In this document: in pieces, positions 1 to 44,858 of the stretch
How positions within the stretch are numbered: position 1 is the stretch's first letter
Layout: the number at the start of each line of letters is the position of its first letter
NCBI GenBank assembly: GCA_030154025.1
Contig: JASKKT010000018.1
Span: forward strand, 1-44,858
Length of the DNA: 44,858 bases
Direction of reading: 5' to 3'
From: Methanolobus sp.
GTDB taxonomy: Archaea; Halobacteriota; Methanosarcinia; Methanosarcinales; Methanosarcinaceae
Notes under the pieces: generated by a model
What the model saw: only the letters and a program-made list of their open reading frames with translations
What the model was told of the DNA's origin: nothing
Databases searched by the model: none
Made by a program: the position numbers and the translations under genes

Positions 1-415
1 CCTATGTGTTTTCTTGTGATGAGTAATACTCAGGGGACTTATCCTTTTTAAAGTAGTATGCTAAAATAAAATGTAACGTAGGTTTTCTACAGAGCCATGA
101 TTTAATTAGTTTTAAAATTATAGAGCGAATTTTCTAAAAATATTGCCTATTTGGCTCTACCACCCTCCGGCTGCCGAATAACAAATAGGGCAATAAAACA
201 AGTAAAATTGTCTTGATGCGGGATAGGCCGTCGATAGAACAGATACAATGAGAAAAAATTCTGAAATACCCGCTATTTCAGCATTTTCCGTTACCAAAAA
301 TAGCTATTTTACGCTAAAACAGAAACAAAGGGCGACATTAAAAGAAAAATATATATACTTCATACACTAAATACGATTAGCAGTGGTAATCATAGATTGA
401 TTACGAGGTGACAAT
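1..415. other. AT-rich intergenic region upstream of the MC1 gene
   Basis: No coding region is convincing here. Three inverted repeats are visible: an imperfect one with arms at 143-153 and 182-193, a perfect 8-bp stem at 261-268/274-281 with a 5-nt loop, and a 14-nt palindrome at 297-310. A TATA-like run at 349-357 probably serves the downstream gene. The left part may hold the end of a gene or RNA lying outside the window. Confidence 0.5.
349..411 (+). promoter_or_regulatory. Promoter and ribosome binding site of the MC1 gene
   Basis: A TATA-box-like ATATATATA run at 349-357 lies about 60 nt before the start codon, so the leader should be about 30-35 nt. A strong Shine-Dalgarno GAGGTGA at 405-411 sits 4 nt before ATG 416. 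Both fit a highly expressed gene. Confidence 0.65.
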
Positions 416-706
416 ATGTCTGAAACAAGAAATTTTGTGTTAAGAGACAAGAAGGGAAACGAACATGGAGTATTCACCGGAAAACAGCCACGTCAGGCTG
501 CATTGAAGGTTGCTAACCGCGGAAAGGGAACAAAGGCTAAGCCAGAGGAGATCAGGCTTCGCGAGCGCGGAACAAAGAAGATCCACGTTTTCAAGGGCTG
601 GAGAGAAATGGTCGAGGCACCGAAGAACAAGCCAGACTGGATGCCGAACAAGATCAACAAGCCATTCGTAAAGAAAGTCGGCATTGACAAGCTGGAAAAG
701 ATCTAA
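416..706 (+). CDS. Non-histone chromosomal protein MC1
   Basis: This small basic DNA-binding protein (96 aa) compacts and bends DNA and is the abundant chromatin protein of Methanosarcinales. The length matches the family (about 93 aa). The family signature is clear: TRNFVLRDKKGNEHGVFTGK near residues 4-23, then the conserved RQAALK, IRLRERGTKK and HVFKGW blocks, and a PDWMPNKINKPFVKK segment near the end. It is rich in Lys and Arg throughout. The ATG at 416 follows a strong Shine-Dalgarno and a well-placed TATA box, and a T-rich hairpin terminator follows the stop, so it is a single-gene unit. Family assignment is certain from sequence; the role is known from studied homologues. Confidence 0.97.
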   Translation: MSETRNFVLRDKKGNEHGVFTGKQPRQAALKVANRGKGTKAKPEEIRLRERGTKKIHVFKGWREMVEAPKNKPDWMPNKINKPFVKKVGIDKLEKI

Positions 707-712
707 ACATCC

Positions 713-742
713 AAACCCATTTCCCATGGGTTTCCTTTTTTC
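713..742 (+). terminator. Terminator after the MC1 gene
   Basis: An 8-bp perfect stem (AAACCCAT at 713-720 with ATGGGTTT at 726-733, 5-nt loop) is followed by a T run at 736-742. It starts 6 nt after the stop codon. Confidence 0.75.
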
Positions 743-868
743 TGCGGCACCTTATGTGCTTTGTCAAATAAGTTTTAAATCGTTTCAGTATCTCTAATAT
801 CATTTACGGATACCGGACAGTAAATGTTTCCTATCCTGCAGCAGTGCATGTAATACACAGGTAATAAT

Positions 869-1753
869 ATGACACTTAAACGAGAGAACGTGCTGATAGA
901 GGCTCTTCCTTACATAAGGGAGTTCTACGGTTCAGTGATGGTAATCAAGGTTGGCGGGCATGCAATGATCAACCCGCAGGTGATGAGCGACATCGTGCAG
1001 GATATCGTGTTGCTGAGATTCGTTGGGATTCACCCCATCATTGTCCATGGGGGAGGACCGGAGATAACCGAAAAGATGGAACGCATGGGCAAGAAGCCCG
1101 AATTTGTAGGCGGGCTGCGCATTACCGATGACGAGACCCTGGAAATTGCAAGGATGGTGCTTGTCGGCAACATCAACACGGAGATCGTTTCGCTTATAGG
1201 CAGGCATGGTGGCAAGGGCATAGGCCTGTCCGGGAAGGATGGAAAAATGATCATAGCCAAGAAAAAGCCCTTCCAGAAAGTGATGATAGAGAACGTGGAG
1301 CGCGAGGTCGATCTGGGATGGGTTGGAGATACCGAAGTGATCAACACCGAGATCCTCAACATTGTCACAAGGGAAGGCTACATACCGGTCATATCCCCTA
1401 TTGCCATGGATGTGAACGGCAAGGCCCTCAACCTGAATGCCGACACTATCGCGGGCGATATCGCAGCAGCCCTCAGGGCCAAGAAGCTCATCCTGATGAC
1501 TGACGTACCAGGAGTACTTAAGGACCGCAGTGATAAGTCCTCCCGGATCTCAAGGGTAACCCTTGATGGCGTGGATCAGCTCATCAGGGAAGGCGTCATC
1601 TCAGCCGGCATGATCCCAAAGATGAGGGGTGCTGCCACAGCAGTTGAGAGTGGTGTTGAGAACGTCCACATTATCGACGGCAGTGTCTCTCACTCCGTAC
1701 TGCTTGAGCTGTTCACGGACTCCGGAATAGGCACGATGGTCTGTAAGGACTGA
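869..1753 (+). CDS. argB: Acetylglutamate kinase
   Basis: It phosphorylates N-acetylglutamate with ATP, the second step of arginine (ornithine) synthesis in the cytoplasm. The protein has 294 aa, normal for ArgB. The amino-acid-kinase fold is evident: VIKVGGHAM near residues 25-33 is the N-terminal phosphate-binding Lys/Gly-Gly motif, IIVHGGGPEI near 57-66 binds substrate, and the LNLNADTIAGDIAAAL block (about 190-205) and the ISAGMIPKM segment near 248-256 are typical of the C-terminal nucleotide-binding half. It stands alone with its own terminator, separate from other arg genes. A TATA-like TTTTAAAT lies near 773-780, giving a leader of about 65 nt. Confidence 0.96.
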   Translation: MTLKRENVLIEALPYIREFYGSVMVIKVGGHAMINPQVMSDIVQDIVLLRFVGIHPIIVHGGGPEITEKMERMGKKPEFVGGLRITDDETLEIARMVLVGNINTEIVSLIGRHGGKGIGLSGKDGKMIIAKKKPFQKVMIENVEREVDLGWVGDTEVINTEILNIVTREGYIPVISPIAMDVNGKALNLNADTIAGDIAAALRAKKLILMTDVPGVLKDRSDKSSRISRVTLDGVDQLIREGVISAGMIPKMRGAATAVESGVENVHIIDGSVSHSVLLELFTDSGIGTMVCKD

Positions 1754-1763
1754 GAAGGGACAG

Positions 1764-1804
1764 GGCAGGAATATATCCTGCCAGCGCCCGCCCTATATTT
1801 TTTT
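1764..1804 (+). terminator. Terminator between argB and the convergent radical SAM gene
   Basis: A perfect 7-bp stem (GGCAGGA 1764-1770 with TCCTGCC 1776-1782, loop ATATA) is followed at a short distance by seven T residues at 1798-1804. It lies in the short gap between convergent genes and fits argB best. Confidence 0.7.
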
Positions 1805-1811
1805 CTCCGGG

Positions 1812-2864
1812 TCAGTCGGTTATAGGCGCACCGAATGTGTGCTCATCCAGTTCCAGCACTGATTCCCAGAGGCTCACGCAGTCGCATTGGGGTATATCCA
1901 GACAGGACAGGTCCTGGGTCAGCGAGAAAAGCCTTATGGCATCTGCCACCTCGCGGCTGCATTCCTTGCAGTTATGCGGACCGCGCTTGGAACCTGCACC
2001 CACCGGATCTGAGGTGATGACCTTGTCAGGGAACTCCTCTTTGGCCTTCTTAAGTATCTCAACGATACTCCAGAGCCACGGAGGTCGATACTGGCCCTTC
2101 TGCCAGAGATTCTCCACAAATGTGCCGTTCTGTATATTACACAGGTTGATGGAGAAAGTGTCAGCGTATGCCGCAGCTTCCCTTATGGAGTTGACCATGT
2201 CATCCAGGGCTTCCTTCTCCGAGATGAAAGGAGGTTTGAGCATAAGATAAGCCTTTACTGTGGCCCCGCTGTTCCTGGCGATGGTGGCTGCCCGTTTGAA
2301 GTCGCCGAAGGTGAAACCCTTGTTAATGGAATGCTTGCGGATGGTATCCGAGGTCGTTTCCAGACCCACAGCTATCTCAAATGGCTTGCCTTTCATGGAG
2401 TTGCGGCAATCGGCCATTGTTTCCTCCTTGACGAATTCCGGCCTGGTCTCCACAAGCACTTTTACGACCCTTGCATCGCTTTGGAGCTCACCCAGTATCC
2501 TGTGCCTGACTTCCAGAGGGACCTCACGGGTATCCAGGAAGCTGCCGGAAGTAAATATCTTCACCATGAACTCTTCAAAGCCTGATGCCTTCCTCATGGC
2601 TTTCCCAAGCTGAGCGAACAGCTGCTCGTCCGAGGGAGAGACCTGTGCACTGTCGTACACGTAGCCGCACATGGTGCAGCCCCCGGCCTTACCCCACCAG
2701 CAGCCTGATGTCCTGAAGATTATGGTAAGGGTGTCAAGCTTTTTCCCGTCAACCAGGTCGCTCCCTGTCCACATTGCGCAGGGCTCATCAAGAGACCCGG
2801 ACTTGGCTTTTTGCCTGCTCCTGATGTCGAGGACCAGGGTATTGAGTGACTTATCGGCTGACAT
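1812..2864 (-). CDS. Archaeosine biosynthesis radical SAM protein RaSEA
   Basis: This is a radical SAM enzyme of the RaSEA type. With ArcS, known homologues convert the lysine adduct of preQ0 at tRNA position 15 into archaeosine. The protein has 350 aa. The N-terminal part carries the Cys cluster SGCWWGKAGGCTMCGYV (CX7CX2C, roughly residues 53-70), the Elp3-like 4Fe-4S spacing seen in this family. A VETRPEF motif and IAVGLETTSDTIR follow, as in Elp3/MiaB-like TIM barrels. Further Cys residues near the C terminus (CKEC, CDC) may bind metal. Two start codons are adjacent: GTG at 2867 and ATG at 2864. I chose the ATG, which overlaps the guaAb stop in a TGATG junction and implies translational coupling. 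Function follows from family membership. Confidence 0.82.
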   Translation of the reverse strand: MSADKSLNTLVLDIRSRQKAKSGSLDEPCAMWTGSDLVDGKKLDTLTIIFRTSGCWWGKAGGCTMCGYVYDSAQVSPSDEQLFAQLGKAMRKASGFEEFMVKIFTSGSFLDTREVPLEVRHRILGELQSDARVVKVLVETRPEFVKEETMADCRNSMKGKPFEIAVGLETTSDTIRKHSINKGFTFGDFKRAATIARNSGATVKAYLMLKPPFISEKEALDDMVNSIREAAAYADTFSINLCNIQNGTFVENLWQKGQYRPPWLWSIVEILKKAKEEFPDKVITSDPVGAGSKRGPHNCKECSREVADAIRLFSLTQDLSCLDIPQCDCVSLWESVLELDEHTFGAPITD

Positions 2865-3781
2865 CACTCGAACTCAATGGTAGCCGGTGGCTTGGGGGTG
2901 AGATCATAAACGACCCTGGCAACCGTGGGCAGGGATGCCGATATGCGTGACTCGATCCTGTTCAGGACAGGCCATGGCAGCTCCAGCGCCTCTGCGGTCA
3001 TGCCGTCCCTTGAACCCACAGCCCTTACGGCAACTATCCAGCCGTGGACCCTCACATCACCCTTGACGCCGGTGCCCTTGCCTATAATGGCTGCGAAGGT
3101 CTGCCAAGGGTGGAACTTCTCTACGAGCTCGTCCTCTACGATGGCATTCGCCTCCCTGACAATGTTCACAAGCTCCTCGGTGACCTCGCCTACTATCCTG
3201 ACGGACAGTCCCGGGCCCGGGAAGGGCATCCTCTCGGAGATCTCATGGGGAAGGCCCAGAGCGCGTGCGACCTCGCGGACCTCATCCTTGTACAGGTCCT
3301 CAACAGGCTCGACTATTTCCTTGAAGTCCATGACGGACGGAAGGCCGCCTACATTGTGATGGGACTTGATGCCTCCCTCTGACTCTATCCTGTCCGGGTA
3401 TATGGTGCCCTGGATGAGGTAATCAGCCTTCAGTGCCTTTGCTTCCGTTTCAAAGACGCGGATGAAAGTCTCACCTACTGCCTTGCGTTTATCCTCGGGA
3501 TCCGTGATCCCCTTAAGGGCTCCAAGGAAGCGGTCCTTGGCATCGACGACCACGAGATTCATGTCGCAGAATATTTCCTTTATCCGCTCTGTCTCACCTT
3601 TTCTCATAAGGCCCGTGTCTATATAGATAGGCGTCAGCCTGTCACCTATGGCACGGTGGGCCAGGACAGCACATACAGAACTGTCAACACCTCCGGAAAG
3701 GGCTATTATGGCCCTGCCGTCAGTGATCTGCTGCTGCATCTTTTCAATTGCCTTAGGGATGAACTTATCAACTTTTACCAT
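2864..3781 (-). CDS. guaAb: GMP synthase subunit B (ATP pyrophosphatase)
   Basis: It activates XMP with ATP and aminates it to GMP, using ammonia from the separate glutaminase subunit GuaAa encoded at 29504-30073. Length is 305 aa, typical of the archaeal stand-alone subunit. The PP-loop [14 protein letters not shown] lies near residues 26-39. The C-terminal GMP synthetase dimerization domain is recognised by [11 protein letters not shown] near 198-208 and the terminal [13 protein letters not shown]. Splitting the enzyme into two genes is normal in archaea; here they are about 26 kb apart and unlinked. The gene leads a two-gene unit with RaSEA through overlapping stop and start. A TATA-like element lies upstream at 3827-3841. 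Confidence 0.96.
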
Positions 3782-3826
3782 GAATGTGAACTCCGAAAAT
3801 AGGATTTACTCCTCAGATTTTACTCT

Positions 3827-3841
3827 TGGGATATAAGTTTG
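3827..3841 (-). promoter_or_regulatory. Probable TATA box for guaAb-RaSEA
   Basis: On the minus strand the sequence reads AAACTTATATCCC, about 45-60 nt before the guaAb start, which leaves room for a short leader. Confidence 0.5.
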
Positions 3842-3937
3842 TGCTTATTAATGCTCGCTCTTTGAAGACACTTTAACGGACATCTGCTATTAATGCTTAC
3901 TGCGCGGATAATACTTACACTCCGCTTACAAGCAAGT

Positions 3938-3944
3938 TATATAT
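3938..3944 (+). promoter_or_regulatory. Probable TATA box for recQ
   Basis: The sequence TTATATAT sits about 110 nt upstream of the recQ start. Transcription from it would give a leader of roughly 80 nt. Confidence 0.45.
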
Positions 3945-4051
3945 GCCGGCAGCATAGGGGTCAAACAAAACAAAGATCAAAAAGACACCAACAACAGGCA
4001 TGGATCAACAATTGGATAACGAATAAATAACGAAACAGCAGCGGTCGTAAA

Positions 4052-6175
4052 ATGTATCAAACCCTTCAGAAGTACTTCGGATATTCTGAGTTCCGCCCCC
4101 TTCAGAAAGAAATAGTCCAGGACGTACTAGACGGGAAGGATACCTTCGTTCTCATGCCCACAGGAGGCGGGAAATCCCTTTGTTACCAACTGCCTGCGCT
4201 GCTTCTGGACGGACTGACCGTTGTTGTGTCGCCCCTGATATCCCTTATGAAGGATCAGGTGGACAGCCTCAGGGCCAATGGTATCAATGCGGCATTCCTT
4301 AACAGCACCCAGAGCTATACCGAGTCCAGGCGAGTCTGCGATGACATTGTCTCAAACGACATCAAGATACTCTATGTCGCACCCGAGCGGCTTACGATGT
4401 CCAGCACGTTGGCTTTGATCGCGAAGGCGAACATAAGCCTGTTCGCAATTGACGAGAGCCACTGCATATCAGAGTGGGGGCACGATTTCAGGCCCGAGTA
4501 CCGCAAGCTGAGTATGCTCAAGCAGAAGTTCCCGAAGGTGCCGATAATTGCCCTGACGGCCACAGCAACCCCGAAAGTCAGGGAGGATACCCTCTCCCAG
4601 CTGGGACTGAAAGGCTGTAAGACCTATGTGGCAAGCTTCAACCGGCATAACCTCCTCTATGAGATAAGGCAAAAAAAGGAAACCTATGACCAGGTGCTCC
4701 AGTACCTGAGAAAGAACAGGGGAAGGAGCGGCATAATCTACTGCCAGAGCCGCAAGAACGTGGACACCATCGCTGCAAAGCTCAGGAGGGATGGTTTTAA
4801 CGCACTACCCTATCACGCAGGGCTGAGCGATACCCAGCGCGAGATGAACCAGGAGGCCTTCATCAAGGATGATGCAGACATAATTGTTGCCACCATTGCC
4901 TTTGGCATGGGTATCGATAAGCCCAACGTGCGCTTTGTCATCCATTACGACCTTCCGAAGAACCTGGAGGGATACTACCAGGAGACCGGCAGGGGAGGCA
5001 GGGATGGTCTTGAATGTGAATGTATCCTTTTCTTCAGCCACGGCGACAGGTATCGCATAGAGTATTTCATCAAGCAGAAAGGAAAGAAAGAGGAAAGGGA
5101 CATTGCCCTGAAACAGCTTCAGGACATGGTGAATTACTGCGTGGGTACGACGTGCCGCAGGAAGACACTCCTGAGATACTTCGGCGAGGAGCTGGAAACA
5201 GATAACTGCGGAGGATGCGATGCCTGCCTGCGCCCCAGGGAGAAGGTCGACGGGACCGATAAGGCGAAACTGCTTATCAGCTGTGTTGACGAGCTTGGCG
5301 AACGTTACGGCATGAACCACGTCGTTGATGTGCTGTGTGGCGCCAATACAAGGAAGATCAAGGAAAAGAAGCATGAGAAACTTGAGACCTACAATTCCGG
5401 CTGCCGCCTCCACCGTTCAGAATGGCTGGATATCGCACGGGAGATGGTGCAGCAGGGAATACTGTCAGTGGAAGGTACAAGGTACCCCCTTCTGAAACTC
5501 AGCAGGGCGAGCAGGGAAGTGATGCAGGGTTCGAGAACTGTGACCCTCACAAGAATCGCTGCACTGGAGTTCCCCGATACACCAGCCTCTGAGGATGAGG
5601 AGCCATATGAGCCGGAAATTCTTGCAAAGCCGCAGAAAGTGACTTCTCCGCAGCCCAGGAAAACTGCAAAGAGTAGTGACAGTGAACTTTTCGAAAAGCT
5701 CAAGGACCTCAGGAAGGAAATGGCCGAGCTTCAGGATGTTCCGCCCTACATAGTATTCGCGGACACGAGCCTCAAGCAAATGGCTGCAAAGAAGCCCTCC
5801 AACAAGGCCGAGATGCTCAAGATAACAGGAGTCGGAGAGTATAAGCTGAAGAAATATGGGGAAATTTTCCTCAAAGAGATCAGCAAGTACTGCGAAGAGC
5901 AAAATGGCGGTTCTCCAAAGAATGCATGGGAAAAAGACCATTCACCACTTAAGAAAAAGACCGTGCAGAATCTCGTGGCGCCGGAACTGCCTGCAAAGGA
6001 GAAGGGAAACGGCAACAATATACCCGAATCAAAGCGTGAGACCATCCTGAAGACCATCAGCGGACTTGAGAGGGAGATGGTCATCCTGGCAAGGGCCAAA
6101 CTCGGGGATTCCTTCTTGGAAGAGGAGATAAAGGAAGTGTGGGCGGAGATGATCTCAGGAAGCAGGCAGGAATGA
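4052..6175 (+). CDS. recQ: ATP-dependent DNA helicase RecQ
   Basis: This 3'-5' superfamily 2 helicase unwinds recombination and fork-repair intermediates. The protein has 707 aa. Visible motifs are Walker A MPTGGGKSLCYQLPAL (about residues 35-50), the DESHCISEWGHDFR box with aromatic loop (about 133-146), TATATP (motif III), and motif VI as ETGRGGRDGLE (about 315-325). The RecQ-C-terminal zinc site follows as CRRKTLLRYFGEE with NCGGCDACL. An HRDC domain occupies about residues 545-615, beginning at SELFEKLKDLRKEM. About 90 residues after HRDC are charged and not recognised; they give a longer tail than in bacterial RecQ. It stands alone with its own promoter region. Confidence 0.95.
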   Translation: MYQTLQKYFGYSEFRPLQKEIVQDVLDGKDTFVLMPTGGGKSLCYQLPALLLDGLTVVVSPLISLMKDQVDSLRANGINAAFLNSTQSYTESRRVCDDIVSNDIKILYVAPERLTMSSTLALIAKANISLFAIDESHCISEWGHDFRPEYRKLSMLKQKFPKVPIIALTATATPKVREDTLSQLGLKGCKTYVASFNRHNLLYEIRQKKETYDQVLQYLRKNRGRSGIIYCQSRKNVDTIAAKLRRDGFNALPYHAGLSDTQREMNQEAFIKDDADIIVATIAFGMGIDKPNVRFVIHYDLPKNLEGYYQETGRGGRDGLECECILFFSHGDRYRIEYFIKQKGKKEERDIALKQLQDMVNYCVGTTCRRKTLLRYFGEELETDNCGGCDACLRPREKVDGTDKAKLLISCVDELGERYGMNHVVDVLCGANTRKIKEKKHEKLETYNSGCRLHRSEWLDIAREMVQQGILSVEGTRYPLLKLSRASREVMQGSRTVTLTRIAALEFPDTPASEDEEPYEPEILAKPQKVTSPQPRKTAKSSDSELFEKLKDLRKEMAELQDVPPYIVFADTSLKQMAAKKPSNKAEMLKITGVGEYKLKKYGEIFLKEISKYCEEQNGGSPKNAWEKDHSPLKKKTVQNLVAPELPAKEKGNGNNIPESKRETILKTISGLEREMVILARAKLGDSFLEEEIKEVWAEMISGSRQE

Positions 6176-6466
6176 TCGCTTCCTGTTTTATGCGCATCCA
6201 TTAATTGTTTACCTATCATTGTGTTCTAATACGAACCTGATTGCAAGATTGATAAACAGGATTATGCTTTATCGCGAGTTAATGCCCCTTCAATGTATCT
6301 TGGTACCGGAGATATTTTTGTGACAGAAGGTATCCTGATTATCTCCTTTATTTTTACAATCTCATTGCCGAATTCTTCTTTTTAAAGGTGGCATATACCA
6401 TCTGAAGCAGCGTTTCTGAGTGACTGCTTTCGTCTGCAAATGATCCTGCCATTAGGATATGACCTT

Positions 6467-9400
6467 TCATAGCAACATTCTCTTTGAAGAAGTGGCCGGT
6501 TTTCTTTTTCTGTCGGTTTCTGTACCATATGAATTATCAGCCGTTCCATTATCGAGCCTGAACTTTGAAACTACCGACTGCATCTTTGCAGCAACGTCAG
6601 CAAGTTCCTGAGCAGACTTTGAGAGCTCCTGCATGGACGCGGTCTGTTCCTGGACAGAAGCGGAAGCTTCCTGTGTCCCTGCTGCAGATTCTTCGGAGAT
6701 GGCAGATACTTCTTCCACTGAGGATGTAATCTCTTCTATCGATGCGGACTGCTCTTCTGCAGCGGCAGCTATTTCCTGGACCATCTTAACGATGGTGTCT
6801 CCTGCCTCGACGACCTTTCCGATAGCAACGACCGACTTCTCAAGAGATACCGCTCCTGTAGCCACTTCATCAGTGCCTTTCTTCATTGAAGCTACTGCGT
6901 TCTGGGTACCACTCTGCATCTGATGGATGAGTTGCGCAATCTCTTTGGCAGCATTGCCTGAGTCCTCTGCCAGCTTGCGTACCTCATCCGCAACCACGGC
7001 AAACCCACGGCCGTGCTCTCCGGCTCTTGCAGCTTCTATTGCTGCATTGAGGGCCAGCAGGTTTGTCTGGTCGGCAATGCTTGTTATGAGATCGACAATC
7101 TCACCTATCTGCTTGGACTTTCCGTCAAGCTCTTTGATGACATCCGAAGAGTCTCCAACGGCAGATTTGATATTAGCCATCTTTCCCAGAAGATCCTGCG
7201 ACATTTCCCCCAGATCATGTATGAACTGGTTGGAAACAACCGCTGTCTGTGCTGCCTTTTCTGAATTAACGGCTACTTCCTGGACAGTTTGGGTCATATC
7301 GCTCATCGCCCTGGAAACTTCTTCGGCCTTGGCAGACTGCATCTGTGCGCCTTTAGATATTTCAGTTACTGCACCGCCTACCTGTTCACTTGCTGCCAGA
7401 AGTTCCTCACTTGAAGAGGATATCTCTTCTGCTGCCGAGGCAACACTTTCAGCATTCTCGCTTACAAGAGCAACTATCCCATTCAGGGACTGCCTGCAAT
7501 TCTCCACGCCGTCGGTAAGCTGCGAGAAATCTCCGACTCCATTGACCTGTACAGCTCTTGTCAGGTCATTGGATGAGATGGAATTCAGGACTTCGCATGA
7601 ATCATTGATAACATTCTGAAGTGCGTCCCCGAAATTATCGAGGGTGTTACTCAGTTGTCTGAAGTCTCCCTTGGTGTCTATCGTTACTCTCGCACCCAGA
7701 TCGCCTTGGGCATAGGCATCAATGACCCTTGCAGCCTCACTCAGGGGACCTGTGACAGCATCCAGGCAGTTGTTGACTCCCTCAACGATCTTGCGATAGT
7801 CGCCCAGATGTTTCGAGGCATCTGCACGTGTACTTAACTGGCCGTTAATCCCTGCCTGCGCCAGCTTATTGGCGTCAGATACCAGAAGTTTCAGGTTATC
7901 TCTTATATTCACACAACTCTTTGCCATGACATCCTGTTCTGACATCACCGTTATGTCAATATCAAGGATGCCTTCCGCCATTTTCTGGACACTTTCTGCA
8001 TCGTGCCTGCTATTTTCAATTACTTTCTGTATGCTCGCGATGAGTACATCGTCTTCGGAGCGCTTACTTATACTCACATTTGTATTGCCTATTGAGAGGT
8101 TTCGTGCAACCTCAGATATCTGGCTGTTCGCTTCAATAAGATTATTGAGGTTATTCTTTATCTCGTTGAAGTCTCCGTTATACTGGTCAGCAATTATCGG
8201 GGGTAACTCTCCCTGTGAGATTCTGTTAACATATTCCGCAGCCATGTTTAGCGGACCTATGACAGCATCAAGAGTATGATTCACACCTTCAACTACGGCA
8301 CGATAATCTCCCTGGTGTCTGGAAGCATCGGCGCGGACATCAAGCTGGCCCTGCACTGCAGCCTTCGAGAGCACATCGGCATCCACAATCAGATTATTGA
8401 TGGCATCTTTCACCTGTCCGAGAGAAGCATATATGCTCGTAAAGTTTTCATGCTGATCGACTGTGTACTCGTTTGCCTCGGTCACACAGGAATCAATATC
8501 CAGGTTCCCCGCAGCAATATGCTCCAGATTGGAAATCAGGCGGTTGATCTCTTTCTTGGTGTAAATCGCATTTTGCTTTACTGCGGAAACGTCCTAGAAG
8601 AGTTCGATATGTCCGATCTTCCTGCCCCCGGCATCGTGCAGGTAGGAAGCATCCACCTGGTAGTTCCTGTTCCCGGCAGGATTAGAGAAATAAGTAACAG
8701 GTTTTCCACTGTTCAGTCTGCAGACACCGCATTTTTCGGTACCGCATATTTCAGCGCCCCACTGCTCACATGAAGAGCCAAGCACTTCCTCCCTTTTCAG
8801 GCCTGTGAGCTCTTCCACTGCCTTATTGATGAAGGTCCAGTTCATATTAGTATCCGTGACTGATACCGCGAACGGAAGACTATCGAGGATTGAGTTGTAC
8901 CAGTATACCTTCTCAACTATAACGTCAAGCAACTGGTTGATATGTTCCATTACCCTGCGGTCGTTACCTTCATAGATATCCGCCTGGCCACGGGTATCAA
9001 ACTTTTCATGGATTGCAGCATCTACGAGTTCAAGTATCCCATTGATCAGTTTTTCTTTCTTCTCTTCAGTGATGTCAAGAACAAAACCATCGAGATATTG
9101 TATAGTCCCGTTTTCATCAACTGCGGCCTCTCCGTTCTCGCGCACCCAGCGAATGCTGCCGTCTTTATGGAGGATACGGTACTCGATCTCCCAGTGTTCG
9201 TTGTTCTTGATCGCTTCGGTGATACTCTGGTTTACATAGTCAACATCTTCAGAGAGAATAATGCTCTCATAGGTCCTTACAGAATTATTTACAAAATCAG
9301 ATGCCGGATATCCACTTGATAAAGTGACCTTCTGAGACATACTGAGCATTGTCCCGTTTTTATCGTATTTGCAGCGGAATAGAAAACAAGGAATATTGGT

Positions 9401-9490
9401 TACGAGGAAATCAAACTGCGATTCTTTTTCACGCATTGTGTTCTTAAGATCAGCGACTTCTTTTTTAAGCTTGCTTTTTTCATTGAACAT
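6467..9490 (-). CDS. Cytoplasmic PAS/HAMP methyl-accepting chemotaxis protein with in-frame UAG (possible pyrrolysine)
   Basis: One reading frame of 1008 codons is interrupted only by UAG at 8594-8596 (codon 299). Residues 1-25 are coiled coil, about 26-143 a PAS domain, and about 200-300 a second PAS with Cys241, 249, 254 and 257 (CX7CX4CX2C). HAMP-like units follow, including two near-identical blocks at about 376-414 and 544-582 (GDYR and VEGVN signatures). The signalling domain has the hairpin tip [20 protein letters not shown] near 805-825. There is no membrane segment, so it is a soluble receptor signalling to CheA/CheW. The UAG falls in the standard PAS exit ELF-x-DVS, where a Gln is commonly found. 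If UAG is read as Pyl the protein is 1007 aa. If it terminates, a 298-aa PAS protein results and the downstream part would need a GTG at 8485. A split pseudogene is the alternative. Confidence 0.8.
8594..8596 (-). other. In-frame UAG codon, candidate pyrrolysine site
   Basis: The codon is TAG on the minus strand, between GAACTCTTC and GACGTTTCC. The frame is open on both sides: 298 codons before it and 708 sense codons after it. No other gene in the window uses UAG as its stop. Confidence 0.7.
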
Positions 9491-9933
9491 TCAAAAACCT
9501 CTTGATCGGTCATCATTTATTCCGATTGACTATATACGGCAGAATTTTCTAATAATATACTAATAGTTATTATAAAAATACTTATCCATTATATCTCACC
9601 AATTAAATATTTATACATACATTTGAGAAATACGATGTGTGAATAATAAATATGGAAGAGCCGGAATGCTTTTGTTGAAACTAATCTAAGGGAAGAAATA
9701 GAATCCTGCTTACTAACTCTTGAAATTTCAGTTGGACTTTGCGATTATAACTAATAAATATAACAATTATTTTAGGTAGCAATAGATTTGTTAGTAGCAC
9801 ATTTCTAAAACAGATACATACATTAATATCTCTCAAATATTTCAATTAAGGGATAACAAGAACCATTTGGGGCCGGTTTGTTATATGCCAGCATTGGACC
9901 CAAGGACATATACCAAAAACCGGGCCCGGAAAA
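9491..9933. other. AT-rich intergenic region with a long hairpin
   Basis: I see no gene here. The right end, next to the peptidase-gene fragment, holds an imperfect inverted repeat. Its arms, at 9869-9889 and 9904-9927, share GGGCCGGTTT and TATATG cores. On the minus strand it directly follows the fragment's stop codon, so it may be the original transcription terminator of the peptidase gene. The left part must contain the chemoreceptor promoter; several A/T runs around 9550-9620 could be TATA boxes and none stands out. Confidence 0.45.
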
Positions 9934-10015
9934 AGCATTTCACATCACCATGAACCGCAACGTAATATAGAATATCAGGCCCCCGAACACGACTGCAGTG
10001 ATGAATCCGGCTGTG
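9934..10015 (-). repeat. 82-bp direct repeat, left copy: detached 3' end of the prepilin/archaellin peptidase gene
   Basis: This segment matches 12352-12433 in the same orientation with 6 differences in 82 positions. It encodes, on the minus strand, the last 25 residues of the peptidase (TAGFITAVVFGGLIFYITLR then FMVM and stop). The reading frame is preserved and is joined in frame to the truncated reverse transcriptase upstream. It therefore looks like a displaced or duplicated gene end. Confidence 0.85.
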
Positions 10016-10382
10016 CCCAATGGACGTACTTTTCCATTTGATTTAGGGATATAGACTCTTCTAACTGGTTTGGGTCGGTAGTCCTTCAGAAACAGATTTT
10101 CCTGAAGGAGTTGTACATGGGCTTCTGGTGTATCGATGATAACACCGTCTACTCTAGGAGTGTGTTTTCCTTTATTTTGCCGGGTCACTTGACGGATTGC
10201 CAGTAACTTTGCGCTAGCTGAGCGAACGAGGAGCTTTTGCAGGTTTTTGACCTTACATGTTCCCCGTTCTGAGCCGCTCGGAAAATCCTTTCCTGTATTC
10301 GCCGTACTTGCCCTTCAACAGCAGCCAAGTTGATGTCCTGCCATTTCAGGTTTTGTTCCTTGGTCTGTTCAATAACTAGCAT
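10016..10382 (-). pseudogene. Group II intron reverse transcriptase/maturase, 5' fragment with frameshift
   Basis: The minus strand from GTG/ATG near 10382 encodes the N-terminal region of a group II intron-encoded protein: KWQDINLAAVEGQVRRIQER and RAAQNGEHV, the usual start of these proteins. The frame then breaks near 10255. Restoring one base gives NLQKLLVRSASAKLLAIRQV and TRQNKGKHTP, which continues into VDG and RVYIPKSNGKVRPLG, the family's RT-0/RT-1 motifs. The protein stops matching at that point, after about 120 residues, where the peptidase-gene tail begins. The palm catalytic YADD region, maturase and endonuclease domains are absent, so it cannot be active. Intact proteins of this family are 400-600 aa. 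Confidence 0.85.
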
Positions 10383-10890
<508 letters not shown>

Positions 10891-11040
10891 CAGGTAGGGG
10901 CATCTAGATACTATAGAGTCCATTTCTGGTATTCCTCTCTGACCCTTTCAGGCCGCAAGCAACTGAAGTTGCAGGCATCCTTCCTCAATTTATCGTAAAT
11001 TACTCCTCCCTGCCAGCCTTCGCCTGTCGAAGAGCTCATC

Positions 11041-11220
11041 TTATAAAAACAAGATGCGCAGAATTATAAAGTATGCCACTACAAATTGCAACCACGAAAA
11101 CAAAGATATTTTCTTTCCTTTAATACGTTCATATCTCTTAACTAACAAAATCAATAATACTAATGCAATGATCTCAATGATAATTCCAGAAAAATCAAAT
11201 CCTATAAAAAAAGATACCAT
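11041..11220 (-). CDS. Small membrane protein, 59 aa, unknown function
   Basis: ATG at 11220 is preceded by AGAGGAAAC, a good Shine-Dalgarno with 4-nt spacing, and the frame closes with TAA at 11041-11043. The product has two hydrophobic helices (about residues 8-27, rich in Ile/Leu, and about 40-58) separated by a basic loop KRYERIKGKK, so a hairpin membrane protein with the loop in the cytoplasm is likely. It lies 48 nt downstream of the exported-protein gene on the same strand and probably shares its transcript. The group II intron remnant follows. I recognise no family. Confidence 0.6.
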   Translation of the reverse strand: MVSFFIGFDFSGIIIEIIALVLLILLVKRYERIKGKKISLFSWLQFVVAYFIILRILFL

Positions 11221-11268
11221 GTTTCCTCTTATAAAAAAGTAGGAAGGAAAATCTCCCTACAGAACCTT

Positions 11269-11925
11269 TCAGCTGATATATACCCAATCTGTAGAAGATA
11301 CTCCATTATAACCAGGTGGGGTAACTCCAGATGGAAATACACCAGAATACTGACCAATCACCCGGTAATACGCTGGAGCAGGATTGCTATAAGTATTTTT
11401 TGCCTCCAGCGAGTAAACGTTGCTTCCTTGTGCATACTTAATTCCAATTATTTCTGTATTTCCATTGTCCCTCCATAAATGCGTAAGGATCGTCATGCTT
11501 GGAATCCTGGTATAAGGAGTCGGCAAAACCATTCTTTGCCATGTCTTATACGTGATTTTCGAACTAGCATAGCTCAGTTCAGAGTCTGCAACTCCCAGAT
11601 AAGGCACAGATTTAGTATCTTCCCCTGTCGCTGTAAATATTTGTTTTGATTCAGATACTTCAGCAGAAGGGTCCATCCATATGACTTTCATATCGTAAAA
11701 GGTCTTTGTTGGAGTATCAGGTGATTTTTCATATGCATCCGGGAACACTTGCTCGATATACTCTCCATAGGTGATATCTGTCCCCCACAATTTGTTTGCA
11801 AGCTCGATCTTTTCTTCATCCGTTAAAGAAAAGGAATTTTCTTTGGCGAAGCCAACCCCTGCAAATAGTACCATCAGCACAAGAGCGAATGACACTATCA
11901 TTGATTGCGTTACGATTTTCTTCAT
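11269..11925 (-). CDS. Exported protein of unknown function
   Basis: The protein has 218 aa when started at ATG 11925, which follows GAGGAGTAAT. A longer frame from 11973 would place 16 residues before the signal peptide and is unlikely. Residues 1-27 form a classic Sec signal: KK, then a hydrophobic stretch ending in GVGFAKEN, with cleavage probable after the Ala of GFA. The mature part is polar, rich in Ser, Thr and Tyr, with no Cys pairs, repeats or recognised domain. It probably forms a unit with the 59-aa membrane protein. Its region is more AT-rich than the flanking housekeeping genes, consistent with acquisition. Confidence 0.7.
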   Translation of the reverse strand: MKKIVTQSMIVSFALVLMVLFAGVGFAKENSFSLTDEEKIELANKLWGTDITYGEYIEQVFPDAYEKSPDTPTKTFYDMKVIWMDPSAEVSESKQIFTATGEDTKSVPYLGVADSELSYASSKITYKTWQRMVLPTPYTRIPSMTILTHLWRDNGNTEIIGIKYAQGSNVYSLEAKNTYSNPAPAYYRVIGQYSGVFPSGVTPPGYNGVSSTDWVYIS

Positions 11926-12351
11926 ATTACTCCTCGAATCTCCCGAGGCAAGAAACGCAAAGCTTAAACTCAATAAAAGCTAACGTTACTATGCCTCAGG
12001 GCAATTCCGGAATCCAAGCGGACTTTGCAATTGTTGTTTGGATTCCGGTCCACAATATTACATTGTGGTACTGTAAATGTTGAATAATCTTATTAAAATC
12101 TTATGGCCATTTCATCGAACTGTTAATTTCTGCAGCTTAGAGGAAAACAGATAAGTACGGCATTGCATGTGTTTGAATATGTGATTTCTACATACGATAA
12201 ATTCTACACTGCTTATTGAAAAATCTGTTTTGCTTCTCCGAATATTCCACGGATTTTAGAAAAAATATTTTGCCGCAATTTAAAATATGAACTTAATTTC
12301 TGCTAAAGAAACAATCGAAAAAAAATACTTGAATCTTTTGAGACTAACAAG
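11926..12351. other. Intergenic region with two adjacent hairpins upstream of the exported-protein gene
   Basis: I see no gene here. Two perfect inverted repeats are adjacent. One has 11-bp arms CCGGAATCCAA (12007-12017) and TTGGATTCCGG (12038-12048). The other has 7-bp arms CCACAAT (12050-12056) and ATTGTGG (12062-12068). Both lie 80-145 nt upstream of the exported-protein start, in or near its leader. The rest, to 12351, is AT-rich. Confidence 0.5.
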
Positions 12352-12433
12352 AGCATTTCACATCATGATGAACCGCAACGTAATATAGAATATCAGGTCA
12401 CCGAACACGACTGCAGCGATAAATCCGGCTGTG
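12352..12433 (-). repeat. 82-bp direct repeat, right copy, within the intact peptidase gene
   Basis: This is the 3' end of the intact peptidase gene plus 6 nt beyond its stop. It matches 9934-10015 at 76 of 82 positions; outside these limits the two loci are unrelated. The two copies bound 2,336 bp of unrelated sequence. Confidence 0.85.
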
Positions 12434-13119
12434 ATGGGTATCATAAAGGGAAGGCCCGGCGTTACCCAAACATTGTCCTCCATCCTGCCTGCCCTGACGT
12501 GTCCCCTGAGCTGGGCAATAACATCTGACGTCAGCTCGGTGCCTGACCTTGCGAAGCTGAACTCAATGCCATTATCTGTGTCTTCGTAGGATTCGATCAT
12601 GCGTATGTGACTTTTGCCAAGCCCGGATACAGATGTCCTGTAGCCGATGAGCATGTATAACGGTTTTCTCAGTGATTCCTTCAGAGGATTGTGAAGCAGG
12701 TTGTAAATGAAAAGTCCTATGGGAACCACTACTGTAAGTATGATGGAGTTACCGAATACGCTAAATGCGAAAACATCGAAGAGGGGGGTCCCCTGGAGAG
12801 GCAGGCTGGCACCGGCTATCGTGATAGCAGGGAAGGTCGGCACAATGAGCGAGATCACCATGAGCGCCTTGGCGTCGGCACCACCGAAGGCCCCGAACTG
12901 GAACAGGATATATACAAAAGCGTAAATGAGAGCGAATGTCAGCAGGTTCCTGATAAGGTAGGGCATGCCGAGGGTCATGAAATCGTAGAGGATAAAGACA
13001 TAGCAAACACCAAACATCGCCACCCACACCTCGTTCACGACCCTGCGGCTCTTTATGTCGGAGTAGCAGGCGTAGAGTAAAAAAGGCATGCAAGCAAGCA
13101 CTTTAAGCAGTTCCATCAT
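12358..13119 (-). CDS. A24-family prepilin/archaellin (class III signal) peptidase
   Basis: This membrane aspartyl protease cleaves class III signal peptides of archaellins and type IV pilins. The protein has 253 aa. The two catalytic Asp motifs are present: YSDIKSRRVVN (about residues 19-29) and the GxGD-type GGADAKAL (about 79-86). About six hydrophobic segments are visible, including a C-terminal one ending LIFYITLRFIMM. A soluble loop of about 85 residues (about 145-230) precedes the last helix, as in archaeal FlaK/EppA-like enzymes. Two ATGs are adjacent (13119 and 13116). CGGAGATATC upstream fits as Shine-Dalgarno. It starts 28 nt after the Hps-RraA stop and is probably cotranscribed. 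I cannot tell archaellin from pilin specificity. Its 3' end is duplicated at 9934-10015. Confidence 0.88.
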   Translation of the reverse strand: MMELLKVLACMPFLLYACYSDIKSRRVVNEVWVAMFGVCYVFILYDFMTLGMPYLIRNLLTFALIYAFVYILFQFGAFGGADAKALMVISLIVPTFPAITIAGASLPLQGTPLFDVFAFSVFGNSIILTVVVPIGLFIYNLLHNPLKESLRKPLYMLIGYRTSVSGLGKSHIRMIESYEDTDNGIEFSFARSGTELTSDVIAQLRGHVRAGRMEDNVWVTPGLPFMIPITAGFIAAVVFGDLIFYITLRFIMM

Positions 13120-13147
13120 TTTTGATATCTCCGTTTTACAAGGTCTT

Positions 13148-14446
13148 TCAATGTTTTTCCCATTTCTTCAACTGCATGACCTCGGACAAGGTGGCACCCC
13201 TTCTTATCTCCTCGGACAGGCGTTGCTCTGTTTTCTCGACTTCCCTGGCCCGCCTTGCTATCTCATAGGCGCGCTCTCTGGGAACAACCACAACACCGTT
13301 GTCATCTCCCACAATATAGTCGCCTGGCCTTACTGCCTGGTTACCGCATACGATCTCAGAGTTTATCTCGCCAAAACCCTTGGGTTCCCCGGCGTTGGGG
13401 ACATGGCATGTTGCAAACACGGGAAGGTCCATTTTCCTGATATCGTCAATGTCCCGCACGGCCCCGTCAACCACCACGCCCGCGATTCCCTTGCCCAGGC
13501 AGCTCTGGGTGGCAAGGCCGCCCCAGGGAGCAATATGCCTGCTGCCATTGTATATGACTATGACATCACCCCTGCCAGCCACATCAATAGCCTCAACAGG
13601 CTTTGCCCAGTCACCCCTGAAGGTCTGGACTGTGACTGCAGTACCCACCATTTTCTTTCCTGTCAGCACGGGAAAGATATCCTGCATAGCTCCCTTGCGG
13701 TGCATGGCATCTGAAATGTTGGGAGTGGACACGGACATGAATATGTCACGTATCTCTTCCTCACGGCTTTTTCCGGAGCCAGAGATATCACCAAGTGTAT
13801 CAATACCGTTCCTTACGGCCCTGGCAGAGGAGGTCACATCAGACGAACGGACGATATTGCCCCCCACGATCACTATACTGGCGCCTGCACTTACGGCCTG
13901 CGCGCATGAAAGGGCATCAAGGCCTCCTGCAACTGCAACAGGAATGCTGACCTCCTTCACGACGTCCCTCATGATGGTAAGCGAGTCACGGCCAGTCATC
14001 TGCTGGTCGATACCGGCATGGACGTTTATGTAGTCAACACCCATCCGCTCAAGCTCCTTTGAGCGGGATACGGGCTCCGGTGACGAGATCAGGTCGGCCA
14101 TGATCCTGACACCATATTTCTTTGCAGCCCTGACGGCTTCAAGCACAGTGGAGTCATCGGCACTTCCGAGAATAACCACAATATCCGCACCGGCCTTTGC
14201 GGCCATCTCCACTTCCATGGCTCCGGTGTCGGCTATTTTCATATCGGCCACTACTGTTCTTTTGGGAAATGCTGCCTTGAGATTTCTTATGGCATCCATT
14301 CCTTCGCTTTTGATAAGAGGAGTGCCCGCCTCTATCCAGTCCGCGCCGCCTTCCAGGGCCTCAGTGGCAATCTGGATGGCGCGGTCCGTTTCCAGGAGAT
14401 CGAGAGCAACCTGGATTATGGGTCTGATAAGATCACCTTCATTTAT
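13148..14446 (-). CDS. Bifunctional 3-hexulose-6-phosphate synthase / RraA-like protein; start codon unclear
   Basis: The N-terminal half is a TIM-barrel hexulose-phosphate synthase that couples formaldehyde with ribulose 5-phosphate, or runs in reverse to make ribulose 5-phosphate. Motifs are [28 protein letters not shown] and [12 protein letters not shown]. After about residue 230 comes an RraA/demethylmenaquinone-methyltransferase-like domain ([34 protein letters not shown]). This fusion is known in methanogens. The first in-frame ATG is 14299, but conserved coding continues upstream through the catalytic QVALD, up to a stop at 14474-14476, with no ATG, GTG or TTG. Either a non-AUG codon is used (ATA 14446, ATC 14428 or ATA 14419) or one base is missing just after the out-of-frame ATG at 14442. 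A TATA-like AAATTTATA lies near 14475-14485, so initiation should occur downstream of about 14455. Confidence 0.85.
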
Positions 14447-14587
14447 TTTCTGTACTAGTAAATACTTTAGAACCTATAAATTTAATCTTAGTCGACAATT
14501 CATCAGGTAAAAGAAAAACCTTCCCGGAGGTCCGCAGGAGTGTTCCTATCAGTAAACATTTATCTCATGTAATTCCTTTATTACCCG

Positions 14588-15517
14588 ATGAAATTTAAGG
14601 GTCACCACATCATCTCAATGACATCGTTCTCCAGGGATATGATCGATAGCATCCTGGAGACCGCAGAAAGAATGGAGCCGATAGCTCTTGGCAAACAGAG
14701 GTCCGACCTGCTCACAGGCAAGATCCTGGCAGTACTTTTCTTTGAACCAAGCACAAGGACACGCATGTCCTTTGAAACGGCAATGTACCGCCTGGGAGGG
14801 AATGTGCTCAACCTGGGATCTGTGGATGCCAGCTCTATCGCAAAGGGAGAGACACTTGCAGATACAATAAGGGTCGTTGACGGTTACGCCGATGCTATTG
14901 TGCTCAGGCATCCGAAGGAAGGAGCCGCACAGCTCGCAGCAGAGTTCTCCACCATCCCCATACTGAATGCAGGTGACGGGGCAGGCCACCATCCGACCCA
15001 GACCCTGCTGGACCTGTATACCATCAAGAGGGAAAGCCACCTCGAGGGACTCAAGATCGCACTTGCAGGAGACCTGAAATACGGCAGGACCGTACACTCA
15101 CTGTGCTATGCGCTGTCCCTTTACGGTGCAGAGATCACCCTGATATCACCAATGGAACTCAGGATGCCCGAGGAGATAATAAGCGACCTTGAGAAAAGGG
15201 GCGCAAAGGTCACAGAGAGTGATACTATAGAGGATGCCATCAATGAGGTCGATGTGATATATATGACCCGCATCCAGAAAGAAAGGTTCCCCGATCCCGC
15301 CGAGTACGAGAAGGTAGCCAACAGGTTGAAGATCACGCCGGAACTGCTGACAGATGCCAGGCCGGAACTCAGGATAATGCATCCGCTGCCCAGGGTCAAT
15401 GAGATAGATAACGGAGTGGATGAGACAGCGCATGCATGCTACTTCAAGCAGGCGTTCTACGGGGTGCCGGTCAGGATGGCACTGCTTGCACTTGTGCTGG
15501 GGGCGATCGAGATATGA
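14588..15517 (+). CDS. pyrB: Aspartate carbamoyltransferase catalytic chain
   Basis: It condenses carbamoyl phosphate with aspartate, the committed step of pyrimidine synthesis. The 309-aa length is standard. The carbamoyl-phosphate site FEPSTRTRMSFE is near residues 52-63, HHPTQTLLDLYT near 136-147, and HPLPRVNEID in the C-terminal aspartate domain. The ATG at 14588 gives the usual N terminus. It overlaps pyrI in an ATGA junction, so catalytic and regulatory chains are translationally coupled and should assemble into the c6r6 holoenzyme. Confidence 0.97.
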   Translation: MKFKGHHIISMTSFSRDMIDSILETAERMEPIALGKQRSDLLTGKILAVLFFEPSTRTRMSFETAMYRLGGNVLNLGSVDASSIAKGETLADTIRVVDGYADAIVLRHPKEGAAQLAAEFSTIPILNAGDGAGHHPTQTLLDLYTIKRESHLEGLKIALAGDLKYGRTVHSLCYALSLYGAEITLISPMELRMPEEIISDLEKRGAKVTESDTIEDAINEVDVIYMTRIQKERFPDPAEYEKVANRLKITPELLTDARPELRIMHPLPRVNEIDNGVDETAHACYFKQAFYGVPVRMALLALVLGAIEI

Positions 15518-15978
15518 ACGAAGAGCAGGAACTCAGGGTCAAGAGGATAGAGAACGGCACCGTGATAGATCATATCAATGCAGGCCAGGCCCTGAATGTG
15601 TTAAAGATCCTTGGCATCCCGGACTCCTCACAGGGTGTTGTGAGTGTGCTCCTGAACTCTCCGGGGAAGTTTGGCATCAAGGACGTTGTCAAGATAGAGA
15701 ACAGGGAACTGAACGTCCGTGAAGTGGACAAGATAGCCCTGATAGCACCCAATGCCACTATCAACATCATCCGCAACTTCAATGTTTCCCAGAAAAAGAA
15801 AGTGCATATCCCCACCTTTGTGGAAGGTGTCGTCAGATGCGTGAACCCCAACTGCATATCAAACAGCAATGAGCCGGTCACTTCCAAGTTCGATGTTTCT
15901 GTTGAGGGGAACCTGATACTGAGATGCACATACTGCGGAAGATCGATCTCCGAGGATATTGCAAAGAACTTGTTGTAA
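15514..15978 (+). CDS. pyrI: Aspartate carbamoyltransferase regulatory chain
   Basis: This is the allosteric subunit that binds CTP/ATP and links catalytic trimers. The protein has 154 aa. The nucleotide-binding N-terminal domain is recognised by VKRIENGTVIDHI and GQALNVLKILGI. The C-terminal zinc domain has CVNPNC (CX4C) and CTYC (CX2C). I start it at ATG 15514, within the pyrB stop (ATGA). Longer upstream extensions in this frame would run into pyrB and lack the family N terminus. Confidence 0.96.
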   Translation: MNEEQELRVKRIENGTVIDHINAGQALNVLKILGIPDSSQGVVSVLLNSPGKFGIKDVVKIENRELNVREVDKIALIAPNATINIIRNFNVSQKKKVHIPTFVEGVVRCVNPNCISNSNEPVTSKFDVSVEGNLILRCTYCGRSISEDIAKNLL

Positions 15979-16228
15979 TTGATAAAATAAATAAAATGGA
16001 GTTTGGAGGTATCAATATAGGCAGAGTCTGGTGGAGTCAGCTTCTACATTGGACAATATATAATGCAAAATATATAATTTTAACCTATACAAAATGCTAT
16101 GGCCTGTAAGCAGTTACAGGAATATATATAATAAGTTTGCTAATAAAAGTTTGGCATAGAAGTGCGCTGTTTTCAAACACGCTCATCAAACAGCAAATAA
16201 AAGGAAAGAAAAGGAAGAAAAGTGGCTT
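15979..16228. other. AT-rich gap between convergent pyrI and dapB
   Basis: No gene or strong hairpin is apparent. Several A/T runs at 16060-16135 resemble TATA boxes but no gene follows in a suitable position. Confidence 0.4.
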
Positions 16229-17020
16229 TTACAATCCGAGGATGTCTTCCATGGTATAGACACCGGGTTTTGCATTGCCTATCCAGAGAGCCGCTTTCAC
16301 CGCTCCGCCTGCAAAGGCCTGGCGGGAATGTGCCTGGTGCTTTATCTCGATCCTCTCGCCATCGCCTGCGAAAAGCACTGTGTGGTCTCCCACGATATCC
16401 CCGCCGCGCACGGCATGGATACCTATTTCCCTGCCTCTTGGGGCCATTCCCTCGCGGCCGTAGACATATTCCCTGCCGCCAAGGGCCTCGCTGATAACGT
16501 CAGCAGCCTTGAGCGCAGTGCCGCTTGGAGCGTCTTTTTTCTGGTTGTGATGGGCTTCGATGATCTCCACATCCGTCTCCCCCAGATACTTGGCTGCCTC
16601 CTTCAATATCCGGAAGAAGACACTGACACCTACGGAGTAGTTGGGAGATATGATGCCTGCAACATTGTTCTTCAGGATGGCATCGTTTATGGTTCCCTTC
16701 TGCTCATCGCTCAGACCGGTGGTACCGATGACGAGGCTGACACCGCATGCTGCAGCCCTTGGGGCGTTGACAATGGTCGCCCCGGCGATTGTGAAATCGA
16801 TCAATACGTCCGTGCCTGAAGACTTCAGTACGGACTCCAGGTCCTTTATATCGGAGATCGGGACGTCCAGCGTGCCTAACTGGGCAACCTCTCCCACATC
16901 CATTCCTATGTTGACCAGGTCAAAAGCTGCTGAAAGCTTAAGGTCCTCAAATCTGAGAATATTGGAAAGAATGAGCTTGCCCATCTTTCCTGAAGCGCCT
17001 GTGACTGCTACGTTGATCAT
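16229..17020 (-). CDS. dapB: 4-hydroxy-tetrahydrodipicolinate reductase
   Basis: It reduces the DapA product with NAD(P)H in lysine/diaminopimelate synthesis. With ATG 17020 the protein has 263 aa. The dinucleotide loop VTGASGKMG is near residues 5-13. The catalytic EAHHNQKKDAPSGTA block (His and Lys) is near 151-165. The C-terminal signature AHSRQAFAGGA is present. ATG 17020 overlaps the dapA stop (ATGA) and is preferred over a GTG at 17029. It is the third gene of rps17e-dapA-dapB. Confidence 0.95.
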   Translation of the reverse strand: MINVAVTGASGKMGKLILSNILRFEDLKLSAAFDLVNIGMDVGEVAQLGTLDVPISDIKDLESVLKSSGTDVLIDFTIAGATIVNAPRAAACGVSLVIGTTGLSDEQKGTINDAILKNNVAGIISPNYSVGVSVFFRILKEAAKYLGETDVEIIEAHHNQKKDAPSGTALKAADVISEALGGREYVYGREGMAPRGREIGIHAVRGGDIVGDHTVLFAGDGERIEIKHQAHSRQAFAGGAVKAALWIGNAKPGVYTMEDILGL

Positions 17021-17892
17021 TCTATGCACCCGAGTTTACGAAGTGTGTTTTTCAGTATCCTGTCGTTCTCTTCGCTTAGCGGTGCCAGCGGGAGCCTGAG
17101 ATCGCCGCTTGAGAGTCCCATGAGTTCCATAGCACGCTTGACAGGTATGGGGTTTGTCTCAGAGAACAGAGCGCGCGTGATGGGAGCCATCTTGAAATGC
17201 ATTTCCCTCGCAGTCCTCAGGTCGCCCTTACGGACTGCGTCCACGAGCCTTACCATCATACCGGGCACCACGTTCGCGACCACTGAGATGACACCCACAC
17301 CGCCCACAGATAGTATTGGCAGTGTCAGGCCATCCTCACCGGAAAGGACATCAAAATCCTCATCTGCGGTAAGTTCAAGGATACGGGAGACTTTCTCAAC
17401 GCTTCCGCTTGCCTCCTTGACAGCCACGATGTTGCCCACCTTTGCAAGCTCGGCTATGAGCTCTGCGGAAATATCCTGCCCGGTGCGGGAAGGTACGTTA
17501 TACAAAATGACAGGGATGTCAGCAGAGCCCGCTATAGACTTAAAATGAGCAAGAAGCCCTGCCCTGTTGGACTTGTTGTAATAGGGAGAGATCACAAGAG
17601 CTGCATCAGCTCCTGCATCAGCCGCATGTTTTGTAAGTTCTATCGCTTCCACCGTGTTATTGGAACCCGTTCCGGCTACGACAGGAACATTGGCGCAGTC
17701 AATGGAAAGGTCAATGAGCTGCTTATGCTCCGCCATTGAGAGGGTTGCCGATTCACCGGTCGTGCCACAGGCCACGATGCCTGAAACACCGCCTTCTTCC
17801 ACAAAGGAGACGATCTTCCTGAAACTTTCGCAGTCGATCTTATTGTCCTTTGTGAAGGGGGTTACAAGCGCAGGTAGAACTCCTTCGAACAT
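17017..17892 (-). CDS. dapA: 4-hydroxy-tetrahydrodipicolinate synthase
   Basis: It condenses pyruvate with aspartate semialdehyde to start the lysine branch. With ATG 17892 the protein has 291 aa and begins FEGVLPALVTPF, the normal family N terminus; a start at 17907 would add five residues. GTTGES near residues 44-49, the catalytic Tyr in YNVPSRTG and the Schiff-base Lys in AVKEASG are visible. It follows the S17e stop by 19 nt and overlaps dapB by 4 nt, so the three form an operon. Confidence 0.96.
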   Translation of the reverse strand: MFEGVLPALVTPFTKDNKIDCESFRKIVSFVEEGGVSGIVACGTTGESATLSMAEHKQLIDLSIDCANVPVVAGTGSNNTVEAIELTKHAADAGADAALVISPYYNKSNRAGLLAHFKSIAGSADIPVILYNVPSRTGQDISAELIAELAKVGNIVAVKEASGSVEKVSRILELTADEDFDVLSGEDGLTLPILSVGGVGVISVVANVVPGMMVRLVDAVRKGDLRTAREMHFKMAPITRALFSETNPIPVKRAMELMGLSSGDLRLPLAPLSEENDRILKNTLRKLGCIE

Positions 17893-17911
17893 GGGGCATC
17901 CCTTCAAAGGC

Positions 17912-18106
17912 TTACTCTTTGGGCTTGTGTGTGATCTTTCTTGTTACGTAACCTGCAACACGGTTCCTGATGACCTTGCTCTCGATGGTGGTGTACTTTG
18001 TTACAAGGAGCTTGTTTGCGTCAAAGTCCCCTGTAAAGGAGTCGCCATACTTGTCAATTAAGCGGAGTGAGATAGTCTTGATGTTGTTCTGTCTTATATT
18101 TCCCAT
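17912..18106 (-). CDS. rps17e: Small-subunit ribosomal protein S17e
   Basis: This 64-aa archaeal/eukaryal-type ribosomal protein matches the family along its length: [19 protein letters not shown] at the start, then the [11 protein letters not shown] block, and [14 protein letters not shown] near the end. It leads the dapA-dapB unit. A TATA-like TTTATTATAA lies at 18166-18175 on the minus strand, about 60 nt upstream, giving a leader of about 35-40 nt. Its placement links translation capacity and lysine synthesis in one transcript. Confidence 0.96.
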
Positions 18107-18165
18107 GATGATTCTCCATTGGTAGTGATGAAACTGTAAACTTTATGACAATAAGTTGTAACGGC

Positions 18166-18175
18166 TTATAATAAA
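18166..18175 (-). promoter_or_regulatory. TATA box of the rps17e-dapAB operon
   Basis: On the minus strand TTTATTATAA is at the right distance from the rps17e start for a leader of about 35-40 nt. Confidence 0.55.
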
Positions 18176-18226
18176 TACACTTGCATTTATACCTTTTGGA
18201 TTGCCGGAATTGACCTTAAGCCTTAA

Positions 18227-18514
18227 TTAGATATCGGTCTTGCCAAGCAGCCTGTCCATGGTACCTGCATCCCGGAATACCTTTTCCCTGATACCTTTAC
18301 GGTTTATGAAGAGCCCTATAAAGACAATAAGAAGCCCAGGCTCAGGAAACGCAACTGTGAGCAGCGTGCCCGCAAGTACCACAGTCGAAGCTACGAGCCC
18401 TTTCAAGGCTCCTTTCCTGTATGATGCCAGACCCGTGCGCCTGTATATGCGGATATCACGCAGGGTCAGGAAGAGGACAACCAGATAAGCAGACATTGCA
18501 ATATATATGTACAT
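18227..18514 (-). CDS. Small membrane protein, unknown function
   Basis: The protein has 95 aa. A hydrophobic first segment (about residues 1-17) is followed by a basic loop (RDIRIYRRTG, residues about 19-28). Two further hydrophobic segments (about 39-56 and 60-70) come next, then a charged tail. It is transcribed divergently from dinB, with about 110 nt between them. No family is recognised. The clear membrane pattern and isolated good frame support a real gene. Confidence 0.6.
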   Translation of the reverse strand: MYIYIAMSAYLVVLFLTLRDIRIYRRTGLASYRKGALKGLVASTVVLAGTLLTVAFPEPGLLIVFIGLFINRKGIREKVFRDAGTMDRLLGKTDI

Positions 18515-18626
18515 TATTCACCTGAAGATTAATCAAAGCCTTAATAAGATTTCGGACCCTGGCACAAACACTTTCAGGGTGCTACCCATAATATAATTAA
18601 AGCATTTATTATATAAAACTAGATCA

Positions 18627-19712
18627 ATGAACGACCCATCGCTCAGCCGGATAACAATGCATGTGGATATGGATAGTTTCTATTCTTCCGTGGAGGTAAG
18701 GGGGCGCCCCGAACTCAGGGGTTTGCCTGTTGTAGTTGGTTCCGACCCAAAGGCGGGGAAAGGGAGAGGGGTCGTCAGTACCTGTTCGTACGAGGCCAGG
18801 AAGTTTGGCATCCACTCTGCAATGCCTATATCCAGGGCATACAGACTCTGCCCTGAAGCGGTCTACCTGCCTGTGAATATGCAGCTATACAAGGAAACCT
18901 CGGACAGGATCATGGAAGTGCTGCGCATGTTTGCGGACAGGTTCCAACAGGTCAGCGTCGATGAAGCCTATCTGGATATGGGCGACAGCATAGATGATTA
19001 CCTGTCAGCCACCCTGCTTGCACGGAAGATCAAGAACGAGGTGATGCGCAGGCAGGGACTGAGCTGCTCGGTGGGTGTCGCACCCAACAAGGTCATAGCC
19101 AAGATAGCTTCCGACATGAACAAGCCCGATGGTCTGACCGTGGTGAGACCAGAGGAAGTCAAAAATTTCCTGCATCCTCTCAGTGTGTCAAGGATACCCG
19201 GTATCGGTAAAAAGACAGAACCTTTGCTGAAGGAGATTGGCATAGAGACAATCGGGCAGCTAGCCAGTGCAGACGTGCAGTTCCTCATATCCCGCTTTGG
19301 AAGATATGGCATTGTAATGCACCAGCTTGCCAACGGTATTGACCTGAGGGAGGTAAAGGAGAGAGAGGAAGTAAAATCCATCAGCACCGAAGATACTTTT
19401 GATGAGGACATATCCGATCCTGTGATCATAGAAAAGGTCCTGTGCGAACTTGCCGCAAAGGTGCATACAGATCTTGAAAAAAAGAGGTTCAGGTTCAGGA
19501 CGGTCAGTATCAGGGTGCGTTTTGAAGACTTCAGGACCTATACCCGTGCCAGGACGCTGCATGCAGCTACCAATGACATGGGATCCATAGTAAAGGTAGC
19601 TATCGAGCTTATGGAGGAATTCATGGGACGCGGCAGGTTCAGGCTGCTGGGAGTGGGAGTTAGCAAGCTCGACAGGATAGATGAAAGGCAGACTTTTCTC
19701 ACTGATTTCTGA
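18627..19712 (+). CDS. dinB: DNA polymerase IV (Y-family translesion polymerase)
   Basis: This error-tolerant polymerase copies past damaged bases. The protein has 361 aa. Motif I MHVDMDSFYSSVEV is at residues 11-24 (first catalytic Asp), and the SVDEAYLD motif (catalytic Asp and Glu) is near 111-118. The helix-hairpin-helix region IPGIGKKTEPLL is near 190-201 and the little-finger domain ends the protein. The last residues, QTFLTDF, match the PCNA-binding pattern QxxLxxF, which suggests clamp recruitment. The ATG at 18627 closely follows an AT-rich promoter region. Confidence 0.96.
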   Translation: MNDPSLSRITMHVDMDSFYSSVEVRGRPELRGLPVVVGSDPKAGKGRGVVSTCSYEARKFGIHSAMPISRAYRLCPEAVYLPVNMQLYKETSDRIMEVLRMFADRFQQVSVDEAYLDMGDSIDDYLSATLLARKIKNEVMRRQGLSCSVGVAPNKVIAKIASDMNKPDGLTVVRPEEVKNFLHPLSVSRIPGIGKKTEPLLKEIGIETIGQLASADVQFLISRFGRYGIVMHQLANGIDLREVKEREEVKSISTEDTFDEDISDPVIIEKVLCELAAKVHTDLEKKRFRFRTVSIRVRFEDFRTYTRARTLHAATNDMGSIVKVAIELMEEFMGRGRFRLLGVGVSKLDRIDERQTFLTDF

Positions 19713-19926
19713 TGCCGGTTTTTTCTCAGTGGTTTTTGCGGATATTTAAATTCCCTGTAATATAAAATATGCAGGATCCTGAAAAATTCCTGTGTGAACA
19801 TAGATTTTTATTCTTAGGATCCGTATTTCCAGTTTAAATGTATCGACCGATACAGCCCACAATTCAGAGGGAAATACCTGATGAAAAATAAAGCCAAAAA
19901 CTACCACAATAAGTGTAAAAACGAAT

Positions 19927-21555
19927 GTGGAAGGACTCGACAGGTCCCACTACCTTATCCAGAGGGCAAAGGCCACTGCGAAGAAGGAAGGGCTTGGGGT
20001 CAAGTTCAGGGAAGGGGACGCCAGGAAAACCCCCTATGCTACAGACACCTTTGATGCAGTGATGCTCCTTGGCAACAGTTTTGGCTATTTCGAGACATCG
20101 GAGGAAGACCTGAGGGTACTGAAAGAAGTTAAAAGGATACTCAAACCCTGGGGAAAGGTCCTGCTTGATGTTGCCGACGGTTCATACCTGAAGGAGAATT
20201 ACCAGCCTCGTTCATGGGAATGGATAGACAAGCACAATTTCGTATGCAGGGAACGCTCCATATCAACAGACGGACATAAACTGATATCCAGAGAGGTCAT
20301 TGTCAATGAAACATCAGGTGTCATTGCAGACCAGTTCTACGCAGAGCGCCTGTACACCAGTGAGGGCCTTGTGGAGCTTCTGAAGAAAGCAGAGTTCACT
20401 GATGTTGAGATAGTTGATTTCGTTAAGTCAGAGACCCTGAGGAACCAGGATCTGGGCATGATGGGAAGACGCATATTTGTCACTGCGTCCGTCAAAAAGG
20501 AGTGGACACCCAAGAAGAAGAAGGCGAAGGATGCTGAGAAGAACGTGGTGGTCGTGTTCGGCGACCCAAAGAAGAGGGATGAGCTCAAACCCTGCGGAGT
20601 CTTTGATGATGACGACCTGTATACCATAGACCAGCTCAAGGGAAGTATCCAGTCGGCGGAAGGTTATTCCTTCAAATACCTGAACAACCATGACACACTG
20701 ATCTCCGACCTTGCAAAGTTCAAAAGCAAGGTGGATTTCGTATTCAACCTGTGTGATGAGGGCTACAACAACGACCCCAGGAGAGAACTGCACGTACCCG
20801 CACTGCTGGAGATGCTTGGCATTCCATACACAGGCTCCGGACCACAGTGCCTTGCATTCTGCTACGACAAGGCACTTATAAGGGGAATTGCAAAGGACCT
20901 GGGAGTCCCGGTTCCCGAGGGCATAGTGGTAAAGGCAGAGGACAGCATGTTCGAGCTGCCCATGGGCTTCCCTGTCATCGTGAAGCCGAACTTCGGTGAC
21001 TCCAGTTTCGGACTTAACCAGCACAGCGTATGCAACAGCTATGATGAGGTTGTCAGGGCCATCTATGACATAAGAGAGGGACTGGGGTACGACAAGCCGA
21101 TACTCATTGAGGAGTTCCTTACCGGAAAGGACCTGAGCATAGGTATCATCGGCAACCCGCCGGAGAGCTATAATGTGCTTCCCATCATCCAGGAGGACTA
21201 TTCCGAGCTTCCTGAAGATCTGCCAAGGGTGTGCGGCTATGAAGCAAAGTGGATACCGGAGTCGCCGTACTGGAAGATCAGGTCGGTTCCCGCAGACCTG
21301 CCAAAGGAAGTCGAGGAAAAGATAATAGAATGCAGTCTCAAGCTTATCAGCAGGCTGGAGTGCAGGGATTACACGCGTCTTGACTGGAGAATTGATGCCG
21401 CAGGCAACCCCAAGCTCCTTGAGGTTAACCCGAATCCCGGCTGGTGCTGGGACGGCCACCTGGCCAAGATGGCAAAGCTTGCAGGCATGTCGTACGAGGA
21501 CATGCTGGGCAGTATTCTCAAGAGTGCTGATGAGAGGATATCCTCACAGAAGTAA
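19927..21555 (+). CDS. Truncated SAM methyltransferase fused to D-Ala-D-Ala-ligase-like ATP-grasp protein
   Basis: The product has 542 aa from GTG 19927. Residues 1-190 match a class I methyltransferase that begins after motif I: VEGLDRSHYLIQRA is the post-I acidic segment, and FDAVMLLGNSFGYF and LKPWGKVLLDVADG follow. The SAM-binding DxGxGxG strand is missing, and no upstream frame supplies it; a TGA lies in frame about 45 nt upstream. Residues about 205-540 form an ATP-grasp ligase: VVFGDPKKRDELK, PYTGSGPQCLAFCYDKA, FPVIVKPNFGDSSFG, ILIEEFLTGKDLS, and the metal site LLEVNPNPGW. Substrates are unknown. The ligase half looks intact, while the methyltransferase half is probably inactive. A terminator follows. 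Confidence 0.8.
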   Translation: MEGLDRSHYLIQRAKATAKKEGLGVKFREGDARKTPYATDTFDAVMLLGNSFGYFETSEEDLRVLKEVKRILKPWGKVLLDVADGSYLKENYQPRSWEWIDKHNFVCRERSISTDGHKLISREVIVNETSGVIADQFYAERLYTSEGLVELLKKAEFTDVEIVDFVKSETLRNQDLGMMGRRIFVTASVKKEWTPKKKKAKDAEKNVVVVFGDPKKRDELKPCGVFDDDDLYTIDQLKGSIQSAEGYSFKYLNNHDTLISDLAKFKSKVDFVFNLCDEGYNNDPRRELHVPALLEMLGIPYTGSGPQCLAFCYDKALIRGIAKDLGVPVPEGIVVKAEDSMFELPMGFPVIVKPNFGDSSFGLNQHSVCNSYDEVVRAIYDIREGLGYDKPILIEEFLTGKDLSIGIIGNPPESYNVLPIIQEDYSELPEDLPRVCGYEAKWIPESPYWKIRSVPADLPKEVEEKIIECSLKLISRLECRDYTRLDWRIDAAGNPKLLEVNPNPGWCWDGHLAKMAKLAGMSYEDMLGSILKSADERISSQK

Positions 21556-21591
21556 TTAGATCAGACTGCACGGCATCTCGCAGCCGTCGAG

Positions 21592-21630
21592 AAGAGCAAT
21601 CACAAATTGCTCTTTTCATTTTACTTTTTG
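21592..21630 (+). terminator. Terminator after the ATP-grasp gene
   Basis: A 9-bp stem (AAGAGCAAT 21592-21600 with ATTGCTCTT 21606-21614, 5-nt loop) is followed by T-rich sequence to about 21630. Confidence 0.75.
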
Positions 21631-21846
21631 TCCGTGTCTCATAAGTTTTCCAGCTGCTGCAATATGCTTGATACGGAACTTATGTCCTGACGAGAAACAC
21701 GATCTACTGCCTCAATAAAATAGAATGTATTATTCTCAAAAGAGTTCATTTAAGTAGGAGCTCCGCGAAAAATTACATGACAAACAACGGCTTGTCAAGA
21801 GCTGAGTGATAATTTCGACAGGATGGAACATTAACAGGGGACTAAC

Positions 21847-23046
21847 ATGGAAATCAATCGCGGTATAGAGGAACAGCTGGAAGACATAGGAGAGATAGAT
21901 GTTGTTGTGGGAATCCTTACAAAGAATGTCGAGCCCACGATACTGCATGTGATGAACGTCGTGAGGGAGGGCATATTGCAGTACCTTTCTCCCTACAATA
22001 CGCTGGTTGTGGTGTCAGACGGCTTTTCAACGGACAGGACAGCGGAGCTTGCAGGGCTTTTCGAGCTGGCGCCTGTGAAAAAGATAGTTGTAGAGCAGAT
22101 GGGCGTTCCCGGCAAGGGTGAAGGGATACGCACGGTCATGGAGATCGCACACCGACTCAGCTCCAAAGCTGTTGCCTTCGTAGACGGAGATCTTTTATCG
22201 GTCAAGGGCGAGTGGATACAGGAAATGGTCAGGCCCGTGCTCTACGGCCGGACAGACCTTGTGGTACCTTTCTATGTGCGTGACAAATTTGACGGAGTCA
22301 TCACGAACAACCTTGCCTACCCATTCACAAGAGCATACTATGGAGCTGATATCAGACAGCCTATCGGAGGAGAGTTCTGCATATCCAGCAAGCTCATGGA
22401 GATACTGCGTACCCATCCCCTGTTTCCTTCGGACTTCGGCATAGACATATTCATCACCACGGTGGCATCCGCTGAGAAGCGCAGGATAAGGGAAGCCATG
22501 CTGGGGTTAAAACTCCATGAGTCCACTACCAAGTACGTAGACCCTGAATCCTCCCTTATACCGATGTTTCGCCAGGTGGTCAAAACAATGTTCGATCTTG
22601 CCGTTTACTATAATGGAAGGAATCACAGGCCTGCATCCACAGAGATAGCAGGGGTGTCCGAGTACTACGGACCTGTGCCTGTACCTGTGACCGTGAGCAG
22701 GGAGAAAATGCTTGAGACAGTATCCAAACGCTACGGGGAATACTCGGACATCTACGAAAAACTGCTGCCTAAGGATATCCTTAACCACCTTGGAGCGTAC
22801 CTTGGGGGAAAGCAGTATCTTGATGCAGAGAGATGGTCGGAGATAGTATGGCGCATGTTCGAGGAATACTCTGAGACAAACGATGTACGGCTTGTGGATG
22901 CCCTGAGGGTGATGTGGCTTACAAGGTTCATAGGATTCTACAATGAATGCAAGGATATGGATTTCTGTGAAGCTGAAGCACGTATAAGGGAAAATGCCAT
23001 CATATTCGAAGAGATCAAGGGTGAGATCCTCGGAGAGGCATCCTGA
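21847..23046 (+). CDS. GT-A glycosyltransferase related to glucosyl-3-phosphoglycerate/mannosylglycerate synthases
   Basis: The protein has 399 aa, is soluble and lacks a signal peptide. A nucleotide-sugar fold is suggested by VVVGILTKN (about residues 18-26) and VVVSDGFSTDRTAEL (about 55-69). A DxD-type metal site lies in VAFVDGDLLSVKG (about 112-124), and IGGEFCISSKLME (about 172-184) is a typical acceptor-side motif. Enzymes of this type in methanogens make glucosylglycerate-type compatible solutes, but the sequence alone cannot fix the sugar or acceptor. The C-terminal 150 residues are helical. GGGG before ATG 21847 serves as Shine-Dalgarno. It lies downstream of the ATP-grasp gene behind a terminator, so it is probably separately transcribed. 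Confidence 0.75.
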   Translation: MEINRGIEEQLEDIGEIDVVVGILTKNVEPTILHVMNVVREGILQYLSPYNTLVVVSDGFSTDRTAELAGLFELAPVKKIVVEQMGVPGKGEGIRTVMEIAHRLSSKAVAFVDGDLLSVKGEWIQEMVRPVLYGRTDLVVPFYVRDKFDGVITNNLAYPFTRAYYGADIRQPIGGEFCISSKLMEILRTHPLFPSDFGIDIFITTVASAEKRRIREAMLGLKLHESTTKYVDPESSLIPMFRQVVKTMFDLAVYYNGRNHRPASTEIAGVSEYYGPVPVPVTVSREKMLETVSKRYGEYSDIYEKLLPKDILNHLGAYLGGKQYLDAERWSEIVWRMFEEYSETNDVRLVDALRVMWLTRFIGFYNECKDMDFCEAEARIRENAIIFEEIKGEILGEAS

Positions 23047-23068
23047 AAAGTGCGCCTCTCGCAGATGG

Positions 23069-23779
23069 TCACTTCTCCATGGCTTTTTTTCGCAGGTCTT
23101 CAGGGAACTTCTCGATGGCATACCTCAATGATATCCTTGGCATTAGTTTCCTGTTGGCCATCACATAGTCGAATATCTCCTGCTGGTGCGCCTTGCCTGC
23201 CTCCTTGAGCATCCAGCCGTAGCCCTTGCGCACCAGGTCATCCTCGTCCTCAAGCAGCCTGTCAGCGATCTCCAGCACGTCCTCCAGGAATTTGCCGTTC
23301 CTGGCGGGCAGGACAAGTGTTACTGCCGCAGCCCTCCTGAACCATCGGTTCTCGGAGGCCGTCCACTCTTTGAGCCTGCCGATGTACCCTGGATAGGTTT
23401 CGATGAACGCAGCAACCGAATGGTTACAGAAAGTATCGCATTTTGCCCAGTTGTTGACATATTTTCCGATCCACTCTTCAAATGTCCCGAAATCTTCAGG
23501 CCCGTATTGTTCCCGCAGGCGGTAAACCCATTCAAAAGCAATTGATGATTCTTCGAAGAGATCTGAACCGAGCAGTTCTTCACACCGGGAGAATATCTCC
23601 TGTTTGTTCTCATCCTTTATCAGTTTGAAATACTTATCCGCAATCCTGAGGACTGCAGCAGACTTTACTCCATAGGAGTTGATGCCTTCCTTGAAAAAGC
23701 GAGCTGACGAGGCTTTTGTCTTTTCGTCTGAGTTGAGGGTCAGTTCCTCTCTTATGTCAGGTATCAGATCTTCATGCAT
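23069..23779 (-). CDS. AlkD-like DNA alkylation repair protein
   Basis: The protein has 236 aa and is built of short helical HEAT-like repeats. Family hallmarks are the N-terminal KASSARFFKEG and GVKSAAVLRIADKYFK. The middle segment WAKCDTFCNHSVAAF contains the conserved Trp and Asp of AlkD-type glycosylases, and NRWFRRAAAVTLVLPAR follows. Such proteins remove or detect alkylated bases. It is convergent with the glycosyltransferase gene, with only 22 nt between stops, and divergent from the pirin gene. Family assignment is good; base specificity is unknown. Confidence 0.88.
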   Translation of the reverse strand: MHEDLIPDIREELTLNSDEKTKASSARFFKEGINSYGVKSAAVLRIADKYFKLIKDENKQEIFSRCEELLGSDLFEESSIAFEWVYRLREQYGPEDFGTFEEWIGKYVNNWAKCDTFCNHSVAAFIETYPGYIGRLKEWTASENRWFRRAAAVTLVLPARNGKFLEDVLEIADRLLEDEDDLVRKGYGWMLKEAGKAHQQEIFDYVMANRKLMPRISLRYAIEKFPEDLRKKAMEK

Positions 23780-23871
23780 GTGTTCGCAGCCTGAGATTCT
23801 GTTATGATAATATCAGTAAGAGAGCATAAGTGGTTAATACGGCTTATGGATGATATTCATTTGGGGAGATT

Positions 23872-24252
23872 ATGGACAATGCTACAGATGTAGACCCTTT
23901 CCTGATGCAGGATGAGTTCCATTCCAGCAATCCTGAGGACTACAGGATGGGTTTTCCCTGGCATCTTCACCGCGGCATGGAAACGATAACCTACATGCTC
24001 TCAGGAGTGATCGAGCACGGGAACAGCCTTGGGAACCTGCTCATATTCGATAGCTATTACTGGACAGAAGTCAAAGCCGGAGACAAAGGCATAAGATACC
24101 TTCTGCTGTCAGGAAAGCCCCTGAGAGAACCGGTTGCATGGCGAGGGCCTGTGGTGATGAACACGGAAGAAGAACTGAGGCAGGCTTTTGAGGAATACAG
24201 GGAGAACAGGTTCGTGAAAGAAGACATAAGCTTTACAGAAAGCTCAGGGTGA
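23872..24252 (+). pseudogene. Pirin with an internal deletion and shortened N terminus
   Basis: The 126-aa frame has two pirin pieces joined. Residues 8-55 match the N-terminal cupin (DPFLMQDEFHSSNPEDYRMG, FPWHLHRGMETITYMLSG, EHGNSLGN). Residues about 72-120 match the extreme C terminus (GIRYLLLSGKPLREPVAWRG, then MNTEEELRQAFEEYRENRF). The roughly 130 residues usually between them, including the rest of the metal cupin and most of the second cupin, are absent, and about 30 residues before DPFLM are also missing. Full pirins have 230-300 aa. The frame is open throughout, so a short protein could be made, but loss of the double-cupin core makes it very likely non-functional. Its end overlaps the convergent membrane gene by 9 nt. 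Confidence 0.8.
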
Positions 24253-25035
24253 GGCTCCTATCAGGAACATGGAAGACAAAATATCTATATTCGCAAACCC
24301 TCCCAATATCAGGAAGCCTATGATCAGCGGCTGATGTACCAGATAGATGAACAGGGAATTCCTGCCCAGGCAAGCAAAGAGTTTTACCAGGGACCTCTGC
24401 TCAAGATCAGGTAACATGAACTGCCTCCTGTATCCACGGTACAGGATGTTACCGGCTGAAACACCCAGCAGCACCATGCCAAACCATGGGATAATGGGGA
24501 AATAATCATAGCTGTAAAAGCCGTAGGGCTTCAGGCCAAGCCAGAGCAGCCAGGGAAAATCAACATATGCGCCTTCCGTAAAGAATCCCGCAAACAGGAA
24601 GGCCCACCCTACAAAAAGGGACTTCAGCTGGAAGCCAAGGAAAGGATAGGCAAGGATAATGGAAACGCCTATGAGGTGAAGTATCCCGAAAAAGATAGTG
24701 CCCCTGGGAAGTAGTATACCCGTGACCAGGGTAATGACAAACCCCCATGAGAATATGGCAGCACCCCTTTTAACATATTTGGGAAAGAGACGGGGAGTTT
24801 TCCCCGAGGATAGCCTTGCCCGGGAATAACTCAGGGTGAGGGACAGGCCGACCAGAAAAATGAAAGTTATGGAAGCGCTTCTTCCGATCACCAGCAGGAT
24901 ACCGGAGTTCGGGTCCAGTTCGGATATGCCCAGAAATCTCATGTCAAAGAACACATGGTAAATTACCATGAGAATAATAGCCACACCGCGGAAAAAGTCA
25001 ACTTCCCAGAATCGCCTTTGGAGAATGTCGTCCAT
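24244..25035 (-). CDS. DUF1624 (heparan-alpha-glucosaminide N-acetyltransferase-like) membrane protein
   Basis: The protein has 263 aa and about seven to eight hydrophobic segments. The N-terminal signature RRFWEVDFFRGVAIILMVIY followed by HVFFDMRFLG is characteristic of the DUF1624/HGSNAT catalytic family. A conserved later segment reads YFPIIPWFGMVLLGVSAGN. The C-terminal NSLFIYLVHQPLIIG is shared with acyltransferase-like membrane proteins. It may transfer an acyl group across the membrane, but the archaeal substrate is unknown. The end overlaps the pirin remnant tail to tail. Confidence 0.8.
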   Translation of the reverse strand: MDDILQRRFWEVDFFRGVAIILMVIYHVFFDMRFLGISELDPNSGILLVIGRSASITFIFLVGLSLTLSYSRARLSSGKTPRLFPKYVKRGAAIFSWGFVITLVTGILLPRGTIFFGILHLIGVSIILAYPFLGFQLKSLFVGWAFLFAGFFTEGAYVDFPWLLWLGLKPYGFYSYDYFPIIPWFGMVLLGVSAGNILYRGYRRQFMLPDLEQRSLVKLFACLGRNSLFIYLVHQPLIIGFLILGGFANIDILSSMFLIGASP

Positions 25036-25114
25036 GCTTACCCCTCAAAAATGAATGCACTGTTGCGGTGAATATTCCCGGTGCTTTTCCAGGGGAGATA
25101 CAGTACCTGACCGG

Positions 25115-25588
25115 TTATTTCCAGTCCTTTTCCTTATCCTTGTCCCTCTTGAAGACCGAGGGTAAGTGGAGGGCGTATGTGCCATCTTCTTTTATCGCCA
25201 TCACTATTTCCTTGCGGTCCAGAAGGGATTCAAGGTTCAGTTCATAGGAACCAGGGCCCAGTATACGCACTGACTCCACGCGCTCGCCTTCTTCCTCAGA
25301 GGGGAGCTTCTCTTTATTCTCAGGACTGATGATCTCATCGATCTCCCTGATTATCTTTCCGCCAGGAACGGCTTCTGCCTTGGGTTCCGAACTCTCATCT
25401 ATCACTACGGGGTGCCCGGTCTCTCCGGCCTCATCTGCAACAATCCCAGCTTCCTCTTTATCGGATAGCTCCGGCTCTTCATCCTTTACATAGAGGAACT
25501 TGTTCCATCCACAGCTAGGACAACCGCTAAGTATTACGGGAGCACCGTCTTCGAATATTGATTCACATCGCGTGCACTTGTGAGGCAT
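25115..25588 (-). CDS. Zinc-ribbon protein, OapC/DUF2072-like
   Basis: The protein has 157 aa. The N-terminal zinc ribbon is MPHKCTRCESIFEDGAP with CPSCGW further on, giving two CX2C knuckles at about residues 5-8 and 23-26. A long acidic low-complexity linker (about 33-105) follows. A C-terminal block starting near ESVRILGPGSYELNLESLL (about 105-150) is typical of a euryarchaeal zinc-ribbon family, some members of which are named origin-associated protein OapC. The role is not established. It sits alone between the DUF1624 gene and the MTA phosphorylase remnant. Confidence 0.7.
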   Translation of the reverse strand: MPHKCTRCESIFEDGAPVILSGCPSCGWNKFLYVKDEEPELSDKEEAGIVADEAGETGHPVVIDESSEPKAEAVPGGKIIREIDEIISPENKEKLPSEEEGERVESVRILGPGSYELNLESLLDRKEIVMAIKEDGTYALHLPSVFKRDKDKEKDWK

Positions 25589-25657
25589 GGTTCACCGGTT
25601 TATATAAGCACTATGTATATTAAAATCCTTGCGATAATCTCAAATCAGCATAGGATA

Positions 25658-26520
25658 TCACTTTTTAAGATATCTTCCTATAAGAGGGTCAAGCCTTCTC
25701 CTGGTCTCGTGGGATATCATCTCAGGGGCTGTCGTGATGGCACCTGCAAGGGCATCCCTGCACATACAATGCTGCTCCGGGCTTATCCTTTCGAGGACCT
25801 CCACAATTATATCCTTTACGGCAGCCTCATTCTTCAAGGCATTCCCGATGACCTGCTCGATGGTGACGTCCTCCTCGTGCCATACATCGTAATCAGTCAC
25901 AGTGGCTATCATGGAATAACATATCTCGGCCTCGCGTGCCAGCTTGGCCTCGGGTATTGCCGTCATGCCAATAATATCAAAACCCAGGGCCTGGTAAACT
26001 CTGGACTCTGCGCGTGTGGAGAACTGCGGACCTTCCATGCACACATAGGTTCCACCTTCCCTTACGCTGTAACCCCGGAGCGTGCAACACTGGCGATAGC
26101 AGATGACATCTCGGGACAGAAGGGGTCGGCAAATCCTATGTGTGCAACTATCCCGTCCTCAAAGAAAGTGGACGGCCTTGAACGGGTGCGGTCGTATATC
26201 TGATCCGGTATGACGATATCCAGCGGTGCCAGTTCTTTCTTCAGGCTGCCTACTGCAGATGCGGCTATGATACGCCTCACGCCCAGTTTCTTCAGCGAAA
26301 AGATGTTTGCCCTTGAATTGATCTCCGAGGGAGATATCCTGTGCCCTGTGCCATGCCTTGGAAGGAAGCATACGGTCCTGTCGCCGTGCTCCCCTATGGT
26401 GATCGAGTCGGAAGGCTTCCCGAAGGGAGTATCCATGTCAACGGTCCTTACCCTGTCCAGCAGGTTCGTATCATAGATATCGCTTCCGCCTATGATTGCA
26501 AAATCAACTTTCCCAGTCAC
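25658..26520 (-). pseudogene. 5'-methylthioadenosine/methylthioinosine phosphorylase, frameshifted
   Basis: The enzyme splits MTA or MTI to 5-methylthioribose 1-phosphate and a base in purine/methionine salvage. The first part, from GTG 26520 (preceded by AGGTGG), has FAIIGGSDIYDT, FLPRHGTGHRISPSEI and RRIIAASAVGSLKKE. It stops at TAA 26062-26064 just after SGVTA. The second part continues in another frame as [20 protein letters not shown], then [18 protein letters not shown] and VTDYDVW. The two halves join if one base is added (or two removed) near 26065. All catalytic blocks are otherwise present and the combined length (about 287 aa) is normal. This is either a recent pseudogene, a recoding site or a sequencing error. 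It lies just downstream of the phosphoribosyltransferase gene and overlaps its 3' end region upstream of the GTG. Confidence 0.88.
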
Positions 26521-26554
26521 GTTACCACCTATGGTTGTGTTATCCTGTTCCCGC

Positions 26555-27253
26555 TCACGCCAGTTGCCAGGAAGGCTTACCATTCTCCACAAGCTGCTTC
26601 ACGGTTCCCCTGCGTGTCATCTCTGCCATGATCTCCGGAAGCCTGCCCGGCTGTGCTATCTCAAAGGAGAAGGAATCCAGTGAGTGGTACACGTAAAGGC
26701 CGTGCCTTATAGAGGCAATGTCCCAGGCAGAGCGGTTCTCCCTGGTCATGAGCCTGGAAATGATATCCATCATATCCTCCATGAAGTTCCACGGGTAGAC
26801 CACCCACGCCCATTCCTCGAGGCGCTCCCCGCAGTAGTCCGGATCGAAGACCGAACAGTCCAGATACTGGAGAGTTGCTGTCCTGACCTCCCGGGGCTGC
26901 TGCTTCATAACATATTCCCTTGAATGCAGGAGGCTTTTTCCGGTATCGGTTATATCGTCGACTATCAGGACATTCTTCCCGGTAACAGTATTATCAGCCA
27001 GAGGATAACGTATCTTAGGTTCAGTACCTGCAAGTGCAGTGCCGATGTAGTGCTCTATCTTCAGGCTGGTAAGGTCATCCAGTCCAAGGAAATCACACAG
27101 TACGCGCCCTGCGAACCAGCCGCCTCTTGCAAGGGCGATTATCATGTCCGGCTGGTAGCCGGAGTCCTTTACCTGGTCTGCAACGTTCCTGCAGAGGTCG
27201 TAAATATAATCCCAGTTAGTAACTACACACTTGAACTTGTCAGGCAATGCCAT
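26555..27253 (-). CDS. Purine-type phosphoribosyltransferase
   Basis: The protein has 232 aa. The PRPP-binding loop NVLIVDDITDTGKSL is at about residues 95-109, and the ALARGGWFAGRVL block (about 41-53) is typical of Hpt-like enzymes. WAWVVYPWNF near 148-157 marks the COG2236 type (xanthine/hypoxanthine-guanine-like) known in archaea. About 70 C-terminal residues beyond the core look helical. It probably attaches ribose phosphate to a free purine, which fits its neighbour, the MTA/MTI phosphorylase that releases purine base. ATG 27253 follows GGAGGAAAGAG. TATA-like ATATATG and AAATATATC runs lie 20-50 nt upstream. Confidence 0.87.
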   Translation of the reverse strand: MALPDKFKCVVTNWDYIYDLCRNVADQVKDSGYQPDMIIALARGGWFAGRVLCDFLGLDDLTSLKIEHYIGTALAGTEPKIRYPLADNTVTGKNVLIVDDITDTGKSLLHSREYVMKQQPREVRTATLQYLDCSVFDPDYCGERLEEWAWVVYPWNFMEDMMDIISRLMTRENRSAWDIASIRHGLYVYHSLDSFSFEIAQPGRLPEIMAEMTRRGTVKQLVENGKPSWQLA

Positions 27254-27389
27254 TTCTCTTTCCTCCGGAGTCTGATATATTTAGACAGAAATGGCATATA
27301 TCCTTTCGCCTTCGTTAGGCCATACGCAACCTTTATCTGTAATGATACTCTTCTTAAGGAGTGCCCTCACAGACTGAGACAATAAACGA

Positions 27390-27464
27390 AGCGGGGTGGG
27401 GTAGCCAGGAGATCCCGACGGGCTCATAACCCGTAGACCGATGGTTCGAATCCATCCCCCGCTA
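27390..27464 (+). tRNA. Initiator tRNA-Met (CAT)
   Basis: A complete cloverleaf can be drawn. The acceptor strands are AGCGGGG and CCCCGCT with discriminator A. The anticodon loop CTCATAA is closed by three consecutive G-C pairs (GGG/CCC). The T arm contains GGTTCGAATCC. A1-U72 and the GGG/CCC anticodon stem are the identity marks of archaeal initiators. CCA is not encoded. T-rich sequence follows at about 27488-27493. Confidence 0.95.
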
Positions 27465-27769
27465 CTAAGTATCCATCAAGGGACAATCTTTTTCTGACCA
27501 ATCACTATCCTGACCGAGGAGACGAGTCTTTGCAACAAAGCACTGCAGTCTTATTTCATCCTGAGCAATTCTCAAAAAGGTAATCACGTATTCCGTGAGC
27601 CGATTAGCCGCAGTAACGGTTGCTGTTGTCCTTATAGCCTGAGAAACAGGGCATTACACATGATCGATAATGTTCTGACAGAGCAGTGACCTTTTTTAAA
27701 ACATAATGAGAATATTTATATCTTTGCCGTTCCAATTACATCCTGCCTTTAAAAAAGGAGGAGTTACCG

Positions 27770-27990
27770 TTGAAAGGAGAAGTATCGATAAGCTAGCTGC
27801 ACTCATAACTGCAGCATTCGGACTGATAGCAGCCCTTGCATGGAATGATGCCATAAAATCATTGTTCATGGAAGGAGGACCGCTCTGTTTCCTTGCCAGC
27901 TGGGGAATATGGGCTTATGCGATATTTGTTACAATCCTTGCGGTTGTTGCCACCATATGGATTGGAAGGAGGGCAGAGAAATCAAAATAA
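27770..27990 (+). pseudogene. DUF5654-family small membrane protein, frame broken by one base near its start
   Basis: The main frame encodes DKLAALITAAFGLIAALAWN, IKSLF and a second helix with IFVTILAVVATIWIGRRAE, the two-helix DUF5654 pattern of methanogens. The only well-placed start is TTG 27770, 6 nt after the strong Shine-Dalgarno GGAGGAG (27757-27763). From it, KGEV is read and the frame then misses IDKLAAL by one base near 27783. Adding one base gives a 73-aa protein with the usual family N terminus. An ATG at 27706 is in frame with the body, but it overlaps the likely TATA box (ATTTATATC, about 27712-27720) and gives an odd N terminus. So this is a frameshift, an error, or use of a rare start. 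Confidence 0.65.
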
Positions 27991-28078
27991 GAGTAAGAGC
28001 ATTACTTTCTCTTTTCCTTTTGTTCGGTGTGGCTTCTTGTCCCCATAGCTTGCCGTGATCGGACAGTTTGCCTACATA

Positions 28079-28101
28079 CTGAAAAGGGCCTGCCTTTTCA
28101 G
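28079..28101 (+). other. Hairpin between the DUF5654 gene and ffh
   Basis: A perfect 9-bp stem (CTGAAAAGG 28079-28087 with CCTTTTCAG 28093-28101) encloses a 5-nt loop. No T run follows, so it may be a terminator of the upstream gene or a structured element before ffh, which starts 83 nt later. Confidence 0.5.
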
Positions 28102-28183
28102 AAAGGGCCGTATTTCCACTAGGGTTAAATATGAACTGTCCTTTTATTAGCTCATAGAGTGAAATGAACAGGATGATCCTTCA

Positions 28184-29503
28184 ATGGTTATGGATAAATT
28201 AGGTAGCTCCTTGCAGGATGCCCTCAAGAAACTGGTAAAATCAGGGCGTATAGACGAACGGACTGTGAACGAGGTAGTCAAGGACATCCAGAGAGCCCTG
28301 CTCCAGGCAGACGTCAATGTCAAACTGGTCATGGAGATGTCAAAGCACATCAAGGAGAGGGCACTCAATGAAGAGGTTCCCTCTGGCATGAGTCCCAGGG
28401 AACATGTGATCAGGATAGTCTACCAGGAACTAATCAATATCATAGGAAAAAGCACTGACATCCCACTCAAGCCCCAGCGGATAATGATGATCGGGTTGCA
28501 GGGCAGCGGTAAGACCACAACCACCTCCAAGCTTGCACGCTATTTCCAGAGGAAAGGAATGAAACCTGCGGTTATATGCGCCGATACCTTCCGTCCGGGC
28601 GCCTACCAGCAGCTCAAGACCCTTTGTACCAAGCTGAATGTCGCATTCTACGGGGAGGAGGGAAATCCCGATGCTGTGGGCATCGTTGAGAGAGGACTTA
28701 AGGAATTCCAGAAATCCGATGTCATCATAGTTGACACTGCCGGGCGCCACTCCCTTGAGAAGGACCTCATCAAGGAAATGGAGGACATACATGCGGTTGC
28801 AAAGCCGGATTACAAACTGCTGGTGCTTGACGGTGCCATCGGACAGCAGGCAAGCGAGCAGGCCCGCGCTTTCAATGACTCGGTGGGAATATCAGGTGTC
28901 ATCATCTCCAAGCTTGACGGTACGGCAAAGGGAGGTGGTGCGCTTTCCGCAGTGTCCGAGACAAACTCCTCCATTGCCTTTATCGGTATCGGGGAAACCC
29001 CGGAGGACCTTGAGAAGTTCGAACCTGACAGGTTCATCTCCAGGCTTCTAGGAATGGGTGATATCAAGAGCCTTATCGAAAAGGCCGAGGAGACCCTGGC
29101 GGACGAGGAGCTCGACGTGCAGGCCATGATGATGGGCCGCTTCACCCTCAAGGACATGTACAAGCAACTGGAGAGCATCAACAAGCTCGGGCCAATGAAG
29201 CAGATCATGCAGATGCTGCCTCTGGGGGGACTCGGGGCGAAGATACCGGAGGACGCCTACCAGGTCACCGGTGACAAGCTCAAGCGTTACAGGATACTGA
29301 TGGATTCCATGACAGAAGAGGAGATGCTCAACCCCAGGGTGATCGGCAGCTCCCGGATAAGAAGGATTGCCATCGGTTCCGGATGCAGTGCAGAAGACGT
29401 CAGGGAGCTTCTCAAGTACCATAAAATGATGCAGACCGCCATGAAGGGATTCCGCGGCGGCAAGTTCAATATGCAGAAAATGATGAAGAAGATGGGTATG
29501 TGA
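28184..29503 (+). CDS. ffh: Signal recognition particle 54 kDa protein (SRP54/Ffh)
   Basis: This GTPase binds signal sequences and 7S RNA and delivers ribosomes to the membrane receptor FtsY. The protein has 439 aa. The N domain occupies residues about 1-90. The G domain has the P-loop [15 protein letters not shown] near 103-117, [19 protein letters not shown] near 184-191 and [13 protein letters not shown] near 243-255. The Met-rich M domain (about 300-439) ends with [10 protein letters not shown]. ATGs at 28184 and 28190 are both possible starts. Its stop abuts that of guaAa: the palindrome TGATCA carries both stop codons. Confidence 0.97.
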
Positions 29504-30073
29504 TCAGTATTCTTCACATACCTTAAAGAAATTAGTCAGAAGCTGCTCTCCTTTTTCGGTGTGTGCAACTTCAGGATGCCACTGCACACCGTAGATCGGC
29601 CTCTCGGAATGCTTCATGGCCTCTATCTCACAGACGGATGACCTTGCGAGCCTTATGAAATCCTCCGGCAGCACACTTACCTCATCGGCGTGGGAAGCCC
29701 ATACATGTGTTCTTGGGCCAAGGCCTTTGAGTATGTCGTCCTCATCCACTATCTCAATCTCCACATCGGCATAACCTCCGGAGCTTCCCTGGCGTATCTC
29801 GCCACCAAAGGTCCTGGCTATAACCTGGTGACCTAGACAGATACCCAGTATGGGGATGTCTATACTTTCAAGGTACTCGGAACAGCTGCCCGCACGCTCC
29901 ATTGTGGGTCCGCCGCTCAGGATCAGGCCGTCCGGCTCCTGGTCAAGGATATCTTCGACCGGGGTGGTATTGGGGATTATCCCGGTATCCATGTCAAGAT
30001 CACGTACTGCACGGTGGATAAGATGGCAGAACTGACCATAGTTGTTGATCACAAGAATCTTCAGTGTCCTCAT
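29504..30073 (-). CDS. guaAa: GMP synthase subunit A (glutamine amidotransferase)
   Basis: It hydrolyses glutamine and passes ammonia to GuaAb (2864-3781). The protein has 189 aa, normal for the archaeal stand-alone glutaminase. The class I amidotransferase triad is visible: nucleophile Cys in [10 protein letters not shown] near residue 77, and His/Glu in GVQWHPEV near 165-170. [11 protein letters not shown] near 51-61 forms the oxyanion region. It is convergent with ffh, with no base between the two stop codons. The promoter region is the AT-rich 30080-30150. Confidence 0.96.
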
Positions 30074-30256
30074 ATGTTCGACCTTATTTTATGATGGTTC
30101 ATAACGATATTTAAAGATTGTAGGCAAATATATTGCTTTTCTAACGATCTTACAATATAAGACAGTTTCATATCCCATCTACAAAAGAACATAGTATTAA
30201 GTAAATATACATACAAACTATATCGGGAAGAGGAAATTTGATATAAGCATAAAGTG

Positions 30257-30267
30257 TATTTATATAC
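30257..30267 (+). promoter_or_regulatory. TATA box deciding the start of the RAD55/KaiC-like gene
   Basis: TATTTATATAC places transcription start near 30285-30290. An ATG at 30254 would then be untranscribed, so TTG 30296 is favoured. Confidence 0.55.
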
Positions 30268-30295
30268 TTATCTTATTGTTCAAAGAGGATTTATT

Positions 30296-31663
30296 TTGGA
30301 GTTAAAACCTACAGGCATTCCAGGCCTGGACGAGATACTGGGGGGAGGTATCCCAAGGCCTTCTACCGTGCTTCTCGCCGGGAACCCGGGATCTGGAAGA
30401 ACCACACTTGGCATACAGAGCCTTTGCCATGCAGCCTCAAGGGGAGAGAAGGTTCTTTACGTGTGCCCTACTTCGAGATCAGAGAAAGCTGTAAGGGATT
30501 CCTTGGAAGGATACGAATTCTACAACGATTCCCTGAATATTCGTACATACAGCATAAGTTCCGTAGAAAGGGACCCGCTGACAATGCTGGTTGACCTTGG
30601 GAACGCCGTGGCAAGCATGAAACCTGACCGGGTGATGATCGATCCTGTGACCCCCATCGGATTCGGCTTCCCCGAAGCTGAAAGGAGAAGGTTCATGTAC
30701 TCGCTCAATTCTGCAATGGGAGAGTGGAATGCCATTGTGTACCTGACAGGCACCATGACAACCTCCGAGGTATGCAGGTCCGTTATCAGTGATATTGCTG
30801 ACGGGGTCATATATCTTTCCCAAAATATAGGCAAAGTGTATAATGACCGCCGCCTCAAGATCGTCAAGTTCAACAGCTCCAGCTATCTTGAGGGAGAGCA
30901 CTCATTTGAGATATCAAGGTCAGGAATGAACCTGTATCCCAGAATGGAGCACGTGGTGACCGAAAGTCACGGGAACGCAGAGAGAACGGGATTCGGTATC
31001 GGACAGCTTGACGGCTTCCTTGGAGGAGGACTTTTCAGGCGCTCTTCTACCCTTATTGCAGGCAATACAGGTACTGGGAAGACCCTGTTCGGACTGCAGT
31101 TCATAGTGCATGGTGCCATGAACGGGGAACCTGGCATAATAAGCAGTTTTGAGGAAACCCCTCAGGAGTTGAGACGATATGCAGCGAATGCCGGCCTGGA
31201 TCTGAAAGGACTGGAAGAGAAAGGCCTTGTCAGTATACTGTATACTCCTCCCTCCGGGATAAATGCCTGCAAGCATGCACTCCAGCTAAAGCAGATGATA
31301 GAGGCAACTGGGGCAGGAAGAATACTCCTTGACGACATATCAGGTTTTGACTATGTCTTTGACGATAGTACTAAAAAGAGAGAACATATCCTGAACCTGA
31401 TCAGGCTTTTCAAGAACAGGGATGTGACCTCCATGTTCATCAGCAATGACAGGACAGCCGGAAGTGACACACTTACTCCTTCAGCCCCGATCTCTCCAAT
31501 TGTTGATAATCTTCTGCTCCTGAGGCACATTGAAAATAGAGAAGAGATAGTAAAGTCATTTTATATCCTTAAAAGCCATGGAACTGACCACGAGAAGCGC
31601 CTTATACAGTACGGGATCACAGGCGAAGGGATAAGGATATCAGGCTTCCGGAAAGAAGACTGA
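30296..31663 (+). CDS. Two-domain RAD55/KaiC-like RecA-superfamily ATPase
   Basis: The protein has 455 aa from TTG 30296, which follows AGAGGAT and a TATA box that excludes an earlier ATG. It has two KaiC-like domains. The first starts LKPTGIPGLDEILGGGIPRP and has Walker A GNPGSGRTT (residues 29-37), in which Arg replaces the invariant Lys. Its Walker B is RVMIDPVTP. The second starts GFGIGQLDGFLGGGLF and has a standard Walker A GNTGTGKT, catalytic-type FEETPQELR and Walker B RILLDDISG. So domain 2 can hydrolyse ATP while domain 1 may only bind it or be structural. Such proteins are common signalling ATPases in archaea; the partner is unknown. It is a single-gene unit. Confidence 0.88.
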   Translation: MELKPTGIPGLDEILGGGIPRPSTVLLAGNPGSGRTTLGIQSLCHAASRGEKVLYVCPTSRSEKAVRDSLEGYEFYNDSLNIRTYSISSVERDPLTMLVDLGNAVASMKPDRVMIDPVTPIGFGFPEAERRRFMYSLNSAMGEWNAIVYLTGTMTTSEVCRSVISDIADGVIYLSQNIGKVYNDRRLKIVKFNSSSYLEGEHSFEISRSGMNLYPRMEHVVTESHGNAERTGFGIGQLDGFLGGGLFRRSSTLIAGNTGTGKTLFGLQFIVHGAMNGEPGIISSFEETPQELRRYAANAGLDLKGLEEKGLVSILYTPPSGINACKHALQLKQMIEATGAGRILLDDISGFDYVFDDSTKKREHILNLIRLFKNRDVTSMFISNDRTAGSDTLTPSAPISPIVDNLLLLRHIENREEIVKSFYILKSHGTDHEKRLIQYGITGEGIRISGFRKED

Positions 31664-31704
31664 ATGCTTTTTTTTATAAATTAGCCAACGGCATAACACA
31701 AAAG

Positions 31705-31746
31705 CTTAAATAGTTGACCGTGTTAGTATGTCACACACTAGCACGG
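31705..31746 (+). promoter_or_regulatory. Promoter and candidate operator of the aromatic amino acid operon
   Basis: TATA-like CTTAAATA at 31705-31712 is followed at once by an inverted repeat. CCGTGTTAGT (31718-31727) pairs with ACTAGCACGG (31737-31746) at 9 of 10 positions around a 9-nt spacer. The repeat spans the expected transcription start (about 31730-31738), a position suited to repression or to a 5' hairpin. Confidence 0.5.
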
Positions 31747-31788
31747 ATGTGTACCCCCACAGAAACTGATGATAGAGAGGCACTAGCA

Positions 31789-32586
31789 ATGACAGGTATA
31801 GGAAAGAAGATACGGATTGAAAGGATAATGCACAGGAACAGCAGGAACATGGTCATCATTCCCATGGACCACGGGATATCCAACGGACCCATCAAAGGGC
31901 TCATAGATGTACCAACTTCAATAGACAAGGTCGCTGAAGGGGGAGCCGACGCGGTCCTGATGCAGAAGGGAATAGTCATACACGGGCACAGGGGATACGG
32001 GCACGATGTGGGACTTATCGTACACATCAGCGCTTCAACAGCCCTGGGGCCGGACCCGAATAACAAAGTGCAGGTATGCTCCGTGGAGGAAGTTGTGAAA
32101 ATGGGCGCCGACGCCGTATCCATTCACATCAACGTGGGCTCCGAAACAGAATCCGACCAGCTCCAGCAGCTGGGCATGGTATCCGAGGAATGCACTTACT
32201 GGGGAATGCCCCTGCTTGCCATGATGTACCCCCGCGGGAAGGACATACAGAATCCCCATGATGCAGAACTTGTGGCCCACGTGGCAAGGGTCGGGGCCGA
32301 GCTTGGTGCAGATGTCGTCAAGACCCTTTACACGGGAGACCCCGACACCTTCAGGGATGTCGTAAGAGGATGCCCCGTGCCGGTAGTGATAGCAGGAGGG
32401 CCGAAGACAAACACCGACCAGGAATTCCTGGAGATGATCAGGGGTGCAATGGACGGAGGGGCCCGTGGTGTTGCAATCGGAAGGAATGTGTTCCAGCACG
32501 AAAACCCCACAAAAATTACAAAAGCTATAACAGAGATAGTGCACTTCAACAGGTCAGTAGAAGAGGCACTGGAAATGCTCAAGTGA
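31789..32586 (+). CDS. aroA': 2-amino-3,7-dideoxy-D-threo-hept-6-ulosonate synthase (aroA')
   Basis: This class I aldolase-like enzyme makes the seven-carbon precursor in the archaeal DKFP route to 3-dehydroquinate, replacing DAHP synthase. With ATG 31789, preceded by AGAGAGG, the protein has 265 aa and begins [19 protein letters not shown] as in homologues; an earlier ATG at 31714 lies within the promoter and is rejected. [13 protein letters not shown] near residues 27-40, the Schiff-base Lys in VVKTLYTGD near 183 and the phosphate site IAGGPKT are seen. It is the first of five genes aroA'-aroB'-aroD-aroE-tyrA. Confidence 0.94.
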
Positions 32587-32620
32587 TTGGGATAAAACCA
32601 GTACAGCCGGAAGTGCTCAT

Positions 32621-33763
32621 ATGAAGGATAAGACGATTTGGATTAAGGCCGATGAAGGGAACTGGGATGACAGGAAAACAGTGATCACAACAGGAATTGA
32701 GTCTGGTGTCGATTTCATTCTTGTCAACGGAGCGGATGTCAGCAGGGTAAAGGAGCTTGGAAGCGTAAAGGTTGCAGCCTTTGCCTATGACAATAAATCC
32801 GGTGCTGATATCGTTGTCGTGGGAAAGGGAGGCGAGGGAGACGGCAGCAAGCCACTTCCCCCGGACTACGGTGGCTCTCTTGACGTCACATCGGCCATCC
32901 GGCTTAAGGAGAAAGGTGTCAAGGTTGCCGGATATGTTATTATCCACAACAAGGATTATGAGAACTTCGCAGCAGAACTTGGCAGCGTATGCGATTACCT
33001 GATCACTATTGGAACCGACTGGCAGGTCATCCCCCTGGAGAACCTTATAGCAGGACTCCAGAAGAAGAACGTGAAACTGATATCCGGTGTGAAGAACTCC
33101 GAGCAGGCAAAGCTTGCCTTCGAGACCATGGAGCACGGTACAGACGGAGTGCTTCTGGACACGAGGGACCTGAACCAGATCAAGAAGAGTGCGGCCCTTG
33201 TGGAAAGCGCAGGAGTGAAGGAGCTGGAGCTCAAAACAGCTGTCGTTACAAGGGTCGAACCCATCGGCATGGGGGACAGGGTCTGCGTGGACACATGCAA
33301 CCTGATGGTAAGGGGTGAGGGCATGCTTGTGGGCTCACAGGCCAACGGTATGTTCCTTGTGCACTCGGAATCGGAGGAGAGTCCCTATGTGGCATCCCGT
33401 CCTTTCAGGGTGAACGCAGGTGCAGTGCATGCATATGTGAAGGTTGGTGAGAAGACCCGCTACCTTTCCGAACTGAAGGCGGGTGACGAGATAACCATCG
33501 TGGATGCAGAAGGCAGGCAGAGAGCAGGAGTTGTCGGCAGGGTGAAGATCGAGAGACGGCCACTGGTACTCGTGGAGGCGGATATCGGCGGCAAGGTCGT
33601 CAAGAACATACTGCAGAACGCCGAGACCATCAAGCTTGTCACCAAGGACAAAAAGCCGGTTGCTGTGACGGACCTGAAGGTCGGTGACGAGATCCTGGTA
33701 CATTCCGAGGATATCGGACGCCACTTCGGAATGAAGATAGAGGAAACGATCATCGAGAAATAA
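32621..33763 (+). CDS. aroB': 3-dehydroquinate synthase II (aroB')
   Basis: It oxidatively deaminates and cyclises the AroA' product to 3-dehydroquinate, using NAD, and is unrelated to bacterial AroB. The protein has 380 aa. It begins KDKTIWIKADEGNWDDRK, and family blocks include VCVDTCNLMVRGEGMLVG and SEESPYVASRPFRVNAGAVH in the middle and C-terminal half. The final 100 residues form beta-rich repeats (LKAGDEI and LKVGDEI). It lies 34 nt after aroA' and 22 nt before aroD, with no terminator between them. Confidence 0.95.
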   Translation: MKDKTIWIKADEGNWDDRKTVITTGIESGVDFILVNGADVSRVKELGSVKVAAFAYDNKSGADIVVVGKGGEGDGSKPLPPDYGGSLDVTSAIRLKEKGVKVAGYVIIHNKDYENFAAELGSVCDYLITIGTDWQVIPLENLIAGLQKKNVKLISGVKNSEQAKLAFETMEHGTDGVLLDTRDLNQIKKSAALVESAGVKELELKTAVVTRVEPIGMGDRVCVDTCNLMVRGEGMLVGSQANGMFLVHSESEESPYVASRPFRVNAGAVHAYVKVGEKTRYLSELKAGDEITIVDAEGRQRAGVVGRVKIERRPLVLVEADIGGKVVKNILQNAETIKLVTKDKKPVAVTDLKVGDEILVHSEDIGRHFGMKIEETIIEK

Positions 33764-33785
33764 GCAAGCAGCAGCAGGTGTCACT

Positions 33786-34490
33786 ATGGTGGGAATAGGC
33801 AGTCTTGACCTTGGAAAGAGACCGGGAATAGTCGCGGTCATATCTGAAGAGCCGATGGAAAGCGCCAGGGCAGCTAAATGGCTTGGTGCCGACCTGCTGG
33901 AGCTTCGCCTTGATATGCTGGAGTTTGGTAGCCCGGATGAGATGAAAAGGACAATTGAAAGGATAAAGTCCGGCACAGGGCTTCCGTGTATTGCAACCAA
34001 TAGATTACAAACAGATGGTGGTAAATGGCAGGGAAGCGAGGAAGCCAGGATAGAATTACTGAAGCAGGCCCTCCCACTCATAGACGCTGTTGATATCGAG
34101 CTTGCAGCAGATAAGAGCCACAGGGACTCACTCCTGCAGCTTACAAAGACTGCCGGAAAGACCGTGATAGTCTCCTCGCACGATTTCAGATCCACGCCTG
34201 CTGTAGAGGATATGAGGGCGATCCTTGACCGTTCCTTTGAGGCCGGTGCAGATATTGCAAAACTGGCTGTAATGCCCAACTCGATACAGGATGCGCTTGA
34301 CCTGCTGCAGGTAACCCTAGACTCAGGCAGGCCTGTCTGTACCATTGCCATGGGAGACATCGGCAGGCATACCAGGATAGCTGCACCCTGTTACGGCTCA
34401 GTCCTTACATACGGTTCCATAGGCAAACCTATAGCACCCGGACAGATACAGATACACCAGCTAAAATCAGCCCTGGAGATGCTGTTTTGA
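33786..34490 (+). CDS. aroD: 3-dehydroquinate dehydratase, type I
   Basis: It converts 3-dehydroquinate to 3-dehydroshikimate through a Schiff base. The protein has 234 aa, the normal size of type I enzymes. The LLELRLDMLE segment (about residues 37-46) is the conserved ELRxD motif. The catalytic His lies in IVSSHDFRSTP (about 128-138) and the Schiff-base Lys in DIAKLAVMPNS (about 156-166). AGGTGTCACT precedes ATG 33786. Its stop overlaps the TTG start of aroE in TTGA, implying coupling. Confidence 0.95.
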   Translation: MVGIGSLDLGKRPGIVAVISEEPMESARAAKWLGADLLELRLDMLEFGSPDEMKRTIERIKSGTGLPCIATNRLQTDGGKWQGSEEARIELLKQALPLIDAVDIELAADKSHRDSLLQLTKTAGKTVIVSSHDFRSTPAVEDMRAILDRSFEAGADIAKLAVMPNSIQDALDLLQVTLDSGRPVCTIAMGDIGRHTRIAAPCYGSVLTYGSIGKPIAPGQIQIHQLKSALEMLF

Positions 34491-35308
34491 GAAGGGTTTT
34501 CGCTGTATTTGGGGACCCTGTAGGTCATTCTCTCTCGCCTGCAATGCACAATGCAGCATTTGAAGCCTTGGATATGGAATGCACATACCATGCTTTCAGG
34601 GTGAGCAGGGAGAATCTCAAAACCGCACTTGAAGGCGCGAAAGCCATGGGATTCGGTGGTGTCAACCTTACAGTGCCCCTGAAGCAGGAAGCCCTTAAGA
34701 TAGTAGATGCTGATCCTCTGGCGACTGCTATCGGAGCAGTGAACACCGTAGACTTCAGGAACGGCATGAAAGGCTACAATACAGATGGTATAAGTGCTAA
34801 AATATCCCTGGAGGAAGAAGGTGTTGATATCCGGGGCTCGGAAGTGCTCATAGCCGGGGCGGGAGGCGCAGCCCGTGCCATCGCTTTCCAGCTTGCAAAA
34901 GATGGCGCCAGTGTCACCATAGCCAACAGGACAACGGAGAAAGCCATCGAACTGGCTGCTGATGTCTCAGCTGTAGGAAATGCCAGAGGGTGCGGCTTTG
35001 AGAACCTCGGGTCACTCATCAGGGAAAGCGATGTCCTTGTGAATTGTACGATACTGGGAATGAAACCAGACATTGGAGGAACTGTCGCCACTGCGAAAGA
35101 TATGCATTCCGACCTTACTGTGTTTGATATTGTCTACAACCCGCTGGAAACACGCCTGCTAAGGGAAGCAAAGCTTGCCGGAGCAAAAACTGTCACCGGA
35201 GTCATGATGCTTGTTTACCAGGGAGCTGAGGCTTTCAGGATATGGACAGGGGTCCGGCCGCCTGCAGATGTTATGAAAAGAGCAGTGCTGGAGGGACTCA
35301 GGATTTGA
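34487..35308 (+). CDS. aroE: Shikimate dehydrogenase
   Basis: It reduces 3-dehydroshikimate with NADPH. The protein has 273 aa. The shikimate site AVFGDPVGHSLSPAMHNAAF is at residues 5-24, VNLTVPLKQEAL near 63-74 carries the catalytic Lys, and KGYNTDGIS follows. The nucleotide loop IAGAGGAARAI is near 121-131 with NRTTEKA after it. The start is TTG 34487, overlapping the aroD stop, which gives the exact family N terminus. Its own stop overlaps the tyrA TTG in the same TTGA arrangement. Confidence 0.95.
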   Translation: MRRVFAVFGDPVGHSLSPAMHNAAFEALDMECTYHAFRVSRENLKTALEGAKAMGFGGVNLTVPLKQEALKIVDADPLATAIGAVNTVDFRNGMKGYNTDGISAKISLEEEGVDIRGSEVLIAGAGGAARAIAFQLAKDGASVTIANRTTEKAIELAADVSAVGNARGCGFENLGSLIRESDVLVNCTILGMKPDIGGTVATAKDMHSDLTVFDIVYNPLETRLLREAKLAGAKTVTGVMMLVYQGAEAFRIWTGVRPPADVMKRAVLEGLRI

Positions 35309-36645
35309 AAGTGCTGATCATCGGCGGTACCGGAGAGATGGGACAATGGTTCACCCGCTTCTTCAAAAGTAACGGTTATGATGTGAGCGTCTGGGGCAGC
35401 GGAGGAAAGGTTGAGATCGCCCGCAGGATGGGCGTGGAGTTCGTTCCCGATCTTGACAGGGCTATACCTGAAAGCGATATCGTCATCATCACAGTACCTA
35501 TCAATATTACCGGGCAGGTCATCCGGGAAACCGCGCCGAAGATGAAAAGCGGCAGTCTGCTCATGGACCTGACATCGCTGAAGGTCAGGCCCACGGAGGC
35601 CATGAAAGAATACGCACCTGCGGACGTGGAGATACTGGGCACGCATCCCATGTTCGGTCCGTCAATACCCGGCCTTCACGGGCAGATAGTGATACTCACG
35701 CCCATTCAGGACAGGTGCCGGAAATGGTACCCTGTAATAAGGTCACTGCTGGAAGACAACGGGGCTCACATCGAGGTCATCAGCCCGCAGGAGCACGACC
35801 GTTTCGTGTCTGTTGTCCAGGGGCTCACCCACTTTGCCTACATAACCATAGGCACCACCTTCAACAGGCTGGATTTCAGTGTCTCGGAGTCCAGAAGGTT
35901 CATGAGCCCTGTGTACGACATCATGGTGGACTTCGTAGGCAGGATACTGGGCCAGAACCCTTACCTCTATGCCTTTATCCAGATGGAGAACCCGGAGGTG
36001 CTGAAAGTCCACGATGCTTTCATGCAGGAATGCAGGGAGATGTCAGAGATCGTGCGGGAGCGGGATGTGGAAAGCTTCATCTCCAGGATGAAAGAGGCGG
36101 CAGTCCACTTCGGCGATACTTCAGCAGCGCTGCGCCGCTCCGACAAGCTCATCAACTCCAAGATAGCCGAGCTTGACGAACTTGTGAACTCCATCGGTAT
36201 GGAGAAAGGGCTCAGGCACATATACTCGGATGTCGTGCATGTTGGGACAGTAAAGAAGGTCACACCCCGAAGCGTGGTGATTTCCACCGGCAGCAAGCCC
36301 GTCTCGCTGAAGCTGGAGAATATCCGCCTGCTGTCCCCGGAAGAGCTCCGTGAATGGAAAGCAGATAATCTCAGGGAGCATTCGAGGGATATATCCGTCA
36401 TAATTCCGAAGGGTGCAGACCCGGAGGTCATCCGCAGGATCATAGCCACTGACAGGAACGTTATCTCAGTCAGGATAATAGATACGTATACATGCGCCAG
36501 GAGTGAGACCGGACCAAGCGTAACCTATCGTGTGAGTATAATCGGGGATGCAAATGCCACTGTTGTGAACAATGGGATAACAGCACTGCTCACAGGCATA
36601 GGCTGCAGAATCAGAGGAGAGGAGAGGGGAGGAGCTATTACCTGA
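35305..36645 (+). CDS. tyrA: Prephenate dehydrogenase with C-terminal FDX-ACB-like domain
   Basis: It oxidatively decarboxylates prephenate to 4-hydroxyphenylpyruvate for tyrosine. The protein has 446 aa from TTG 35305 (GTG 35311 is possible). The NAD loop IIGGTGEMGQW is near residues 5-15, LMDLTSLK near 88-95, and THPMFGPS near 113-120. The helical dimerization region runs to about 300. Residues about 357-440 do not look like an ACT domain. They follow the ferredoxin-fold anticodon-binding pattern of phenylalanyl-tRNA synthetase beta chains: RDISVIIPKG, an Ile-Ile-Asp-Thr-Tyr strand, SVTYRVSI, then a helix and GIGCRIRGE. This identification is by eye. Bacterial TyrA has about 280-370 aa. Confidence 0.9.
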   Translation: MKVLIIGGTGEMGQWFTRFFKSNGYDVSVWGSGGKVEIARRMGVEFVPDLDRAIPESDIVIITVPINITGQVIRETAPKMKSGSLLMDLTSLKVRPTEAMKEYAPADVEILGTHPMFGPSIPGLHGQIVILTPIQDRCRKWYPVIRSLLEDNGAHIEVISPQEHDRFVSVVQGLTHFAYITIGTTFNRLDFSVSESRRFMSPVYDIMVDFVGRILGQNPYLYAFIQMENPEVLKVHDAFMQECREMSEIVRERDVESFISRMKEAAVHFGDTSAALRRSDKLINSKIAELDELVNSIGMEKGLRHIYSDVVHVGTVKKVTPRSVVISTGSKPVSLKLENIRLLSPEELREWKADNLREHSRDISVIIPKGADPEVIRRIIATDRNVISVRIIDTYTCARSETGPSVTYRVSIIGDANATVVNNGITALLTGIGCRIRGEERGGAIT

Positions 36646-36740
36646 CCTCTACATTATTTATACATAGCCATCTCACTTTAATGCAATGTGCCGGGACAAA
36701 CGTTATCAAGCACTTATGCTTACACTAAATCTGTGATAGT

Positions 36741-37028
36741 TTGAACAGAGAACCCGTAAACCCACAAAAATATATCAGGTTCCTTAAGATAGGCATATTC
36801 TTTACTGCTCTATTCGGCATGTACCTGGGTATCCAGGGCCTTTACCTGTTGCTGGTGGAAAAGAATTTCATCACCGGAGCCTCCCTTTTCCTTGCAGGGC
36901 TCCTTATAGCCCCGCCACCCATCGGTATCTCCAGAATGGTAAAGGAACAGTTCGGTATCGATCTCTCCATACCGGTAAGAATGGTGGCTACAACCCTGCT
37001 CCTTTTCATAGCATGGCTGAGCCTCTGA
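36741..37028 (+). CDS. Small membrane protein, unknown function
   Basis: The protein has 95 aa from TTG 36741, preceded by GTGAT as a possible Shine-Dalgarno. It has three hydrophobic segments: about residues 15-36, 43-61 and 78-94. A polar segment SRMVKEQFGIDLSIP lies between the second and third. A TATA-like ATTATTTATAC lies near 36653-36663. It follows tyrA by 95 nt and is probably a separate unit. No family is recognised. Confidence 0.6.
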   Translation: MNREPVNPQKYIRFLKIGIFFTALFGMYLGIQGLYLLLVEKNFITGASLFLAGLLIAPPPIGISRMVKEQFGIDLSIPVRMVATTLLLFIAWLSL

Positions 37029-37037
37029 AGGGAACAG

Positions 37038-37709
37038 TTATCTTATCCTGCTTACGAGGTCTTCGAGAGCATCTTTGGGATCCTTGGCCTTGACAATACC
37101 CGAGGCCAGCAGCACGCCCACCGAGCCCAGTTCAAGGGCTGCCTCAAGGTCTTCCCCTTTTGATATGCCTGCACCGCACAGGACTTTGACTGACGGGTTC
37201 ACTCTTTTGACGGCGTCCACTGATCCTGTGACTACCTGCGGGTCGGCTTTAGATACCGGAATGCCGCTGCCGATAAGCTCGGGAGGCTCCACTGCCACAT
37301 AATCAGGGCCCAGCGCTGCGGCTGCTGCAGAGGTTGCCACGTTGTTCGTGCAGACTATGCTTGCCAGACCGGTCTCCCGTGCCTTGCTTACCGACGCATC
37401 TATGTTTGCAAGCGTCAGGCGGTATTCGGAGTGGTTGATCAGAGTGCCGACTGCTCCCGCATCCTTGATGCACTGAGCAAAAGCATGTCCCGTAAAGCTT
37501 CCCGCACCCACGCCGTCCAGATGCTGCGCATAAACAGGGATATCCACCTGGGAGGAGACCCTGTAGATATCACAGAACTGGGGTGCTACTGCAATATCTA
37601 TGCCGGAATCGTCAGCAACTTCCCTGCATGAGAATGCTATTCTCACAGCGCCTTCTCCTGTACTTTCAAGGAAGGTCTTCAGGTTCAAAACTATTAATGT
37701 CGAACTCAT
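37038..37709 (-). CDS. tpiA: Triosephosphate isomerase, archaeal type
   Basis: It interconverts dihydroxyacetone phosphate and glyceraldehyde 3-phosphate in gluconeogenesis/glycolysis. The protein has 223 aa, the short archaeal form (bacterial enzymes about 250). VLNLKTFLESTG gives the N-terminal Asn/Lys, LINHSEYRL the electrophilic His region, VAVEPPELIGSG the catalytic Glu, and CGAGISKGEDLEAA the phosphate-binding loop. It is convergent with the 95-aa membrane protein and follows fae-hps, which has its own terminator. Confidence 0.96.
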   Translation of the reverse strand: MSSTLIVLNLKTFLESTGEGAVRIAFSCREVADDSGIDIAVAPQFCDIYRVSSQVDIPVYAQHLDGVGAGSFTGHAFAQCIKDAGAVGTLINHSEYRLTLANIDASVSKARETGLASIVCTNNVATSAAAAALGPDYVAVEPPELIGSGIPVSKADPQVVTGSVDAVKRVNPSVKVLCGAGISKGEDLEAALELGSVGVLLASGIVKAKDPKDALEDLVSRIR

Positions 37710-37745
37710 GTAATCTCTCCGGAGAGAGATAATACCTCAAAATAG

Positions 37746-37776
37746 AAAAAAGCGTGTGTTGTTCTGTAACACACGC
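37746..37776 (-). terminator. Terminator after fae-hps
   Basis: A perfect 9-bp stem (37752-37760 with 37768-37776, GCGTGTGTT/AACACACGC, 7-nt loop) is followed on the minus strand by six T residues (37751-37746). Confidence 0.8.
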
Positions 37777-37790
37777 GCAGGATTGTATGC

Positions 37791-38969
37791 TCAGAAGTCT
37801 GTCATTACCCTGAACTGGTCGATCTCAGGGTTGTTGAGGCCTTCAATGAACTTCTCGGCGACCTGCCTTACATCCTTGGCGTTGGTGATTGCCCTGCCTA
37901 CTACAAGGATGTCGGCGCCTGCCTTGAGTGCATCGGGCATTGTGTCGATGCGTATACCGCCGGCGACTGCCACAAGGATCCTTGGGGAGAGGGCCTTGAT
38001 ACTCTGGATGTTGCCCCATGCATGCTCGGTGTGCTCGATATCTATTGCGCGGTGCAGTTCGACAACGTCAGGCAGTTCCTTGAGCTGCCTGAGCACTGCA
38101 ACCGGGTCCGGGCAGTTAAGGGTGTCCATCACAGCGTATATTCCGGTCTTGTGGGCTTCCTCGATAGCCTTGTTGAGGGTTGCCACTGGTGCCAGTGCAG
38201 AGACCACTATGGCATCTGCTGTTGCATCCGCTACCATGCGGGCCTCGAGATTACCGGTATCCAGGGTCTTGAGGTCGGCAACGATAAATGCATCCGGACG
38301 GACTTCCCTGAGCCTTGAGATGACATCGACACCATAGCGCTTGATAAGAGGCGTGCCTGCTTCCAGTATTACGTGGTCGCTCTTTGGCAGCTGGTTCACA
38401 ACGCTGAGGATTGCCTCGATATTGGGGTTATCCAGCGCAACCTGCAGGTATGGAGGGTTCCAGAGCCTTGTGACCTTGAATCCCATAATTGCGTGTCCCA
38501 TCCTGTCCTTCTCCTTGAGCACTGTGCCTGCATCCGGGAATCCTTCCAGGGCGCGCTTCACGGCCAGCTTGGTTGCTCCGTAGTTGTACCTGTATATCCT
38601 GTTGTAGTCCTTTGCCTCAGGGTGGATGAAAACGCTTGCAACGACAACGATATCCTCGATGTCCATCTCACCGAAAACACCCTCCTCAAGGGCGTCGGCC
38701 ACTGCCTTTGCCACAGCGGCCTGTGCAGGGCCGAATATCTGGGCTGCCTGGTCCATGTTCTTGACAGTGACCTTCGGGACTATGAGCGTGGCAGGTTTTG
38801 TGGGAAGGTTGGGGCGTATGACTGAGAGCAGAGGAGTGTGTCCTACTGACAGCTGTGTTAAGCCGTTTGCAAATGCCTGACCCACAGGACCGTTCTTGTT
38901 ACCGATCATGAGGTCAACGTGCGCGAGTTCTGGTGCCTCGCCAATTAAAGCTTCTCCGATTAAGAACAT
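37791..38969 (-). CDS. fae-hps: Bifunctional formaldehyde-activating enzyme / 3-hexulose-6-phosphate synthase
   Basis: The N-terminal Fae domain (residues about 1-160) joins formaldehyde to tetrahydromethanopterin: it starts [10 protein letters not shown], with the catalytic His in [20 protein letters not shown] and the [20 protein letters not shown] block. The C-terminal Hps domain (about 175-392) makes or splits hexulose 6-phosphate: [26 protein letters not shown] and [12 protein letters not shown]. The fusion is known in methanogens and supplies ribulose 5-phosphate. With ATG 38969 the protein has 392 aa; an adjacent TTG at 38972 is the alternative. AGGTGA lies upstream, and TATA-like CATATAAAAAAT at 39021-39032. 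Confidence 0.95.
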
Positions 38970-39020
38970 CAATTCACCTACATATATAAATGGGATCTAT
39001 CTTACCCGTGCAGAACCGGC

Positions 39021-39032
39021 ATTTTTTATATG
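39021..39032 (-). promoter_or_regulatory. TATA box of fae-hps
   Basis: CATATAAAAAAT on the minus strand lies about 55 nt before the start codon, giving a leader of about 30 nt. Confidence 0.55.
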
Positions 39033-39134
39033 ACAGTTGTGGCACAAGTCATGTTATGCGTGCAATATATAGTATTATAATAAATACCTTCTTCAAAAAG
39101 GATATGCCTTTCAGACAGAAACTGCCGGACCGAG

Positions 39135-39746
39135 TTACAATATCCGTGGGCAGGCGGCTTTGAGCCTGCACTCTTCACATTTGGGAGACGTCGGACGGCA
39201 GACATTCTGACCAAAAAGCACCATCATGCCGTTGATATCTTTCCACGCGTCCTTTGGGATCACTTTCTCAAGTTCCTTCTCAGTCTCATCCGGCCCGGAG
39301 GTTTTTACCAGGCCCAGCCGGTTTGAGATCCTGTGCACATGAGTGTCCACTGCTATGACATCCTGCTCATACGCATAGCCAAGCACGCAGTTGGCAGTCT
39401 TTCGCCCCACGCCGGGCAAGCGGAGCAGTTCTTCCATGCTGTTGGGAACAACACCCCCATAGTCCTGCAATATGATGCGGGAGATTTCGATAATTCGCCG
39501 GGCTTTCACCCTGTAGAAGCCCACATCCCTGATCAGGGCCTGTATATCCTCGGCATCGGCTTCCGCTATCTTCCGGGGAGTGTCATAGACTGCAAAGAGC
39601 CTCTTTGTCGCCGGAATTGTCACTTCATCGCGTGTTCGCTGGGAAAGCACCGTGGATACCAGCATATAGAAGGGGTCCCTGCAGGTATGGGAATAGCCTC
39701 CCGGATACATCTCCCTGAGACAGGAAATAAGCTCGTCGGCAAACAT
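39135..39746 (-). CDS. nth: Endonuclease III (DNA glycosylase/AP lyase)
   Basis: It removes oxidised pyrimidines and cuts the strand by beta-elimination. The protein has 203 aa. The helix-hairpin-helix LPGVGRKTANCVLGYA (about residues 109-124) contains the catalytic Lys, and AVDTHVHRISNRLGL (about 132-146) the catalytic Asp. The C-terminal 4Fe-4S site is complete: CX6CX2CX5C starting at CRPTSPKCEEC. It is transcribed divergently from the DUF4139 gene. Confidence 0.96.
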   Translation of the reverse strand: MFADELISCLREMYPGGYSHTCRDPFYMLVSTVLSQRTRDEVTIPATKRLFAVYDTPRKIAEADAEDIQALIRDVGFYRVKARRIIEISRIILQDYGGVVPNSMEELLRLPGVGRKTANCVLGYAYEQDVIAVDTHVHRISNRLGLVKTSGPDETEKELEKVIPKDAWKDINGMMVLFGQNVCRPTSPKCEECRLKAACPRIL

Positions 39747-39870
39747 CAGGGTGTGTAGATTACCAAATTATAAACTGTTTTCCGTAAGACTGCCTGAAAG
39801 ACATTGCCAGGAACACACAGTTCAGTATCTAAAGGCATGTATTTTATACTAAGGGATCTTATTTTTATTC

Positions 39871-41286
39871 ATGGGAGTGAATAAATTATATACTTACGCA
39901 TTGTCCATTATTCTTTTTATTGCAGCCACTTCCTTGCTGTATACTCAGGAAATGCAGGCATTACCCTTTATGGGCAGTGCCTCAGCACAGAACACCAGTG
40001 AAGGCACAGAACTTACAATATATTCCCAGAACATTGCACTTGTCAGGGAAAGCATAACGGTGGACCTTCAGGAAGGCATCAACGTTGTCAATGTAGCAGG
40101 CGTTGCTTCCCGGATAGATCCGGGTTCGGTCATCCTTGAAGACACAGAGCAGAATGGAACTTACATTATAGAGCAGCATTTCAGCACTGATAACACCACC
40201 GTCACCAGGCTGCTGCAAAATAAGCTGGGGAAGGAGGTCACTGTCACAGATGAGACAGGCAACTCCTATACAGGAATATTGCTAAGCCATGAGAATGACA
40301 GGATAGTCATCGAGAGTTCCGGGAGCATCCTCACATTCATGAATCCCTCAAGAATAGAGTTCGAGACCAGCGGAGATATCCATGCAGGGCCCGCACTCAC
40401 CTGGCAGATATATTCCCCTGAGGCAGGAAGCAGGACATTGCTGATGTCCTACCTGACAGAGGACATTGATTGGGAGGCAAACTACATTGTAAAGATCACG
40501 GATAATGAGAGCCAGGCCAGTATTGACGGGTGGGCCACCATAGATAACAAGGCAGGCACCAGTTTCAACGACGCCAGGATCAAGCTGATCGCAGGAGATG
40601 TACGCAGGGTGTCCGGGAACGGCTATCCGGAATCTGCCGCCGACCAGGCAGTGAGCGAGCAGGTGCCGGAGCAATTCAGAGAGGAATCGCTGTTCGAATA
40701 TCACATCTACACCCTCAACAGGACCACAAGCCTGAGGGATGGCGAGACTAAGCAGGTCTCGCTGCTGTCTGAAAGAGACGTGCCTGTGGAAAAGGAGTAT
40801 CTTTTTGAGAGCAGTATAAGTGACAGGATAAAGGTTATGATGAGCACTGAGAACACTGAATCCAAGGGACTTGGGATACCGCTTCCGGGAGGCATAGTGA
40901 GCACCTATGCGGAGGACTCCGACGGAATGCTGCAGTTTGTCGGAGAGGATGAGATAAGACATACGGCCATAGGACAGGAAATACACATGTTCGTGGGATA
41001 TGCCTTTGATATTACCGGGGAGAAGACACAGACAGATTACCAGAGCCTGGGAGAATCCGCAGAGCGGAGGAGTTACAGCATAAATCTCACAAACCAGAAA
41101 CCGGAGGATGTGAATGTCACTGTGGTCGAGAACATATACGGGGACTGGGAAATAACCAACTCATCACACAATTACACAAAGGTGGACGCATTCACTGCCG
41201 AATTTGATGTGGGTGTCCCGGCAAACGGAGAGGAGACCCTGGCCTACACAGTGGAGGTACGTTATCAGCGGGCGATCCAGTACTAA
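39871..41286 (+). CDS. DUF4139 domain-containing exported or anchored protein
   Basis: The protein has 471 aa. Residues about 8-25 are a hydrophobic signal or anchor helix, followed by a short Ala/Ser-rich region and then TELTIYSQNIALVRESITVD, the usual start of DUF4139 proteins. The core has TWQIYSPEAGSRTLLMSYLT and ISGWAT-like DGWATIDNKAGTSF blocks. The C-terminal beta sandwich ends with a YTVEVRY strand. Several N-x-S/T sites suggest surface glycosylation. The function of the family is unknown. The ATG lies about 25 nt after TATA-like ATTTTATAC (39841-39849), so the mRNA may be leaderless or nearly so. Confidence 0.85.
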   Translation: MGVNKLYTYALSIILFIAATSLLYTQEMQALPFMGSASAQNTSEGTELTIYSQNIALVRESITVDLQEGINVVNVAGVASRIDPGSVILEDTEQNGTYIIEQHFSTDNTTVTRLLQNKLGKEVTVTDETGNSYTGILLSHENDRIVIESSGSILTFMNPSRIEFETSGDIHAGPALTWQIYSPEAGSRTLLMSYLTEDIDWEANYIVKITDNESQASIDGWATIDNKAGTSFNDARIKLIAGDVRRVSGNGYPESAADQAVSEQVPEQFREESLFEYHIYTLNRTTSLRDGETKQVSLLSERDVPVEKEYLFESSISDRIKVMMSTENTESKGLGIPLPGGIVSTYAEDSDGMLQFVGEDEIRHTAIGQEIHMFVGYAFDITGEKTQTDYQSLGESAERRSYSINLTNQKPEDVNVTVVENIYGDWEITNSSHNYTKVDAFTAEFDVGVPANGEETLAYTVEVRYQRAIQY

Positions 41287-41290
41287 AGGA

Positions 41291-43618
41291 TCATGTCTCA
41301 GAGGATCTGTTAGCAGCTACATGCGAGGGAGTGTAGGAAGGAAATGATACGTGTACCGCAGTACCGCTTCCCTCTGCACTCTCGATCCAGATCTTCCCGT
41401 TATGTACCTCGGTAATAGTTCTACTGACGTAAAGCCCCAACCCGCTGCCTCCGTGCTTTCTTGTCATAGAGCTGTCTACCTGATAAAAGGGATTGAATAT
41501 ATTGGCAAATTCAGCCGCGGGAATGCCTATTCCATTATCCTTTATCACAACATGCACATCTCCCTTGTCCCTGAAAGCTGATACCTCGATAAGGCCCTCA
41601 TTCCTGCTGAACTTGATAGCATTGTCAAGGAGAGATCTGAAGAGGTAAGGGATATATTCCACATCACCTCTGACGAGCGGGAGATCTTTTTTAAAATTAC
41701 GGACCATCCTTATTTTCTTGTCTGCCGCCTTGAAACTGAAGTAGTCCATGACCTTTTTCAATGCATCCTCTATCCGGAGGGGGTCAAACCTGTAGCTTAC
41801 TTTACCGGACCTGACAATGCTTATGTAAATGAGGGAATCCAGCAGGAAACTCAGGTGGTCGTACTTATCGAGGACTATCCGCATGGCATTTCTCTGTTTT
41901 TCATTCAGGGGACCCAGCACCTCGTCGTGCACAAGTTCACTGTAGCCTTTTATGGATATGAGGGGAGTCTTCAGTTCATGGCTGAGGTTTGAGATGAACT
42001 CATCCTTCATCCTGTCCAGTGACTGAAGTGATTCGTTAGCCTTTGCCAGATCATCGATATACCTGCGGATGGACTCCTGGGCTTTTTTACGCTCGCTTAT
42101 GTCACGGCTGACACCCAGGAAGAACTTGAACTGACCGCTTTCATCGAATACGGGACGTGCAATTGCCTCTGTCCAGATCCTGTGGCCTTCTTTGTGGAAT
42201 TGCTCTACCTCCAGGATTTCCGTACGATTGCTTATCCCGGACTTCATGAAACTTTCAAAAAAAGCATCTACAGCACGCCTGATCTTAGAGATACTGTCCT
42301 GAGGGAATATCTCCGTGAGACTCTGGCCCATCACTTCTTCAGGCGTATAGCCCCTCAGTTTAAGGACAGACGGGCTGACATACAGGAATCTGCCTTCCCT
42401 GTCCATGGTCCAGATGACATCACTGGCATTCTCTGCAAGCAGACGGAACTTTTCCTCGCTTTCCCGAAGAGTCTGCTCAGCCCTCCTTCTTTCAGTAATA
42501 TCACGCCCGTTGCTGAGAATTGCAGGCCTTCCATCATATTCAATTAGCTTGACACTCATCTCCACCGGCACCCGGGAACCATCTTTCCTGAGGCATTCAG
42601 TCTCAAACACTACGTGCCTTTTTTCTATGACAGATGCAAAGTGTTCCTTGCACCTGTGCAAATGATCAGATGGGATCAGATCGGATTTTGATAATTGCAA
42701 AAGCTCTTTCTTGCTGTACAGAAGCAGATCGCATAGAGGAGAGTTCACCTCAAGGATAGCGCAGTTCATATCAAGTATCATTATAGGATCTACGGAATTC
42801 TCGAAAAGGGCCCTGAACTTCTCCTCGGAAGTCTTTATCTTCTGTTCTGCGCTCCTTTGATCGGTGATATCCGTGCCGGAGCAGAGGATGGTTGCGATCT
42901 TACCGGAACTATCACTGATAAAGGAATTACGCCAGCTTATCAGCCTTTTTTGCCCGGCCCTGGTAATAACATGGCCCTCGAAACTTTCAGGATCACACGG
43001 AACATCCGTCGCAGCCCTCGCAAACAGGGACTCGGTGAGAGATCGCTCTTCCGGGGGAATAACACGTTCCAGCCAGTCTGATCCGATAAGTTCCCCTTCA
43101 GCATAACCAAGCACTTCGTTACATCTGGAATTGGAGAGGGTGACCTTGTGGTCCGCATCTATGGCAACGATCATGCTGCCTGCAATATCCAGATACTGCT
43201 TTGCCTTCTGGCTCTCTGCAGCCAGTTCATCGTAGAGCAGTTTATTTTTTAACAGGGTCCTTACCCTGGTCATGACTTCAAACCTGTCAACGGGTTTTGT
43301 AAGGAACTCGTCGGCACCGGCCTTTATACCTTCCATACGGTCATCTCTGGAAGAGAGGGCTGTGACTATGATGACCGGAATGAAGCAGGTCTCCTTTGAG
43401 GATCTTATCCTGCTGCACACTTCATAGCCGCTCATGCCTGGCATCATGACATCAAGGATCACAAGGTCGGGTTTTTCACAATCAATGATATCAAGAGCCT
43501 CTTCCCCGCTGTAGGCAGCCTTCACTTCGTAATCAGCCATAAGATGGGCTTCGATTAACCTGACGTTAAGGATATCGTCGTCGACAACGAGTATTTTCGA
43601 TCTGTTTTTATCACTCAT
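41291..43618 (-). CDS. Hybrid sensor histidine kinase: REC-PAS-PAS-PAS-HisKA-HATPase
   Basis: The protein has 775 aa from ATG 43618; a frame from 43672 would add 18 residues before the usual receiver start KILVVDDD. Domains in order are: receiver about 8-125 with phospho-acceptor Asp in LVILDVMMPG; PAS about 145-260; PAS about 265-385; PAS about 390-515; HisKA about 535-600 with the phosphorylated His in NLSHELKTPLISIKGYSE; and HATPase about 645-760 with SLLDNAIKFS, DNGIGIP and GGSGLGL. No membrane segment is seen, so it senses a cytoplasmic signal. A receiver at the N terminus suggests it acts within a relay. No cognate regulator is adjacent. Confidence 0.92.
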   Translation of the reverse strand: MSDKNRSKILVVDDDILNVRLIEAHLMADYEVKAAYSGEEALDIIDCEKPDLVILDVMMPGMSGYEVCSRIRSSKETCFIPVIIVTALSSRDDRMEGIKAGADEFLTKPVDRFEVMTRVRTLLKNKLLYDELAAESQKAKQYLDIAGSMIVAIDADHKVTLSNSRCNEVLGYAEGELIGSDWLERVIPPEERSLTESLFARAATDVPCDPESFEGHVITRAGQKRLISWRNSFISDSSGKIATILCSGTDITDQRSAEQKIKTSEEKFRALFENSVDPIMILDMNCAILEVNSPLCDLLLYSKKELLQLSKSDLIPSDHLHRCKEHFASVIEKRHVVFETECLRKDGSRVPVEMSVKLIEYDGRPAILSNGRDITERRRAEQTLRESEEKFRLLAENASDVIWTMDREGRFLYVSPSVLKLRGYTPEEVMGQSLTEIFPQDSISKIRRAVDAFFESFMKSGISNRTEILEVEQFHKEGHRIWTEAIARPVFDESGQFKFFLGVSRDISERKKAQESIRRYIDDLAKANESLQSLDRMKDEFISNLSHELKTPLISIKGYSELVHDEVLGPLNEKQRNAMRIVLDKYDHLSFLLDSLIYISIVRSGKVSYRFDPLRIEDALKKVMDYFSFKAADKKIRMVRNFKKDLPLVRGDVEYIPYLFRSLLDNAIKFSRNEGLIEVSAFRDKGDVHVVIKDNGIGIPAAEFANIFNPFYQVDSSMTRKHGGSGLGLYVSRTITEVHNGKIWIESAEGSGTAVHVSFPSYTPSHVAANRSSET

Positions 43619-43820
43619 GCTGCATACCGGTTGTTTCTGTCTTCGGGCCGTTAAATGTAGTATTATAGCCATACATTATATATAATAAATTTTCCTTTGC
43701 CAAAATAATCAGATTAAGAGCAGGAAATCAAAGAGTCTTTCTGACAATTCAGTGCAGGGTGATCGGATATGGCCTGCTTCGGGCATAGGTTCTTAAGCGG
43801 GCACGACAAAAGAGGGTTTA

Positions 43821-44273
43821 ATGTTTGAGCAGCTCATGATCTCTGTATCCGCCTATGCCTACATGAGCCTCTTTATCACAAGTTTCCTGGCATCAACTAT
43901 CCTTCCCATAGGCTCAGAAGCTCTTGTGGTACTGCTTATAAGGTCCGGTTATGATCTTTCCGCAATGGTCCTCTTAGCAACGACAGGTAATTACCTGGGA
44001 GCCTGCACAACATACTACATAGGCCTTAAAGGGCGTACAGGGGTCATAGAGAAATACCTGTCCATTTCAAGGAAGGAACTCGAGAAGGCGGACAGATGGT
44101 TTACACGGTATGGCTCGTATGCCCTGCTGTTTACCTGGGTGCCTCTCATAGGCGATGCCATTACGGTATCAGGAGGGCTTATGAAGCTCAATTTCAGGAT
44201 ATTCTCCATTTATGTTTTCATCGGGAAGTTTGCACGTTACCTGGTGCTGGCGTATATTGCCGCAGGCATATAA
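43821..44273 (+). CDS. VTT/DedA-like (YqaA type) membrane protein
   Basis: The protein has 150 aa with about four hydrophobic segments. The family marks are FLASTILPIGSEALVVLL near residues 15-32 and the GNYLGACTTYYIGLKGR block near 54-70, followed by YGSYALLFTWVPLIGDAITV. Related proteins belong to the SNARE-associated/VTT superfamily, some of which are lipid or ion transporters; the role here is not known. It is divergent from the sensor kinase gene. GAGGG precedes ATG 43821. Confidence 0.8.
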   Translation: MFEQLMISVSAYAYMSLFITSFLASTILPIGSEALVVLLIRSGYDLSAMVLLATTGNYLGACTTYYIGLKGRTGVIEKYLSISRKELEKADRWFTRYGSYALLFTWVPLIGDAITVSGGLMKLNFRIFSIYVFIGKFARYLVLAYIAAGI

Positions 44274-44439
44274 GCCGGGTGACCAGATATCAATACGTGA
44301 GATTTCAGGATACCATTTTTCAGGATACTACCTGCAGCCAGTTGTTTTTACACCGGGATATCAGATAGATTTAAATACCCGGACATCAATACATCCTTAA
44401 ATATATAATAAATGTTAACCATAATGGACTGGATATATC

Positions 44440-44637
44440 ATGACCACGTTCGACATAGACCAAAAAGAGCTTGTGAAAAACTCTGTGCTGATACCGGTTG
44501 CATTCGTGGCCGGAACGCTGATAGCGATACTGGCCTACAGTTACCTGCCTCAGGAAATAGCCCTCCTGTCAGTAATCAGCGGCGCAGTGCTTATATCGCT
44601 CATCACCTATGCCCTTGTAAGGACAAGGTCCAACTGA
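44440..44637 (+). CDS. Small membrane protein, unknown function
   Basis: The protein has 65 aa with two hydrophobic segments (about residues 16-35 and 39-58), separated by a short YLPQEIA turn and ending in basic RTRSN. TATA-like TTAAATATATAATAA at about 44396-44410 would start transcription near 44430, so the leader is very short. An ATG at 44412 in another frame yields a polar, unlikely peptide. No family is recognised. Confidence 0.6.
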   Translation: MTTFDIDQKELVKNSVLIPVAFVAGTLIAILAYSYLPQEIALLSVISGAVLISLITYALVRTRSN

Positions 44638-44661
44638 ACTCTGCATCACTTTCGATGCGAT

Positions 44662-44670
44662 AATTATATA
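44662..44670 (+). promoter_or_regulatory. TATA box of tRNA-Val
   Basis: AATTATATA lies about 33-40 nt upstream of the mature tRNA 5' end, as expected for an archaeal tRNA promoter. Confidence 0.6.
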
Positions 44671-44702
44671 GCCTTGCATATCCATTTACACCTCTTGTCC
44701 AT

Positions 44703-44776
44703 GGGCTCGTGGTCTAGCTGGTCATGACGTCGCCTTCACACGGCGGAGGTCCGGAGTTCGAATCTCCGCGGGCCCA
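44703..44776 (+). tRNA. tRNA-Val (CAC)
   Basis: A complete cloverleaf can be drawn: acceptor strands GGGCTCG and CGGGCCC (one G-U pair), discriminator A, anticodon stem TCGCC/GGCGG around loop TTCACAC with anticodon CAC, and T loop GTTCGAATC. CCA is not encoded. Confidence 0.95.
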
Positions 44777-44793
44777 CTTTTATCATTTTACAC

Positions 44794-44852
44794 TTCTGGA
44801 GGTATCGAACGCAGTGAGATACCTCGAACCGTGCTCCAGAAACGCGATCTGG
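44794..44852 (+). other. Overlapping inverted repeats after tRNA-Val
   Basis: GAGGTATC (44799-44806) pairs perfectly with GATACCTC (44818-44825). TTCTGGAG (44794-44801) also pairs perfectly with CTCCAGAA (44834-44841), and CCAGA (44836-44840) pairs with TCTGG (44848-44852). These helices share bases and so are partly exclusive. The element continues to the edge of the window and cannot be defined further. Confidence 0.45.
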
Positions 44853-44858
44853 GTTCTG

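Follow-up and report, generated by a model that had tools for sequence, protein, structure and literature searches.

An in-frame TAG in a Methanolobus chemoreceptor gene: a candidate pyrrolysine protein outside methylamine metabolism

Does the single UAG that interrupts a chemoreceptor gene of Methanolobus sp. terminate translation, or is it read as pyrrolysine (Pyl), so that a full-length receptor is made? The gene is located in a 44,858-nucleotide stretch of DNA, which is referred to here as the window. The genome from which the window derives is a 2.26-Mb assembly in 86 contigs (99.77% complete and 0.66% contaminated).

The interrupted receptor frame

The receptor frame occupies 9490-6467 of the minus strand and comprises an ATG at 9490, 298 sense codons, the TAG at 8594-8596, 708 sense codons, and a TGA ending at 6467. 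The first-pass annotation had described this frame as encoding one PAS-PAS-HAMP-MCP protein, a description borne out by the sequence and by Pfam. No further stop or frameshift is present across the 1007 receptor codons, and a good Shine-Dalgarno-like sequence precedes the ATG (CAAGAGGTTTTTGA). The features are as follows.

6467..9490, minus strand: chemoreceptor (MCP) frame, PAS-PAS-HAMP_2-HAMP-MCP, 1007 codons with TAG as sense (ORF reading and Pfam; dN/dS 0.095 against the orthologue)
8594..8596, minus strand: in-frame TAG at codon 299, where the full-length orthologue has CAG (Gln) (sequence and alignments)
8594..9490, minus strand: 298-codon frame if UAG terminates, with two PAS domains and no output module (ORF reading, Pfam, and AlphaFold2 model)
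9498..9504 (approximate), minus strand: Shine-Dalgarno-like AAGAGGT before the ATG (CAAGAGGTTTTTGAATG; direct sequence reading)
6467..8485, minus strand: 672-codon frame starting at the nearest GTG after the UAG, with no Shine-Dalgarno-like sequence at normal spacing
8494..8596, minus strand: possible RNA hairpin starting at the UAG (z about -2.3 to -2.5)

The Pfam matches of the read-through receptor comprise PAS_3 (residues 49-136), PAS_4 (202-305), two HAMP_2 domains, HAMP (579-625), and MCPsignal (760-931), with no transmembrane domain among them. With HAMP, PAS modules, and the MCP signalling domain all present, the protein is a cytoplasmic PAS-HAMP-type methyl-accepting chemotaxis protein, and proteins with CheW domains are encoded in the same genome. 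In an AlphaFold2 model covering residues 189-420 (mean pLDDT, 88.9), the final strand of the second PAS domain (PAS2) ends with residue 299, and the exit helix follows directly. The UAG thus falls, in the model, exactly at the junction between the sensor and output parts of the receptor. Truncation at this point would leave two PAS domains without output, and a changed side chain at residue 299 would plausibly be tolerated. Standard annotation would give a 298-aa protein and a fragment, or a pseudogene.

PAS2 also contains three cysteines (window 8926-8594, minus strand; receptor residues 241-259; C...ICGTEKC) that are invariant in 25 relatives, which suggests a metal or redox sensor. A group II intron remnant is present at 9940-10188 and 10811-10918 of the window, both on the minus strand, with an Rfam match to group-II-D1D4-7. 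The remnant includes the start of a reverse-transcriptase-like protein (RVT_N, below the cut-off), which continues in frame into a copy of the neighbouring prepilin peptidase's C-terminal tail.

TAG as sense and stop codon in the genome

Contig 12 carries pylS, pylB, pylC, and pylD in a row, with bit scores of 720, 542, 488, and 360, respectively, all of which exceed the NCBIfam cut-offs, and a tRNA-Pyl gene with the anticodon CUA (CTA in DNA) at C12:34612-34683. Near this pylT gene are mttB and mtbB, each with an in-frame TAG; mtmB, likewise with an in-frame TAG, is located on contig 17. The genes pylS, pylT, and pylBCD, without which a Pyl reading would have foundered according to the first-pass annotation, are therefore all present. 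One aRF1 gene above the cut-off was identified in the same genome. The TAG-bearing mtmB is adjoined by an MtmB-family gene without an in-frame TAG (L152 3788-5119, plus strand; G000:C17:39787-41118), possibly encoding a non-Pyl methyltransferase for another substrate.

UAG serves as both a sense and a stop codon in archaea with pyl genes (PMC2933860), and approximately 4-5% of gene ends in Methanosarcina are TAG (PMC4153887). TAG use in the present genome was estimated from a 514-kb sample, in which approximately 365 genes were called by codon score: 225 end in TGA, 115 end in TAA, and 25 meet a TAG. Three of these 25 lie within genes (mttB, mtbB, and the receptor), and approximately 22 of the 365 genes (6%) end at TAG, mostly with short tails unlike coding sequence. 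At one locus (L130 9491-11050, plus strand), shikimate kinase, chorismate mutase, and purE genes, named by reading their translations, are consecutive in the same frame and all end in TAG; readthrough at these codons would yield fusions. The pylD gene itself ends in TAG followed by TAA. TAG is thus ambiguous in this genome, much as in Methanosarcina. An all-TAG pyrrolysine code in archaea was reportedly described by Kivenson et al. in 2025; here, the TAG-ending genes argue, though not decisively, against an organism-wide code without TAG stops, since readthrough into short tails at all of them is conceivable.

In the window, a coding-score gene call gave 27 genes ending in TGA and 13 ending in TAA, and TAG is met by the receptor frame alone. 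The first-pass annotation was therefore correct that all other genes of the window end in TAA or TGA, but the point carries less weight than it was given, because at approximately 6% TAG use elsewhere a count of zero among 40 genes will often occur by chance and is uninformative alone.

In length and in coding score, the coding-like 708-codon extension of the receptor far exceeds all others that follow a TAG in the 514-kb sample, which is not a chance result, and it is the only non-methyltransferase extension in the sample without a nearby restart codon. As a control, the same 514 kb were scanned for pairs of coding-like stretches separated by a TAA or TGA. Among the 26 cases found, a restart codon is present within 30 codons in almost all, and seven doubtful cases, upon inspection, resemble antisense shadow frames or separate neighbouring genes; in the 514 kb, no gene of the receptor's kind was seen to be interrupted by TAA or TGA. 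That the receptor is the sole non-methyltransferase interruption without a restart is suggestive but, as a single case, not strong.

Separate translation of the second part was also considered. The first start codon after the UAG is a GTG at 8485, 37 codons on, which lacks a suitable upstream (Shine-Dalgarno-like) sequence, and restart there is judged unlikely from the sequence. A downstream hairpin promoting Pyl insertion was rejected as evidence: the structure is missing at the matching site of the orthologue (z -0.5), other windows of the same receptor gene fold equally well or better, and the hairpin at the UAG is probably incidental. Pyl insertion does not require a downstream RNA element (PMC2933860, PMC8211752).

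Origin of codon 299 and its possible explanations

The only full-length orthologue found, in genome G006, also has 1007 codons, aligns without gaps at 77% identity, and has CAG (Gln) at codon 299. At this site, Gln is present in five of the seven next relatives and Thr in the other two, and Ser, Asn, Ile, and Met also occur in an alignment of 25 sequences, in which the next residue, Asp, is better conserved. TAG was found at codon 299 neither in the orthologue nor in any relative examined. The UAG is thus not conserved among orthologues in the manner of a functionally required Pyl; among the sequences compared, the TAG is private to this species and the site is variable. Because the orthologue has CAG and most near relatives have Gln, codon 299 is likely to have arisen by one C-to-T change, CAG to TAG, as the first-pass annotation had proposed. 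In a gene-order comparison with G006, nothing but the receptor gene aligned in 40 kb.

Both halves of the frame are equally constrained: dN/dS against the G006 orthologue is 0.080 for codons 1-298 and 0.102 for codons 300-1007, although with so diverged an orthologue (dS about 1.5) such tests can neither date the TAG nor show selection after a recent one. Amino-acid changes after the TAG at sites conserved in outgroups number 20 on the branch of the window and 26 on that of the orthologue. In these comparisons, the receptor shows no sign of decay and no excess of post-TAG changes in this lineage.

Since the pyl set is present, the orthologue has CAG, the two halves are equally constrained, and a restart is poorly supported, the receptor is likely translated at full length with Pyl at residue 299. 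This full-length product by way of a CAG-to-TAG change was the principal proposal of the first-pass annotation and remains the best reading of the pyl genes, the orthologue, and the conservation of both halves. Termination at 8594 must also occur, because TAG ends approximately 6% of genes in this genome. In M. acetivorans, a foreign gene carrying an introduced amber codon yielded about 20-30% full-length product (PMC2933860, PMC8211752). The explanation that we consider probable is thus as follows. In a soluble PAS-PAS-HAMP-MCP receptor, the Gln codon CAG at the junction of PAS2 and the signalling helix would have mutated to TAG in this species. The cell would make pyrrolysine and charge tRNA-Pyl, and UAG would be read in competition with the single release factor, giving a mixture of the 298-aa PAS-PAS fragment and the 1007-aa receptor with Pyl299. 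The TAG would be nearly neutral and retained since readthrough gives enough full-length receptor. The simplest history would be that proposed for Thg1, i.e. a neutral TAG rescued by pre-existing suppression. Transcription of the gene, Pyl incorporation and its efficiency, and neutrality are what we infer here, and the full-length Pyl receptor is probably a harmless accident rather than a designed switch.

A less likely explanation is a recent pseudogene: the TAG would be a new nonsense mutation that abolished function and is too young for decay, and neither the PAS-PAS product nor a low level of readthrough would have a function. TAG is used routinely as a stop in this genome, the constraint tests are blind to a very recent change, and the remains of a decayed group II intron are located immediately upstream of the receptor. 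Loss may also be cheap, with 17 other receptor matches in the genome, and nonsense-broken receptors do occur in the genus, as in a draft genome (L170, G011:C64) where a receptor gene contains an internal TAA and is probably a pseudogene or an assembly error. Against this stand the lack of a second lesion in 1007 codons and of a lineage-specific excess of changes, the presence of UAG-reading machinery, and the lack of TAA- or TGA-broken genes in the sample described above.

In a one-contig genome from a different species of the same genus (L150, G020:C1:2449000-2456500, minus strand), another receptor is interrupted by a TAG, at residue 616 of 871; its homologues mostly have Glu, Asp, or Gln at this site. 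Receptors of the genus thus acquire TAGs and also, once, a TAA. An enrichment of TAG over TAA and TGA among broken receptors was considered, but the internal stops in 290 homologous receptor segments (two TAG and one TAA) are too few; most TAA or TGA flags among the receptor homologues proved to be natural gene ends.

Far less probable is a regulated switch, in which the balance between truncated and full-length receptor would depend on how much Pyl is available or on the charging of tRNA-Pyl, so that chemotaxis would be coupled to methylamine metabolism. The chemistry permits it, UAG decoding in Acetohalobium arabaticum depends on the growth substrate (PMC8211752), and the UAG is placed, in the model, exactly at the sensor/output junction. 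If such a switch were true, the independent origin of receptor TAGs in two or more species (the present one and G020) would point to repeated recruitment. However, the TAG is missing from the orthologue and all relatives examined, the hairpin after the UAG is not shared with the orthologue, and no feature of regulated readthrough is common to the relatives. In addition, the low use of TAG stops (about 6%) resembles that of Methanosarcina (4-5%) rather than that of A. arabaticum, and termination would remove the whole output module, leaving a fragment without known use. The alternative suggestion of the first-pass annotation, that receptor length tracks Pyl charging and methylamine physiology, is accordingly not supported, given an unconserved TAG, a variable residue, and a hairpin absent from the orthologue. 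In deep assemblies, isolated substitution errors are rare; an assembly or sequencing error with CAG as the true codon, conceivable in a single draft genome of 86 contigs, is the least probable explanation of all given the completeness and low contamination of this genome and the separate receptor TAG in the one-contig genome of another species.

Comparison with known pyrrolysine proteins

As a full-length Pyl protein, the receptor would join the few likely pyrrolysine proteins outside methylamine catabolism, and would do so as a signalling protein. The gene also offers a clean natural case, with CAG in one species, TAG in the other, and orthologues of equal length, for measuring the tolerance of a codon with a double role as sense and stop. 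The first-pass annotation had presented the gene as a Pyl candidate outside methylamine metabolism; this kind of protein is already known from Thg1, 16 predicted proteins of 'Ca. M. alvus', and a candidate sensor kinase cluster. A chemoreceptor example appears to be unreported in the literature searched.

With mtmB, mtbB, and mttB of the same genome, the receptor shares one in-frame TAG read, or here predicted to be read, as Pyl. In those genes, Pyl is catalytic and conserved, whereas residue 299 of the receptor is variable and unconserved. In 'Ca. M. alvus', 16 Pyl proteins are predicted outside the methyltransferases, with TAG-interrupted frames, relatives without TAG, and a pyl-bearing archaeal host, as in the present case; TAG stops account for 1.6% there vs about 6% here, and readthrough may thus be less efficient here (PMC4153887). 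A candidate UAG-interrupted sensory histidine kinase (PMC3639795, cluster 16) is likewise a sensory protein with a predicted in-frame UAG in the same archaeal family, but is distributed in three species of Methanosarcina and Methanohalophilus, whereas the receptor TAG is private to one. The resemblance to Thg1, the tRNA-His guanylyltransferase of Methanosarcina acetivorans, in which an in-frame UAG that is not conserved specifies Pyl (Heinemann et al. 2009), is close. As far as the summary of that work in PMC2933860 goes, the two share a species-private UAG, a gene unrelated to methylamines, an ordinary residue in relatives, and a proposed neutral origin; they differ in that Pyl has been seen physically in Thg1 and is predicted in the receptor, which is a signalling protein.
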